Assembly (NCBI GenBank): GCA_003567725.1
Contig: PWYU01000080.1
Location: 1 to 46,949 of the forward strand
DNA from: Syntrophomonadaceae bacterium
Lineage (GTDB): Bacteria > Bacillota > Dethiobacteria > DTU022
DNA length: 46,949 nucleotides
Reading direction: 5' to 3'
The position numbers and the translations under genes were made by a program. Below, piece by piece: positions 1-46,949 of the stretch; the first letter of the stretch is position 1, and each line of letters opens with the position of its first letter. Under the pieces are notes generated by a model. It saw nothing but the letters and a program-made list of their open reading frames with translations. It searched no databases and was not told the DNA's origin.

Positions 1-318
1 GCAACCAAAACGAAATTATACTCTACACCCGGAGCAAAGTCGGCTTTTTGTATTGGGTGAGGTCAGTTGTCAAAGAACAGACAAAAAAGATCGCAATTTA
101 TTAACTGCGCAAAAACCGGAAATTATTTTTGCGTGAAACCTTAGGATGAAATAGAGTCAACATTTTGGGTTATTATTGCTGATTCTTATGGTGTTATAAC
201 CTGGTTTTAAAGCGGTTTTTCATGTTTATTGCTAAGACGGGAAAGGATTGTACGAATAAATTGTCAGGCTTTCAGGTATGAATAAGATAATTGTACTGGA
301 AAGGCAAAGCCCTGATAA
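1..318. other. Left edge, no supported gene
   Basis: Three plus-strand frames are open from the window edge to stops at about 58, 102 and 134. None gives a recognisable protein tail, so no partial gene is called. The rest is AT-rich spacer downstream of the minus-strand EamA gene, and no clear terminator was found. Confidence 0.4.
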
Positions 319-1278
319 TTAATCTCCAATTCCGGCTATGGTTTGTGCTGCCAGTTTTTTTTGCCGCTTTCTTTCCATTACTGCAGGAGCAAAGCGATTG
401 GTACCCCAAACTCCAGTCAGGATAGCGGCAGTGCCAACCAGATGATACCAGTAAACAATTTCTTCTCGAAAAACTACTCCGGCAAAGATGGCCACCACAG
501 TAACCATGTTGGCAAACACTGAACCCTGGGTAGCTGTAATTTTACTGAGCACAAAGTTATAGAGAAAAAAAGCTACTACCGAAGAAAAAACACCCAAATA
601 GAGTATGGGCAGCCACTGATTTGCAAGAGGGACTAGGTAACCATCGAGATTTCCGGCGCTGTAATGTTCTGCCAGAGCAATAGCGTTAAAAACTACTGCT
701 CCAAAAACCATCATAATCCAGGTAGTGCGGATGGGGGGGTGCTTGACAGAAGCTTTGCGGGAAAAAATATTGAAGCTGGCTCCGGCAATAACAGCAGCAA
801 GCAAAAATACTGTTCCCAGGGAGTTTACACCGGCAATAGATTGAGTATCCATGTATATTATAAAAATAGCGCCACCAACTGAAGCGATAATGAACAGGAA
901 CTGAATTCGGTTCGGGTATTCACGCAGAAATATAGCGGCAAATATAGCCACAAATATGGGTATAATTGCAATCATCATCCCTGCATACGATGAAGAGGTA
1001 AGGAGAATCCCGGTTGTTTCAGAAGCAAAATATAAAACGGGTTGAAAAAAAGCCAGCGGTAATAAATTCAGATAATCAGCGGGGGCAATTTTAATATTAA
1101 TTAAGCCGAATACCCTTAATAAAGCCATAGCCAAAACAGCAGTGGCAAAGCGCATCCCAAGCAGGTGAAAAGGGGACAGGTAATCAAGTGCTCCTCTTGT
1201 AAACATAAATGAAAATCCCCAGGTCAGGGCAACTCCTATCCCGGCCAGATAGGGTAAATATTGCATTAACTTCGACAA
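319..1278 (-). CDS. EamA/DMT-family membrane exporter
   Basis: This is a 319-residue integral membrane protein with about ten hydrophobic segments in two repeated halves, the architecture and length of EamA (drug/metabolite transporter) permeases. The first helix contains GVALTWGFSFMFTRGAL, the typical opening of the family, and the second half carries the repeat (a GASFNIFSRK-type segment). Family members export amino acids, metabolites or drugs; the substrate cannot be read from the sequence. The start chosen is TTG at 1278, with an AGGGTG ribosome site (1287-1293) 8 bases upstream; the internal ATG at codon 5 lacks one. The gene stands alone and is divergent from the lipoprotein gene at 1603. 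Confidence 0.85.
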   Translation of the reverse strand: MSKLMQYLPYLAGIGVALTWGFSFMFTRGALDYLSPFHLLGMRFATAVLAMALLRVFGLINIKIAPADYLNLLPLAFFQPVLYFASETTGILLTSSSYAGMMIAIIPIFVAIFAAIFLREYPNRIQFLFIIASVGGAIFIIYMDTQSIAGVNSLGTVFLLAAVIAGASFNIFSRKASVKHPPIRTTWIMMVFGAVVFNAIALAEHYSAGNLDGYLVPLANQWLPILYLGVFSSVVAFFLYNFVLSKITATQGSVFANMVTVVAIFAGVVFREEIVYWYHLVGTAAILTGVWGTNRFAPAVMERKRQKKLAAQTIAGIGD

Positions 1279-1602
1279 GACTGTTCACCCTTTTTACCGT
1301 ACTACGCTTTACTATACAATAAAGATTAAAACCGGGGAAGGGGGAAGCTAAATCTTTAATTTTTTATTTTTAACCCGTAAATCCTCTTGATTATTTTATT
1401 TAATAATGGATAATATAAAATAAAGGATCTTGCATTATATCACCGTAACAACTCCTAAATAACAGGATTTGCCCTTTTAATGGCAATTAATATATATAGA
1501 GAGATGTAACACTCCAATCCTGCATCCAGATCTAGCAGTAAATTATTTATAATGGATTGGCTTAAAATCTGGTTTAAAATATGTTTGAGGGGGGTAATAA
1601 CA

Positions 1603-2427
1603 GTGCGTGGTCTGTTTGAAAAGCTGCTAAATGCTTTTACAGCCATATTAATGGTTGGTGTTTTGCTGGTGCTGGTGGTAATCAGTACTGGGTGTAGCAG
1701 GACAAAAGTGACGGAAGATTTTTTTCAGTCTTATCAGGTAAGCCCGGGGACAGTTTTAGAAATTTATAATCCCAACGGACCGGTTTCAGTTGTAGGGACA
1801 GATCAAGAAGAATTAGAAATAACCGCTTTGAAGGAAACCTACCAGAGCCAATCTGCCCTTGATATGGTAGATATATTTATTGATCTATCCGATATACTGG
1901 TTATTGAAACTCTATATCCCAATGATACAAAAAAGGTGACAGTCAGTTACGAAATTAAAGTACCGGAAGACGTTATGGTTTCAGTTATAGAATGTTCGAA
2001 CGGCGATATTGATGTCAACCAGGTCCGTGGTGATCCTCTATTGACCACATCTAATGGCAACATTAATGTCAGTGAGGTTAGAGGAACAATATCAGCCCGC
2101 AGCAGTAATGGTGATTTAACTATAACTAACGTTGATGGGCTTGATTATTTGCGGACTTCGAACGGTAATATTGAAGCGGATTTATTAGCCGTCAAAGAAA
2201 ATCTGGAAATCATGACCAGTAACGGATCGATAAATCTCTATATCAACCCTGAACTGGCTCTTGAATTGGAAGCAAGTACTTCAAACGGAGAAATAAATAT
2301 TACTAATCTCAGCCTTGAAACAACTCTCCATGAACAGACAGCTTTGCTCGGCAGTATGAATGGGGGCGGCCCTTTGTTGAATATTGCCACCTCTAACGGT
2401 TCAATCGCTTTGGCCCAACTGCAGTAA
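1603..2427 (+). CDS. DUF4097-like lipoprotein with Ser-Asn-Gly repeats
   Basis: This is a 274-residue secreted lipoprotein. The start is GTG at 1603, because GAGGGGGG (1587-1594) lies 8 bases upstream; the longer frame from ATG 1552 has no ribosome site. A hydrophobic signal (about residues 9-29) ends in the lipobox STGC. From about residue 120 the sequence is a repeat built round Ser-Asn-Gly: seven SNG motifs, roughly one per 20-22 residues, followed by Asp/Asn/Ser and a beta-strand such as INV or LTI. This is the pattern of DUF4097/adhesin-like right-handed beta-helix proteins, probably cell-envelope exposed. The function is unknown. Only 26 bases separate it from the permease gene downstream, so the two are probably co-transcribed. 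Confidence 0.75.
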   Translation: MRGLFEKLLNAFTAILMVGVLLVLVVISTGCSRTKVTEDFFQSYQVSPGTVLEIYNPNGPVSVVGTDQEELEITALKETYQSQSALDMVDIFIDLSDILVIETLYPNDTKKVTVSYEIKVPEDVMVSVIECSNGDIDVNQVRGDPLLTTSNGNINVSEVRGTISARSSNGDLTITNVDGLDYLRTSNGNIEADLLAVKENLEIMTSNGSINLYINPELALELEASTSNGEINITNLSLETTLHEQTALLGSMNGGGPLLNIATSNGSIALAQLQ

Positions 2428-2453
2428 TCAAAAAATTTGTGGGGGCAGCGCTG

Positions 2454-4238
2454 ATGGTTACAGATCAAGCAGTTGTTTTTTCCTTATTAGCCGTAGCTTT
2501 GGCTCTCTTTATATGGGGCAGGTGGCGCTATGATCTGGTTGCTGTGCTGGCCCTCCTCTTTCTAACCATAATCGGTATTATTCCCGGCGAGGAAGCTTTT
2601 TACGGGTTTGGTCATCCTGCGGTGATCACTGTAGCTGCTGTTTTGATTTTAAGCCGGGCTTTAATGAACTCAGGGTTAGTTGATTTTATTGTACGGCTTA
2701 TGGGCAGGATCAACAATCGTCCCAATATTCAATTTGTGGTTCTGGTAGCGGCTGTAACTATCTGTTCAGCTTTTATGAACAATATTGGGGCCCTGGCTTT
2801 ATTTATGCCCATTGGCATCCGAATATCCAGGAAGAATAATCTTTCTTCCTCAATGATGTTGATGCCACTTGCTTTTGGTTCGCTTTTAGGTGGTTTGATG
2901 ACTCAAATCGGCACTCCGCCCAATATAATTATTTCCTTATTTAGAGAAGAAACAATTGCCGCAAAGCAGTTCGGGATGTTTGACTTTACTCCAGTAGGGG
3001 CAGGCGTAGCATTAGTTGGTGTAATTTTTATTGTTTTTATCGGCTGGCGCCTAATCCCGATCCGAAAAGGCCAAACCTCTCCTGAAGATCTCTTTGAAAT
3101 TGATAATTATCTAACTGAAGTTTATGTTCCTAAAGGAGCAAAATATGCCGGGAAAAGGCTTCTTGATCTGGGCCGCTCAACCGGTGGAGATGTAATAGTG
3201 GTCGGACTGGTGCGCAATAAAAAAAAGCTGCCTTTTCTTTCTCCGTACCGTGTTTTTGAAGAAGGGGATCATATCATTATTAAGGCTAATGCTGAAGATC
3301 TAAAAGAGTTTCTTGATGTAACCGGCTTAAAGCTGGCTGAATCTCATAAATTGAGCACTGATGATTTGCGTTCTGAAGACATTACTGTTACTGAAGCTGT
3401 GGTTACCACCAGTTCAGCCCTGGAAAACCAGACAGCCCGATCTTTATACCTGCGTTCTATCTATGGCATTAATCTTCTGGGTATCTCAAGAGAAGGTTCA
3501 AGGCTTCAATCACGCCCCGATCGGGTCCGGTTCCGGGCTGGCGATGTTTTGCTTCTGCAGGGAAGATCGGATGCTTTGATGGAAGTAATGTCTACTCTGG
3601 GCTGCCTGCCCTTACTACAAAGAGGTCTAAATTTAGAACGGCCGCCCCGGCTGATTTTATGTCTCGCAGTATTTTTTGCCGCCCTGGGTATTACTGCGGC
3701 TGGAATTATGCCTATCCAGATTGCCTTTACTGCAGCTGCAGCTGCGATGATCATGCTGGGATTTGTGGCTTTTAGAGAACTATATGAGAGTATTGACTGG
3801 CCGGTTATTGTTTTGCTGGGAGCAATGATACCGGTTAGTAATGCCCTGGAAACGACAGGTGGGGCCCGGTTGATCGGTGATGTTATCTATGGCTTTGCCG
3901 GTGATTATATGCCCTGGCTTACTCTGGGAGTGATCATGGCCTTGACCATTCTCCTGTCGAACGCGGTAAACAATGCCGCAGCCACTCTTTTAATGGCTCC
4001 TGTTGCTTTAAATGTAGCTTCAGGGATGAGCGCTTCAGCTGATCCTTTTCTCATGACTGTAGCCGTGGGAGCATCATGTGCTTTTCTGACGCCCATCGGG
4101 CACCAGTCCAATACTTTGGTCATGGGTCCCGGAGGCTACCACTTTGGAGACTACTGGCGTATGGGGCTGCCACTGACTATCCTGCTGTTAATAGTTACCA
4201 TACCTTTAATTATCATGTTTTGGCCGCCTGGTCTGTAA
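2454..4238 (+). CDS. SLC13/ArsB-type permease with RCK_C domains (copy 1)
   Basis: This is a 594-residue transporter of the SLC13/divalent anion:Na+ symporter group. N- and C-terminal membrane halves (about residues 1-200 and 395-594) flank two cytosolic TrkA-C/RCK_C domains (about 205-385, each with a GD-x-(I/L)-(I/L)-(I/L) strand). Membrane signatures include the LGGLMTQIGTPPNIII re-entrant motif in the first half and AFLTPIGHQSNTLVMGPGGY in the second. Such proteins usually carry sulfate or dicarboxylates; the substrate is not decidable here. The start is ATG 2454, served by GTGGGGG at 2439-2445; a GTG at 2439 would lie on the ribosome site itself. A second, diverged paralogue follows 112 bases downstream. 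Confidence 0.85.
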   Translation: MVTDQAVVFSLLAVALALFIWGRWRYDLVAVLALLFLTIIGIIPGEEAFYGFGHPAVITVAAVLILSRALMNSGLVDFIVRLMGRINNRPNIQFVVLVAAVTICSAFMNNIGALALFMPIGIRISRKNNLSSSMMLMPLAFGSLLGGLMTQIGTPPNIIISLFREETIAAKQFGMFDFTPVGAGVALVGVIFIVFIGWRLIPIRKGQTSPEDLFEIDNYLTEVYVPKGAKYAGKRLLDLGRSTGGDVIVVGLVRNKKKLPFLSPYRVFEEGDHIIIKANAEDLKEFLDVTGLKLAESHKLSTDDLRSEDITVTEAVVTTSSALENQTARSLYLRSIYGINLLGISREGSRLQSRPDRVRFRAGDVLLLQGRSDALMEVMSTLGCLPLLQRGLNLERPPRLILCLAVFFAALGITAAGIMPIQIAFTAAAAAMIMLGFVAFRELYESIDWPVIVLLGAMIPVSNALETTGGARLIGDVIYGFAGDYMPWLTLGVIMALTILLSNAVNNAAATLLMAPVALNVASGMSASADPFLMTVAVGASCAFLTPIGHQSNTLVMGPGGYHFGDYWRMGLPLTILLLIVTIPLIIMFWPPGL

Positions 4239-4350
4239 TGTTCATCTTTAACCTGACAAGTGATATAATTATAAATCACTATATAACCATAATATATTAG
4301 TACACCTGCAATGATAGGGCTGAAGTTTGGAATAGGAGTTATCATTATTC

Positions 4351-6156
4351 ATGAACCTCGATATTATTCAAATAATCATTATTCTGGTAGCAGTAATAAT
4401 ATTTTTTATTACCGGCTGGGTGCGAATGGATATAGTTCCGCTTTTGATTCCATTTTTCCTTATCATAACCGGCCTGGTGAGTTCTGAAGAAGTGTTTCTT
4501 GGGTTCAGCAGTTCTGCGGTAATCACGGTGGCCTCTTTGTTTGTTATTACCACCGGGCTCGTGCGCAGCGGAGTGGTTAATCGTGTGGCCGACAGTCTCA
4601 ACCGCTTAACTGGAAAAAGCGATTTGCGCCTCATGCTGGCTGGAACGGCCCTTCCCGGTTTTGTAGCGGGCTTTATAATAGTTACCGCTACGGTCTTGTT
4701 TTTTATGCCTACTCTGATGAGGATGGCTTTTCAGGCCGGAGTTTCAAGGTCACGCTTGCTGTTGCCGCTGGTCTCTTCCTGCCTGCTTGGAGCAAATCTG
4801 ACTTTGATTGGGGCGTCGCACAATCTTGTTGTTAACAGTTTGCTTCAAGATCAACTCGGTTACGGTTTTGCTCTTTTTGAATTCATGCCCCTTGGAGCGA
4901 TTTTGCTCTTAACAGGAGTTCTTTATAGTGTTTTTCTGGGCTGGCGTTTTTTGCCAGCTGTAGATCCTGCAAACGACAGGCCAGATGATCAAAGGCCTGA
5001 TCTGATCAAAACATATGACCTGGTGGACCGCCTTTGGGAAGTGTGGGTTCAGGAACAATCGTCGGCAGTAGGTAAAACTATCAGGGAATTAGGACTGGGT
5101 GAAAGGTTTGGTTTGTGTGTGGTCGCAGTGGTTCGTTCTGATCAACAGATGCCGGCAGAGCAAACAGAGCTCATAATTAAAAATGGAGACATTTTGTTAA
5201 TACTGGGCAATGAAGCTAAAGTTAAAGAGCTAACCAAAAATGAAGGGCTATTTTTTGCCGGACATCCCCGGGAGCAAAAGAAATTACCACTCAGTACAGC
5301 TGAAATGGTTGAAGTGGTAGTTCCCCCACGTTCGTCATTTATAGGGAAAACCCTTACTGAAATTAATTTCCGGGAGAATACCGGCCTGAGCGGAATTGCC
5401 CTCTGGCGTGAGGGTAATCCCTACCGGACTGATGTAGGGCATATTGCTCTTCAAGAAGGGGACGGGTTACTGTTATTTGGAGATCGGGCCAAGACAAGGA
5501 GCTTTAAGCCGGGTAAAAACTTTCGGTGGTTACATGCCCCCCGTAGAGAAGAAGCCCCGCTGGAACTGCGCCCTTACGGTCCTTATGCTATAATGATCCT
5601 GCTTCTGGTTATCCTCAGTGCGGCTTTGAATTGGCTGCCGATTGCCGTTGCTGCCCTAACGGGTGCTGGCTGTATGGTTTTGATCGGTTTGTTAAAACCC
5701 AGGGAAATATATGCAAGTATTGAATGGCAGGCTATTATTTTGATAGGCTGTCTTTATCCCCTTGGTTTAGCGCTCCAGAATAGTGGAGCTTCATCATTAT
5801 TGGCAGAAACCCTGCTTGCAGTGAGTAATAATAATCCTGTTATGGTACTGGCTTTAATTTCACTGGGCAGTATTATTCTTACCCAGCCCATGCATAATGT
5901 TGCTGCAGCTGTCATCATGACACCTGTAGCTTTGAATGCTGCTCAGGCGTTGAGTGTTAATCCCAAAACTTTTGTTATAGCTGTTGTTATTGGATCATCG
6001 GCTGCTTTTATGATGCCCATAGGCCATCCTATGACTCTACTGGTTCAAAAACCTGGCCGATACCGCGCTGTCGACTATTTGAAATACGGAGCCGGGTTGA
6101 GTTTGCTGGGGTTTTTTGTGATAATGATTGCTGCGCCTTTGTTCTGGCCATTTTGA
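4351..6156 (+). CDS. SLC13/ArsB-type permease with RCK_C domains (copy 2)
   Basis: This 601-residue protein has the same layout as the gene before it: two membrane halves around two RCK_C domains (about residues 210-390, with GDILLILG and GDGLLLFG strands). The re-entrant loop motifs have diverged. The first half reads GANLTLIGASHNLVVNSLL, where copy 1 has a TQIGTPPN loop. The second half reads AAFMMPIGHPMTLLVQKPG. Tandem duplication followed by substrate divergence is the simplest reading. The start is ATG 4351 with TAGGAG about 12 bases upstream. The 112-base gap contains a TATAAT hexamer near 4264 but no convincing -35. Confidence 0.85.
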   Translation: MNLDIIQIIIILVAVIIFFITGWVRMDIVPLLIPFFLIITGLVSSEEVFLGFSSSAVITVASLFVITTGLVRSGVVNRVADSLNRLTGKSDLRLMLAGTALPGFVAGFIIVTATVLFFMPTLMRMAFQAGVSRSRLLLPLVSSCLLGANLTLIGASHNLVVNSLLQDQLGYGFALFEFMPLGAILLLTGVLYSVFLGWRFLPAVDPANDRPDDQRPDLIKTYDLVDRLWEVWVQEQSSAVGKTIRELGLGERFGLCVVAVVRSDQQMPAEQTELIIKNGDILLILGNEAKVKELTKNEGLFFAGHPREQKKLPLSTAEMVEVVVPPRSSFIGKTLTEINFRENTGLSGIALWREGNPYRTDVGHIALQEGDGLLLFGDRAKTRSFKPGKNFRWLHAPRREEAPLELRPYGPYAIMILLLVILSAALNWLPIAVAALTGAGCMVLIGLLKPREIYASIEWQAIILIGCLYPLGLALQNSGASSLLAETLLAVSNNNPVMVLALISLGSIILTQPMHNVAAAVIMTPVALNAAQALSVNPKTFVIAVVIGSSAAFMMPIGHPMTLLVQKPGRYRAVDYLKYGAGLSLLGFFVIMIAAPLFWPF

Positions 6157-6344
6157 AATAACAAAGTGAGAGCATCTCTTTAATTCATAAGCATTAGATT
6201 TTTATTGCCTATTTTATAGCTAATGAAGGTAATGTTGCGGCAGTGTCGAAAAGGAAGTAACTACGTGATTTAGCATTAGGTTTTTATTTTACTATAATTA
6301 ATGGGTTATTGTACTGAGTGGTTTAGAAGGGAAAGTGAGGCAAG

Positions 6345-6986
6345 ATGAGGAGAAATTGCTCGGTTATATTGTTATCTGGTTTGCTGATGGCGGTTCTTTT
6401 AATCTTTGTTGGCGGTTGTACTCCTGATCCTGAACCAATAGATGATCCAGAAGATGACTTTGTAGAGGAGATTGAAATTGAAGAACCGGATATTATCGAA
6501 GATGAGCCTGAAAAGGAAGAACCGGAACCCGTGATAAACTATTTTTGGCCTCTGATTAGCCACAGCCAGCTTGTTCTCTCCAGCACAGAAATAATTGACG
6601 GTCCTAATTTACTTGAATCCGATACCGGTTTTGTGGGCGAGTTTACCCGGGACAGTGAATATGCTGGCAGAATAATATGGCTGGTAGATAAAACAGAAGT
6701 TTTTGAAATTGAATGGATTTTATTAACATTTGATGTTGAATACTATGCCCGGCATGAGTTGCAGTTTACGTTAAACTATATGTTTGAGATAGAAGATCTT
6801 AAGCCTGAACCTGATCATGAAAGTCTTCAGGTGTTTGATGTAAGCCAGGTTGAAGAACAGGAAGGCTTCCGGATTAAAATTGATCAGGTTATCCTGGGAA
6901 AAGGCCAGGAAGGCAACTTTACTGCAGATCCCATTGACTTTGTAGCCCTCGATTTTAACATTACGGTAGTGGATAAACCTGAATAA
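6345..6986 (+). CDS. Acidic lipoprotein of unknown function
   Basis: This is a 213-residue predicted lipoprotein. A basic start (MRRN) is followed by a hydrophobic stretch and the lipobox VGGC at about residue 25, then a very acidic, proline-rich linker (about residues 27-62). A folded domain of about 150 residues follows, with alternating beta-strand-like segments. No family is recognised; such a beta-rich extracytoplasmic domain may bind a ligand or protein partner. The start is ATG 6345 with GTGAGG upstream. It ends 7 bases before transketolase, and the transketolase ribosome site overlaps its stop, so the two are likely co-transcribed although no functional link is evident. Confidence 0.65.
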   Translation: MRRNCSVILLSGLLMAVLLIFVGGCTPDPEPIDDPEDDFVEEIEIEEPDIIEDEPEKEEPEPVINYFWPLISHSQLVLSSTEIIDGPNLLESDTGFVGEFTRDSEYAGRIIWLVDKTEVFEIEWILLTFDVEYYARHELQFTLNYMFEIEDLKPEPDHESLQVFDVSQVEEQEGFRIKIDQVILGKGQEGNFTADPIDFVALDFNITVVDKPE

Positions 6987-6993
6987 GGAGTGG

Positions 6994-8988
6994 ATGCAAT
7001 TGAATGCGATTCAAGAAAAGGCTGTAAACACTATTCGATTTCTTGCGGTTGATGCAATTGAAAAAGCCGGCTCAGGACACCCAGGTTTACCAATGGGTGG
7101 GGCAACGCTGGGCTATACTTTATGGACTCAATTCCTTAAACACTGCCCTGGTGCCCCTGATTGGGCTGATCGAGATCGCTTTGTTCTTTCTGCTGGACAT
7201 GGATCGATGCTCCTGTATGCCCTGCTAAACCTGTTTGGTTACGATCTGCCTTTAGAAGAAATTAAAAATTTTCGGCAGTGGGGCAGCATGACTCCTGGCC
7301 ATCCGGAATTTAGCCATACTCCAGGAGTTGAAACCACGACCGGGCCCCTGGGTCAGGGGTTCGCTAACGCTGTTGGCATGGCTATTGCAGAAAGACGCCT
7401 GGCTGCTGAATTTAACCGGCAAGGCTATCCATTGATCGATCATTACACCTATATTTATGCTGGTGACGGCTGTATGATGGAAGGAATTTCTTCCGAGGCG
7501 GCTTCGTTGGCCGGTCATTTGAAACTGGGCAAGCTGATCTGCCTTTATGATGATAATAAGATAACCATAGACGGCAGCACCGACTTAACTTTTACTGAGG
7601 ATGTGGGAAAACGCTTTGAAGCATATGGCTGGCAGGTACTAAAGATTAAAGAAGGAAATCGCGTGGAAATGATTGCAGAAGCCATTTCTGAAGCCAGGCA
7701 AGAAATTAATCGGCCCAGCCTGGTTATGGTTCGAACTGAGATTGGTTATGGCTCGCCAGGCAAACAGGGAACTGCCGGTGCCCATGGCGCTCCCCTGGGC
7801 AGTGAAGAAGCCATTGAAACCAGAAAAAAACTTAACTGGCCCCTTGAACCTGAATTCTATATTCCCCGGGAAGTTTATGGCCATTTTAACGGACTAAAGC
7901 AAACCCTTGAAGCAAGGAAAAAAGAATGGGAAACCTTATTTGAAGATTACCGCCGTGAGTATCCTGATTTAGCTGAAAGATGGAATGATTGGTTTTCGGA
8001 TAAACTCCCTGATAACTTAAAGGAAGACCAACGGTTATGGAATTTTGAAGATAAGCCGTTGGCTACCCGGGCGGCTTCAGGGCAGGCTATGCAGGTTTTA
8101 GCGGAGTATTTGCCCAACATGATTGGTGGTTCGGCTGATCTCAACTCCTCTACGAAGACCGCCTTGAAAGCGTATGGTGAATTTCAGGCGGACAACCCAT
8201 CTGGTAACAATATTCATTTTGGCGTTCGTGAGCATGCTATGGCTGCCATATTATCGGGTCTATATTTACACGGCGGCCTGCGCCCCTTTGGCTCAACTTT
8301 TCTGGTTTTTTTCGATTATATGAAACCTTCGGTTCGATTGGCAGCTATGATGGGACTGCCGGTAGTTTATGTCTATACACATGACAGTATTGCTGTAGGA
8401 GAAGATGGCCCCACACATCAGCCGGTGGAGCAATTATCTAATCTGCGCTCCATTCCTAATATGCATGTCCTCAGGCCGGCTGACGGCAGGGAAACGGCGG
8501 CGGCCTGGTTGCATGCTCTTCAACGCCGCTGCGGTCCTACAGCCCTGATTCTTTCCAGGCAAAAGCTGCCCCAGCTTAAAGGAACCGGAGAAAAAGCCCT
8601 TAAGGGAGCCTATGTAATTCACCATGAACAAAGCGAAAATCCTGAACTGATTGTAATTGCGAGCGGATCAGAGCTCCAGTTGGCCCTCAATGCTGCATTA
8701 GAACTTGAAAAAAGAGGTCATGGCGTGCGAGTGGTCAGTATGATTAGCCGGGAAATTTTCCTGGCTCAGGATGATGATTATAAGGAAGAAGTTCTTCCCT
8801 CCAGTGTTGATCGCAGGTTGATTGTGGAAGCTGCTCTGTCTATGGGTTGGGAAAGCTTTACCTGTTCAAAGGGAGAGACCATCGGACTTGATTATTTCGG
8901 AGCCTCCGCTCCCGGTCCGGTAGTAATGGAGAGAAAAGGCTTTTCAGTAGAAAATATAATCAAAAGGGCTGAAGCTCTATTTAGTTAG
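6994..8988 (+). CDS. tkt: Transketolase
   Basis: This is a full-length 664-residue transketolase, the thiamine-diphosphate enzyme that moves two-carbon ketol units between sugar phosphates in the non-oxidative pentose phosphate pathway. Visible landmarks are the N-terminal DAIEKAGSGHPGLPMGG, the ThDP/Mg motif GDGCMMEGISSEAASLAGH (about residues 153-171) ending in DDN, the pyrimidine-domain FGVREHAMAA with its catalytic Glu, and the HDSIAVGEDGPTHQPVEQL loop. The protein appears intact. AAGGAG (6985-6990) sits only 3 bases before ATG 6994 and 9 before the in-frame TTG at 7000, so TTG 7000 may be the real start. Confidence 0.95.
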   Translation: MQLNAIQEKAVNTIRFLAVDAIEKAGSGHPGLPMGGATLGYTLWTQFLKHCPGAPDWADRDRFVLSAGHGSMLLYALLNLFGYDLPLEEIKNFRQWGSMTPGHPEFSHTPGVETTTGPLGQGFANAVGMAIAERRLAAEFNRQGYPLIDHYTYIYAGDGCMMEGISSEAASLAGHLKLGKLICLYDDNKITIDGSTDLTFTEDVGKRFEAYGWQVLKIKEGNRVEMIAEAISEARQEINRPSLVMVRTEIGYGSPGKQGTAGAHGAPLGSEEAIETRKKLNWPLEPEFYIPREVYGHFNGLKQTLEARKKEWETLFEDYRREYPDLAERWNDWFSDKLPDNLKEDQRLWNFEDKPLATRAASGQAMQVLAEYLPNMIGGSADLNSSTKTALKAYGEFQADNPSGNNIHFGVREHAMAAILSGLYLHGGLRPFGSTFLVFFDYMKPSVRLAAMMGLPVVYVYTHDSIAVGEDGPTHQPVEQLSNLRSIPNMHVLRPADGRETAAAWLHALQRRCGPTALILSRQKLPQLKGTGEKALKGAYVIHHEQSENPELIVIASGSELQLALNAALELEKRGHGVRVVSMISREIFLAQDDDYKEEVLPSSVDRRLIVEAALSMGWESFTCSKGETIGLDYFGASAPGPVVMERKGFSVENIIKRAEALFS

Positions 8989-9043
8989 AGATAGAGCAGG
9001 AAAGTCCAATTTGAAAGAGCAATGTTTCAGGGAGGAAAAGCAG

Positions 9044-9973
9044 TTGAGAAAGAAAAGAAGAAAAAACAAAGCAGTCTTTGCTTTGATGGTAATAGCTTTG
9101 CTCTTTATGGGAGCGTTCTTTTTATGGTTAGATCTGCCGGAGCAAGTGCGCTCTTATTTTGATCTATCAGCAATAGAAGAAGAATATGATACAGAAGTCT
9201 TCCCTGAAGAACCTTTTGAAGATGCAGCCAAAGAAGCTCAAGAAGTAAATGATCCCTTTGCAGAAACAGAAAAAAAAGAAACCCCGGAGAAAGATCTGGA
9301 TGAGCCGAAAGAAATGGATGAACAGGAAAATTTGGAAGATCAACCTTTAGAACCATCTGAAAATGAAATGGCTGGTTCTTATAATGATTTTAAAGTCATT
9401 GCAGACGGGGATTATTACCTGGCCCTGGTTACAAAAGAAACAACTCTAAAAAGCAATTATAAGCCAACCGGCCTGGAAGCGCTCCCTTCTTACATGAACC
9501 CATCTTATCCGATGTGGTTGCGATGGGAAGCGTTAGAGCATTTGGAAAAACTTTGGGCTGCTGCAAAAGAAGATGGGATTTTGTTTAGCATCAGATCCGC
9601 TTACCGCAGTTATGAAACCCAGGAGCAAATTTTTAAAGATTTTGTCAGCCAATACGGCGAAGAAGAAGCCAATAGATTTAGCGCCCGTCCTGGCCAATCT
9701 GAGCATCAGCTTGGCACCACTGTTGACTTTGGAGGCACGGAGGTAGATTTCAAAACTCAGTTTGGCCAAACCCCCCTGGGAAGATGGCTGGCTCAAAATG
9801 CCCACCACTATGGTTTTGCCAAGAGTTACCCGCAGGGAAAAGAACACATCACAGGCTATATTTATGAGCCCTGGCATTTCCGCTATATCGGTGTTAGCCA
9901 AGCCAGGCAGTGGAAGCAGTCCGGTTTGACTCTTAATCAATACCTGGAACAACAACCCCAGGAATTTGAATGA
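9044..9973 (+). CDS. Membrane-anchored D-Ala-D-Ala carboxypeptidase (VanY/LAS family)
   Basis: This is a 309-residue peptidase predicted to trim the D-Ala from peptidoglycan stem peptides outside the membrane. The start is TTG 9044, because GGGAGGAAAAG lies just upstream; the longer frame from 9011 has a poorer site. Residues 1-8 are strongly basic and 9-30 form a signal anchor. An acidic linker rich in Glu/Pro (about 45-115) leads to the catalytic domain. Family motifs are SAYRSYETQ, SEHQLGTTVDFGG (zinc ligands His and Asp) and EPWHFRYIG (catalytic Glu and third ligand His). It follows transketolase by 55 bases. Confidence in the family is high, but the exact substrate is inferred. Confidence 0.88.
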   Translation: MRKKRRKNKAVFALMVIALLFMGAFFLWLDLPEQVRSYFDLSAIEEEYDTEVFPEEPFEDAAKEAQEVNDPFAETEKKETPEKDLDEPKEMDEQENLEDQPLEPSENEMAGSYNDFKVIADGDYYLALVTKETTLKSNYKPTGLEALPSYMNPSYPMWLRWEALEHLEKLWAAAKEDGILFSIRSAYRSYETQEQIFKDFVSQYGEEEANRFSARPGQSEHQLGTTVDFGGTEVDFKTQFGQTPLGRWLAQNAHHYGFAKSYPQGKEHITGYIYEPWHFRYIGVSQARQWKQSGLTLNQYLEQQPQEFE

Positions 9974-10007
9974 TGCAGGTTATCTTTTACGAAGGTCGGC
10001 ACTAAAA

Positions 10008-10148
10008 ATGAACAACATCAGGCCATTAGCTGTTTTAATCGGCCTGGGCCTGGCTGCTTTCTGGTTGTTCAAGATGAAGGTGGCTTCAATTAAAGCGCAT
10101 AAAAGGGAAGAGTTTTGGTATCCTCTTAACTTCAGGCTTATTAAATAA
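10008..10148 (+). pseudogene. Truncated DUF4870-like fragment
   Basis: A 46-residue reading frame (ATG 10008; the frame extends back to 9966) ends in HKREEFWYPLNFRLIK. It matches the C-terminus of the intact DUF4870 gene 140 bases downstream, which ends EGESFRYPLSIRFIK. The preceding hydrophobic run also aligns (AAFWLFKMKVASI against GIFWLIMVILATI). The N-terminal half is missing and there is no good ribosome site. It is read as the decayed 5' member of a tandem duplication. A functional micro-protein is possible but less likely. Confidence 0.55.
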
Positions 10149-10287
10149 TTACAGGTTAATACCCGAGAACATGCTTGCAATCTGCTAAATAATATCTTAT
10201 GATGGAGTAAGAAAACGCTAACAGGTAATTTGATGAGAAACTGGCTGAATATGCGTGAAATACTATACTTTTTTGGAGGGTTTTTTA

Positions 10288-10647
10288 ATGTCTAACGGTA
10301 AGCAATTAACACAAGATGAAAAAACATTTGGCCTGCTTGCCCATCTAGCAGCGCTCGCCCAGTTTATAGTGCCTACTTTTGGCAATGTTATCGGGCCCCT
10401 TGTAATCTGGTTAATAAAGAAAGATCAGTCAAGTTGGGTCAACAAACAGGGTAAAGAGGCCCTCAATTTCCAAATTAGTATAGCTATCTATACCCTTATA
10501 TCGATTATATTGATTCCAATCATCATCGGCATTATTCTTCTAATTGCCGTGGGTATTTTCTGGTTGATCATGGTCATTTTGGCCACTATCAGGGTTAGTG
10601 AGGGCGAAAGTTTTAGGTATCCACTTAGCATCCGTTTTATAAAATAA
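10288..10647 (+). CDS. DUF4870 small membrane protein
   Basis: This 119-residue protein belongs to the DUF4870 (Tic20-like) family. Features are an N-terminal soluble stretch with QDEKTFGLLAHLAAL, a first membrane segment, the conserved loop QSSWVNKQGKEALNFQ, two further hydrophobic segments and the terminal YPLSIRFIK. The role is unknown in general. The start is ATG 10288, with GGAGGG (10275-10280) 7 bases upstream; upstream in-frame codons have no ribosome site. A truncated copy precedes it and a stem-loop terminator follows 45 bases after the stop, so it is probably monocistronic. Confidence 0.85.
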   Translation: MSNGKQLTQDEKTFGLLAHLAALAQFIVPTFGNVIGPLVIWLIKKDQSSWVNKQGKEALNFQISIAIYTLISIILIPIIIGIILLIAVGIFWLIMVILATIRVSEGESFRYPLSIRFIK

Positions 10648-10692
10648 TAACTTCGATCACTAAACTACTATTATTAGTTTACAATCCACAAA

Positions 10693-10726
10693 AGGATAGG
10701 GTAAAGCTATTACCCATCCTTTTTTT
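10693..10726 (+). terminator. Rho-independent terminator of the DUF4870 gene
   Basis: The arms AGGATAGGGTAA (10693-10704) and TTACCCATCCT (10710-10720) pair with a single bulged base around a five-base loop, and are followed directly by a run of T. Confidence 0.85.
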
Positions 10727-10866
10727 CGGTAACTGGGAATTTCCAGTGTAAAAGAAGTCTTTTAGGAAGGATCACCTTCGCCACTTAGAGTGTCTTTAAC
10801 CGAACAAAAGGGAATCCTGTACTTAAAAATCAAGGGCCTTGCTGATAGCTTGCAGTTAAAAGAGCT

Positions 10867-10918
10867 GAACCGTCTCCATGGCGCCGCTTATCATTCAACA
10901 AGGACAATGGGCTGAGTG
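10867..10918 (+). repeat. Dispersed intergenic repeat, copy A
   Basis: About 50 bases beginning GAACCGTCTCCATGG match 30307-30358 without gaps, 42 of 48 positions identical over the core, which includes CAACAAGGACAATGGGCTG. It lies between the DUF4870 terminator and the small minus-strand gene. A frame reading plus-strand through it (10878-11060) has no ribosome site and is not called. Confidence 0.6.
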
Positions 10919-10997
10919 GTTAAGGTTTTCATTATCATTAACAGCCGGCAGTTTAGTAATATTAGCTTCTTTCTACTGGTCGGCGCACTGTTTAATA

Positions 10998-11123
10998 TTA
11001 CCAAAATTTAACTTCGCTCAGGGCAAGAAAATAACCCAGTACAAAAGCAATTATGCATAAAAACAAAAGGATTCCCCAGGATCTGCCCCGGGCCTTTTTT
11101 CCCCTTTTCGTTCTGCGGGCCAA
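10998..11123 (-). CDS. 41-residue basic single-span membrane protein
   Basis: Not recognised as a named family. The frame starts at TTG (11123-11121) with a near-perfect ribosome site AAAGGAGG (complement of 11131-11138) at 7 bases spacing. It encodes a very basic N-terminus (MARRTKRGKKARGRSWG) followed by one hydrophobic span of about 18 residues (ILLFLCIIAFVLGYFLAL), and ends in KFW. A promoter with TTGTTC and TATAAT lies upstream. The positive-inside pattern predicts the N-terminus in the cytoplasm. Ribosome site, promoter and coherent membrane design argue for a real gene missed by length cut-offs. Confidence 0.6.
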   Translation of the reverse strand: MARRTKRGKKARGRSWGILLFLCIIAFVLGYFLALSEVKFW

Positions 11124-11177
11124 ATAACATCCTCCTTTTACCGCTCCGTTTTATTCTTTTGCGGCAGCAGTATTCTG

Positions 11178-11207
11178 ATTATAACATTAGATGTTATTAA
11201 GGAACAA
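11178..11207 (-). promoter_or_regulatory. Sigma-A-type promoter of the small membrane protein
   Basis: On the minus strand, -35 TTGTTC (complement of 11202-11207) and -10 TATAAT (complement of 11178-11183) are separated by 18 bases. This is about 55 bases before the start codon at 11123. Confidence 0.55.
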
Positions 11208-11501
11208 AAGTTTATAAACAGGTAGCTTTTGCTCCTTATATCAATTATCTATTTCTTCAAAATTAAGAATGCCTGGGGCATTTACAGTACTTGGCCTTAA
11301 ATATTTCTTTAGCAAAAACAAAATCATGGTTGTGTTTGGGTTGGCTATAGCATCTTGCTTTAATTATATCTTTCCGGTAAGCGCACTTCATAGATGCCTT
11401 TAAGGTTTTTGTAAAGGTGTTATAATGTTTTATATGTAATAATTCAGTTTATCTCAATCCAGATGGCGAATTATAAGTTTTTTAAAAGAGGTGCCTGATA
11501 T
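11208..11501. other. Intergenic spacer upstream of the PP-loop gene
   Basis: A perfect -10 hexamer TATAAT stands at 11421-11426 with a weak -35 near 11399 (TTTAAG, 16-base spacing), about 75 bases before the PP-loop gene. A 44-codon frame from ATG 11269 to the stop at 11401 encodes a hydrophobic peptide. It lacks a ribosome site and is not called as a gene. Confidence 0.4.
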
Positions 11502-12218
11502 TTGCGTCGCAGTGACAGTAAGTGGTTTTTGACCAGGGTTAAACGAACAATATATGATTTTAAGATGATTGATCAAGATGATAGAGTGGCGATTGGTTTG
11601 TCTGGAGGCAAAGATAGCGCTGCGATGCTTTATATTCTTGATCTTTTCCGCAGGCATGCTCCTTTTGATTTTGATTTAAAAGCTATTTATATTCACCTGG
11701 GCTGGGATGTGAACCTAAAGCCATTACGCGAGCTGGCTCTCAATATGAAAATCGATCTTCATGTTGAGGAAACAGTTATAGCAAAGATTGTCTTCGATAC
11801 AAGGAAAGAAAAAAATCCTTGCGCATTATGTGCTAACTTGAGGCATGGTGCTTTGCACAAAGCCGCTGTTAAACTGGGTTGTAATAAGGTTGCTCTTGGT
11901 CATCACCTGGATGATGCTATTCAGACCTTTATGTTAAACCTGATTTATACCGGTAGGATGGATACTTTTAAACCGGTCACTTATCTTGACCGTTCCGGTA
12001 TTTACCAGATCCGCCCTCTTATCCAGCTTCCTGAACGCACTCTTACCGCTTTGGCCGGACGGGAAGGGCTGCCTATTGTTAAAAATCCCTGTCCGGTCAG
12101 CGGAAAAACGAAACGTAAAGAAATGGAAGAACTTGTAAATGAAATGGTTGAGCGCTATCCCGATCTTAGAGAAAAATGGCGTGCTGCCTTGAAGAGCAGC
12201 CCCTATTGGAACCGGTAA
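11502..12218 (+). CDS. TtcA-like PP-loop ATPase (tRNA thiolation type)
   Basis: This 238-residue member of the PP-loop ATP pyrophosphatase superfamily is closest in pattern to TtcA (tRNA 2-thiocytidine synthesis). It has the PP-loop SGGKDSAAM (about residues 34-42), the Fe-S/active-site pair CALC (about 107-110), GHHLDDAIQTF and a third cysteine in NPCPVSGKTKR. The TtcA reaction activates a tRNA base by adenylation and adds sulfur. The start is TTG 11502 with AAGAGGTG 9 bases upstream. The next genes are larB-larC, whose pathway uses another PP-loop enzyme (LarE), but this protein has the TtcA cysteine pattern. After the TAA stop, the same frame stays open for 46 codons and encodes a Cys-rich stretch (see findings). 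Confidence 0.75.
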   Translation: MRRSDSKWFLTRVKRTIYDFKMIDQDDRVAIGLSGGKDSAAMLYILDLFRRHAPFDFDLKAIYIHLGWDVNLKPLRELALNMKIDLHVEETVIAKIVFDTRKEKNPCALCANLRHGALHKAAVKLGCNKVALGHHLDDAIQTFMLNLIYTGRMDTFKPVTYLDRSGIYQIRPLIQLPERTLTALAGREGLPIVKNPCPVSGKTKRKEMEELVNEMVERYPDLREKWRAALKSSPYWNR

Positions 12219-12420
12219 TTCTGGGACTCGGGGACAGGCCTCGCTGGCTGCTATCATTGCGCTAAATGCGGGCGCTCCAACCGCAGCCCTATCTATGTTT
12301 GCAAGCATGAAACTGTACTCAACCAGGCCCAGCTTAATGAATTGCCTGGTAAATACTAAGCCACGGGGACAGTTCTATCGTCTTCCCTTCGGCCTACGCT
12401 TGCGCTTCTGAATTTGTTGG
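12219..12420 (+). repeat. Repeat-remnant region after the PP-loop gene
   Basis: This stretch has two GGGGACAG boxes (12230-12237 and 12364-12371). The second, read on the minus strand as GAACTGTCCCCGTGG (12374-12360), resembles the start of the dispersed repeat at 10867 and 30307. Between them the PP-loop frame continues past its stop, with CYHCAKCG at about 12249-12272. It is probably a decayed element or an old 3' extension of the gene. Confidence 0.35.
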
Positions 12421-12523
12421 ATTGAGGTTCTTTCGCTTGTAATAAATACTGTAAACAAAAGTACAGGGATCCTGGCATTGCTGTTATGTTAAGTGCTGCT
12501 TTGTTGTATACTTAATAAAACAT

Positions 12524-12577
12524 AAAGCCCGGTCACCCGGACTGGAATTGCAGCCAGCCGGGGAGTGCGGTCTTTTT
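12524..12577 (+). terminator. Long imperfect stem-loop with T tract upstream of larB
   Basis: The core arms are CCCGG-A-CTGG (12536-12545) and CCAG-CCGGG (12554-12562) with an eight-base loop. Outer pairs CCG/CGG and AAAG/CTTT extend it, and a run of T follows (12573-12577). It may terminate upstream transcription or act as an attenuator in the larBC leader. Confidence 0.45.
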
Positions 12578-12609
12578 ACAAAATTGCTACCCTGAAAACA
12601 AGATTTACC

Positions 12610-12665
12610 ATTATCACCCATCTGATGGTGAGGCTAACGGCCTCATGGGGGTCTACCCTGATAAT
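12610..12665 (+). promoter_or_regulatory. Structured leader segment of larBC, class unknown
   Basis: ATTATC (12610-12615) pairs with GATAAT (12660-12665). Inside are hairpins CAC-c-CAT/ATGGTG (12615-12630) and GAGGC/GCCTC with loop TAACG (12630-12644). The multi-branched shape directly upstream of a nickel-cofactor operon suggests a regulatory RNA. It does not match a riboswitch class that I can name. Confidence 0.35.
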
Positions 12666-12719
12666 ATTTCTTTCGATTTGCATTTACAATCATCAGATGA
12701 TGAAGCTTAAGGATTAAAA

Positions 12720-13562
12720 GTGTCATATTATTTAAACCCACATGTTATAATCTATGAAAAGTATTCAGGAAAGGGGTTTTCAGCAATCAACCGCAAATCA
12801 GTGCAGGAACTTTTAGAATCTGTTCGTCAAGGCAGGATTAGTGTGGAAGAAGCATCTGAAAGATTAAAGGTCTTGCCCTACGAAGACATTGGCTTTGCGC
12901 GGGTGGACCACCAGCGCTACCTGCGCCGCGGCTTTCCCGAAGTAATTTACTGTCCCGGTAAAACTCCAGCCCAGGTTGCGGCTATATTCAGCCGTTTGAC
13001 CGCCTCCGGCGGTACTGTCTTGGCCACTCGCGCGGGGGAAGAAGTTTTTAAAACAGTTAAAGTTGAACATCCTGATGTAGAATATCACCGGGAAGCAAAA
13101 GCTTTATTTCTACGTGGTGAAAAGGAGCCTAAGCCTTATGGGTCAGTGGTGGTTGCTTCTGCGGGAACAGCAGATATTCCCGTTGCAGAAGAAGCGGCAT
13201 TGACAGCTGAATTAATTGGCAGTCGAGTTGAAAGGCTCTATGATGTTGGGGTTGCCGGTATTCACCGCCTTTTTGATAATTGGGATAAAATCAGCAAGGC
13301 CCGGGTTATTGTAGTTGTTGCCGGTATGGAAGGAGCCCTGGCCAGTGTCATCGGTGGGCTGGCGGCTTGTCCTGTAATAGCCGTGCCAACCAGCGTTGGA
13401 TATGGCGCCAATCTGGGAGGTATTGCTCCTCTGCTGACCATGCTTAACAGCTGTGCTTCCGGAGTAGCAGTAGTTAATATTGATAACGGTTATGGGGCCG
13501 GTTATATGGCCGCCCTTATTAACAAAACCGGAGAAGAAAAGAATGAAGGAGAAAAAAATTGA
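12720..13562 (+). CDS. larB: Nickel-pincer nucleotide biosynthesis protein LarB
   Basis: This is a 280-residue LarB: an N-terminal helical segment (SVQELLESVRQGRISVEEA) and a C-terminal PurE/AIR-carboxylase-like domain (about residues 125-270) with SAGTADIPVAEEA and the VAGMEGALASVIGGL loop. LarB carboxylates the pyridinium ring of nicotinic acid adenine dinucleotide and releases AMP, the first step towards the nickel-pincer cofactor of LarA-type racemases and epimerases. The start is GTG 12720, with AAGGA 6 bases upstream. Its stop overlaps the start of larC (TGATG), indicating translational coupling. No LarA is in the window. Confidence 0.92.
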   Translation: MSYYLNPHVIIYEKYSGKGFSAINRKSVQELLESVRQGRISVEEASERLKVLPYEDIGFARVDHQRYLRRGFPEVIYCPGKTPAQVAAIFSRLTASGGTVLATRAGEEVFKTVKVEHPDVEYHREAKALFLRGEKEPKPYGSVVVASAGTADIPVAEEAALTAELIGSRVERLYDVGVAGIHRLFDNWDKISKARVIVVVAGMEGALASVIGGLAACPVIAVPTSVGYGANLGGIAPLLTMLNSCASGVAVVNIDNGYGAGYMAALINKTGEEKNEGEKN

Positions 13563-14806
13563 TGCATAAGAATCTATCCGAAAAATCCAGTTCCCAGATA
13601 ACCGGCCTAAAAACACTTTATTTTGATTGCTATAATGGAATTAGCGGCGATATGGCCCTGGGCGCCCTGCTGGACGGCGGTGTTGATCTAAAAAACCTCC
13701 AGGAAATGCTGTCCGGATTGAACTTGAAGGGATGGAGCCTCAAAGCGGAGGTAATAAACCGCGGTGGGATTGCCGGGACGAGGGCCCTGGTCGAACTGCA
13801 GCAAAGCGATGTGTGTAAAAGGCATTTAGAAGATATTTTAGCTATCCTGGATCGATCCGATCTGCCCCGGCAGGTAAAACTGCAAAGTCAATCTGTATTT
13901 GAATGTCTGGCCGAAGCCGAAGCAGCCGTCCATGGGATAAGAGTGGATGAAGTACATTTCCACGAAGTGGGAGCCCTTGATTCCATTATCGATATTGTGG
14001 GTACCTGTTCGGCTCTTTATCTACTAGCAGCTGACCAGGTTGTATGCTCTCCGCTGCCGGCAAGCCGAGGAGAAATTAAGTGTGCCCATGGCATCTTGCC
14101 ACTGCCAGCTCCGGCCACCCTGGAATTGCTGGCGCGGCGCCAGGTGCCATTGGAAAGTCGTGATACAGGTTATGAACTGGTTACTCCTACCGGAGCAGCT
14201 CTGGTAACAGCGCTAGCTGAATCATTCGGCTCTATACCCGATTTTAACCTTTCAGCAATTGGCTATGGTGCGGGCAGTATAGATCCTGGTTATGCTAACT
14301 ATCTGCGTGTTTTAATTGGTCATACCGAACCTGTTCACAATGTCAGTAAAGAAAAGATGGCTGTTATCGAAACCAATATAGATGACCTCAATCCTGAAAT
14401 CTACGGTTATTTAATGGAAAAGCTTTTCAAAGCCGGTGCGTTTGATGTTTACTATACCCCAATCCAGATGAAAAAAAATCGCCCAGGTGTTCATTTGACT
14501 ATCCTCTCTCCTCCTGAAAAAGTTAAAATCCTTCAAGATATAGTTTTTTTAGAAACAACAACTTTTGGCTGTCGGTTAACTATGGCTCATAAAGTAAAGC
14601 GGGTCAGGGAATATGAAACAGTTCACACCGCATGGGGTAAGATTGTGATTAAATATATTCCGAATTCAGGTGGCGGGCTGCCCGTTCATTACTCTCCTGA
14701 GTACGAGGACTGCCGGGCTGTAGCTGCAGAGTCAGGACTTCCCTTGAAAGAAGTATACCGGATAGTTGATCATCTTTTCAGAAATATGTTTTCCCCAACC
14801 TCTTAA
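13562..14806 (+). CDS. larC: Nickel-pincer nucleotide cyclometallase LarC
   Basis: This is a 414-residue LarC, the CTP-dependent enzyme that inserts nickel into the pincer nucleotide. It opens with the family signature LYFDCYNGISGDMALGALLD and contains DEVHFHEVGALDSIIDIVG, a likely metal-binding region, and ETNIDDLNPEIYGYLMEKL in the C-terminal domain. In lactobacilli LarC is made from larC1 and larC2 by programmed frameshifting; here both parts are one uninterrupted frame. The start is ATG 13562, overlapping the larB stop, with GAAGGAG about 10 bases upstream; a TTG immediately before is an alternative. LarE, the sulfur-inserting partner, is not adjacent. Confidence 0.92.
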   Translation: MHKNLSEKSSSQITGLKTLYFDCYNGISGDMALGALLDGGVDLKNLQEMLSGLNLKGWSLKAEVINRGGIAGTRALVELQQSDVCKRHLEDILAILDRSDLPRQVKLQSQSVFECLAEAEAAVHGIRVDEVHFHEVGALDSIIDIVGTCSALYLLAADQVVCSPLPASRGEIKCAHGILPLPAPATLELLARRQVPLESRDTGYELVTPTGAALVTALAESFGSIPDFNLSAIGYGAGSIDPGYANYLRVLIGHTEPVHNVSKEKMAVIETNIDDLNPEIYGYLMEKLFKAGAFDVYYTPIQMKKNRPGVHLTILSPPEKVKILQDIVFLETTTFGCRLTMAHKVKRVREYETVHTAWGKIVIKYIPNSGGGLPVHYSPEYEDCRAVAAESGLPLKEVYRIVDHLFRNMFSPTS

Positions 14807-14902
14807 CTTAAAAATCCAGGCCAGCAGCAGCCCCTGCAACACTTTAATTGTTAAAAGACTAGCAAATAAGGATCGGAGCAGGTTTATTATGTGTGAATAT
14901 TG

Positions 14903-14931
14903 TTGACATATATAATATTTTGTAATATAAA
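14903..14931 (+). promoter_or_regulatory. Sigma-A promoter of codY
   Basis: A perfect -35 TTGACA (14903-14908), a 17-base spacer and -10 TATAAA (14926-14931) lie just upstream of the codY ribosome site AAAGGAGGAG. Confidence 0.85.
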
Positions 14932-14953
14932 TGAATGAAAGGAGGAGTTTGAA

Positions 14954-15769
14954 ATGGAAGAAAATTCGTTATTGGAACCAATAAGGAAAGTGAAAGCTGC
15001 GTTCCTTCAAAGCGACAATCTTGAAAATGTTCTCGAGAAAGGTACGAAAGTTATTGCAGAGATAACTGATACCGCTGTTTTTGTATTGGAGCATAACGGG
15101 AAGCTTCTGGCTAGCTATGAAGGAGACATCAAGTTGGATGCTCATATGCTGCATTTGGCTGAGGAGCAAACTGTAGCCGGGGATCGCGGGTTGGAGGAAA
15201 TGTTAAACACAGATCAATCTCTTTTTAATATTCCTTATCCTGCAGGTGCTCAGGAGCTGAACGGTGAGCAAACTGCAGTAGCAGAAAAAACTATTCTTTA
15301 TACTGTAATTCCAATCAAGCTCAGTACTAATCCCCTTGGTGCATTACTTGTCTATCACCCAGACAAGCAGCTTGATGATAAAGCTTTAGTGATGGCTGAA
15401 ATTACTTCTGCTTTGGTGGGTTTAATATTGCTGCAGGATAGCGCCGGTCAGGAAGAAGAAGATATTAGAAACAAAGAACTGGCAGCAGGAGCTTTTGACA
15501 GCCTGTCCTATTCTGAAGTAGAAGCAATAAGAGAGATACTCAAAAGTATTGATAGCGATAACAATGAAAGCATAGTTGTAGCCAGCAAAATTGCTGATAG
15601 CCTTGGTATAACGCGATCAGTTATTGTTAATGCTCTGCGCAAATTTGAAAGTGCCGGCATCATTGAGTCCAGATCCCTGGGCATGAAAGGAACACTGATT
15701 CGAGTAAAAAATGTGCATGCTTTAGAACTTGTAGCTGACCGCTCTCAAAGTATGGATACATTACGTTAA
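14954..15769 (+). CDS. codY: GTP/branched-chain amino acid-sensing repressor CodY
   Basis: This is a 271-residue CodY. The N-terminal GAF ligand domain (about residues 1-155) binds isoleucine/valine in characterised homologues. The C-terminal winged helix carries the family's DNA-recognition stretch ASKIADSLGITRSVIVNALRKFESAGIIESRSLGMKG, split here as ITRSVIVNALRKFESAG then IIESRSLG, followed by TLIRV. CodY represses amino-acid uptake and biosynthesis genes during nutrient sufficiency. The ribosome site AAAGGAGGAG is strong and a consensus promoter precedes it. In many Bacillota codY ends a codV-clpQ-clpY operon; here it stands alone behind larC with its own promoter. Confidence 0.93.
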   Translation: MEENSLLEPIRKVKAAFLQSDNLENVLEKGTKVIAEITDTAVFVLEHNGKLLASYEGDIKLDAHMLHLAEEQTVAGDRGLEEMLNTDQSLFNIPYPAGAQELNGEQTAVAEKTILYTVIPIKLSTNPLGALLVYHPDKQLDDKALVMAEITSALVGLILLQDSAGQEEEDIRNKELAAGAFDSLSYSEVEAIREILKSIDSDNNESIVVASKIADSLGITRSVIVNALRKFESAGIIESRSLGMKGTLIRVKNVHALELVADRSQSMDTLR

Positions 15770-15977
15770 GCATGTTTTCTGACCTTTCATAGAATAAATA
15801 TAGTCTTGAATAACAACACCGGCAGGTATAAATATTAAAACTCCTCGTGATTACTAAATGATTATTGAATGGGGCTTATCTGTTGCTCGTTGTTAATAAT
15901 TCTAAAAATTGTTAATTTTATAAACCCCTAAAAAACTAATTGGTTCCGATTAGATTAAATGTTAAAGTTGATAGATC

Positions 15978-16009
15978 TTTAGCGGCGATTATAGTAAATC
16001 GTCGCTAAA
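15978..16009. repeat. Palindrome upstream of the UPF0316 promoter
   Basis: Arms TTTAGCGGCGATT (15978-15990) and AATCGTCGCTAAA (15997-16009) pair over 13 positions with one G-T wobble around ATAGTA. It ends 7 bases before the -35 hexamer. The outer TTTAGCG/CGCTAAA arms recur at 16130-16151, suggesting an operator pair. No T run follows, so it is not a typical terminator. Confidence 0.6.
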
Positions 16010-16016
16010 ATTATGC

Positions 16017-16045
16017 TTGACAGCAATCGATCCTGTTGCTAAGAT
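16017..16045 (+). promoter_or_regulatory. Sigma-A promoter of the UPF0316 gene
   Basis: -35 TTGACA (16017-16022) is perfect, the spacer is 17 bases and -10 is TAAGAT (16040-16045). It lies about 55 bases before the start codon, between two related palindromes. Confidence 0.75.
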
Positions 16046-16100
16046 GTGGTCTGTTAATTATTGAAAGCGCTGTTACTATCATATTGATGGAGGATTGAAA

Positions 16101-16631
16101 ATGCCAGCTATACCAGTTATTTTAACCTATTTAGCGATTTTTATCGCTAAAATCGCCCATGTCAGCTTAGGTACGGTACGCATAATTTTTTTAACCAGGG
16201 GTAACAGCGTTCAGGCTGCAATTATTGGTTTTTTTGAAGTAATTATATACTTAATTGCCCTCAGCATGGTTCTGACCAGTCTGGATCAATGGACTAATAT
16301 ATTGGTTTACGGTTTAGGTTTTGCGGCAGGAAACCTTGTTGGCAGCAGGATTGAAGAAAAGATAGCCGTGGGCTATGTCCATGTTCACATTGTAACGCTG
16401 CAGAATTGTGGCATCCTGGAACAGTCCTTGCGTGATCAGGGCTACGGGGTTACCACAATGCCCTGTTACGGAAGAGAAGGTGCGCACAGCAGTATACAGG
16501 TATTATTAAAACGTAAAGAACTGCCCTCTTTTTTGAAGATAGTTGATAAATGTGATCCTAAGGCAGTAATATCTATTTTTGATACCCGAAAAATAATGGG
16601 AGGATATTTTTCTCGGATGAAAGCCAAGTAA
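16101..16631 (+). CDS. UPF0316 (DUF5698/DUF2179) membrane protein
   Basis: This is a 176-residue protein of the UPF0316 family. Three hydrophobic segments in residues 1-85 include the conserved SLGTVRIIFLTRGN and NILVYGLGFAAGNLVGSRIEEK. A C-terminal DUF2179 domain (about 95-170) follows, which in other proteins resembles a small regulatory beta-alpha domain. The role is unknown. The start is ATG 16101, since TGGAGGAT is 7-8 bases upstream; a TTG at 16095 falls too close to it. A 9-bp palindrome lies within codons 10-17. It converges with htpX, their stops only 6 bases apart. Confidence 0.85.
   Translation: MPAIPVILTYLAIFIAKIAHVSLGTVRIIFLTRGNSVQAAIIGFFEVIIYLIALSMVLTSLDQWTNILVYGLGFAAGNLVGSRIEEKIAVGYVHVHIVTLQNCGILEQSLRDQGYGVTTMPCYGREGAHSSIQVLLKRKELPSFLKIVDKCDPKAVISIFDTRKIMGGYFSRMKAK
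16130..16151. repeat. Palindrome inside the UPF0316 coding start
   Basis: Perfect 9-bp arms TTTAGCGAT and ATCGCTAAA surround TTTT. The outer TTTAGCG/CGCTAAA is identical to the palindrome upstream of the promoter (15978-16009), centre-to-centre about 147 bases. It may be a second operator site or an mRNA hairpin close to the start codon. Confidence 0.55.
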
Positions 16632-16637
16632 TCTATG

Positions 16638-17549
16638 TTACATAGCCCGCAGACGCCTGACCCTTTCTTCGCTGGGGGGGTGGGTAGAAAAAAGAACGCT
16701 TTGCCGGTTGGCCGATCTGGCCCCAAGCGCAGGATTAACAATGTAAAGGCCTTCCAGGGCTTTATTATCAAGCGGGCTGTCTTTAACCTGGTAATTCGTT
16801 ATTTTTTCCAGGGCGCTGGCCAGGCCTTCAGGGTATCCGGTAAAATTGGCTGCTGTAGCGTCGGCCAAATATTCACGCTGTCTGGATATGGCAAACTTCA
16901 GCAGTTGGGCAAATATTGGTGCCAGTATGGCCACTACAAGTAGTATAACCAGCATGATTATCTGGCTCTGGCCTCCTTTGCGGCTACTTCTCCTGCCCAT
17001 GCCCCCAAAGAAAATCATTCTGCGAGCAATAATGCTAGCAAAGACAATTGTTCCGGCTAATACAATAGCAACAGTAGCCAGTAACACATCATAATTGTTT
17101 ATATGAGCCATTTCATGAGCGATCACTCCTTCTATCTCCTGCCGGTCCAGGCGGTCCATCAATCCCCGGGTTACAGCTATGATTGCATTATCCGGATTGC
17201 GGCCAGCAGCAAAAGCGTTTGGTACGTCTGTATCGATAAGATACACTTTTGGCATTGGCTTGCCGGCAGCGATACTTAAAGCTTCCACGGTATTGTAAAG
17301 GTAAGGTTGATCTTTTTTGCTAACTTCTCTAGCTCCGGCCATCTTTGTAATAACACTTTGTCCTCTGAAATAGCTTATCAAAAAGAGGATAATAAAAATT
17401 AAGCCAGCTAAAATAATACCGATGACAGGATCCCCAATATATATACCGATAAAATATCCAATTGCTCCAAATAGTAAGGCGTAAAGAAAAAATAGAAAAA
17501 AAGTTTTCCTTTTGTTAGATGCGATACGTCCATAAATGGGGTCCATCAT
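16638..17549 (-). CDS. htpX: HtpX-like M48 membrane zinc metalloprotease
   Basis: This 303-residue M48 protease takes part in membrane-protein quality control. Two hydrophobic spans lie at about residues 18-60. The zinc site HEMAH is at 145-149, two more spans follow (about 155-215), and REYLADA supplies the third ligand Glu. THPPSEERVRRL near the C-terminus is the family's conserved tail. The start ATG at 17549 overlaps the lemA stop by one base (TAATG), and GAGGAT lies upstream; a second ATG follows at codon 2. The lemA-htpX pair is a widespread operon, and LemA is thought to partner the protease. Confidence 0.92.
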   Translation of the reverse strand: MMDPIYGRIASNKRKTFFLFFLYALLFGAIGYFIGIYIGDPVIGIILAGLIFIILFLISYFRGQSVITKMAGAREVSKKDQPYLYNTVEALSIAAGKPMPKVYLIDTDVPNAFAAGRNPDNAIIAVTRGLMDRLDRQEIEGVIAHEMAHINNYDVLLATVAIVLAGTIVFASIIARRMIFFGGMGRRSSRKGGQSQIIMLVILLVVAILAPIFAQLLKFAISRQREYLADATAANFTGYPEGLASALEKITNYQVKDSPLDNKALEGLYIVNPALGARSANRQSVLFSTHPPSEERVRRLRAM

Positions 17550-18118
17550 TAGTTTTTATCCTCTTTCATATTTATTTCAGGCGCTCTGCGAGCCTGCTCT
17601 GACTCAATTGCAAAGTATTCACGAGCCTTAAAATTGAACAACCTGGCAATAAGATTGGTTGGAAACCTTTGGGTCATTGTATTCAAGGCCATAACTGTCC
17701 GGTTATAGCGCTGCCTGGCATAAGCAATTTTATTTTCTATGGCAGCCAGTTCTTCTTGCAGCATCATAAAGTTTTGGTTAGCTTTTAAATCGGGGTAACT
17801 TTCCGCCACGGCAAAAAGACTTTTTATTGCCCTTTCAGCGGTTTGATCGGCGCCGGCGTTTTCTTTTATATTAGTAGCGTTAAGCCACTCTGTTCTGGCC
17901 CTGGTTACCGCTTCAAGGACTTCCCGCTCATGTTCCATATAACCTTTGACTGTATTAACCAGGTTGGGGACCAGATCAAAACGTTTTTGAAGGAGGGTGT
18001 CAATATTAGAGTAAGCTTTATCAGCCATATTACGCATACTAACCAGGCGGTTATAGCTAAATATTAGGAATAAAATAATTACAGCTGCTATTATCAATAT
18101 AATATGGATGATTTCCAA
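17549..18118 (-). CDS. lemA: LemA family protein
   Basis: This is a 189-residue LemA: one N-terminal membrane span (about residues 4-24), then a long helical-bundle domain with the signatures YNRLVSMRNMADKAYSNIDTLLQKRFDLVPNL (split as YNRLVSMRNMADKAYSN and IDTLLQKRFDLVPNL) and YNRTVMALNTMTQRFPTNLIA, and a terminal YFA-type motif. Its molecular function is unsettled, but it is commonly encoded with HtpX as here. The start is TTG 18118, with AAGGAGG (complement of 18126-18132) 7 bases upstream. It is divergent from rph across a 298-base gap. Confidence 0.92.
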   Translation of the reverse strand: MEIIHIILIIAAVIILFLIFSYNRLVSMRNMADKAYSNIDTLLQKRFDLVPNLVNTVKGYMEHEREVLEAVTRARTEWLNATNIKENAGADQTAERAIKSLFAVAESYPDLKANQNFMMLQEELAAIENKIAYARQRYNRTVMALNTMTQRFPTNLIARLFNFKAREYFAIESEQARRAPEINMKEDKN

Positions 18119-18416
18119 TGTGATGCCTCCTTGAAGATCGATAACCTTTTTATGCTAGATTTGAGTTTCAAATAATCCATTATATAAAAAATCCCTTTAA
18201 TTATAATTATATATCTCTAAATAGCCACCGTAAATATTTTTCATATTTCAGAGCGTTATTATAATTAAAGATGTTTATAACCTTCAAGATGCTATTACAA
18301 TGATATGTTTCTCCATTATTATAACCGTTAACTTAAAAAAACGGAAGGAAATGTCTTGTTTATGGTGAATAGAAATCTTATTAAATCTAATTCTGTTGTG
18401 AGGAAATGAAGCGTAA
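18119..18416. other. Divergent lemA/rph intergenic region
   Basis: This very AT-rich region of 298 bases should hold promoters for both flanking genes. A TATAAT at 18260-18265 could serve rph but has only a poor -35 (TTTTTC) 17 bases upstream. No structured element or short gene was recognised. Confidence 0.4.
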
Positions 18417-19157
18417 ATGCGTATTGATGGAAGAAATTTAAACGAACTCCGCCCTTTATCTATTAAACGTTCTTACCTTAAATATCCGGAAGGATCCGCT
18501 TTGATTGAGCTTGGTGATACAGCTGTTTTATGTACCGCTTCAGTTGAAGAAAGAGTGCCTGATTTCCTTAAAGGGAGCAGAAGAGGTTGGGTAACCGCTG
18601 AATACGCCATGCTGCCCCGGTCCACGGAGACCCGCATTGCAAGAGAAAGAAATGGTTTTAATGCCCGTAGTCTGGAAATACAACGCCTGATTGGACGATC
18701 TTTGCGGGCGGTTGTTAATATGGAAGCTTTGGATGGAATTACGATTCGCATTGACTGTGATGTTCTACAGGCAGACGGAGGAACCCGAACTGCAGCCATT
18801 AGCGGGGCTTATGTGGCATTAGCGGAAGCTTTTTTCTATCTCTTTCAGAAAAAGCAAATTGGCCAATTCCCTCTCAATGATTATCTTTCGGCAGTTAGTG
18901 TCGGAAAGCTTAATGGCACCAGCGTAATGGATCTTTCTTTTGTTGAAGATTCGCAAGCAGCTGTTGATATGAACCTGGTGATGACGGCAGGCGGAAAATT
19001 GGTTGAAATACAGGGTTCTTCAGAAGACAAACCTTTTAGTATAGAAGAGCTTAACAGAATGCTTGATCTGGCTGGTGAAGCTATTTCCGTTATTACAAAT
19101 AAGCAGAAGGAAACCCTGGGTGTTGAAATTTCCGGCTTAATTAATGCTCCCAGCTAA
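18417..19157 (+). CDS. rph: Ribonuclease PH
   Basis: This 246-residue RNase PH is the phosphorolytic 3'-5' exonuclease that trims tRNA 3' ends. Family motifs are the opening MRIDGRNLNELRP, GRRGWVTAEYAMLPRST, RSLEIQRLIGRSLRAVV and CDVLQADGGTRTAAI, with active-site Arg and Asp residues present. The length is typical; some homologues carry a C-terminal fusion to the nucleotide pyrophosphatase that here is the separate next gene. The ribosome site is modest (GTGAGG some 14 bases before ATG 18417). Confidence 0.95.
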   Translation: MRIDGRNLNELRPLSIKRSYLKYPEGSALIELGDTAVLCTASVEERVPDFLKGSRRGWVTAEYAMLPRSTETRIARERNGFNARSLEIQRLIGRSLRAVVNMEALDGITIRIDCDVLQADGGTRTAAISGAYVALAEAFFYLFQKKQIGQFPLNDYLSAVSVGKLNGTSVMDLSFVEDSQAAVDMNLVMTAGGKLVEIQGSSEDKPFSIEELNRMLDLAGEAISVITNKQKETLGVEISGLINAPS

Positions 19158-19310
19158 TTGAATCAGGCCAGAATTTGCCGGTTTATGATTTAATTATCGA
19201 ATCAGGGTTTAAAGATTTATTTTAAACAAAGGTAATCACAACCTAAAGCTTTCTTCAGGTAAGAATAATAAAGTGCAATTTAGATATCATTAAATTAAGG
19301 GGAGCCTTGC

Positions 19311-19904
19311 TTGAAAAAATTGGTGCTTGCAACTAACAATCAGCATAAAGCTTCAGAAATTGGGGAGTTTCTCAGCAGTAGTAAACTGCGAATATTATCT
19401 CTCCAAGATTTCCCTGAACTGAGAATGCCGGAAGAAGACTGCTCCACTTTTACCGGTAATGCTATAAAAAAGGCAGAAACTGTAAGCGCCTATACTGGTT
19501 TGCCTGCTATGGCAGATGATTCAGGCCTGGAAGTAGATTTTCTCGGAGGAAGGCCTGGAGTCCGTTCGGCAAGATATGCGGGTGAAGGCAGCAGCGATAA
19601 AGAAAACAATGAGCTTTTGCTTAAAGAGCTAAAGGGTATCCCGCCGGAAAAAAGAGGAGCAAGGTTTAAGTGTGTAATAGCCATTGTTATACCCGGCACT
19701 GCAGCAAAAACTGTTGAAGGGCAGTGCCGAGGACGAATAGCTGAAGCACCTAAAGGCGATGGTGGTTTTGGTTATGATCCTCTTTTTATCTATAAACCGT
19801 CAGGCCTTACATTTGCTCAAATCACCACTATAGAAAAAAGCAAAGTCAGTCACCGGGGGATAGCACTTAGAAAGGCCTGTAATCTTTTGAGCAAGATCTT
19901 ATGA
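19311..19904 (+). CDS. rdgB: XTP/dITP diphosphatase (RdgB/HAM1)
   Basis: This 197-residue non-canonical purine NTP pyrophosphatase hydrolyses dITP and XTP to prevent their incorporation into nucleic acids. Motifs are an N-terminal VLATNNQHKASEI nucleotide loop, MADDSGLEVDFLGGRPGV, GFGYDPLF and SHRGIALRK. The start is TTG 19311, with GGGGAG 7 bases upstream. It follows rph by 153 bases in the order common in Bacillota. Its last 6 bases overlap the 3' end of the convergent membrane-protein gene. Confidence 0.94.
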   Translation: MKKLVLATNNQHKASEIGEFLSSSKLRILSLQDFPELRMPEEDCSTFTGNAIKKAETVSAYTGLPAMADDSGLEVDFLGGRPGVRSARYAGEGSSDKENNELLLKELKGIPPEKRGARFKCVIAIVIPGTAAKTVEGQCRGRIAEAPKGDGGFGYDPLFIYKPSGLTFAQITTIEKSKVSHRGIALRKACNLLSKIL

Positions 19905-20924
19905 TTGAATATGGACGTAGGTCTCCTTCATACGCCTGTAATAGCGCTTGATTTCCTTAAAGAGATGGAACAATGAAGCCTGGCTGATAAATTCTTCGCT
20001 GGTTCCAGGTGGTTTATTATCGGAAAAACTATCTTCCAGCTTTTCCAGAAGTCTTTCAACAGCCTCTAAATGACAGTTTTTACCTGTAAGAGCCCGGTGC
20101 TGCTGTTTTTGAACAATCCGAAACAGTTGAACTATAGGCCCGGCTTGAGGAACTCGAACCGGGATCCGGCGGGCCAGGTTGTGCATTTCTTCCAGGCGGC
20201 TTAACTGGGATTTGAAGATCAGAAATATTTTATAATAACGCTCGGAATCAGTTTCACGGTTTATGATAAAGCGCTGCTCTCCTTGAAGCAGCTTTGATGT
20301 TTCCAGGCCTTCTCCTATAGTTTTGCTTAACCTGGCGGCTTCCTCCTTCAGTAGTTCATCATTGCATCCCGGTTCAAGCATTTCTAGCATAATAAAATCA
20401 ATGATTTTCCTTAACCCTTCTTCTGCTTCTAAAAGTTTTTGTACTACCTCTTTTTTATGGTTAGGTGTAAATAGAAAATTAAAAAATAATCCGCTTAAAG
20501 CGCCGATAAGAGCAGTGAAAATTTGTTGTATTGAAAAAAGCAATGGTGCAGAATCATAATTACTACTAAACAATACTGTAATGGCTGTTATTGCGGTAAG
20601 GACTATGTGTTCTTGCCATTGGAGATTTATACAAATATAGATAGCTGCTATGGTAGCCAGTCCGTATCCAAGAGGTGATAGCCCGAAGATAAAGCTAAAA
20701 GCAGTACCCACTATGCCACCAATTAAAACGCTGCCCAGTTTAGCTAAACTCTGTAAGATAGAGTGATAAAATGTTTTTTGGACAGTCAACAAAGCTACAA
20801 TAGCAGCCAGATTAATGCGATCAAAATCCAGCTGCTGGGTTATAAAAATGGCAAGGGTAACTGCCAGGGCGGTTTTTAAAGCCCTGCCTCCTACAGGAAA
20901 ATTTCTTATGTTAATATTTATCAT
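19899..20924 (-). CDS. Aromatic acid exporter-like (ArAE_1/FUSC) membrane protein
   Basis: This is a 341-residue protein. The N-terminal half (about residues 1-145) has four or five hydrophobic segments, including RALKTALAVTLAIFITQQL and the conserved ALLTVQKTFYHSILQSLAK loop. The C-terminal half is helical and cytosolic. This matches the PF06081 aromatic acid exporter/FUSC-related group (YqjA/UPF0421-like). The substrate is unknown. The start is ATG 20924, because GAGGG (complement of 20931-20935) sits 6 bases upstream; a GTG at 20936 would overlap that site. It is convergent with rdgB with a 6-base tail overlap. Confidence 0.75.
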   Translation of the reverse strand: MININIRNFPVGGRALKTALAVTLAIFITQQLDFDRINLAAIVALLTVQKTFYHSILQSLAKLGSVLIGGIVGTAFSFIFGLSPLGYGLATIAAIYICINLQWQEHIVLTAITAITVLFSSNYDSAPLLFSIQQIFTALIGALSGLFFNFLFTPNHKKEVVQKLLEAEEGLRKIIDFIMLEMLEPGCNDELLKEEAARLSKTIGEGLETSKLLQGEQRFIINRETDSERYYKIFLIFKSQLSRLEEMHNLARRIPVRVPQAGPIVQLFRIVQKQQHRALTGKNCHLEAVERLLEKLEDSFSDNKPPGTSEEFISQASLFHLFKEIKRYYRRMKETYVHIQS

Positions 20925-21053
20925 TTTGACCCTCACTGTTAATTATTATAACTTATTTTAATCTAACCATTGTCCCTATTATACATATATATGGCCTGTT
21001 TGAAATGGTGAACTGTTTTTTTATAAAAAAGCAGCCTGCAACCTGAAATAACG

Positions 21054-21141
21054 TCTTATTCAGTGGTATATTATGGTAATGTGACAGATAAGCAAAGCGG
21101 GCTAAGCCCACCGCGACGAGGGTAGAAAGGCCACTGTATGA
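21054..21141 (+). ncRNA. Candidate structured RNA, class not assigned
   Basis: CAGTGG (21061-21066) pairs with CCACTG (21131-21136), with partial extension outside (CTT/AAG). Within lies a GC-rich hairpin, GCGGGC-taa-GCCCACCGC (21097-21114), and unpaired purine-rich stretches ATAAGCAAA and GACGAGGGTAGAAAGG. The segment is markedly more GC-rich than its surroundings and resembles a compact riboswitch aptamer. No downstream gene other than tRNA-Pro, which has its own promoter, follows directly. Confidence 0.4.
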
Positions 21142-21149
21142 AGATTATC

Positions 21150-21178
21150 TTGTTTTTATTTAAACAGTCTGCTATAAT
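21150..21178 (+). promoter_or_regulatory. Promoter of tRNA-Pro
   Basis: -35 TTGTTT (21150-21155), a 17-base spacer and -10 TATAAT (21173-21178) end 10 bases before the mature tRNA 5' end. Confidence 0.75.
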
Positions 21179-21188
21179 CTTACCATAT

Positions 21189-21265
21189 CGGGGCGTAGCG
21201 CAGTTTGGCAGCGCACTTGGTTTGGGACCAAGGGGTCGTCGGTTCAAATCCGACCGCCCCGACCA
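21189..21265 (+). tRNA. tRNA-Pro (UGG)
   Basis: This is a 77-base cloverleaf. The acceptor stem is CGGGGCG/CGCCCCG, the D arm GCGC/GCGC, and the anticodon arm CTTGG-TTTGGGA-CCAAG gives anticodon TGG. The T arm is GTCGG-TTCAAAT-CCGAC. The discriminator A and CCA are encoded. Confidence 0.97.
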
Positions 21266-21540
21266 TTGATTTTAGCCTCTGAAGTTTTAAAGATCCTAAA
21301 ATATATTTAAAATCCCATAGGAAAACTCAAATACAGGGCCGGTGGATTGGCTTTGCTTAAAATAATATACTAAATTTACTATAGCTTTCTGCTTAATAGA
21401 CATACCGGTAAAGCAAATTAAGAATGTACTGCTTGATAGAAATAGCAAAGAGAAGCTGATTGCTAAGCGAGCAGAGTTTTCTTTTCAGGCAATTTAATAA
21501 ACAGCCCGGTAGTGGTTGCTAAGATAAAGGGGAGTTTTAA

Positions 21541-22329
21541 ATGACCTATGAACTAATAAATACTGCTATCAAAAAATATCTTGAAGCTAATTCATTGAAT
21601 AAAGTTGAAGAATTGGGGTTAGATAGAATATTTGACCCCCCGCTTTTGGGTGTGGCAGCAGTTGGAGATGAACTCTTCAGTCAATTAAAGAATCCTGAAA
21701 TAGTCGGTGAAAACCATCTTTTGCCGCAGGAATGGTTGCTTGGTGCAAAATCAGTGCTTTCGTATTTCCTTCCTTTTTCAGATAAAGTTTGCCAGGCTAA
21801 TCGTAAAAAGGGATTGCCTGCAAAAGAATGGCTTTATGGGAGGGTGAAGGGGCAGCAGTTTAACGAAGCTCTTTCAAAGCGGATCGCTGATCTGTGTGAA
21901 GAGTATAACGGAACCGCTGTTGTTCCAGCTATAGATTCCCGGTTTTGCCTGAGTGATGAGCTGAACAGTAACTGGTCAGAAAGGCATGTCGCTTACATAG
22001 CAGGCCTGGGAACTTTTTCATTAAGCAAGTCTTTAATAACTGAAAAAGGTGCCGCCGGTAGGTTCGGCAGTGTTATAACGACTCTTGAGATAGAACCAAC
22101 CAGTCGTTGCTATCAAAGTCCATATGAATACTGCAGTTTTTGCGGGGAATGTTTAGAACGTTGCCCCTCTAAGGCTATAAAGGATGAAAGAGAGCAAAAA
22201 ATAGCCGGTATGGAAAGAAAGGTATGCCAAAATTATATGAACACCAAGATTCGGCCCCGCTTTAAACCTTTCTATGGCTGTGGAAAATGTCAAACGGCAG
22301 TCCAATGTGAGCAAACAAAGCCACTTTAG
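21541..22329 (+). CDS. QueG-like double-[4Fe-4S] protein
   Basis: This 262-residue protein resembles the Fe-S part of epoxyqueuosine reductase (QueG), but is shorter than typical QueG. The N-terminal two thirds carry conserved-looking patches such as GAKSVLSYFLPFSD and GLGTFSLSKSLITEKGAAGRFGSVIT. The C-terminus holds two cluster motifs: CSFCGECLERCP and, later, YGCGKCQTAVQCE. Genuine QueG catalyses the last step of queuosine synthesis with cobalamin. This shorter group is often annotated only as an epoxyqueuosine reductase-like or 4Fe-4S double-cluster protein, so enzymatic function is not assigned. ATG 21541 follows AAGGGGAG. Confidence 0.7.
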   Translation: MTYELINTAIKKYLEANSLNKVEELGLDRIFDPPLLGVAAVGDELFSQLKNPEIVGENHLLPQEWLLGAKSVLSYFLPFSDKVCQANRKKGLPAKEWLYGRVKGQQFNEALSKRIADLCEEYNGTAVVPAIDSRFCLSDELNSNWSERHVAYIAGLGTFSLSKSLITEKGAAGRFGSVITTLEIEPTSRCYQSPYEYCSFCGECLERCPSKAIKDEREQKIAGMERKVCQNYMNTKIRPRFKPFYGCGKCQTAVQCEQTKPL

Positions 22330-22514
22330 TATTTAATAATTGTCACTATGGCGGCAAATAAGAAAGGCTTTAACGTTAATGAATTATTATCAATATTAAA
22401 GGTATTTCCATTTTACTTGGCGAATTTATCAAAGATTGCCTTTTCAATACGCCTTTAAGCTTAAGTTTATTTGCCTTTTGACGATATATTATTAAAGAAA
22501 GGAATGGGCAACCT

Positions 22515-23453
22515 TTGTATTCTTCAGTTACAGAGATGCAAAGACAAATACATTTAGGCCCTCTATCTTTTAAACCCGGGCTTCTACTGTTCCTTTTCCT
22601 TTTCATTGTGTTATGTTTATTTTCGACATCCTGTGCTAATGAAGATGTTGAATTAGAACAGTCGTATGATGAACCGCTGGAAACAGTCAGGGTTGTATAT
22701 GTAGACTGGGTTTCTGAAATTGCCAGCGCTCATATTGTAAAAGCTGTCATTGAAGATAGACTTGGCTATAATTGTGAGTTGCTCTCGGTTACAGCAATTT
22801 CTATGTGGGAATCTGTGGCTGCCGGAGATCAAGATGCTATGGTAGGGGCCTGGTTGCCAACTTTACAAGAGCATTATTACGAAAACGTTAAAGATGACGT
22901 GATTAATCTCGGCCCTAACCTGGAAGGGGTTGAAATGGGCCTGGTAGTTCCCGCTCATGTTGAAATAGGTTCCATAGAAGAGTTAAATGAACATTTTGAG
23001 GCATTTGAAGGCAAAATTATCGGCATTGATCCTGAAGCAGGGCTTATGGAAAATACTGTGCAGGCTATTGATCGCTATGATTTAGAATACGAGCTTGTTT
23101 CTGGAAGTGATCTTACTATGACTTCTGCTCTTGATATTGCCTTTGATGAAGAAAGATGGATTGTGGTAACCGGCTGGAGTCCCCACTGGAAATTTGCTCG
23201 TTGGGATTTAAAATACCTGGAAGATCCAAAATCTGTATATGGTGATTCTGAGTATATTGGAACAATTGTTCGAAAAGGCCTGGAGCATGATATGCCTGAT
23301 GTTTATAAATTTTTTGAAAACTTTTATTGGACTCCTGGCGATATGGAGCAGGTAATGCTTTGGTTCAGCGAAGAAGGGATGAGCGCTGAAGAGGCAGCAA
23401 AGCGCTGGGTTGATGAGCATCCAGAAGTTGTAGATGAATGGTTTGTCCAGTAA
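22515..23453 (+). CDS. OpuAC-type glycine betaine-binding lipoprotein (orphan)
   Basis: This is a 312-residue binding protein of the OpuAC/ProX family. The signal peptide ends in lipobox STSC. The mature part has aromatic residues at the positions expected for a quaternary-amine cage: VDWVSEIAS, GAWLPTLQ and GWSPHWKF. The ligand is inferred to be glycine betaine or a similar quaternary amine. The start is TTG 22515, or possibly ATG 22536; neither has ideal spacing. No cognate permease or ATPase lies nearby. Instead a membrane GGDEF/HD-GYP protein begins 30 bases downstream, so it may present ligand to that sensor rather than to a transporter. Confidence 0.85.
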   Translation: MYSSVTEMQRQIHLGPLSFKPGLLLFLFLFIVLCLFSTSCANEDVELEQSYDEPLETVRVVYVDWVSEIASAHIVKAVIEDRLGYNCELLSVTAISMWESVAAGDQDAMVGAWLPTLQEHYYENVKDDVINLGPNLEGVEMGLVVPAHVEIGSIEELNEHFEAFEGKIIGIDPEAGLMENTVQAIDRYDLEYELVSGSDLTMTSALDIAFDEERWIVVTGWSPHWKFARWDLKYLEDPKSVYGDSEYIGTIVRKGLEHDMPDVYKFFENFYWTPGDMEQVMLWFSEEGMSAEEAAKRWVDEHPEVVDEWFVQ

Positions 23454-23482
23454 GGATAAGTAATTAGATTAAGAGGTACGTA

Positions 23483-25213
23483 ATGGTTAATCATTCACGC
23501 AGCAGGGTTGTTAACTTAACAGAAGGGACTTTTTTTAACGCCTGGTTTATTGTTTCCATTGTTATAACTCTCTTTTTAATTGCTATCTTGGCCTGGTACC
23601 TCGTCTATTCAAATGAGATGATTGAATCTTTTGAAAGGCAAGAGCTTGCTACTCAACAGGTTTCAGGAGAACTGCATCGTTATACTGATAATCTTGAAAT
23701 GTCCGCAAAAATGGCAGCTGCTACTGGTGATTTGCATTGGGAGATTGCCTATAATGGTCACCGTGAAGAACTGGATAATGTATTTGGCCGTATCCCTGAG
23801 CTTATTGCTACCGATGAAGCCCAGGAGCAACTTGATAAAATAATCACTTATCGCCAAGAAATAGATGCCATTGAAGAAGAAGCCCTGGAGCTGGTTGCCC
23901 GGGGACAGAAAAATGAGGCTTCCGATCTGCTGGCCGGTTGGGTTTATACAGGCAATCAGCTTGAAGTTGTTGTTGCTACAGAAAACCTGGCTTCTATCAT
24001 GAGAAACCATATTAATACCAGAATTGCTTATGAACAGCAGCTGACAAGAGCGCTTTCATGGGTTTTGTCCGGATGCCTGTTTATTTTATCTATTTCATGG
24101 TGGGTGACCATCAAAATATGGCGTTCCAGTGTGAAGAAAAAACAGGAAAAAGACTGCGAGGTTGAATATCTAAGTTACCACGATTCTTTAACAGGACTTT
24201 TCAACCGGGCTTATCTTGAGGAGGAAATGGAAAGGTTGAACTCTGAAGAGTACCTTCCTGTCAGTATTATTATGCTGGATTTTAATAACCTTAAGCTGGT
24301 AAATGACACTTATGGTCATGGAGCCGGCGATGAAGTTTTAAAAATGGGTGCGGAGCTCTTGAAGGAGAACTGCCGTAATGATGATGTGCTTGCCCGGTGG
24401 GGCGGAGACGAATTTGTTATTCTTTTACCTCGCACAGATCAAAAAAACACTCAGATCATAAAAGATCGTGTTATTAGTGAATGCCGTAAAACCTATACCA
24501 GCAATATGCCTGTATCTATGGCTCTTGGTTCAGCAACAAAACTAAGTGCAGGCCGCGATATCTTTAAGTATTTAAACGAAGCAGAAGATAAAATGTATGA
24601 TCATAAACATAGTGAAGGGCGCAGTGCTCGAAGTGCTGCATTGAAAAGATTGCTGGAAAACCTGGAAAAGAGAACTTTTGAAAGAGGGGATCATTTTCGA
24701 GGTATAGAAGCAGTAAGTAATATTATTGCTGAAAAAATGAAACTACATAACTCTGATCGAGAGCGCTTAAGGCTTCTTGCCAGGGTTCACGATATCGGGA
24801 TGATTGATGTCCCGGAATTAATACTTAATAAGCCTGATCCTCTCACTGAAGAGGAATGGCTAATAATAAAGAAACATCCTGAAACGGGATACCGGATTGC
24901 CCGATCTTCTAAAGAAATGGCCCAGATTGCTGAAGGAATCCTCAGTCATCATGAAAAATGGGATGGGACGGGATACCCGGAAGGCCTTAAAGGCACTGAA
25001 ATATCAATTATAGCCAGAATACTCGCTGTTGCAGATGCTTTTGAAATTATGTACAGCGGCAGGCCTTATAAAAAGGCTATGGCTATGGAAGAAATCAGCG
25101 AGGAGTTTAAGAAATGTTCAGGCAGCCAATTTGATCCTAATATTGTGGAAATCCTTATTAAAATTATTGAAGATAATAATATTGCTATTTCCAGTGCCCT
25201 TGCAAATCAATAG
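23483..25213 (+). CDS. Membrane GGDEF/HD-GYP cyclic-di-GMP signalling protein
   Basis: This is a 576-residue protein with a membrane span at about residues 20-42, an extracytoplasmic four-helix-like sensor of about 150 residues, a second span (about 192-211), a GGDEF domain and a C-terminal HD-GYP domain. The diguanylate cyclase site GGDEF (307-311) is intact and an inhibitory I-site RNDD (298-301) sits five residues before it. The phosphodiesterase side has HD at 436-437, HH at 489-490 and GYP at 497-499. Both synthesis and breakdown activities therefore look possible. AAGAGG precedes ATG 23483. Pairing with the binding lipoprotein suggests a ligand-responsive c-di-GMP switch. Confidence 0.9.
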   Translation: MVNHSRSRVVNLTEGTFFNAWFIVSIVITLFLIAILAWYLVYSNEMIESFERQELATQQVSGELHRYTDNLEMSAKMAAATGDLHWEIAYNGHREELDNVFGRIPELIATDEAQEQLDKIITYRQEIDAIEEEALELVARGQKNEASDLLAGWVYTGNQLEVVVATENLASIMRNHINTRIAYEQQLTRALSWVLSGCLFILSISWWVTIKIWRSSVKKKQEKDCEVEYLSYHDSLTGLFNRAYLEEEMERLNSEEYLPVSIIMLDFNNLKLVNDTYGHGAGDEVLKMGAELLKENCRNDDVLARWGGDEFVILLPRTDQKNTQIIKDRVISECRKTYTSNMPVSMALGSATKLSAGRDIFKYLNEAEDKMYDHKHSEGRSARSAALKRLLENLEKRTFERGDHFRGIEAVSNIIAEKMKLHNSDRERLRLLARVHDIGMIDVPELILNKPDPLTEEEWLIIKKHPETGYRIARSSKEMAQIAEGILSHHEKWDGTGYPEGLKGTEISIIARILAVADAFEIMYSGRPYKKAMAMEEISEEFKKCSGSQFDPNIVEILIKIIEDNNIAISSALANQ

Positions 25214-25377
25214 AAAATCAGAGGGCTATTAGCTATAACTGAGGCATGTAATTAAGTCTAAATTGAGCAGATCTAATTTATAGAGCGCTTCCGTTAGATG
25301 AATACTACAATATATTAACACTACAAAGTTAGGTATAATATGGATCCAAACAACAGGGCTTTACATTTATATTAATG

Positions 25378-25421
25378 GGCCGGCGTATAGCGCTGGCCAA
25401 GCTATGTAGAGGGCTTTTTTT
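25378..25421 (+). terminator. Possible terminator after the GGDEF/HD-GYP gene
   Basis: GGCC-g-GCG (25378-25385) pairs with CGC-t-GGCC (25391-25398) around TATAG. A run of seven T lies at 25415-25421, separated from the stem by 16 bases, so termination is uncertain. Confidence 0.3.
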
Positions 25422-25488
25422 AAAATGCTAAAGCGGATTAATGATTTTAAATGATATAATGATTTTAGCAATATTTTAAGGGGGGCTG

Positions 25489-26406
25489 ATGTTGTACGCT
25501 GTCGAAACAGAACAGCTGACCAGGTACTATGGGCAAAACAAAGCTATAATTGACCTCAGCATGTCCATCCTGGACGGAGAGATTTTTGGATTCATTGGAC
25601 CTAACGGGGCCGGTAAAACAACTACGATTCGCCTGCTCTTAGGGCTTATTAAGCCAAATTCCGGGGTGGCTAAAATTTTTGGTAAAGAATTGCCGCCCGC
25701 AGGAGGAAAGCTTTACCGGCGAGTAGGCTATCTCCCCGCAGAGGTTAACTGTTATCCGGAAATGACAGGACGTGATTTTTTAGAATATGCGGCCGGGTTT
25801 TACAATATGAACGGTTTTCAGTGGGTAGAAGAACTGGTGGATAGGTTGAGCTTTGATCCTGATAAAAAATTTCACTCTTATTCACATGGTAATAGAAAAA
25901 AACTGGGTATTATTCAGGCTCTAATGCATAAACCGCTGTTGTTGATACTTGATGAACCGGGCAGCGGTCTCGAACCTTTGATCAGGCAGGAATTATTCAA
26001 GATCCTGGAGGAAATTAACCAGAGGGGGACAACAATCTTCTTTTCCACTCATTCTTTAGAAGAAGTGGAGCAGATTTGTCACAGGGCAGCTTTGGTCAAG
26101 CAGGGAAGTATGATTCATATCGGGCCTGTGGATGAGCTTCCCGGGCGGGGAATCCGCATTGTGACCCTTAAAGCTGCCGGCCCTCAGCCATCCAATGTAG
26201 CAATGGATCGGCTTGGTGAAGCTGAAGAAATTCCCTCCAGGCCCGGTTATTACCGAATCGTCAGCCGTCTGCCGGTAAACGAACTAATTTCCAGTTTAAC
26301 CCGTATTGAACTGGAATATCTTCGTATTACCGATCCCAGTCTGGAAGAATTGTTTTTTGATCTTAATAATCATTCTGTCAGTGGAGGGGCTACATACCAT
26401 GTTTAA
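25489..26406 (+). CDS. ABC transporter ATP-binding protein
   Basis: This is a 305-residue ATPase of the ABC-2 exporter type. Walker A is GPNGAGKTT (about residues 36-44), the signature region is YSHGNRKKLGIIQAL (SHG replaces the usual SGG), Walker B is LLILDEPGSGLEP, and STHSLEE holds the switch His. A C-terminal extension of about 80 residues is typical of exporters. It pairs with the following permease, which starts within its last codons. AAGGGGGG lies 4 bases before ATG 25489 and 7 before TTG 25492; either may be used. The cargo is unknown. Confidence 0.9.
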   Translation: MLYAVETEQLTRYYGQNKAIIDLSMSILDGEIFGFIGPNGAGKTTTIRLLLGLIKPNSGVAKIFGKELPPAGGKLYRRVGYLPAEVNCYPEMTGRDFLEYAAGFYNMNGFQWVEELVDRLSFDPDKKFHSYSHGNRKKLGIIQALMHKPLLLILDEPGSGLEPLIRQELFKILEEINQRGTTIFFSTHSLEEVEQICHRAALVKQGSMIHIGPVDELPGRGIRIVTLKAAGPQPSNVAMDRLGEAEEIPSRPGYYRIVSRLPVNELISSLTRIELEYLRITDPSLEELFFDLNNHSVSGGATYHV

Positions 26407-27199
26407 TGGAAACATTGCCCTAACAGAAATAAGCTTGAACCGTCGTGGATTACTGGTCTGGGCTTTGATTCTTGCTATTGTTATTTTGATCAACCTGGGA
26501 TCATTTAACTTCTTTAAAGATGTGGGATTGGTTGAAATGATTGAGGAATATCCGCAGGCTTTTACAACCGGCCTGGGGATCACCCCTGAAAAGTTTACAA
26601 ATGTTAATCTTTATCATGGCGGACTGGTAATGCTCTATGTTCTGCTATTAGCCAGTATTAATTCAATGATGCTGGCCGGGGAAATGATAATCCGCGATAT
26701 GGAAATAGGGGTTGTGGAGTTTCTTTATACCCGCCCCATAACCAGGTCTGCTATTGTCATTTCTAAGGCATTTGCTTTTTTGATTTTGATGACCCTGCTC
26801 TGGATTATTATTTATTTAGTCAGCACTATCATTGGTGCTTTTGGGGTAGCTCCTGCTTTATTTGATATTTATGCTCAGTTTACTGTACATTTTATGGGTT
26901 ACTTGGCGTGTTTGGCAGCAGGCGGAATAGCTTTTGCCCTGGCCCCTCTTTTTGATAGGACTCAAGTTTCAACATTTTTGGCGATAGGGTTAGGGCTGGG
27001 TTTTTTTCTATTGAACAGCCTTTCAGCGATGCATGAACTGTTGAGTTTTTTAAGCTATTTAAATATTTATTATTATGCCGATTTAGCCGGGGCAGCTATG
27101 GGAAACCCTTTTAGAGTTGGGATGGTTGTTCTTCCTGTAATTTTTATAATCGGAGTGATTATTAGTGCCGTGCTGATCAGAAATAAAGACTTTGCCTGA
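26399..27199 (+). CDS. ABC-2 type exporter permease
   Basis: This 266-residue membrane protein has six hydrophobic segments. It has the ABC-2 permease pattern: an early span (LVWALILAIVILINLGS), a long extracytoplasmic loop, and GEMIIRDMEIGVVEFLYTRPITR before the next span. The start is ATG 26399, with GGAGGGG 10 bases upstream, overlapping the ATPase gene by 8 bases. It should form a homodimer with two copies of the ATPase. The substrate is unknown. Confidence 0.88.
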   Translation: MFNGNIALTEISLNRRGLLVWALILAIVILINLGSFNFFKDVGLVEMIEEYPQAFTTGLGITPEKFTNVNLYHGGLVMLYVLLLASINSMMLAGEMIIRDMEIGVVEFLYTRPITRSAIVISKAFAFLILMTLLWIIIYLVSTIIGAFGVAPALFDIYAQFTVHFMGYLACLAAGGIAFALAPLFDRTQVSTFLAIGLGLGFFLLNSLSAMHELLSFLSYLNIYYYADLAGAAMGNPFRVGMVVLPVIFIIGVIISAVLIRNKDFA

Positions 27200-27311
27200 C
27201 GAACATGTATATAAAACATTAACTGCATAGATTATACTTTGCAACAAATAAAAAACCTTGAGATTAAAATTGTCTTTTTAACCTTGTTCCAGCGGTTCAT
27301 CAAAAAAGGGG

Positions 27312-27340
27312 TTGCATAATTAAGCTTTAACGTTTATATT
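27312..27340 (+). promoter_or_regulatory. Possible promoter of tRNA-Gly
   Basis: TTGCAT (27312-27317), a 17-base spacer and TATATT (27335-27340) lie 80 bases before the mature tRNA. The match is moderate and no better candidate is nearer. Confidence 0.4.
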
Positions 27341-27419
27341 AATAGTTGAAAAAAATAAAGTATTTTATGTAGCCCGGAGATCATCAAGTGTGGTTTCCGG
27401 TATCTTGTCTTAAAAGCAT

Positions 27420-27493
27420 GCGGGTGTAGCTCAGTGGTAGAGCCCTAGCCTTCCAAGCTAGTCACGTGGGTTCGATTCCCATCACCCGCTCCA
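27420..27493 (+). tRNA. tRNA-Gly (UCC)
   Basis: This is a 74-base cloverleaf. The acceptor is GCGGGTG/CACCCGC, the D arm GCTC/GAGC, and the anticodon arm CTAGC-CTTCCAA-GCTAG gives anticodon TCC. The T arm is GTGGG-TTCGATT-CCCAT with one G-T pair. CCA is encoded. Confidence 0.97.
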
Positions 27494-27501
27494 CAAGCGA
27501 A

Positions 27502-27530
27502 GGCCATGTCAATATGACATGGCTATTTCT
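27502..27530 (+). terminator. Terminator after tRNA-Gly
   Basis: A perfect 9-bp stem GCCATGTCA/TGACATGGC (27503-27523) with a three-base loop is extended by one G-T pair and followed by T-rich TATTTCT. Confidence 0.7.
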
Positions 27531-27648
27531 ATCTTAAGCAAAACCCTGATATACTTTCATATTTTTAATTTTAATGAGAAATAAAGTTATATCTATGGAT
27601 ATTTCCACTAGATACTTCATATTTGGTTAAATTTGCCTAAATTGAGGC

Positions 27649-27677
27649 TTGCTTAGCACGAATATTCCTATCATAAT
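27649..27677 (+). promoter_or_regulatory. Promoter of hsp20
   Basis: -35 TTGCTT (27649-27654), 17 bases and -10 CATAAT (27672-27677) end 4 bases before the CIRCE operator, so bound HrcA would cover the start of transcription. Confidence 0.6.
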
Positions 27678-27681
27678 ATAA

Positions 27682-27708
27682 TTAGCACTCAACAATAGAG
27701 AGTGCCAA
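27682..27708. promoter_or_regulatory. CIRCE operator (HrcA-binding site)
   Basis: TTAGCACTC, nine bases, then GAGTGCCAA. This is the CIRCE inverted repeat with one change from the consensus right arm GAGTGCTAA. It predicts HrcA repression relieved by heat shock. Confidence 0.92.
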
Positions 27709-27739
27709 TTACAAAATATAACCTATGGGAGGGATAGCC

Positions 27740-28177
27740 ATGAGAGATTTAATAAGAAGAAATTCAGGTAATGAAATGGATCGGATTCGCTCAGGTATTG
27801 ATCAGGTATTTGCTGATGCTTTCTTCCGCAACTGGCCGTCTGCCGGGCAAGGTGTATTTCCCCAGGTAGATCTTTATGATACAGAGAATGACCTGGTGGC
27901 TTTGGTTAACCTGCCTGGTGTAAAAAGTGAAGATGTCGAAGTAACAACCAATAATGATACCCTGACTATATCCGGTGAAATCAAAGTGGACACAACGGAA
28001 GGTGAGGTATTATGGCAGGAACGCAGTGGAGGCAAGTTTTATCGAAGCTTTAAACTGCCCGTTCCAATTAAAGCCGGTAATGTAAATGCAAGTTTCAAAG
28101 CCGGTTTGTTGCGGATTGAAATGCCGAAAACTGATGAATTGAGAAGCCGTACTATTGAAGTACAAGATGAAAGCTAA
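27740..28177 (+). CDS. Hsp20 small heat-shock protein
   Basis: This is a 145-residue alpha-crystallin-type chaperone that holds unfolding proteins for refolding. The alpha-crystallin domain spans about residues 40-138: PQVDLYDTENDLVALVNLPGVKSEDVEV opens it (split as PQVDLYDTENDL and VALVNLPGVKSEDVEV), and FKAGLLRIEMPK carries the conserved A-x-x-x-n-G-L-L motif. The start is ATG 27740, with GGGAGGG 6 bases upstream; ATG 27725 lies on that site. Control is by CIRCE. A strong terminator follows 42 bases after the stop, so this is a single-gene heat-shock unit. Confidence 0.95.
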   Translation: MRDLIRRNSGNEMDRIRSGIDQVFADAFFRNWPSAGQGVFPQVDLYDTENDLVALVNLPGVKSEDVEVTTNNDTLTISGEIKVDTTEGEVLWQERSGGKFYRSFKLPVPIKAGNVNASFKAGLLRIEMPKTDELRSRTIEVQDES

Positions 28178-28219
28178 ATGAGTTTTGCTTGAAATAGGAC
28201 AATTAACTTAAAACTTGGT

Positions 28220-28251
28220 TGCCGGGCTCAGGTGAAAGCCCGGCAGTTTTT
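28220..28251 (+). terminator. Terminator of hsp20
   Basis: A perfect 9-bp stem TGCCGGGCT/AGCCCGGCA (28220-28228, 28237-28245) is followed by GTTTTT. Confidence 0.93.
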
Positions 28252-28404
28252 ATTAGACTGTTTCAATTAGTAAATAAACGGTAGATTTGTTATGATATAA
28301 TTCATTAATAGTCTAATAAAACTTCAACTATATATAACCGCTAATTGAATAACAAGAAAAGGCTGCTATTAAGTTAAAGAGAGTTACAGAAAGGGGTATG
28401 GATT

Positions 28405-28737
28405 GTGGATTACTCAAAAATGTTGCCAGAAGAAAATGAAATTGATATTGAGCAAAGAGATGGCAGTAATCGTATAGTGATTACGGTAATTGGCCCGGAC
28501 AGGGTTGGCATTATTGCAGCAGTATCAAATATACTGGCTGAGAATAGTGTTAATATCCTTGACATTAACCAAACCATCATGCAGGAATTTTTTGTAATGG
28601 TCCTTGTAGCTGATATGGATAAAGCTACAGCAGACTTGCTAACTATAAAAGATTTGCTCCATAGTAAAGGAGAAGAGCTTCAAGTGCGAATTGATGCCCA
28701 GCATGAAGATGTTTTTAATTATATGCACCGTATTTAA
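28405..28737 (+). CDS. ACT-domain protein (UPF0237 family)
   Basis: This is a 110-residue protein that is essentially one ACT domain (about residues 22-100), with [21 protein letters not shown] and a [19 protein letters not shown] strand-helix-strand pattern. It is similar to the GcvR/UPF0237 group. ACT domains bind small ligands such as amino acids. An N-terminal extension of about 20 residues is present if GTG 28405 is the start; AAAGGGG lies 8 bases upstream. It is followed 29 bases later by a UPF0210 gene. This pair is conserved in many Bacillota and archaea, and the ACT protein may be its regulatory partner. Confidence 0.88.
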
Positions 28738-28766
28738 AAATCAAGCAACTATTTTTATGGAAAGGG

Positions 28767-30134
28767 TTGAATAAGCTGTTAACAACTGAAGAGATTTTAG
28801 AAACTATCAAGATGGTTCAAAAGAATAATTTAGATATCAGGACTATTACTATGGGTATTAGCCTGCGAGACTGTAGTGATTCAGATCATCGTGAAGCTTG
28901 CCGTAAAATATATGATAAAATAACAGAAAAAGCGAGTAATCTGGTTAAAACCGGCGATGACATTGCTCGTGAATACGGGATCCCGATAGTCAATAAAAGA
29001 ATTTCAGTTACACCAATAGCATTGGTAGCTGAAGCCAGTTCAGTTGATCATTATATTGAATATGCCCGTGCCCTGGATCAAGCAGCAGAAGCAGTTGGTG
29101 TAAATTTTATCGGGGGATTTTCTGCTCTTGTCCATAAAGGTTTTACCGTTGGAGATGAAATATTGATTAAATCTATACCTGAGAGTATTAGTGCCACTGA
29201 AAGAGTTTGTTCTTCCATTAATGTTGCCACTTCTCGTGCAGGAATTAATATGGATGCCATAAATTTGTGCAGCCGGATGCTTAAAAAAACGGCTCAGCTA
29301 ACTGCCGCCCAGGATAGTGTAGGCTGTGCTAAGATAGTAATTTTTGCCAATGTGCCGGAAGATAATCCCTTTATGGCCGGAGCTTTTCATGGAATTGGTG
29401 AGCCGGACTGTGTGATCAATATTGGAGTTAGTGGGCCCGGAGTGGTAAAAAGTGCCATTAAAAAAAATGGAGACAGTGATCTCGGGGCTCTTTCAGAAAC
29501 CATAAAAAAGATTGCCTTTAAGATAACCCGGATGGGTGAACTGGTTGGCAGAGCTACTGCCATGAGGCTGGACGTGCCTTTTGGAATTGTAGATCTCTCC
29601 CTGGCTCCTACCCCTGCTGTCGGTGATAGTGTGGCTGAAATTTTAGAAGAGATGGGTCTTGAACGCTGCGGCGCTTCAGGATCAACTGCAGCGCTGGCCC
29701 TACTTAATGATGCTGTAAAAAAAGGCGGCGCAATGGCTTCTTCTTATGTTGGAGGTTTGTCCGGAGCATTTATTCCAGTAAGCGAAGATGCAGGCATGAT
29801 ATCTTCAGTTGTAGATGGAGCTTTAAGTCTTGAAAAGCTGGAAGCAATGACAGCAGTATGTTCAGTTGGCCTGGATATGGTTGCTGTTCCGGGAGATACT
29901 CCTGTTGAAACAATCTCCGCTATCATAGCAGATGAAGCCGCAATTGGAGTGTTTAACAACAAAACTACAGCTGTAAGAATCATACCTGCTGCTGGTAAAA
30001 GGAGAGGCGATCAGGTTGAATTTGGCGGTTTGCTTGGTAAAGCCCCGGTTATGGAAGTAAACAGCTTTTCTGCAGCAAAGTTTGTTGAACGTGGCGGGAG
30101 AATTCCAGCACCAATTCAAAGCTTACGGAATTAG
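28767..30134 (+). CDS. UPF0210/DUF711 family protein
   Basis: This is a 455-residue member of UPF0210 (DUF711), full length and intact. Conserved stretches include [22 protein letters not shown] (split as ILETIKMVQ and [16 protein letters not shown]), [21 protein letters not shown] and [20 protein letters not shown] glycyl-radical link has been claimed in old annotations, but I see no basis for it here. The function is unestablished. The start is TTG 28767, or CTG 28776, the latter better spaced from GGAAAGGG. It is transcribed with the ACT-domain gene. Confidence 0.88.
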
Positions 30135-30673
30135 ATTATTTAACCATTTGGCTTTTATCATAAAATATAAATATATTAAATTTGCATTAATCGTGCCCTT
30201 AAAAAAAGGTATTTTTCAGCTTGTATAGAATTAAAAAAATAAAATTTACAACGGGCCCATTTCACCTACTTCAGCAAAAGATAACCATAGTCCACAGAGG
30301 ACGTTCGAACCGTCCTCATGGCTCCGCTAATCATTTAACAAGGACAATAGGCTGTGTAATCACAATGAATAAAGGTTAATTATTGCAAATAGTTATAAAT
30401 AAGGAGGTTGTGAAATAAGTAAAAGAATCGCTTACTTTTTTTAAAGATCTTTATACTGATGAGCTCAGTTTAGCTAAAGCTGCCAGAGAGCAATAAGGCA
30501 GCAGCAGTAATTCAACCCTTTTCATTTTTATTTGCAGCCATAAGCAAGGCAGGGAAAATGACTGTAAGCTTATAAGGCTTAAAATGCTTTTGCGGTTTTT
30601 AGAAATTAAGTGAGAGTTTAAGAGAATAAGCATTATGAGTCACTTAAAATCTATAAGAAAGGTCGTGAAGTTA
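30135..30673. other. Intergenic region before the class III aminotransferase
   Basis: This 539-base stretch has no convincing gene. It contains dispersed repeat copy B (30307-30358), preceded by a GAGGACG/CGTCCTC hairpin (30297-30317). A weak stem AAGTAA/TTACTT with a T run lies at 30417-30441. AAGGAGG at 30401 is not followed by a usable frame. The promoter of the aminotransferase was not identified. Confidence 0.45.
30307..30358 (+). repeat. Dispersed intergenic repeat, copy B
   Basis: This matches 10867-10918 without gaps (42 of 48 core positions). The first bases, GAACCGTCCTC, form the right arm of a 7-bp hairpin with GAGGACG. Confidence 0.6.
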
Positions 30674-31954
30674 ATGTCAGGAGAAAAGAAAGATCTAAAT
30701 TTACACTTCACTCCCGCTTTGCAGAAAGCCACACAGCTTAACTTCGAAAAAGGTGAGGGCCCATATTTATATACTACCGACGGAGAAAAATACCTGGATT
30801 TTGTTCAGGGCATCGCTGTGAATGCGCTGGGCCACTGCCATCCAAAAATTGTTAATGCTATTGAAGAGCAGGCTAAAAAATTGATTCACGGTTCATTTAA
30901 CCTGGGTTACTATCCTTCTGCTCTTAATCTTGCTGATAAACTGGCCGAGTTAACTCCGGGTGATTTAAATATGTTTTTCTTTAGCAACTCCGGAGCGGAA
31001 GCTGTAGAAGGATCATTAAAGCTGGCTCGCTACCGGACCGGGAAAAAAGCCTTTCTGGCTTTTCGCGGATCTTTTCATGGGAGGACTTTTGGCGCTACCT
31101 CGATGACCTCTTCCACAGTTAGCTTTCGCAAAAAATATGAACCTTTGCTGCCGGGCATTTATCATGTACCTTATCCCTATTGTTATCGCTGCCCTTATGG
31201 CCAACATGTAGAAACCTGCTCACTGGAATGCCTTGAAGAAATTAATACTGCTTTCCATTATCTCGTGCCGCCCGATGAGGTAGCAATGGCTTTATTTGAG
31301 CCGGTCCAGGGTGAAGGCGGCTATATTGTTCCTCCTAACAAATATGTTCATGCGCTGGCTGAACTTTGCAATAAAAATAATATTTTACTTGCTTTTGATG
31401 AAATTCAAACCGGATTTGGCCGGACCGGCCACATGTTTGCTGCTGAACATTTTAATATTATCCCTGATATCTTGGTTTTGGGTAAAGCGATTGCTGGAGG
31501 CATGCCGCTTTCTGCTGTGGTATCCAACGAAGGATTAATGAAGGACTGGGCCCCTGGTGCTCATGGCGGTACTTTTGGAGCCAACCCGATTAGCTGTGCT
31601 GCAGCCGTTGCCTCTTTGCAGGCTATTAAAGAAGAACAGGTGCTGGATAATTGCCGTAACAACGGCTCTTATTTTATAGACAAACTTAAGGAGTTACAAA
31701 ATAAGTTTGGCTTTATAGGAGATGTGCGCGGGCTCGGGTTGATGCTGGCAGTTGAGCTGGTTGATGCCAAAGGTAATCCTGATGCTGATTTAAATAAAAG
31801 AGTAAATAATTACTGCCGGGAAAAGGGTCTTTTGCTTTTACCCTGCGGAACATTTAAAAACTGTATTCGTTTTATAGCCCCGCTTAATGTATCCAGGCCG
31901 GTAATTGATGAAGCCCTGCAAATATTTGAGCATGCTCTGGCAAATGCGTCTTAA
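30674..31954 (+). CDS. Class III aminotransferase (4-aminobutyrate/ornithine type)
   Basis: This is a 426-residue PLP enzyme. Motifs are NSGAEAVEGSLKLAR (PLP phosphate), SFHGRT, LLAFDEIQTGFGRTG (Asp contacting the PLP ring) and the Schiff-base lysine in LGKAIAGGMPLSAV. A Cys-bearing insert, YCYRCPYG followed by ETCSLEC, is typical of the GABA-aminotransferase subgroup. GABA transaminase converts 4-aminobutyrate and 2-oxoglutarate to succinic semialdehyde and glutamate; acetylornithine or 5-aminovalerate are possible alternatives. The start is ATG 30674, with GAAAGG 12 bases upstream. It precedes a TRAP transporter and could act downstream of the amine-oxidising cluster on the minus strand. 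Confidence 0.85.
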   Translation: MSGEKKDLNLHFTPALQKATQLNFEKGEGPYLYTTDGEKYLDFVQGIAVNALGHCHPKIVNAIEEQAKKLIHGSFNLGYYPSALNLADKLAELTPGDLNMFFFSNSGAEAVEGSLKLARYRTGKKAFLAFRGSFHGRTFGATSMTSSTVSFRKKYEPLLPGIYHVPYPYCYRCPYGQHVETCSLECLEEINTAFHYLVPPDEVAMALFEPVQGEGGYIVPPNKYVHALAELCNKNNILLAFDEIQTGFGRTGHMFAAEHFNIIPDILVLGKAIAGGMPLSAVVSNEGLMKDWAPGAHGGTFGANPISCAAAVASLQAIKEEQVLDNCRNNGSYFIDKLKELQNKFGFIGDVRGLGLMLAVELVDAKGNPDADLNKRVNNYCREKGLLLLPCGTFKNCIRFIAPLNVSRPVIDEALQIFEHALANAS

Positions 31955-32350
31955 GTGGATTGTTTAATTAATCTGGCTGTTAACTTGGCTTGTGGGAGAT
32001 TTTATAAAGCTTTACATGATAAGAATGTTTATATATACTATTTTTATATCAAAAAGCCTGCTAATAGACTGTCAAATACTAAATACAGGCTGGCACTGTT
32101 CGATTTTAATTAAAAGCTAATGATAAATCAAAAATAAGCTTGTTTTCTCAATGTTTAATAAAGGGGTGGTGCTTAAAGCAAAAAAACCAAGGATTTATGC
32201 AGTGTGTAAGAGATGGATGTAAGGTGCCCGGCCTGTTGTAATATTCGTTATTATTTGTAAACGTCCACAATTATGCAGTCAGCACCGGGCAGAGCTTGGA
32301 TTTTTGAATTAGAAGGTTTAAACATTTATTTACCTGAAGGGGGTAAAAGC
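31955..32350. other. Intergenic region before the first TRAP operon
   Basis: This 396-base region has no supported gene. AGCCTG (32055-32060) and CAGGCT (32086-32091) could form a weak stem. A TGGCAC at 32091 lacks the matching TTGC and is not a sigma-54 promoter. Two very short frames near 32170-32270 encode Cys-containing peptides with no consistent start and are not called. Confidence 0.4.
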
Positions 32351-33478
32351 ATGAAGCGTTTTCTAATTGCTTTACTGGCTTTAAGTTTAATTTTTGGCAT
32401 GGGTTTTTTAATGAGCGGCTGTGAGGCAGATGAGCCTGTAGCTGATCCCGATGATCCTGATGAGCCTGTAGATGAACCCGATGAGCCTGCAGATCCCGAA
32501 GAGACATTTTCCTGGCGCCACCAGGTTGCTTATGGTGAGGCGGACCTCGAGTACGTCGCTTTAGATGTGTTCTTTGAAGAAATCTACGAAAGAACTGACG
32601 GCCGCCTGGAGATTACCGCTTATCCTGCCGGAACCATTGTTCCTGAAGAAGAGCAGCTTGAAGCGGTTGAAAGAGGCGTAATCGACGTATCTCACGCTTA
32701 TGGTGGATATTTCAGAGATGTTGTGCCTGTAGCAGATATTGAAGGTGGCTTGGCCGGGCAGTGGCCTGGCTTCGGTTATACCGAGGATTATGAGCATATG
32801 CTTTATGATTTTGAAGATGGAGCGCTTGCTGAGCTTTTCAGGGACGCTTACCGGGAGCAGGGCGGGGTTTACTACCTGGGATCCCACTCTTACAGTGGTT
32901 ACCCTGTCATCAACTCAGTAGAGCCTATCGAGTCCATTGAAGATTTACAGGGAATGATTGTCCGGGCTACCGGAGCCTGGGTTGATTTATTAGAAGCAGC
33001 AGGAGTTTCCACCACTTTCGTGCCGGGCGCTGAAATGTATACTGAGCTCAGCCTGGGAACCATTGATGCTGCGACCTGGAGCGTGGATGGTTTTATAGAT
33101 TATGCCTGGTATGAAGTAGCGCCCTACATCCATGTTCCCACCATTTCGGCTCACAGCTGCAGTCATATGAAGATCAACCTGGATGCCTGGAACGCCCTTC
33201 CGGAAGATATCCAGCAGATCGTGCATGAAGTATATCGGGAAGTTTATATCCCTGAACTTTATGCGCTTTATGAAGTCCAGTGGGCAGATATTTATGAACA
33301 AGAAGAAGAGTTAGGCTATACGGTAGTGGATCATACTGACCTGGTTATGGAGTTAAGGGAACTGGCTACGGAAGTTATTTGGCCTGAAGTGGAAGACAGA
33401 GACGATTATACCAGGGAAGCAGTTGAAATTATCAACCGCTGGTATGAACAGCACGAAGAAGGCGATTTTAAACCCTAA
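32351..33478 (+). CDS. dctP: TRAP transporter solute-binding lipoprotein DctP (system 1)
   Basis: This is a 375-residue extracytoplasmic receptor. The lipobox is MSGC (Cys24), and the acidic Asp/Pro/Glu repeat linker is at about 26-51. A DctP domain follows, with IEDLQGMIVRATG. Arg205 in that motif is the conserved residue that salt-bridges a ligand carboxylate in TRAP receptors, so an organic acid ligand is likely. The start is ATG 32351, with AAGGGGG about 8 bases upstream; the frame extends to 32273 without a ribosome site. dctQ and dctM follow, so the transporter is complete. A stem-loop separates it from dctQ. Confidence 0.92.
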   Translation: MKRFLIALLALSLIFGMGFLMSGCEADEPVADPDDPDEPVDEPDEPADPEETFSWRHQVAYGEADLEYVALDVFFEEIYERTDGRLEITAYPAGTIVPEEEQLEAVERGVIDVSHAYGGYFRDVVPVADIEGGLAGQWPGFGYTEDYEHMLYDFEDGALAELFRDAYREQGGVYYLGSHSYSGYPVINSVEPIESIEDLQGMIVRATGAWVDLLEAAGVSTTFVPGAEMYTELSLGTIDAATWSVDGFIDYAWYEVAPYIHVPTISAHSCSHMKINLDAWNALPEDIQQIVHEVYREVYIPELYALYEVQWADIYEQEEELGYTVVDHTDLVMELRELATEVIWPEVEDRDDYTREAVEIINRWYEQHEEGDFKP

Positions 33479-33538
33479 AAGAGTGCTCTTATTAACTAGC
33501 CCAGTGAATAAAGCGCTAAGGCTTTAAAACTGGCTTAG

Positions 33539-33594
33539 GAGTAAGTGGGGGCATGCTACTAAGAAGCAATTTAGAGTAAATGCCCCCTTAACTC
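33539..33594 (+). promoter_or_regulatory. dctP-dctQ intergenic stem-loop (system 1)
   Basis: GGGGGCAT (33547-33554) pairs with ATGCCCCC (33580-33587), extended by GAGT/ACTC. No T run follows directly. It probably protects the dctP message or attenuates read-through, giving more receptor than membrane protein. Confidence 0.6.
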
Positions 33595-33640
33595 TTACCA
33601 TTTTTATTATGATTTCCTCTCCTAAGAAGGAGGCTAATGG

Positions 33641-34156
33641 ATGAAGATAATTGGACGAGGCATTGATTTTGTAAACCACTGGCTGGGTAACATTGCCTGC
33701 TATGCAGTACTAATAGTGACTCTGTTTATGATGTTTGAAGTTATCATGAGGTATTTTTTCAGGCGTCCCACTCTCTGGGTTTGGGATATGAACATGCAGA
33801 TGTTTGCCATCATGGTTTTCCTCGGAGCGGGTTACCATATTTATAAACGCCAGATAATCAGTGTGGATGTTTTTTACGAAAAGTTTCCCCCAGCATTGAA
33901 GCTTGCTTCAGATGTTATTGCTTTTCTCTGTATGCTTTTATTTTTGGGAGCTTTATTATGGACAAGCTATGAATATGCCCTGCGCTCATTCCTGATCAGG
34001 GAACATGCGACCACTGCTTTCGGCCCTCCCATCTACCACTTAAAAATGATGATCCCCCTGGCGGCTTTATTAATGATTCTGCAGTTTTCCAAGCAATACT
34101 TTGAAGAATTTGCTAAATTTTTCAACAAAGAGGAGGCCAACAACAATGTCGATTGA
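33641..34156 (+). CDS. dctQ: TRAP transporter small permease DctQ (system 1)
   Basis: This 171-residue membrane protein has four predicted spans, the small subunit of a TRAP Na+-driven importer. The motif EVIMRYFFRRPTLWVWDMNMQMF is characteristic (split as EVIMRYFFRRPTLWV and WDMNMQMF). AAGGAGG lies 7 bases before ATG 33641. Its final codons overlap dctM by 11 bases, consistent with translational coupling. Confidence 0.92.
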   Translation: MKIIGRGIDFVNHWLGNIACYAVLIVTLFMMFEVIMRYFFRRPTLWVWDMNMQMFAIMVFLGAGYHIYKRQIISVDVFYEKFPPALKLASDVIAFLCMLLFLGALLWTSYEYALRSFLIREHATTAFGPPIYHLKMMIPLAALLMILQFSKQYFEEFAKFFNKEEANNNVD

Positions 34157-35459
34157 AGTCATAACCATACTCCTTTTTGCCTCCTTGCTAATCCTTTTAG
34201 CCCTTAAAGTGCCGGTTGCTATGGCGCTTGGAGGGATTACCGTGGTATTTACTTATTTTTTGTGGGGGCCGCAGGGACTTGCCAATATCCCCTTAGTAGT
34301 CTTCAGGCAGGTTAGCCCGACTTTACTGGCCCTGCCTCTCTTTTTATTGATGGCCAGCGTTTTAGAGAGATCAGGTATTGCCGACGCCCTGTATGAAGCT
34401 ATTTACCGGTGGACCAGTTTTCTCGCCGGCGGTTTGGCCATGGGGACCGTAATGATCAGCACTATTTTTGCTGCAATGTCCGGCGTTAGCGGAGCGGCGA
34501 CAGTTTCGATGGGTTTAATAGCGATCCCTTCTATGCTTAAAAGAAATTACAGCAAATTTCTTGCTACGGGATCGGTTGCTGCCGGAGGGGTGCTGGGCAT
34601 CGTAATACCCCCCAGCGTTATTATGATTATTTATGCTTCTATTACCAAGCAATCTGTGGGGCAAATGTTTTTTGGCGGCATTGTTCCCGGCTTAGTCATA
34701 GCAGCAATGCATATCGGCTATATCTATATAGCCTGTCGCCGTAATCCAAGCCTGGGACCGCCCATTCCGGTTGAAGAAAGAGTTGACATGAAAGAAAGGA
34801 TTGCATCTTTAAAATACCTTATTCTTCCCGCAATCCTAATCTTTACAGTCCTTGGTTCGATATACACGGGAATTGCAACTCCTTCCGAAGCGGCAGGAAT
34901 TGGTGCTTTTGGCGCTTTTATCTGTGCTGCAGTTAATAAAAGATTTAACTGGGATTTAATCAATCACACTATTAGAAGCACGCTCGCTATTACCTGTATG
35001 GTAATGTGGATTGTAGCCGCAGCCAGTGCTTTTAATGCCACTTATATTGCGCTTGGAGGAAGAGATTTGGTCGTCGGGCTGGTAGACGATCTGGAAGTAA
35101 ATAAGTGGCTTATTATTTTGGCCATGCACATCTTTCTTTTCATAGCGGGTATGATCATGGATGATTATGCAGTGGTTATGCTTGCCGCGCCTATTTTTGC
35201 ACCGATTGCGGTAGCCCTTGGTTTTCATCCTATCTGGTTTGGAGTATCATTTATCCTTAACAAACAAATGGCTTACTTAACTCCTCCATATGGGTTTAAC
35301 CTGTTTTATTTGAAAGGGATTGTGCCCAAAGAAATATCAATGGGTGATATATATCGGTCTATAGTGCCTTTTGTTATCATACAGGCTCTGGGACTGCTTT
35401 TAATTATGTTTTTCCCGCAGCTGGTTACCTGGCTGCCTGATATGATGAGAATGAGATAA
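34146..35459 (+). CDS. dctM: TRAP transporter large permease DctM (system 1)
   Basis: This is a 437-residue large membrane subunit with about twelve hydrophobic segments. DctM signatures include AMSGVSGAATVSMGLIAIPSML, GGVLGIVIPPSVIMIIYA (re-entrant hairpin) and the conserved end IYRSIVPFVIIQALGLLLIM. The start is ATG 34146, with AGAGGAGG 10 bases upstream; the frame continues to 34101 without support. It completes the first TRAP operon. Confidence 0.93.
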   Translation: MSIEVITILLFASLLILLALKVPVAMALGGITVVFTYFLWGPQGLANIPLVVFRQVSPTLLALPLFLLMASVLERSGIADALYEAIYRWTSFLAGGLAMGTVMISTIFAAMSGVSGAATVSMGLIAIPSMLKRNYSKFLATGSVAAGGVLGIVIPPSVIMIIYASITKQSVGQMFFGGIVPGLVIAAMHIGYIYIACRRNPSLGPPIPVEERVDMKERIASLKYLILPAILIFTVLGSIYTGIATPSEAAGIGAFGAFICAAVNKRFNWDLINHTIRSTLAITCMVMWIVAAASAFNATYIALGGRDLVVGLVDDLEVNKWLIILAMHIFLFIAGMIMDDYAVVMLAAPIFAPIAVALGFHPIWFGVSFILNKQMAYLTPPYGFNLFYLKGIVPKEISMGDIYRSIVPFVIIQALGLLLIMFFPQLVTWLPDMMRMR

Positions 35460-35564
35460 AAAGTATCTTTAATTGATAATAAAGCCAGTTAAGCTTGAAC
35501 AGCCTATTTTTTTACTTTTGTATTGCGCTTAACGGGTTGCTTATAAAAAGCTGTCTGGTTTAAA

Positions 35565-35604
35565 AAGATAGGGTTACCGGTAATATAACCGGTAACCCTA
35601 TCTT
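35565..35604 (-). terminator. Strong terminator between convergent operons
   Basis: A perfect 17-bp stem, AAGATAGGGTTACCGGT and its complement (35565-35581, 35588-35604), surrounds a six-base loop. Read on the minus strand it ends in CTTTTTA, so it terminates the lysine-dehydrogenase-like gene. It may also stop transcripts from dctM. Confidence 0.8.
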
Positions 35605-35613
35605 CAATAGTTG

Positions 35614-35701
35614 CTTGACCAATTTATACCTGGTCAAGATAGATTTTGTAAATCTTGGCAGTCGATTTTCGCAAGTGCGTTCATTTTGACGGACTGCCAA
35701 G
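35614..35701. repeat. Two further inverted repeats between the operons
   Basis: CTTGACCA/TGGTCAAG (35614-35621, 35631-35638) is followed by a perfect 10-bp repeat CTTGGCAGTC/GACTGCCAAG (35654-35663, 35692-35701) with a 28-base interior. Neither has a T run, and their role is unknown. Confidence 0.5.
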
Positions 35702-35804
35702 CACTGAAAGACTTGTTTGGTGATTTGAAAAGGTCGATGTCCTAAGGGCCCACCATCCCAATCATGCGTTAATAATCTAGCCTGGTTTAACTCTTCATTA
35801 CGTT

Positions 35805-36983
35805 TTATAGTTCTTTGATGATAATGTTTCTTTTCCTGTATTCTTCGATCATTTGTTCGAATAATACAGGGTCGCCACCGATTTGTTCAGGCATTACAAT
35901 TCCAGGTTTTTTAAATTCGCCCTTGTTAATCATGTCAACCAAAATGGAGCCGGTAAACCCGGTCGTCCGTGCCATGCTCAATATGCCGGTTTCCAGATCC
36001 TTGTAATCCACCAGTTCAAAAGAAAAGGTAGTATCATTACCATTTAATACGCCGCATGAATTAATTTTTACCAGGGTCATATCCCGCTGATCCGCTTCCA
36101 GTTTTAACATCGGTTCCAGCAGGGCGGTTAAAAATTTACGAGGAACTACTGCACTGCCCCCGCAAAGAACTGGCTCATCCTTTAGAAAGCCGCATTCCTT
36201 GAAAGTTATAATTTTTTCATAATGCCCGGGCCAGCGAATGGTTTTACCATAAGCATTCTTAACTCCTTTCATCACCGGGTGTTTGTAGGCATGGAGCATT
36301 GTTCCCAGACATTCAGTATAAGCAACTTCAAAAATCCCCAACCCTTCAAATTCAAGCGTTTCTATCCCGCTTATAGCTTCAATTGTAGTCGGAGTCCCAT
36401 CTTTTATGATCCAGCAAGATCCGGTAAACTGAGCCCATACACCCTCGATGCTCCATACAGTTTTATAAAAAAGAGGCGGTTCGGGTATTTCCGGGTTGCC
36501 CCCGTCGTAAACTTCAACTGTATGGGCAGAGTCCAATTTGCTTACTCCATATGCCGCCAGCATATTGGTTATCCCGGGAGCCAATCCACAGCTTGGAATA
36601 ATAACTGATCCAGCCTCTTTTGCTTTTTTGTCATATTCTTCAAACCTGTCATCAAATTCTTTGTTGTGATAGAGGCCAAAATCGACAAAATTGATACCGC
36701 ATTTAATAGCCGCATTTAAAGGAGGTATAGTTATTTGCCAGGGTACTGAACATACAATGGTTTCGGCATTTTCATTTTGAATTAGCTGCGCTACTGCTTG
36801 TTCTTTGCTGCAGTCGACAATAGCTGTTTTACATTTAGGTGAATTAATCCACCTGGCTACCCGTTTTAATTCGTTTTCATTAAGGTCGGCCAATATAATT
36901 TTCTCAACGCTATCGTTTTTAGCCAGATCAAAAGCAACCGCTTTCCCTTGCGCTCCACTGCCACCTAAAATAATTACTTTCAA
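35805..36983 (-). CDS. Saccharopine dehydrogenase family, lysine 6-dehydrogenase-like
   Basis: This is a 392-residue NAD(P)-dependent enzyme with a Rossmann domain opening KVIILGGSGAQGKAVAFDLA. The middle and C-terminal parts resemble lysine 6-dehydrogenase: IIPSCGLAPGITNMLAAYG, GGNPEIPEPPLFYKTVWSIEG and RWPGHYEKI. That enzyme oxidatively deaminates the side-chain amine of lysine to allysine (cyclising to piperideine carboxylate). Saccharopine or carboxynorspermidine dehydrogenases are more distant options. The start is TTG 36983, with GAGGAG 8 bases upstream. It is the last gene of the minus-strand cluster with AOR and aminotransferase, consistent with an aldehyde-generating step. Confidence 0.75.
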   Translation of the reverse strand: MKVIILGGSGAQGKAVAFDLAKNDSVEKIILADLNENELKRVARWINSPKCKTAIVDCSKEQAVAQLIQNENAETIVCSVPWQITIPPLNAAIKCGINFVDFGLYHNKEFDDRFEEYDKKAKEAGSVIIPSCGLAPGITNMLAAYGVSKLDSAHTVEVYDGGNPEIPEPPLFYKTVWSIEGVWAQFTGSCWIIKDGTPTTIEAISGIETLEFEGLGIFEVAYTECLGTMLHAYKHPVMKGVKNAYGKTIRWPGHYEKIITFKECGFLKDEPVLCGGSAVVPRKFLTALLEPMLKLEADQRDMTLVKINSCGVLNGNDTTFSFELVDYKDLETGILSMARTTGFTGSILVDMINKGEFKKPGIVMPEQIGGDPVLFEQMIEEYRKRNIIIKEL

Positions 36984-37252
36984 ATCATCTTCTCCTCATT
37001 GATTATTTGGTTTCAAACCTTTTTGTGAGAACTATATTCTTGAGCTGCCCAGGTAAAAAGGCAACACAATTATATGAAACTGCTGTCTCAATTCAGCCCT
37101 TTTTAGTAGTTTTTGCCTGTTGAAGAAAACTGTGCTTGCTTCAGCTTTCTTCAGCAGGCTTTACTGTATCATGGCCGCATAGGCCTTGTAGTTACAAACT
37201 GTTTCTATCATCTTGAATAAGTTTAGGCGCCAAATTATAACAGAGTTTAATT

Positions 37253-37486
37253 TTATCCTCCGGCCACTTTTGGGTTTACGGTTACTTCTTCCCCGTCTTC
37301 TAGTGTTGTTTCCAGGTTTTTCTTTTCCCCGTTTATTAAAATAAAAGATACAGCCGATAGCGGAATGTTAAGCTGTTCTAAAGTGTCTCGCGCGGTGCTA
37401 TTAGCGCGTTCTAAATGAATTTCAAAAACATGAGCATCTTTTCCATATTTTTTAAGAGGTCCCCTTAAAAGCATTTTAACTTTCAT
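37253..37486 (-). CDS. MoaD/ThiS-like sulfur-carrier protein
   Basis: This is a 77-residue beta-grasp protein ending in Gly-Gly (KVAGG), the C-terminus that MoaD/ThiS proteins need for adenylation and thiocarboxylation. NGEKKNLETTLEDGEEVTVNP matches the family's typical strand-loop-strand before the tail (LEDGEEVTVNP). MoaD donates sulfur to form the dithiolene of molybdopterin. AOR, encoded in the same cluster, requires a tungsten-bis-molybdopterin cofactor, so a dedicated carrier is plausible. AAGGAG lies 8 bases before the ATG. Confidence 0.8.
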   Translation of the reverse strand: MKVKMLLRGPLKKYGKDAHVFEIHLERANSTARDTLEQLNIPLSAVSFILINGEKKNLETTLEDGEEVTVNPKVAGG

Positions 37487-37609
37487 CTCCGGATCTCCTT
37501 CTTATGCTGATTGTTTAATGCTTTGAATACATATTAAATGATCTTTAAATTAATGGAAACCCCAACCTGGTCATGTTAAATATGATGGAATGCATAACTA
37601 TTTAACTTC

Positions 37610-38923
37610 TTAATCAAATAAAAGGTTGGGTAACCATAGCACTATCTGAGGATAGAGCATAATTAGCAATAACCCAATCCCTTGAATAATCAGGAAAGGG
37701 ATAATGGAACGATAAATGTCTCCCATAGTTATATCGGGTGGTGCCACAGATTTCATAAGAAACAGGCAGTAGCCAAAAGGCGGTGTAAGATAAGCCATTT
37801 GCATATTAACCAGGTAAAGGACACCAAACCATACTGGATCAAAACCCAACTCCTGGATGATGGGAATGTAAATGGGCATAGTAATAAATAGAATAGCTGT
37901 ATCGTCCAAACATGTCCCCATAATGAAAAAACTGAGCTGCATTAATAAAAGAATGCCTATTGGTTCCAGGGGCAGATTGAGAACCACTGCTTCTACTATA
38001 GTTTTTGCTCCAAGCAGGTTGTAAAGCCTGCCGAAAGTAAGAGCGGACATAAAGATCCACATGGTCATACTGGTAAGCTTTAATGTGGTCATGAGGGCTT
38101 CGTTGATAACTTGCCATTTAAGCCGCCTTTTAATGAAAACTGCCACCAAGCTGGCCATGGCGCCGATTGCTGAAGCCTCGACCGGGGTAACTATTCTGAG
38201 CAAAATTGTTCCGATTACTGCAGCAATGATACCGGCGGGTAGAACCAGGTGGCTAAGCGATTTCAACTTTTCCTGCATACTGGGCCTTTCTTCTTTGGGA
38301 ACAGGGGGAGCTAAATGCGGCTGAAGTTTACATCTAACAATTATATAAATAACAAACATAACAAATAGTAACAGGCCTGGTAGTACGCCTCCGGCAAACA
38401 ACCTGCCAATCGATTCCCTGGCGATAATGGCATAGAGGATCGCAATGATGCTCGGTGGTATGAGAAAGCCCAAAGCTGCCCCGGCCTGGATGCACCCTGT
38501 GGCTAAAGTCTTAGAATAGCCACGCTTGCGCATCAAGGGTAGGGCAATGGTCCCCATACAAAGGGTGGCAGTAGTCTCAGAGCCCTCTATAGCTGCGATC
38601 AAGGTGCTGGTTCCTACCGTAGCGCAGGCCAGTCCTCCCGGTACCGGAGTTAACCAGTTGTGAAAGGTGGTATAGACATCATCAGCTATGTGTGAGTAGT
38701 AAAGCATCATACCCATAAAAACAAACATTGGGACAGCCATTAAAGCTTCGTAACCCATGATGCTTTCGGTTCCATGCAGTGCCAGGGGGAAAACCCTTGG
38801 CCCGTACAGAAAAAGGCCGACTATCATACACCAACCTCCCAGGGCGAAAGTTATCGGTAAGCCGGTAAGCAAAACGAGCAGCATTCCACCAAAAAGGAGG
38901 ATAGTGATCTCGATAATACTCAT
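37610..38923 (-). CDS. dctM: TRAP transporter large permease DctM (system 2)
   Basis: This is a 437-residue DctM of the same size as in system 1 but clearly diverged. Features are IEGSETTATLCMGTIALPLM, GAALGFLIPPSIIAILYAI and the terminal IYRSIIPFLIIQGIGLLLIM. About twelve membrane segments are expected. Its ATG overlaps the dctQ stop by four bases (ATGA), showing coupled translation. The MoaD-like gene follows after 123 bases on the same strand. Confidence 0.93.
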   Translation of the reverse strand: MSIIEITILLFGGMLLVLLTGLPITFALGGWCMIVGLFLYGPRVFPLALHGTESIMGYEALMAVPMFVFMGMMLYYSHIADDVYTTFHNWLTPVPGGLACATVGTSTLIAAIEGSETTATLCMGTIALPLMRKRGYSKTLATGCIQAGAALGFLIPPSIIAILYAIIARESIGRLFAGGVLPGLLLFVMFVIYIIVRCKLQPHLAPPVPKEERPSMQEKLKSLSHLVLPAGIIAAVIGTILLRIVTPVEASAIGAMASLVAVFIKRRLKWQVINEALMTTLKLTSMTMWIFMSALTFGRLYNLLGAKTIVEAVVLNLPLEPIGILLLMQLSFFIMGTCLDDTAILFITMPIYIPIIQELGFDPVWFGVLYLVNMQMAYLTPPFGYCLFLMKSVAPPDITMGDIYRSIIPFLIIQGIGLLLIMLYPQIVLWLPNLLFD

Positions 38924-39459
38924 TCTAGTTCCCTCCCCGTGATGGCTAAATATAGATTACGGCTAAAATTAGAAAAACCTGCCAGTATAATGAGGCTGAA
39001 AGATACAGGTACAATCAACCTTAATGGCCAGACAAGAGGCCTCCACAATCCGCTAAAACGTGCCTCTCTTATGTAGCTTAACCAGAACCAGTCCCATCCA
39101 TATATCAATATCAGGCCGCAATAAAAAAAGAAAAGAAGATAAGTAAAAGAGTTCATGATCGCTTTTTTCCTGGGAGTAAGGCGCTGGTAGAGAACATCCA
39201 TACGGACGTGAGCATCTTGCAGCAGAACATAGCCCCCGACCAGCATCCAGTAGGGAACGAAAAGCTTTCCCGTTAATGGCAAGGCCCAGGTAGAAGGGCT
39301 GCCGACAAAATATCTCATCACCACATGATAGATCAAAAGACAGATCATTACTATATTAAGCCAGGTAATAACTCTGGCAATGTACTCGTTTGCCTTTTCA
39401 ATACCCCGAAGGATTGGAGAGAGCTTACTAATAGCTCCTCCGATAATTTCAACTACCAT
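38920..39459 (-). CDS. dctQ: TRAP transporter small permease DctQ (system 2)
   Basis: This is a 179-residue four-span membrane protein with the DctQ motif YHVVMRYFVGSPSTWALPLTGKLFVP (split as YHVVMRYFVGSPSTWAL and PLTGKLFVP). Its ATG at 39459 has AGGAGG 8 bases upstream. It lies between dctP, after a 252-base gap holding a stem-loop, and dctM, with a 4-base overlap. Confidence 0.92.
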   Translation of the reverse strand: MVVEIIGGAISKLSPILRGIEKANEYIARVITWLNIVMICLLIYHVVMRYFVGSPSTWALPLTGKLFVPYWMLVGGYVLLQDAHVRMDVLYQRLTPRKKAIMNSFTYLLFFFYCGLILIYGWDWFWLSYIREARFSGLWRPLVWPLRLIVPVSFSLIILAGFSNFSRNLYLAITGRELE

Positions 39460-39666
39460 ATTAATATCCTCCTAAACCTAAACTGTAATTTATAGCATTT
39501 TATGTCCCCTTTACGGACTGTCGTCCCCTTTTATTTTTCTTACTCAAGGTAACACAGGTTTCTTTATCAGCCTGCACCTGTAATCTAAAAATCAATAATT
39601 ATCTTACCAGGTTAAGACAAGGGGTAAAACTTGTTATATTTAATCAATAAAAGATTACCATGAGGC

Positions 39667-39697
39667 GGGGGTGATAAAAAATACCCTGATCACCCCC
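39667..39697 (-). promoter_or_regulatory. dctP-dctQ intergenic stem-loop (system 2)
   Basis: A perfect 9-bp stem GGGGGTGAT/ATCACCCCC with a 13-base loop begins 15 bases after the dctP stop. It occupies the same place as the G-rich stem-loop of system 1 and lacks a T run on the minus strand. Confidence 0.6.
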
Positions 39698-39711
39698 ACC
39701 CGATCACCTTT

Positions 39712-40809
39712 TTATATCCGCCCGAAATCTTCTAACGCCTTCATTACTGCGTTATATATCTCCTGGGTTCGGGGGGTCAAGGGCGCAAATTCGTTTTCAA
39801 GCCATACTAAGGACTCATTAAACATCAGCTCTACATCTTCATCGGGTAAGTCAACTATCTCAATTCCTGCTTCCTCCATGATACGCATAGATTCTGCTTC
39901 GTGAAAACCATAGTAGCTTCTCATCCATATGGTATTGGCATGAACAGCCTCCATCAGTATGTGCTGTAGATCTTCAGGTAAGTCATTCCAAACATCAGGG
40001 TTTATGCAGTAAAAAGGAATAAAGGCGGTTATGAAATAGGGCCGCACAAAAGCACCTTCTCCCGCTACTCCTCCACTTATTGCTGCAGAGTGGAGATCCA
40101 TGTCTACCATGGCCTTTGCTCCACCCCATTCAAGCCCATCAAGGATACCCATGTTTAAATTGTACCAGAGGTCTTCAGCGTCATAATAGACAGCTGATGC
40201 ATCTGCCTGATCCCGCAATACATCCGCAAGAGGGGGATCGATATTAATCGTCATTCCGGCCATATCGTCTATACTTCTAACCGGGCTGCTAAAAAGCAGG
40301 GCCCCCAGGTCATCAACTTGAAAGTCCAGCAGCACGACATCAAACTTTTCCTCTACTGCTTCTCCGAGCAGGTCGGCAACGCCGTAATGCCATAAAGCTG
40401 CCATCACTTCATCCACATCTCTCCACAAAAAGGGTACATATTCGATATAACCTTCATCAAGCACATCCAAATGAAACTGAGGGTGCGTATGGCCCATATC
40501 GATTATTCCGGAAGATACAGCATCGGGTATCTCGCCCGTAGCCACCAGTTCGCCATCGGAGAAAACCTCAATTTCAATTCGACCATCACTCATATTTCCA
40601 ACAATCCGAGCATAGTGCTCGAAGAAATGGTTTTCGGCAGCTCCCCAGGAATGTTGAAGTTTCAATACATATTCTGCATCTGCTGGGGCGGCAACATCTT
40701 CTCCATTCAGATCTTCTGCCATTTCTTCATCTGCACATCCAGGAAGAATTAAAACCGCTAAAAGAGCAGCAATTAATCCTACACTAATAAGCCATTTATT
40801 ATATTTCAT
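39712..40809 (-). CDS. dctP: TRAP transporter solute-binding lipoprotein DctP (system 2)
   Basis: This is a 365-residue DctP receptor with lipobox LPGC (Cys25) and a short acidic linker. The domain is full length. In the ligand-site motif DDMAGMTINIDPP, residue 189 is Asn where TRAP receptors normally have the carboxylate-binding Arg (system 1 has MIVRATG). This suggests a ligand that is not a simple carboxylate, perhaps an amine or zwitterion, which would fit the aminotransferase-AOR genes upstream. The start is ATG 40809, preceded by GGAGGAG about 11 bases away; the frame runs to 40872 without a ribosome site. Confidence 0.9.
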   Translation of the reverse strand: MKYNKWLISVGLIAALLAVLILPGCADEEMAEDLNGEDVAAPADAEYVLKLQHSWGAAENHFFEHYARIVGNMSDGRIEIEVFSDGELVATGEIPDAVSSGIIDMGHTHPQFHLDVLDEGYIEYVPFLWRDVDEVMAALWHYGVADLLGEAVEEKFDVVLLDFQVDDLGALLFSSPVRSIDDMAGMTINIDPPLADVLRDQADASAVYYDAEDLWYNLNMGILDGLEWGGAKAMVDMDLHSAAISGGVAGEGAFVRPYFITAFIPFYCINPDVWNDLPEDLQHILMEAVHANTIWMRSYYGFHEAESMRIMEEAGIEIVDLPDEDVELMFNESLVWLENEFAPLTPRTQEIYNAVMKALEDFGRI

Positions 40810-41327
40810 AGTTTTTTTACTCCTCCTCTTTATAATAATTTTTAGTGTTTCAAAATAATCAATCTTAATCAAGCTATTCTCTCATAAAAACCACCTCCCT
40901 CGTTTTCCTGTTTCAGTTTGAAATTAGGGTATTTGCATAATTATACTTTATCATTATTATATTTGGTAGATTAATTTGTTAATTTTATATGATGATAATT
41001 TTACCAAGATACTTAAAATTTAAATACCTAACTTTAATAAATTAAGAAGGGTTATAACGCTTGTTATAGCTTTAATATTTCCTTCTAATCATGGTTTGTA
41101 CAGCAAAATATCAAAGTTTAAAGATCTGCTTTTAATTCTATTATAGGTAATATCAAAATTATTGGTTAGGCAGTTAAGTGTTCTTTACAGCGCTAAACCA
41201 AACAGGCAGTTTAAAGAAACTGGATATATATTGGTTGAGACTTGAGAAAGCTTATACCAGGCAGGGCACTGTTTTTGTATCGGCAGCGCCCTGCCCTTTT
41301 TCTATTTTTCTTATTGGCTAACTTTTG
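40810..41327. other. AOR-dctP intergenic region with stem-loop
   Basis: These 518 bases have no supported gene. GGCAGGGC (41260-41267) and GCCCTGCC (41288-41295) pair; a T run follows only on the plus strand, though the stem may also mark the 3' end of the aor message. On the minus strand TTAACA and TATAAT (40982-40956) have a 15-base spacer and could be a weak dctP promoter. TTATAAC/GTTATA arms lie at about 41052-41069. No -24/-12 promoter was found here. Confidence 0.45.
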
Positions 41328-43085
41328 CTAAAGATTTAATTCTTGTTTTTTATTTTCGCTTATCTGCCCGTCTTGATCCCAACCTCTTATGCGGTAATAT
41401 TCGTGAAGCATTCTTTCATAATCTTCACGAGGCAGCACTTTACCGGCCGAAGGTCCGCTGGAGAGAGGATCTTTAAAAATTCGCTCCGGCAATGAATCAT
41501 CTTTTGCTGTAAATCCCTCTCTTTCGTTGAATAATCGGGCTAGGTTAGATACTCTTTCCCCAATTGTTTTTAAGTCATCGGCGTGCATTTTACAGCCGAG
41601 AGCTGCACTCAGGATTTCGGCCTGGGTTTCTCCGTCGTTATCCCAGAAATCGCAGAAGATGGCAGAAAACTTTGCAGAGTTGGCGTCCTGCATATCTTTT
41701 ACCATTTCTGCTTTGCCCTCAATCGTGTAAGGATCTCCAGCATCATCAAAAGTTTCAACGGCAATCGGCCAGGCTCTCATGTGGCAGGCGCCGCGATCCG
41801 AGGTGGCATAAGCCAGGCCCATTCCCCAGGAGCCCCGAGGCTCATAACCGGGGAACTCCAGCCCTTTAACCTGCATGGCGAACTCACTGCCACCGTATTT
41901 TTGTGCAAGGTCCCGCACTCCTTTTGCCAGTTCGGTTCCTATACCTTCCAGCCTGGCAATTTTGGCAGGGATTTTGAGATATTCTTCGACGCCTCCAAAC
42001 CTCAGTCCAAAATCGTGGATTCCTTTTTCCGTAAGTTCCATGGCAAATGCTGTTACATTTCCAGCAGAAATCGTATCAATCCCGTAATCATCACAAAGCC
42101 GGTTAAACTCAGCAATTGCCTCTAAATCGGCAATTCCGCAATTTGAGCCGCAAAGCGCAAGAGTTTCATACTCGGGGCCTTCCACTACACTTTTACCAGC
42201 CTTGATATAGTTGCCGCAGCCCAGGGGGCAGGCAAAACAGGCTTTTTTTGAGGTGCAAACTTTCTTTACCGCTTCTGTATCGATTGCCTTGTATTCCTCA
42301 AAAGCGCCATCTTGAAAATTGCGGGTTGGTAAAGTCCCTGTAGTTTGAGTTAGTTCCACAATCATGGGAGTACCGTCGCTATAAGTCCACATGTTGTCGT
42401 CACTCATAGTGTTTTCCCGGCGCAGTTTATTCATGGCCACTGTAAATTTGCGAATATCGGGAACATCTACTCCCCCTGATCCTTTTACTGAGATTGCCTT
42501 TAAATTCTTGCTGCCCATTACGGCTCCAATCCCGCCTCGACCGGCCTGCCGGTATAACTCGGAGTTTATGCAAGACATTGTTAAAAGGTTTTCTCCGGCC
42601 GGTCCAATAACCAGAACCCTGGTATCTTTATCCCTTTCTTTAATGAGATGTTCGGTTTCATGGGCCCCTTTGCCCCAAAGATAATTAGCGTTGCGCAATT
42701 CAACTTTATCGTCTTCGATGTATAAATAAACTGGAACACTGGCCTTTCCTTCAATAATGATTCCATCATAGCCGGCATATTTTATTTCTGCAGCAATAGC
42801 GCCTCCTATAGAGCAATCAAGAATTGTTCCGGTAGCCGGTGATTTTGAAGCTATAGCCAATTTTCCCGAATTGGGAGCATTCGTACCGGTTAAAGGCCCG
42901 GTCATCAAAATCAATTTATTTTCCGGTAACAAAGGATCAACTCCGGCTGTCAATTCTTCATAAAGGTATTTAATGCTCAGACCCTTTCCTCCCAAATAAT
43001 CACGGGCCCAAAGGGTATTTAGGTTTTCAGTCTGCGCTTTTCCCGTTGATAAATTAACTCTCAAAATCTTGTTGGTGTAAGCCAT
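41328..43085 (-). CDS. aor: Tungsten-type aldehyde:ferredoxin oxidoreductase
   Basis: This is a 585-residue AOR-family enzyme that oxidises aldehydes to carboxylic acids and passes electrons to ferredoxin. The N-terminal cofactor domain has YLGGKGLSIKYLYEEL, LTGTNAPNSGKLAIASKSP and GRGGIGAVMGSKNLKAI. The 4Fe-4S site begins CFACPLGC, with a further Cys in AIFCDFWDN. GYEPRGSWGMGLAYATSDRGACHMRA is the conserved pterin/active-site region (split as GYEPRGSWGMGLAYATS and DRGACHMRA). The tungsten pterin cofactor is inferred from the family. The ATG directly abuts the TAA of the aminotransferase-ferredoxin gene, with GAGGAGGTG upstream inside that gene, so the two are translated together. Confidence 0.93.
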   Translation of the reverse strand: MAYTNKILRVNLSTGKAQTENLNTLWARDYLGGKGLSIKYLYEELTAGVDPLLPENKLILMTGPLTGTNAPNSGKLAIASKSPATGTILDCSIGGAIAAEIKYAGYDGIIIEGKASVPVYLYIEDDKVELRNANYLWGKGAHETEHLIKERDKDTRVLVIGPAGENLLTMSCINSELYRQAGRGGIGAVMGSKNLKAISVKGSGGVDVPDIRKFTVAMNKLRRENTMSDDNMWTYSDGTPMIVELTQTTGTLPTRNFQDGAFEEYKAIDTEAVKKVCTSKKACFACPLGCGNYIKAGKSVVEGPEYETLALCGSNCGIADLEAIAEFNRLCDDYGIDTISAGNVTAFAMELTEKGIHDFGLRFGGVEEYLKIPAKIARLEGIGTELAKGVRDLAQKYGGSEFAMQVKGLEFPGYEPRGSWGMGLAYATSDRGACHMRAWPIAVETFDDAGDPYTIEGKAEMVKDMQDANSAKFSAIFCDFWDNDGETQAEILSAALGCKMHADDLKTIGERVSNLARLFNEREGFTAKDDSLPERIFKDPLSSGPSAGKVLPREDYERMLHEYYRIRGWDQDGQISENKKQELNL

Positions 43086-44831
43086 TTAACTTGTCACCTC
43101 CTCGTAAGTCAAAGCCCTGGTGGGGCACCAGCTAACGCAGCTCATACATTGCACACATACACCTACACCACGCTCTTTTTTAACGATTACATTGTGAGGG
43201 CATATATCAACGCAAATCTTACAGTCAGTACAGATTGACTCATCAAATGCAAGACGTCCATTTTTAAATATAATTGCGTTGGTCGGGCAAGTGTTCACAC
43301 ATTCCAAACACAAATCACATGTTTGTCCCTTGATTTCCAGGCCGGCCCTGGTATATTCGGAAGTTACTTTTAAACGGCTAAGTGATGGATTAAATGTTTG
43401 TTCATTTTGAGCGCTGCATGCCAGATGACAAAGTTTACAGCCTATGCATTTATCTGCTTCAAATCTTAGTATTTTGGAACCCCGGGCGGCTGCTGCACTT
43501 GATTTGGAAACTTTATTGAGGACTTTGTCCAGTGTTTCCAATACGTAATCCATTTCGTCGTAACTGATGGTCAAGGTTGGTTCAATTCTTATGGTCTTGG
43601 CGTTAATCAAAGTTCCTGCCACCAGGATCCCGTTATCGAACAATCCTTTGGCCACTTCAAAACCGGTTTCATCGTCAACAAACTCCAAACCTATCAGCAA
43701 GCCTCTACCGCGCGCTTCTTTCATCAAAGGCTGCTTTTCAGCTATTTGTTTAATTTTAGGCAAGAAATAGTCGCCTTTTTCCTTGGATTGTTGTACTAAG
43801 TTTTCTTCTATAATTACATTAATTGCTGCAATGGCTGCTGCGCAGGCTACGGGGTTACCTCCAAAGGTTGTGGTATGCAAGAAAGGATTGGGAGTCATCT
43901 TTTCAAAGATTTTCCTGGTGGATACGAAAGCTCCGATAGGCATAACCCCGCCACCGAAAGCCTTAGCCAGGCACATGATGTCGGGAACTACATTATAATG
44001 TTCCATTCCGAACATTTTACCAGTACGGCCCATACCGGTTTGCACTTCGTCGGCAATCAATAAAACTTCGAATTCATCACAAATCTCTCTTACTTCTTTA
44101 AAGTAATTATCGGGAGGAATAATTACTCCTCCTTCACCCTGGATGGGTTCCAATATCACCGCTGCGATTTTGCTGCCAACGGCAAAGCTGCTGTGGATTA
44201 CTTTGCGCATGGTTTCGGCATCGCCATAAGGAACATGTTGAACACCCGGTATCAAGGGCAGGTACGGCGCTCTAAAAACCTCTTTAGCAGTGGCGCTTAA
44301 GGATCCCTGAGACTTTCCGTGAAACGCCCCCACTGTAGAAATTATACCCGGGCACCCTGTATGCAGTTTGGCCAGCTTTAAAGCTCCTTCAACTGATTCA
44401 GTGCCGCTGTTGGTAAAAAACGAAAAATTTAACTCCCCGGGTGTTATCATAGCAACCAGCTTGGCCAGCATTGCCCTTAATGGATCAAGCAACTCCTGGC
44501 TGTGTAAAGCCTGGCGGTTAAGCTGATCTTTTACTGCTTTAAGTACTTTGGGATGCCGGTGGCCGACGTTATAAATACCGTAGCCTCCAAGGCAGTCAAG
44601 AAAACGGTTGCCATAAATGTCGACAAAACCGGTGCCGCTGTCTTCCCATTCTACGGCAGCATAATCAGTGGAAACTGATTTCCGGTATTCTAAAAAACCG
44701 GGGTTGTAGTTATCCCTAAAACCCTCAAGGGTTTCTTTAGCTACCCATTCTTTTTCTTCATCATTAAGCTCCCTTTTTGATATAAAGTCCAGAACTTTTT
44801 TGGAGAAGTCAAAACTCTCACTTAAACTCAT
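43086..44831 (-). CDS. Putrescine-type aminotransferase fused to a four-cluster polyferredoxin
   Basis: This is a 581-residue fusion. Residues 1 to about 450 are a complete class III aminotransferase that closely follows the E. coli putrescine aminotransferase (PatA/YgjG) pattern: ALHSQELLDPLRAMLAKL, NSGTESVEGALKLAK, ADEVQTGMGRTG and LAKAFGGGVMPIGA with Schiff-base Lys290. After an Ala/Ser linker, residues about 454-581 carry four CX2CX2CX3C motifs starting at Cys462, 505, 534 and 559, enough for four [4Fe-4S] clusters. The start is the second ATG (44831), 7 bases after AAGGAGG; ATG 44837 is only 1 base away. PatA makes 4-aminobutanal. The adjacent AOR could oxidise that aldehyde and reduce the fused ferredoxin. 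Transcription is from a sigma-54 promoter. Confidence 0.9.
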   Translation of the reverse strand: MSLSESFDFSKKVLDFISKRELNDEEKEWVAKETLEGFRDNYNPGFLEYRKSVSTDYAAVEWEDSGTGFVDIYGNRFLDCLGGYGIYNVGHRHPKVLKAVKDQLNRQALHSQELLDPLRAMLAKLVAMITPGELNFSFFTNSGTESVEGALKLAKLHTGCPGIISTVGAFHGKSQGSLSATAKEVFRAPYLPLIPGVQHVPYGDAETMRKVIHSSFAVGSKIAAVILEPIQGEGGVIIPPDNYFKEVREICDEFEVLLIADEVQTGMGRTGKMFGMEHYNVVPDIMCLAKAFGGGVMPIGAFVSTRKIFEKMTPNPFLHTTTFGGNPVACAAAIAAINVIIEENLVQQSKEKGDYFLPKIKQIAEKQPLMKEARGRGLLIGLEFVDDETGFEVAKGLFDNGILVAGTLINAKTIRIEPTLTISYDEMDYVLETLDKVLNKVSKSSAAAARGSKILRFEADKCIGCKLCHLACSAQNEQTFNPSLSRLKVTSEYTRAGLEIKGQTCDLCLECVNTCPTNAIIFKNGRLAFDESICTDCKICVDICPHNVIVKKERGVGVCVQCMSCVSWCPTRALTYEEVTS

Positions 44832-44972
44832 ATTCATGCCTCCTTGCTGAAGATCTTTATCAACTAAACTTCCTTACCTGAAAAAATTTTACTCTTAGTG
44901 TCACCTCCCTGAAACACTTAAATGTGCTAATTACTGGTTACCGGTTATTGATTCCTGGTGCATTATTAATAC

Positions 44973-44987
44973 GCAATTATTGTGCCA
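44973..44987 (-). promoter_or_regulatory. Sigma-54 (-24/-12) promoter of the aminotransferase-aor genes
   Basis: On the minus strand TGGCAC, five bases (AATAA), TTGC: a full match to the sigma-54 consensus with GG and GC at the correct spacing. Transcription would start near 44961, giving a leader of about 130 bases before the ATG at 44831. The divergent neighbour encodes a sigma-54 activator. Confidence 0.88.
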
Positions 44988-45058
44988 GGTTTAAGAATGC
45001 TTTAAATAAGGAGTTATTGGCTTCATCGAAGCTAAAAAACCAACCACTTCCTCTCAAC

Positions 45059-45088
45059 TTTAAGAAATTTCATTGCAAATTTCTTAAA
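45059..45088. promoter_or_regulatory. Probable enhancer (upstream activator site)
   Basis: This is a perfect inverted repeat, TTTAAGAAATTT, CATTGC, AAATTTCTTAAA. Its centre is about 87 bases upstream of the -24 element, the usual distance for an enhancer-binding protein. It also overlaps the candidate -35 of the regulator gene, so autoregulation is possible. Confidence 0.7.
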
Positions 45089-45113
45089 ATTGAGATATGC
45101 TTTTTAATACAAT
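45084..45113 (+). promoter_or_regulatory. Possible promoter of the sigma-54 activator gene
   Basis: TTAAAA (45084-45089), an 18-base spacer and TACAAT (45108-45113) lie 24 bases before the ATG. The match is moderate and the -35 lies inside the palindrome. Confidence 0.4.
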
Positions 45114-45137
45114 GTTCTATTTAGCGAGGTTCTTTTA

Positions 45138-46928
45138 ATGGCAAGCTTGAAAGATATTCAGCCAATGGTCCAAGATGTTGCTGAAGCAATTTCTGCTGCA
45201 CTGGGAGTTGAAGTGGAAATTGTTGATGATGAACTTACAGTGATTGCCGGGAGCGGCTATTATAAAGAACGGATCGGTGATATCCTTGAGTATGGAAAAG
45301 TTGAAGGAGACTATCTATATGCTCGTACCTTGCGCCAGCAGAGCGCTTCAGTTGTTACAGATCCGGCTGGAGATCCTAACTATGACCCTTCTTCTCTTAC
45401 AGGTATGACTCGTGAGTTGGGTGAAATTTGCAGTCCTATTCTTTTTAAAAATCAAGCCCTGGGTGTGATTGGGCTTTCAGCGTTAAACAAGGAGCAGCGA
45501 AAGAAGCTCTTTTTCAATAAGGATGCGATCTTGAATTTTCTTAAACATATGAGTCATTTGCTCTCTGTAAAACTTTCCGAATCCGAGACAATGGATCAAT
45601 TAAGCACCTTGTCCCGTGAATTGAAGGTTGTTTTAGAAACCATTCACGAAGGAGCGTTGGCCATTAATTCCGATGGCCTGGTTACTCATTGTAACACTAC
45701 GGCTGCCAGGTTGCTGGGTACCAGCCCGGATGAAATAATCGGCAAACATATTGGTGAATTTTGGGATAAACCGCAGGCACTTGAAGTCTTGAAGACCAAC
45801 CGGCCCTATACTGAAAGAGAGGAAATATATCATACCCGGCAAAAACATATGCATTTTATAGTCTCAGTGCGCCCTATACCGGGTAAAGCCGGTCCGGCCG
45901 GCGCCGTGATTTCTTTCCGCGACATTGCTGAGGCCAGGCGGTTGGTACATGATTTAAGTGATCAGCGGGTTCAGTATACTTTTGATCATATTATCGGGCA
46001 AAGCGGTCCCATCCGGCAGGTTAAAGACCAGGCCATGCAGGTGGCCGGGGGAAGTTCTACCGTATTAATAACCGGCGAAAGCGGGACTGGCAAAGAAATT
46101 TTTGCTCGTGCTATACACGGGGCCAGCTTCTTTGATAAAGGGCCTTTTATTAGTGTTAATTGCGGAGCAATTCCGGAAACGCTGCTTGAAAGTGAATTAT
46201 TTGGTTATGAAGGAGGCGCTTTTACAGGAGCGCATAAGGATGGAAAGGCCGGTAAATTTGAGCTGGCTGTCGGAGGGACCATATTTTTAGATGAAATCGG
46301 TGAAATGCCTCTTCATTTGCAGGTTAAATTACTCCATGTTTTACAAAACCGCCATGTAGAACGAATAGGAGGCAATAAGAAAATACCTGTCAACGTCAGG
46401 ATAATTGCCGCCTCAAACCGGGATTTGGAAATGATGCTGCAGGAAGGTAATTTTCGTAAAGATCTATATTTTAGGCTCAGTGTTATCCCTTTGCATATTC
46501 CACCGCTAAAAGATCGGCGGGAAGATATCCCTCTTTTAGTAGAGCACTGCCTCGAAAAATATTGCCGCATACTGGATAATAATGGTTTGAGGGTTGATCA
46601 GTCTGTTATGGATTGTTACCTCCAGTACCCCTGGCCTGGTAATGTTAGAGAGCTGGAAAACGCTGTGGAGTATTCGGTGAATATGACACATGGAGAACTC
46701 ATTAAAGTGGAGCATATTCCTCCCCGGATTCGCTCTTTTGATAATAGTAAGAGCAAACGGGAGGGATCAGACTTGCAAACTTTACTTAAGAATTATGAAA
46801 GGGATTTGCTTAATGATTATCTGAATAAATACGGTACTTCGTATTACTCAAAAATGAACATCGCCAGAGAATTAAAAATTAGCCGGGCTACTCTTTACCG
46901 AAAACTGACCGAACTGAATCTTTCTTGA
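45138..46928 (+). CDS. Sigma-54-dependent transcriptional activator (GAF-PAS-AAA+-Fis HTH)
   Basis: This is a 596-residue enhancer-binding protein. Residues about 1-150 form a GAF-like sensor and 155-270 a PAS domain (VLETIHEGALAINSDG). An AAA+ domain follows, with Walker A GESGTGKE (313-320), the sigma-54-contacting loop GAFTGA (360-365), Walker B TIFLDEIGEM (381-390) and the WPGNVRELENAV sensor region. A Fis-type helix-turn-helix ends the protein (YYSKMNIARELKISRATLYRKL). No phosphoreceiver domain is present, so it probably senses a small molecule directly. It is divergent from the aminotransferase-ferredoxin/aor genes and is the obvious activator of their sigma-54 promoter. ATG 45138 follows GAGG at about 10 bases. 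Confidence 0.95.
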   Translation: MASLKDIQPMVQDVAEAISAALGVEVEIVDDELTVIAGSGYYKERIGDILEYGKVEGDYLYARTLRQQSASVVTDPAGDPNYDPSSLTGMTRELGEICSPILFKNQALGVIGLSALNKEQRKKLFFNKDAILNFLKHMSHLLSVKLSESETMDQLSTLSRELKVVLETIHEGALAINSDGLVTHCNTTAARLLGTSPDEIIGKHIGEFWDKPQALEVLKTNRPYTEREEIYHTRQKHMHFIVSVRPIPGKAGPAGAVISFRDIAEARRLVHDLSDQRVQYTFDHIIGQSGPIRQVKDQAMQVAGGSSTVLITGESGTGKEIFARAIHGASFFDKGPFISVNCGAIPETLLESELFGYEGGAFTGAHKDGKAGKFELAVGGTIFLDEIGEMPLHLQVKLLHVLQNRHVERIGGNKKIPVNVRIIAASNRDLEMMLQEGNFRKDLYFRLSVIPLHIPPLKDRREDIPLLVEHCLEKYCRILDNNGLRVDQSVMDCYLQYPWPGNVRELENAVEYSVNMTHGELIKVEHIPPRIRSFDNSKSKREGSDLQTLLKNYERDLLNDYLNKYGTSYYSKMNIARELKISRATLYRKLTELNLS

Positions 46929-46949
46929 AAATGAGAAATGGCTTGGCGC

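Follow-up and report, generated by a model that had tools for sequence, protein, structure and literature searches.

The locus raises the question of what switches on two genes, one encoding an aminotransferase and the other a tungsten aldehyde:ferredoxin oxidoreductase (AOR), which lie divergently from the gene of a sigma-54 activator (bEBP), and what this pair is for. We suggest, with a probability of about 0.85, that the locus is a sigma-54 circuit with a two-dyad enhancer, in which a ligand switches anaerobic amine oxidation; the binding to the dyads, the ligand, the transcription start and the pathway are those that we infer from sequence. The window hereafter is the whole stretch of 46,949 nucleotides that was analysed, namely contig C102; the genome to which it belongs (labelled G000) comprises 2.39 Mb in 127 contigs. 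With the N-terminal 270 residues of the bEBP as a query, orthologs were collected from another 13 genomes, all in this family, giving 14 orthologous regions together with G000. Most of the ortholog genomes are drafts, and two of them, G001 and G009, belong to the same genus as G000. Because every ortholog comes from one family, conservation across the 14 regions is partly shared ancestry. A scan of named genomes returned one true ortholog, L070 (contig SLPH01000058.1 of G018, a Syntrophomonadaceae MAG), the remainder being distant class III aminotransferases.

Table 1. Positions of the genes, promoters and repeats under discussion; window coordinates unless a locus is named.
Feature	Position	Strand	Basis or remark
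Tungsten aldehyde:ferredoxin oxidoreductase (AOR)	41328..43085	-	AFOR_N (PF02730), AFOR_C (PF01314); structural relatives
Class III aminotransferase (putrescine aminotransferase type) fused to AorA-type ferredoxin	43086..44837	-	profile matches
In-frame aminotransferase-ferredoxin fusion	window 43086-44837; L004 1501-3243; L005 1501-3237		
Sigma-54 promoter TGGCACAATAATTGCG	44972..44987	-	intact -24/-12 element; conserved in 13/14 orthologous regions
-24 GG; -12 GC; predicted transcription start	44986-44985; 44974-44973; near 44961	-	
Enhancer dyad A (predicted) CTCTCAACTTTAAGAA	45051..45066	.	8/10 consensus bases; centre ~72.5 bp upstream of -24; matrix rank 3
44-bp inverted repeat	45052..45095	.	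built by dyads A and B; holds the reported 12-bp arms 45059-45070 and 45077-45088
Candidate sigma-70 promoter of the bEBP gene, TTGCAA-N17-TATGCT	45073..45101	+	dyad B in spacer
Enhancer dyad B (predicted) TTCTTAAAATTGAGAT	45081..45096	.	8/10 consensus bases; centre ~102.5 bp upstream of -24; matrix rank 2
Sigma-54 activator (bEBP), 596 aa	45138..46928	+	GAF, PAS, AAA+ with GAFTGA, probable C-terminal helix-turn-helix
Dyad C TTCTTGAAAATGAGAA	46922..46937	.	spans the bEBP stop codon; top matrix match in window

Both AFOR domains of the AOR stand well above cut-off. Its closest solved relatives are 9mqx (9mqx_D), 1aor and 8c0z (8c0z_A), and by these matches we assign it to the tungsten AOR family. 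Four groups of cysteines are present in the ferredoxin part, which matches Aromatoleum AorA (8c0z_C; E 7.9e-15), a protein for which four Fe-S clusters are described (PMC6365974). The aminotransferase passes the putrescine aminotransferase profile NF008570 (704 against 612) and reaches 595 on the stricter TIGR03372, the cut-off of which is 659. The target operon of aminotransferase and tungsten AOR, which the sequence-only reading had named, is supported. The aminotransferase ORF opens at 44837, and AAGGAGG lies directly before that ATG; its position fits the ATG at 44831 better, so that the latter is probably the start. Throughout the orthologous loci the targets include ferredoxin and AOR, and usually the aminotransferase as well: beside ferredoxin-AOR it shows 66-93% identity or 44-51% identity, or it is missing (G023, G033). 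Ferredoxin and aminotransferase are fused in three genomes of two genera (G000, G001, G018) and are separate neighbouring genes in G027, G013, G030, G015 and G019. The fusion may place aldehyde production beside the AOR.

Two further observations concern the flank of this operon. A second TRAP transporter (DctPQM, 37610-40872) lies between the AOR gene and a saccharopine-dehydrogenase-like gene and is missing from the otherwise similar cluster of G001. A 19-bp-arm inverted repeat (17/19) at 35564-35605, where the DctM and saccharopine-dehydrogenase-like genes converge, is probably a bidirectional terminator.

The gene content supports the claimed amine or aldehyde catabolism, and we would narrow it to a putrescine-type pathway. 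The most economical reading is that putrescine would be converted via 4-aminobutanal to GABA, with the AOR at the dehydrogenase step. Besides the NF008570 match, it is consistent with the GABA transaminase (over cut-off) and CoA-transferase-like gene (by inspection) that follow the bEBP in G001, and with the spermidine synthase gene downstream of the bEBP in G013 and G030. The most serious alternative keeps the circuit and changes the substrate: the aminotransferase would act on another amine or amino acid, with the AOR as a general aldehyde scavenger. We place it somewhat below an even chance, since the aminotransferase varies while ferredoxin and AOR stay, and the TIGR03372 score falls short, whereas NF008570 and the neighbouring genes in G001, G013 and G030 speak for putrescine. 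The literature search found no paper joining putrescine aminotransferase and AOR, and the HpaB_N family, taken as a marker of 4-hydroxybutyryl-CoA dehydratase, has no match in G000. The ortholog of the G001 GABA transaminase is located in G000 on contig C65. We considered C65 as a continuation of the window and found this unsupported, as its upstream gene differs from that in G001. The stretch on C65 (L261, 1010-8357) contains the GABA transaminase, a CoA-transferase-like gene and an apparent further AOR-type gene.

The promoter facing the aminotransferase-AOR genes is as had been claimed. TGGCAC-AATAA-TTGC is present at 44987-44973 on the minus strand with GG and GC 12 bp apart, and a sigma-54 promoter pointing away from the bEBP gene is kept in all orthologous regions except that of G024, which is without a full one in the stretch examined. 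Exact TGGCAY-N5-TTGC occurs twice in the 47-kb window, the second copy being inside a gene, and perfect TGGCAY-N5-TTGCW occurs four times in the G000 genome, two of these adjoining other bEBP genes (C25, C27). A -24/-12 match is by itself not rare; we take the credibility of this one from its context and conservation. The proposal hinges on rpoN, of which G000 has one (G000:C40; 434 bits against a cut-off of 277), and rpoN is found also in all 13 other genomes with a bEBP ortholog.

The divergent gene, read earlier as an activator with GAFTGA, indeed encodes a complete bEBP with Walker A and Walker B as well, and these three motifs are found in 14/14 bEBPs. The AAA+ domain matches PF00158 at 231.5 bits. 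For a Fis-type helix-turn-helix at the C-terminus, HTH_8 reaches 20.8 bits, just below the 22-bit cut-off, and HTH_7 is over its cut-off. The best NCBIfam match, extending over PAS, AAA+ and HTH, is PrdR (NF041552) with 456 bits against a cut-off of 795.

Comparison of the divergent regions reveals a 16-bp dyad, TTCTC-N6-GAGAA, upstream of the bEBP gene in 14/14 orthologs. Two such dyads, A and B, are predicted in the window exactly 30 bp apart. Since their quality (8/10) is reached for a single dyad by 11.7% of shuffled regions, the argument is carried by the cross-genome result: one dyad of the window alone is not significant, and the cross-genome weight matrix is. This matrix, trained only on genomes outside the genus and scanned over 46,934 window positions, has its top three matches at 46922 (19.0 bits), 45081 (18.1) and 45051 (11.0), with the fourth at 9.0. 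Non-orthologous bEBP loci are mostly without strong dyads, L167 (17.1 bits) being among the exceptions.

The spacing was used neither in building the matrix nor in choosing the matches. Of the close dyad pairs in related loci (matrix matches at most 100 bp apart), 12 of 18 are at exactly 30 bp, some of the 18 coming from close relatives and hence not being independent. The 30-bp pairs include those of G000, G001, G009, G018 (two pairs), G024 and G026 (two pairs). The dyad centres are 71.5-74.5 and 101.5-104.5 bp from -24 in G000, G001, G009 and G018, and ~63 and ~93 bp at each of two promoters in G026, which precede ferredoxin-AOR and a transporter gene that by inspection is NhaC-like. As 30 bp is about three helix turns, two dimers would be placed on the same face of the DNA. 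In G018 a sodium:solute symporter gene also has a sigma-54 promoter and a dyad pair. Orthologs of this symporter are absent from G000, G001 and G009, and most of the others have neither a dyad nor a sigma-54 site, so that a transporter is shown to be part of the regulon in no genomes but G018 and G026; G019 and G027 give weaker hints of it. In the G000 genome the paired-dyad pattern with 2 mismatches gives no more matches than the reversed control, and thus no second target was found there.

Dyads occur at other places too. Dyad C has a counterpart at the end of the bEBP gene in G001, G009, G018 and G024, with no sigma-54 promoter after it in G001 and G009. Downstream of the bEBP in G027 and G019 there are two dyads spaced by 30 bp, and a sigma-54 promoter comes after them. 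Five related genomes carry paralogous putrescine-type aminotransferase genes (L012-L016, 54-57% identical), whose sigma-54 promoters lie 79-98 bp ahead of the match; a strong dyad is found only in L012.

Dyad B also touches the candidate promoter of the bEBP gene itself. TTGCWA-N17-TATRCT brackets it in all three genus-mates, and a generic promoter scanner favoured an overlapping match at 45084-45113, the -35 of which is also within dyad B. As an occupied dyad B would in either case cover the place where sigma-70 polymerase is expected to bind, the autoregulation named in the sequence-only reading is plausible and in its simplest form would be negative, so that the bEBP may limit its own synthesis. 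The overlap is not evident in the genomes with one dyad at ~140 bp from the bEBP start, so that negative autoregulation may hold in some genera only.

Such an overlap is what a repressor site would give, and a dyad is found near some non-orthologous bEBPs too. The dyads might then belong to another regulator that represses the bEBP gene, with the true bEBP sites elsewhere. We regard this as improbable. Wherever dyads and sigma-54 promoters are both present, the dyads are at enhancer distance upstream; there are targets away from the bEBP promoter (the G018 symporter, the G026 ferredoxin-AOR and the G027 aminotransferase); and the alternative site TGT-N10-12-ACA is not conserved here, having one chance-like match in each of 3/14 regions.

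The sequence-only reading had placed the enhancer in a perfect 12-bp palindrome. TTTAAGAAATTT-N6-AAATTTCTTAAA is found at 45059-45088, with the repeat centre ~87 bases from the -24 GG, so that the repeat and its distance stand; the single palindrome as the unit of recognition gives way to two 16-bp dyads. The full arms, 45052-45070 and 45077-45095, are 19 bp each and 18/19 complementary with a 6-base loop, and they form the best 19-bp-arm repeat of the window. The 30-bp pattern has a single copy in the genome and appears in 0/100 shuffles, which could suggest that the bEBP recognises TTTAAGAAATTT/AAATTTCTTAAA as one enhancer palindrome. To this we give very little credence, because in G001 and G009 both dyads and the 30-bp spacing are retained while the arms are no longer mirror images, and in the other genera the orthologs have a single dyad and no long repeat of this kind. 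The proposed check on orthologous divergent regions thus goes against the palindrome and for the dyads, and a genome-wide search for further exact copies, as a regulon marker, gave only the one of the window in G000. Each of the reported 12-bp arms covers the inner portion of a dyad and continues into the spacer, and by this comparison the long palindrome is two degenerate adjacent dyads mirroring each other, peculiar to this genome. We rejected as barely conceivable that the 44-bp repeat is an RNA hairpin (leader attenuator or terminator) of the bEBP transcript, because, for all its 19-bp arms and 6-base loop, the candidate bEBP -10 at 45096-45101 puts it upstream of the start, no T-run follows it, Rfam has no riboswitch or other match in the leader, and the pairing is not retained in the genus-mates.

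Hence, we propose the following order of events for the two-dyad circuit.

Step 1: The bEBP would sense its ligand via the N-terminal GAF/PAS region, bind the two TTCTC-N6-GAGAA dyads 30 bp apart and oligomerise there. Occupation of dyad B by the bEBP might also lead to less bEBP synthesis.

Step 2: A DNA loop of ~70-100 bp would bring the bEBP to the sigma-54 RNA polymerase at -24/-12, and the remodelled polymerase would transcribe the gene of the aminotransferase-ferredoxin fusion together with that of the tungsten AOR.

Step 3: The aminotransferase would convert the amine, most likely putrescine, to the aminoaldehyde, which the AOR would oxidise to the amino acid with the transfer of electrons to ferredoxin.

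More tentatively, and with rather less than even confidence, we suggest that the bEBP represents an undescribed group with its own enhancer code, which governs anaerobic putrescine oxidation with a tungsten AOR replacing the NAD-dependent aminobutanal dehydrogenase, and that in some species the electron-transfer subunit of the AOR is fused to the aminotransferase. If true, the fused species would make the aldehyde next to the enzyme that oxidises it. For most clades of tungsten oxidoreductases the physiological role is reported to be unknown (PMC13328260). The defined regulon and its recognisable enhancer link one AOR with an aminotransferase and with an amine pathway that is inducible, and they give this AOR a testable candidate substrate. 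The dyad motif is also a tool for finding further targets of the regulon, and the locus illustrates how a striking palindrome can arise from two neighbouring imperfect operator sites.

At glnA, two NtrC dyads lie about three helical turns apart upstream of the sigma-54 promoter, and NtrC is a phosphorylated response regulator. The paired dyads about three turns apart make the present enhancer similar, by analogy, to that of glnA. However, the NtrC site differs in sequence, and the bEBP here has GAF and PAS, unlike the NtrC response regulator. PrdR, although the best NCBIfam match, is far under the cut-off and has different target genes, and its sites are of the TGT/ACA type, unlike the dyads here (PMC6615313). 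The enzyme resembles AorABC of Aromatoleum aromaticum (8c0z; PMC6365974) in its tungsten large subunit and its small ferredoxin with four cluster motifs; unlike there, no gene of the AorC flavoprotein is seen in the operon, and three genomes have the AorA-like part joined to the aminotransferase. A close precedent is AorR of Clostridium and Geosporobacter, for which sigma-54 control of aor through TGT-N10-12-ACA sites is predicted (Nie et al. 2019, PMC6615313). The present circuit shares with it a bEBP of the adjacent type and a sigma-54 promoter predicted for an aor gene in anaerobic Firmicutes. The sites differ, being TTCTC-N6-GAGAA in 30-bp pairs here. We could match their motif and spacing to no described group; 15 groups in that source have other motifs given only in a figure, and the present motif may coincide with one of these. 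The targets differ as well: AorR acts on aor-moaD for alcohol synthesis, whereas here they are an aminotransferase, an AorA-like ferredoxin and the AOR.
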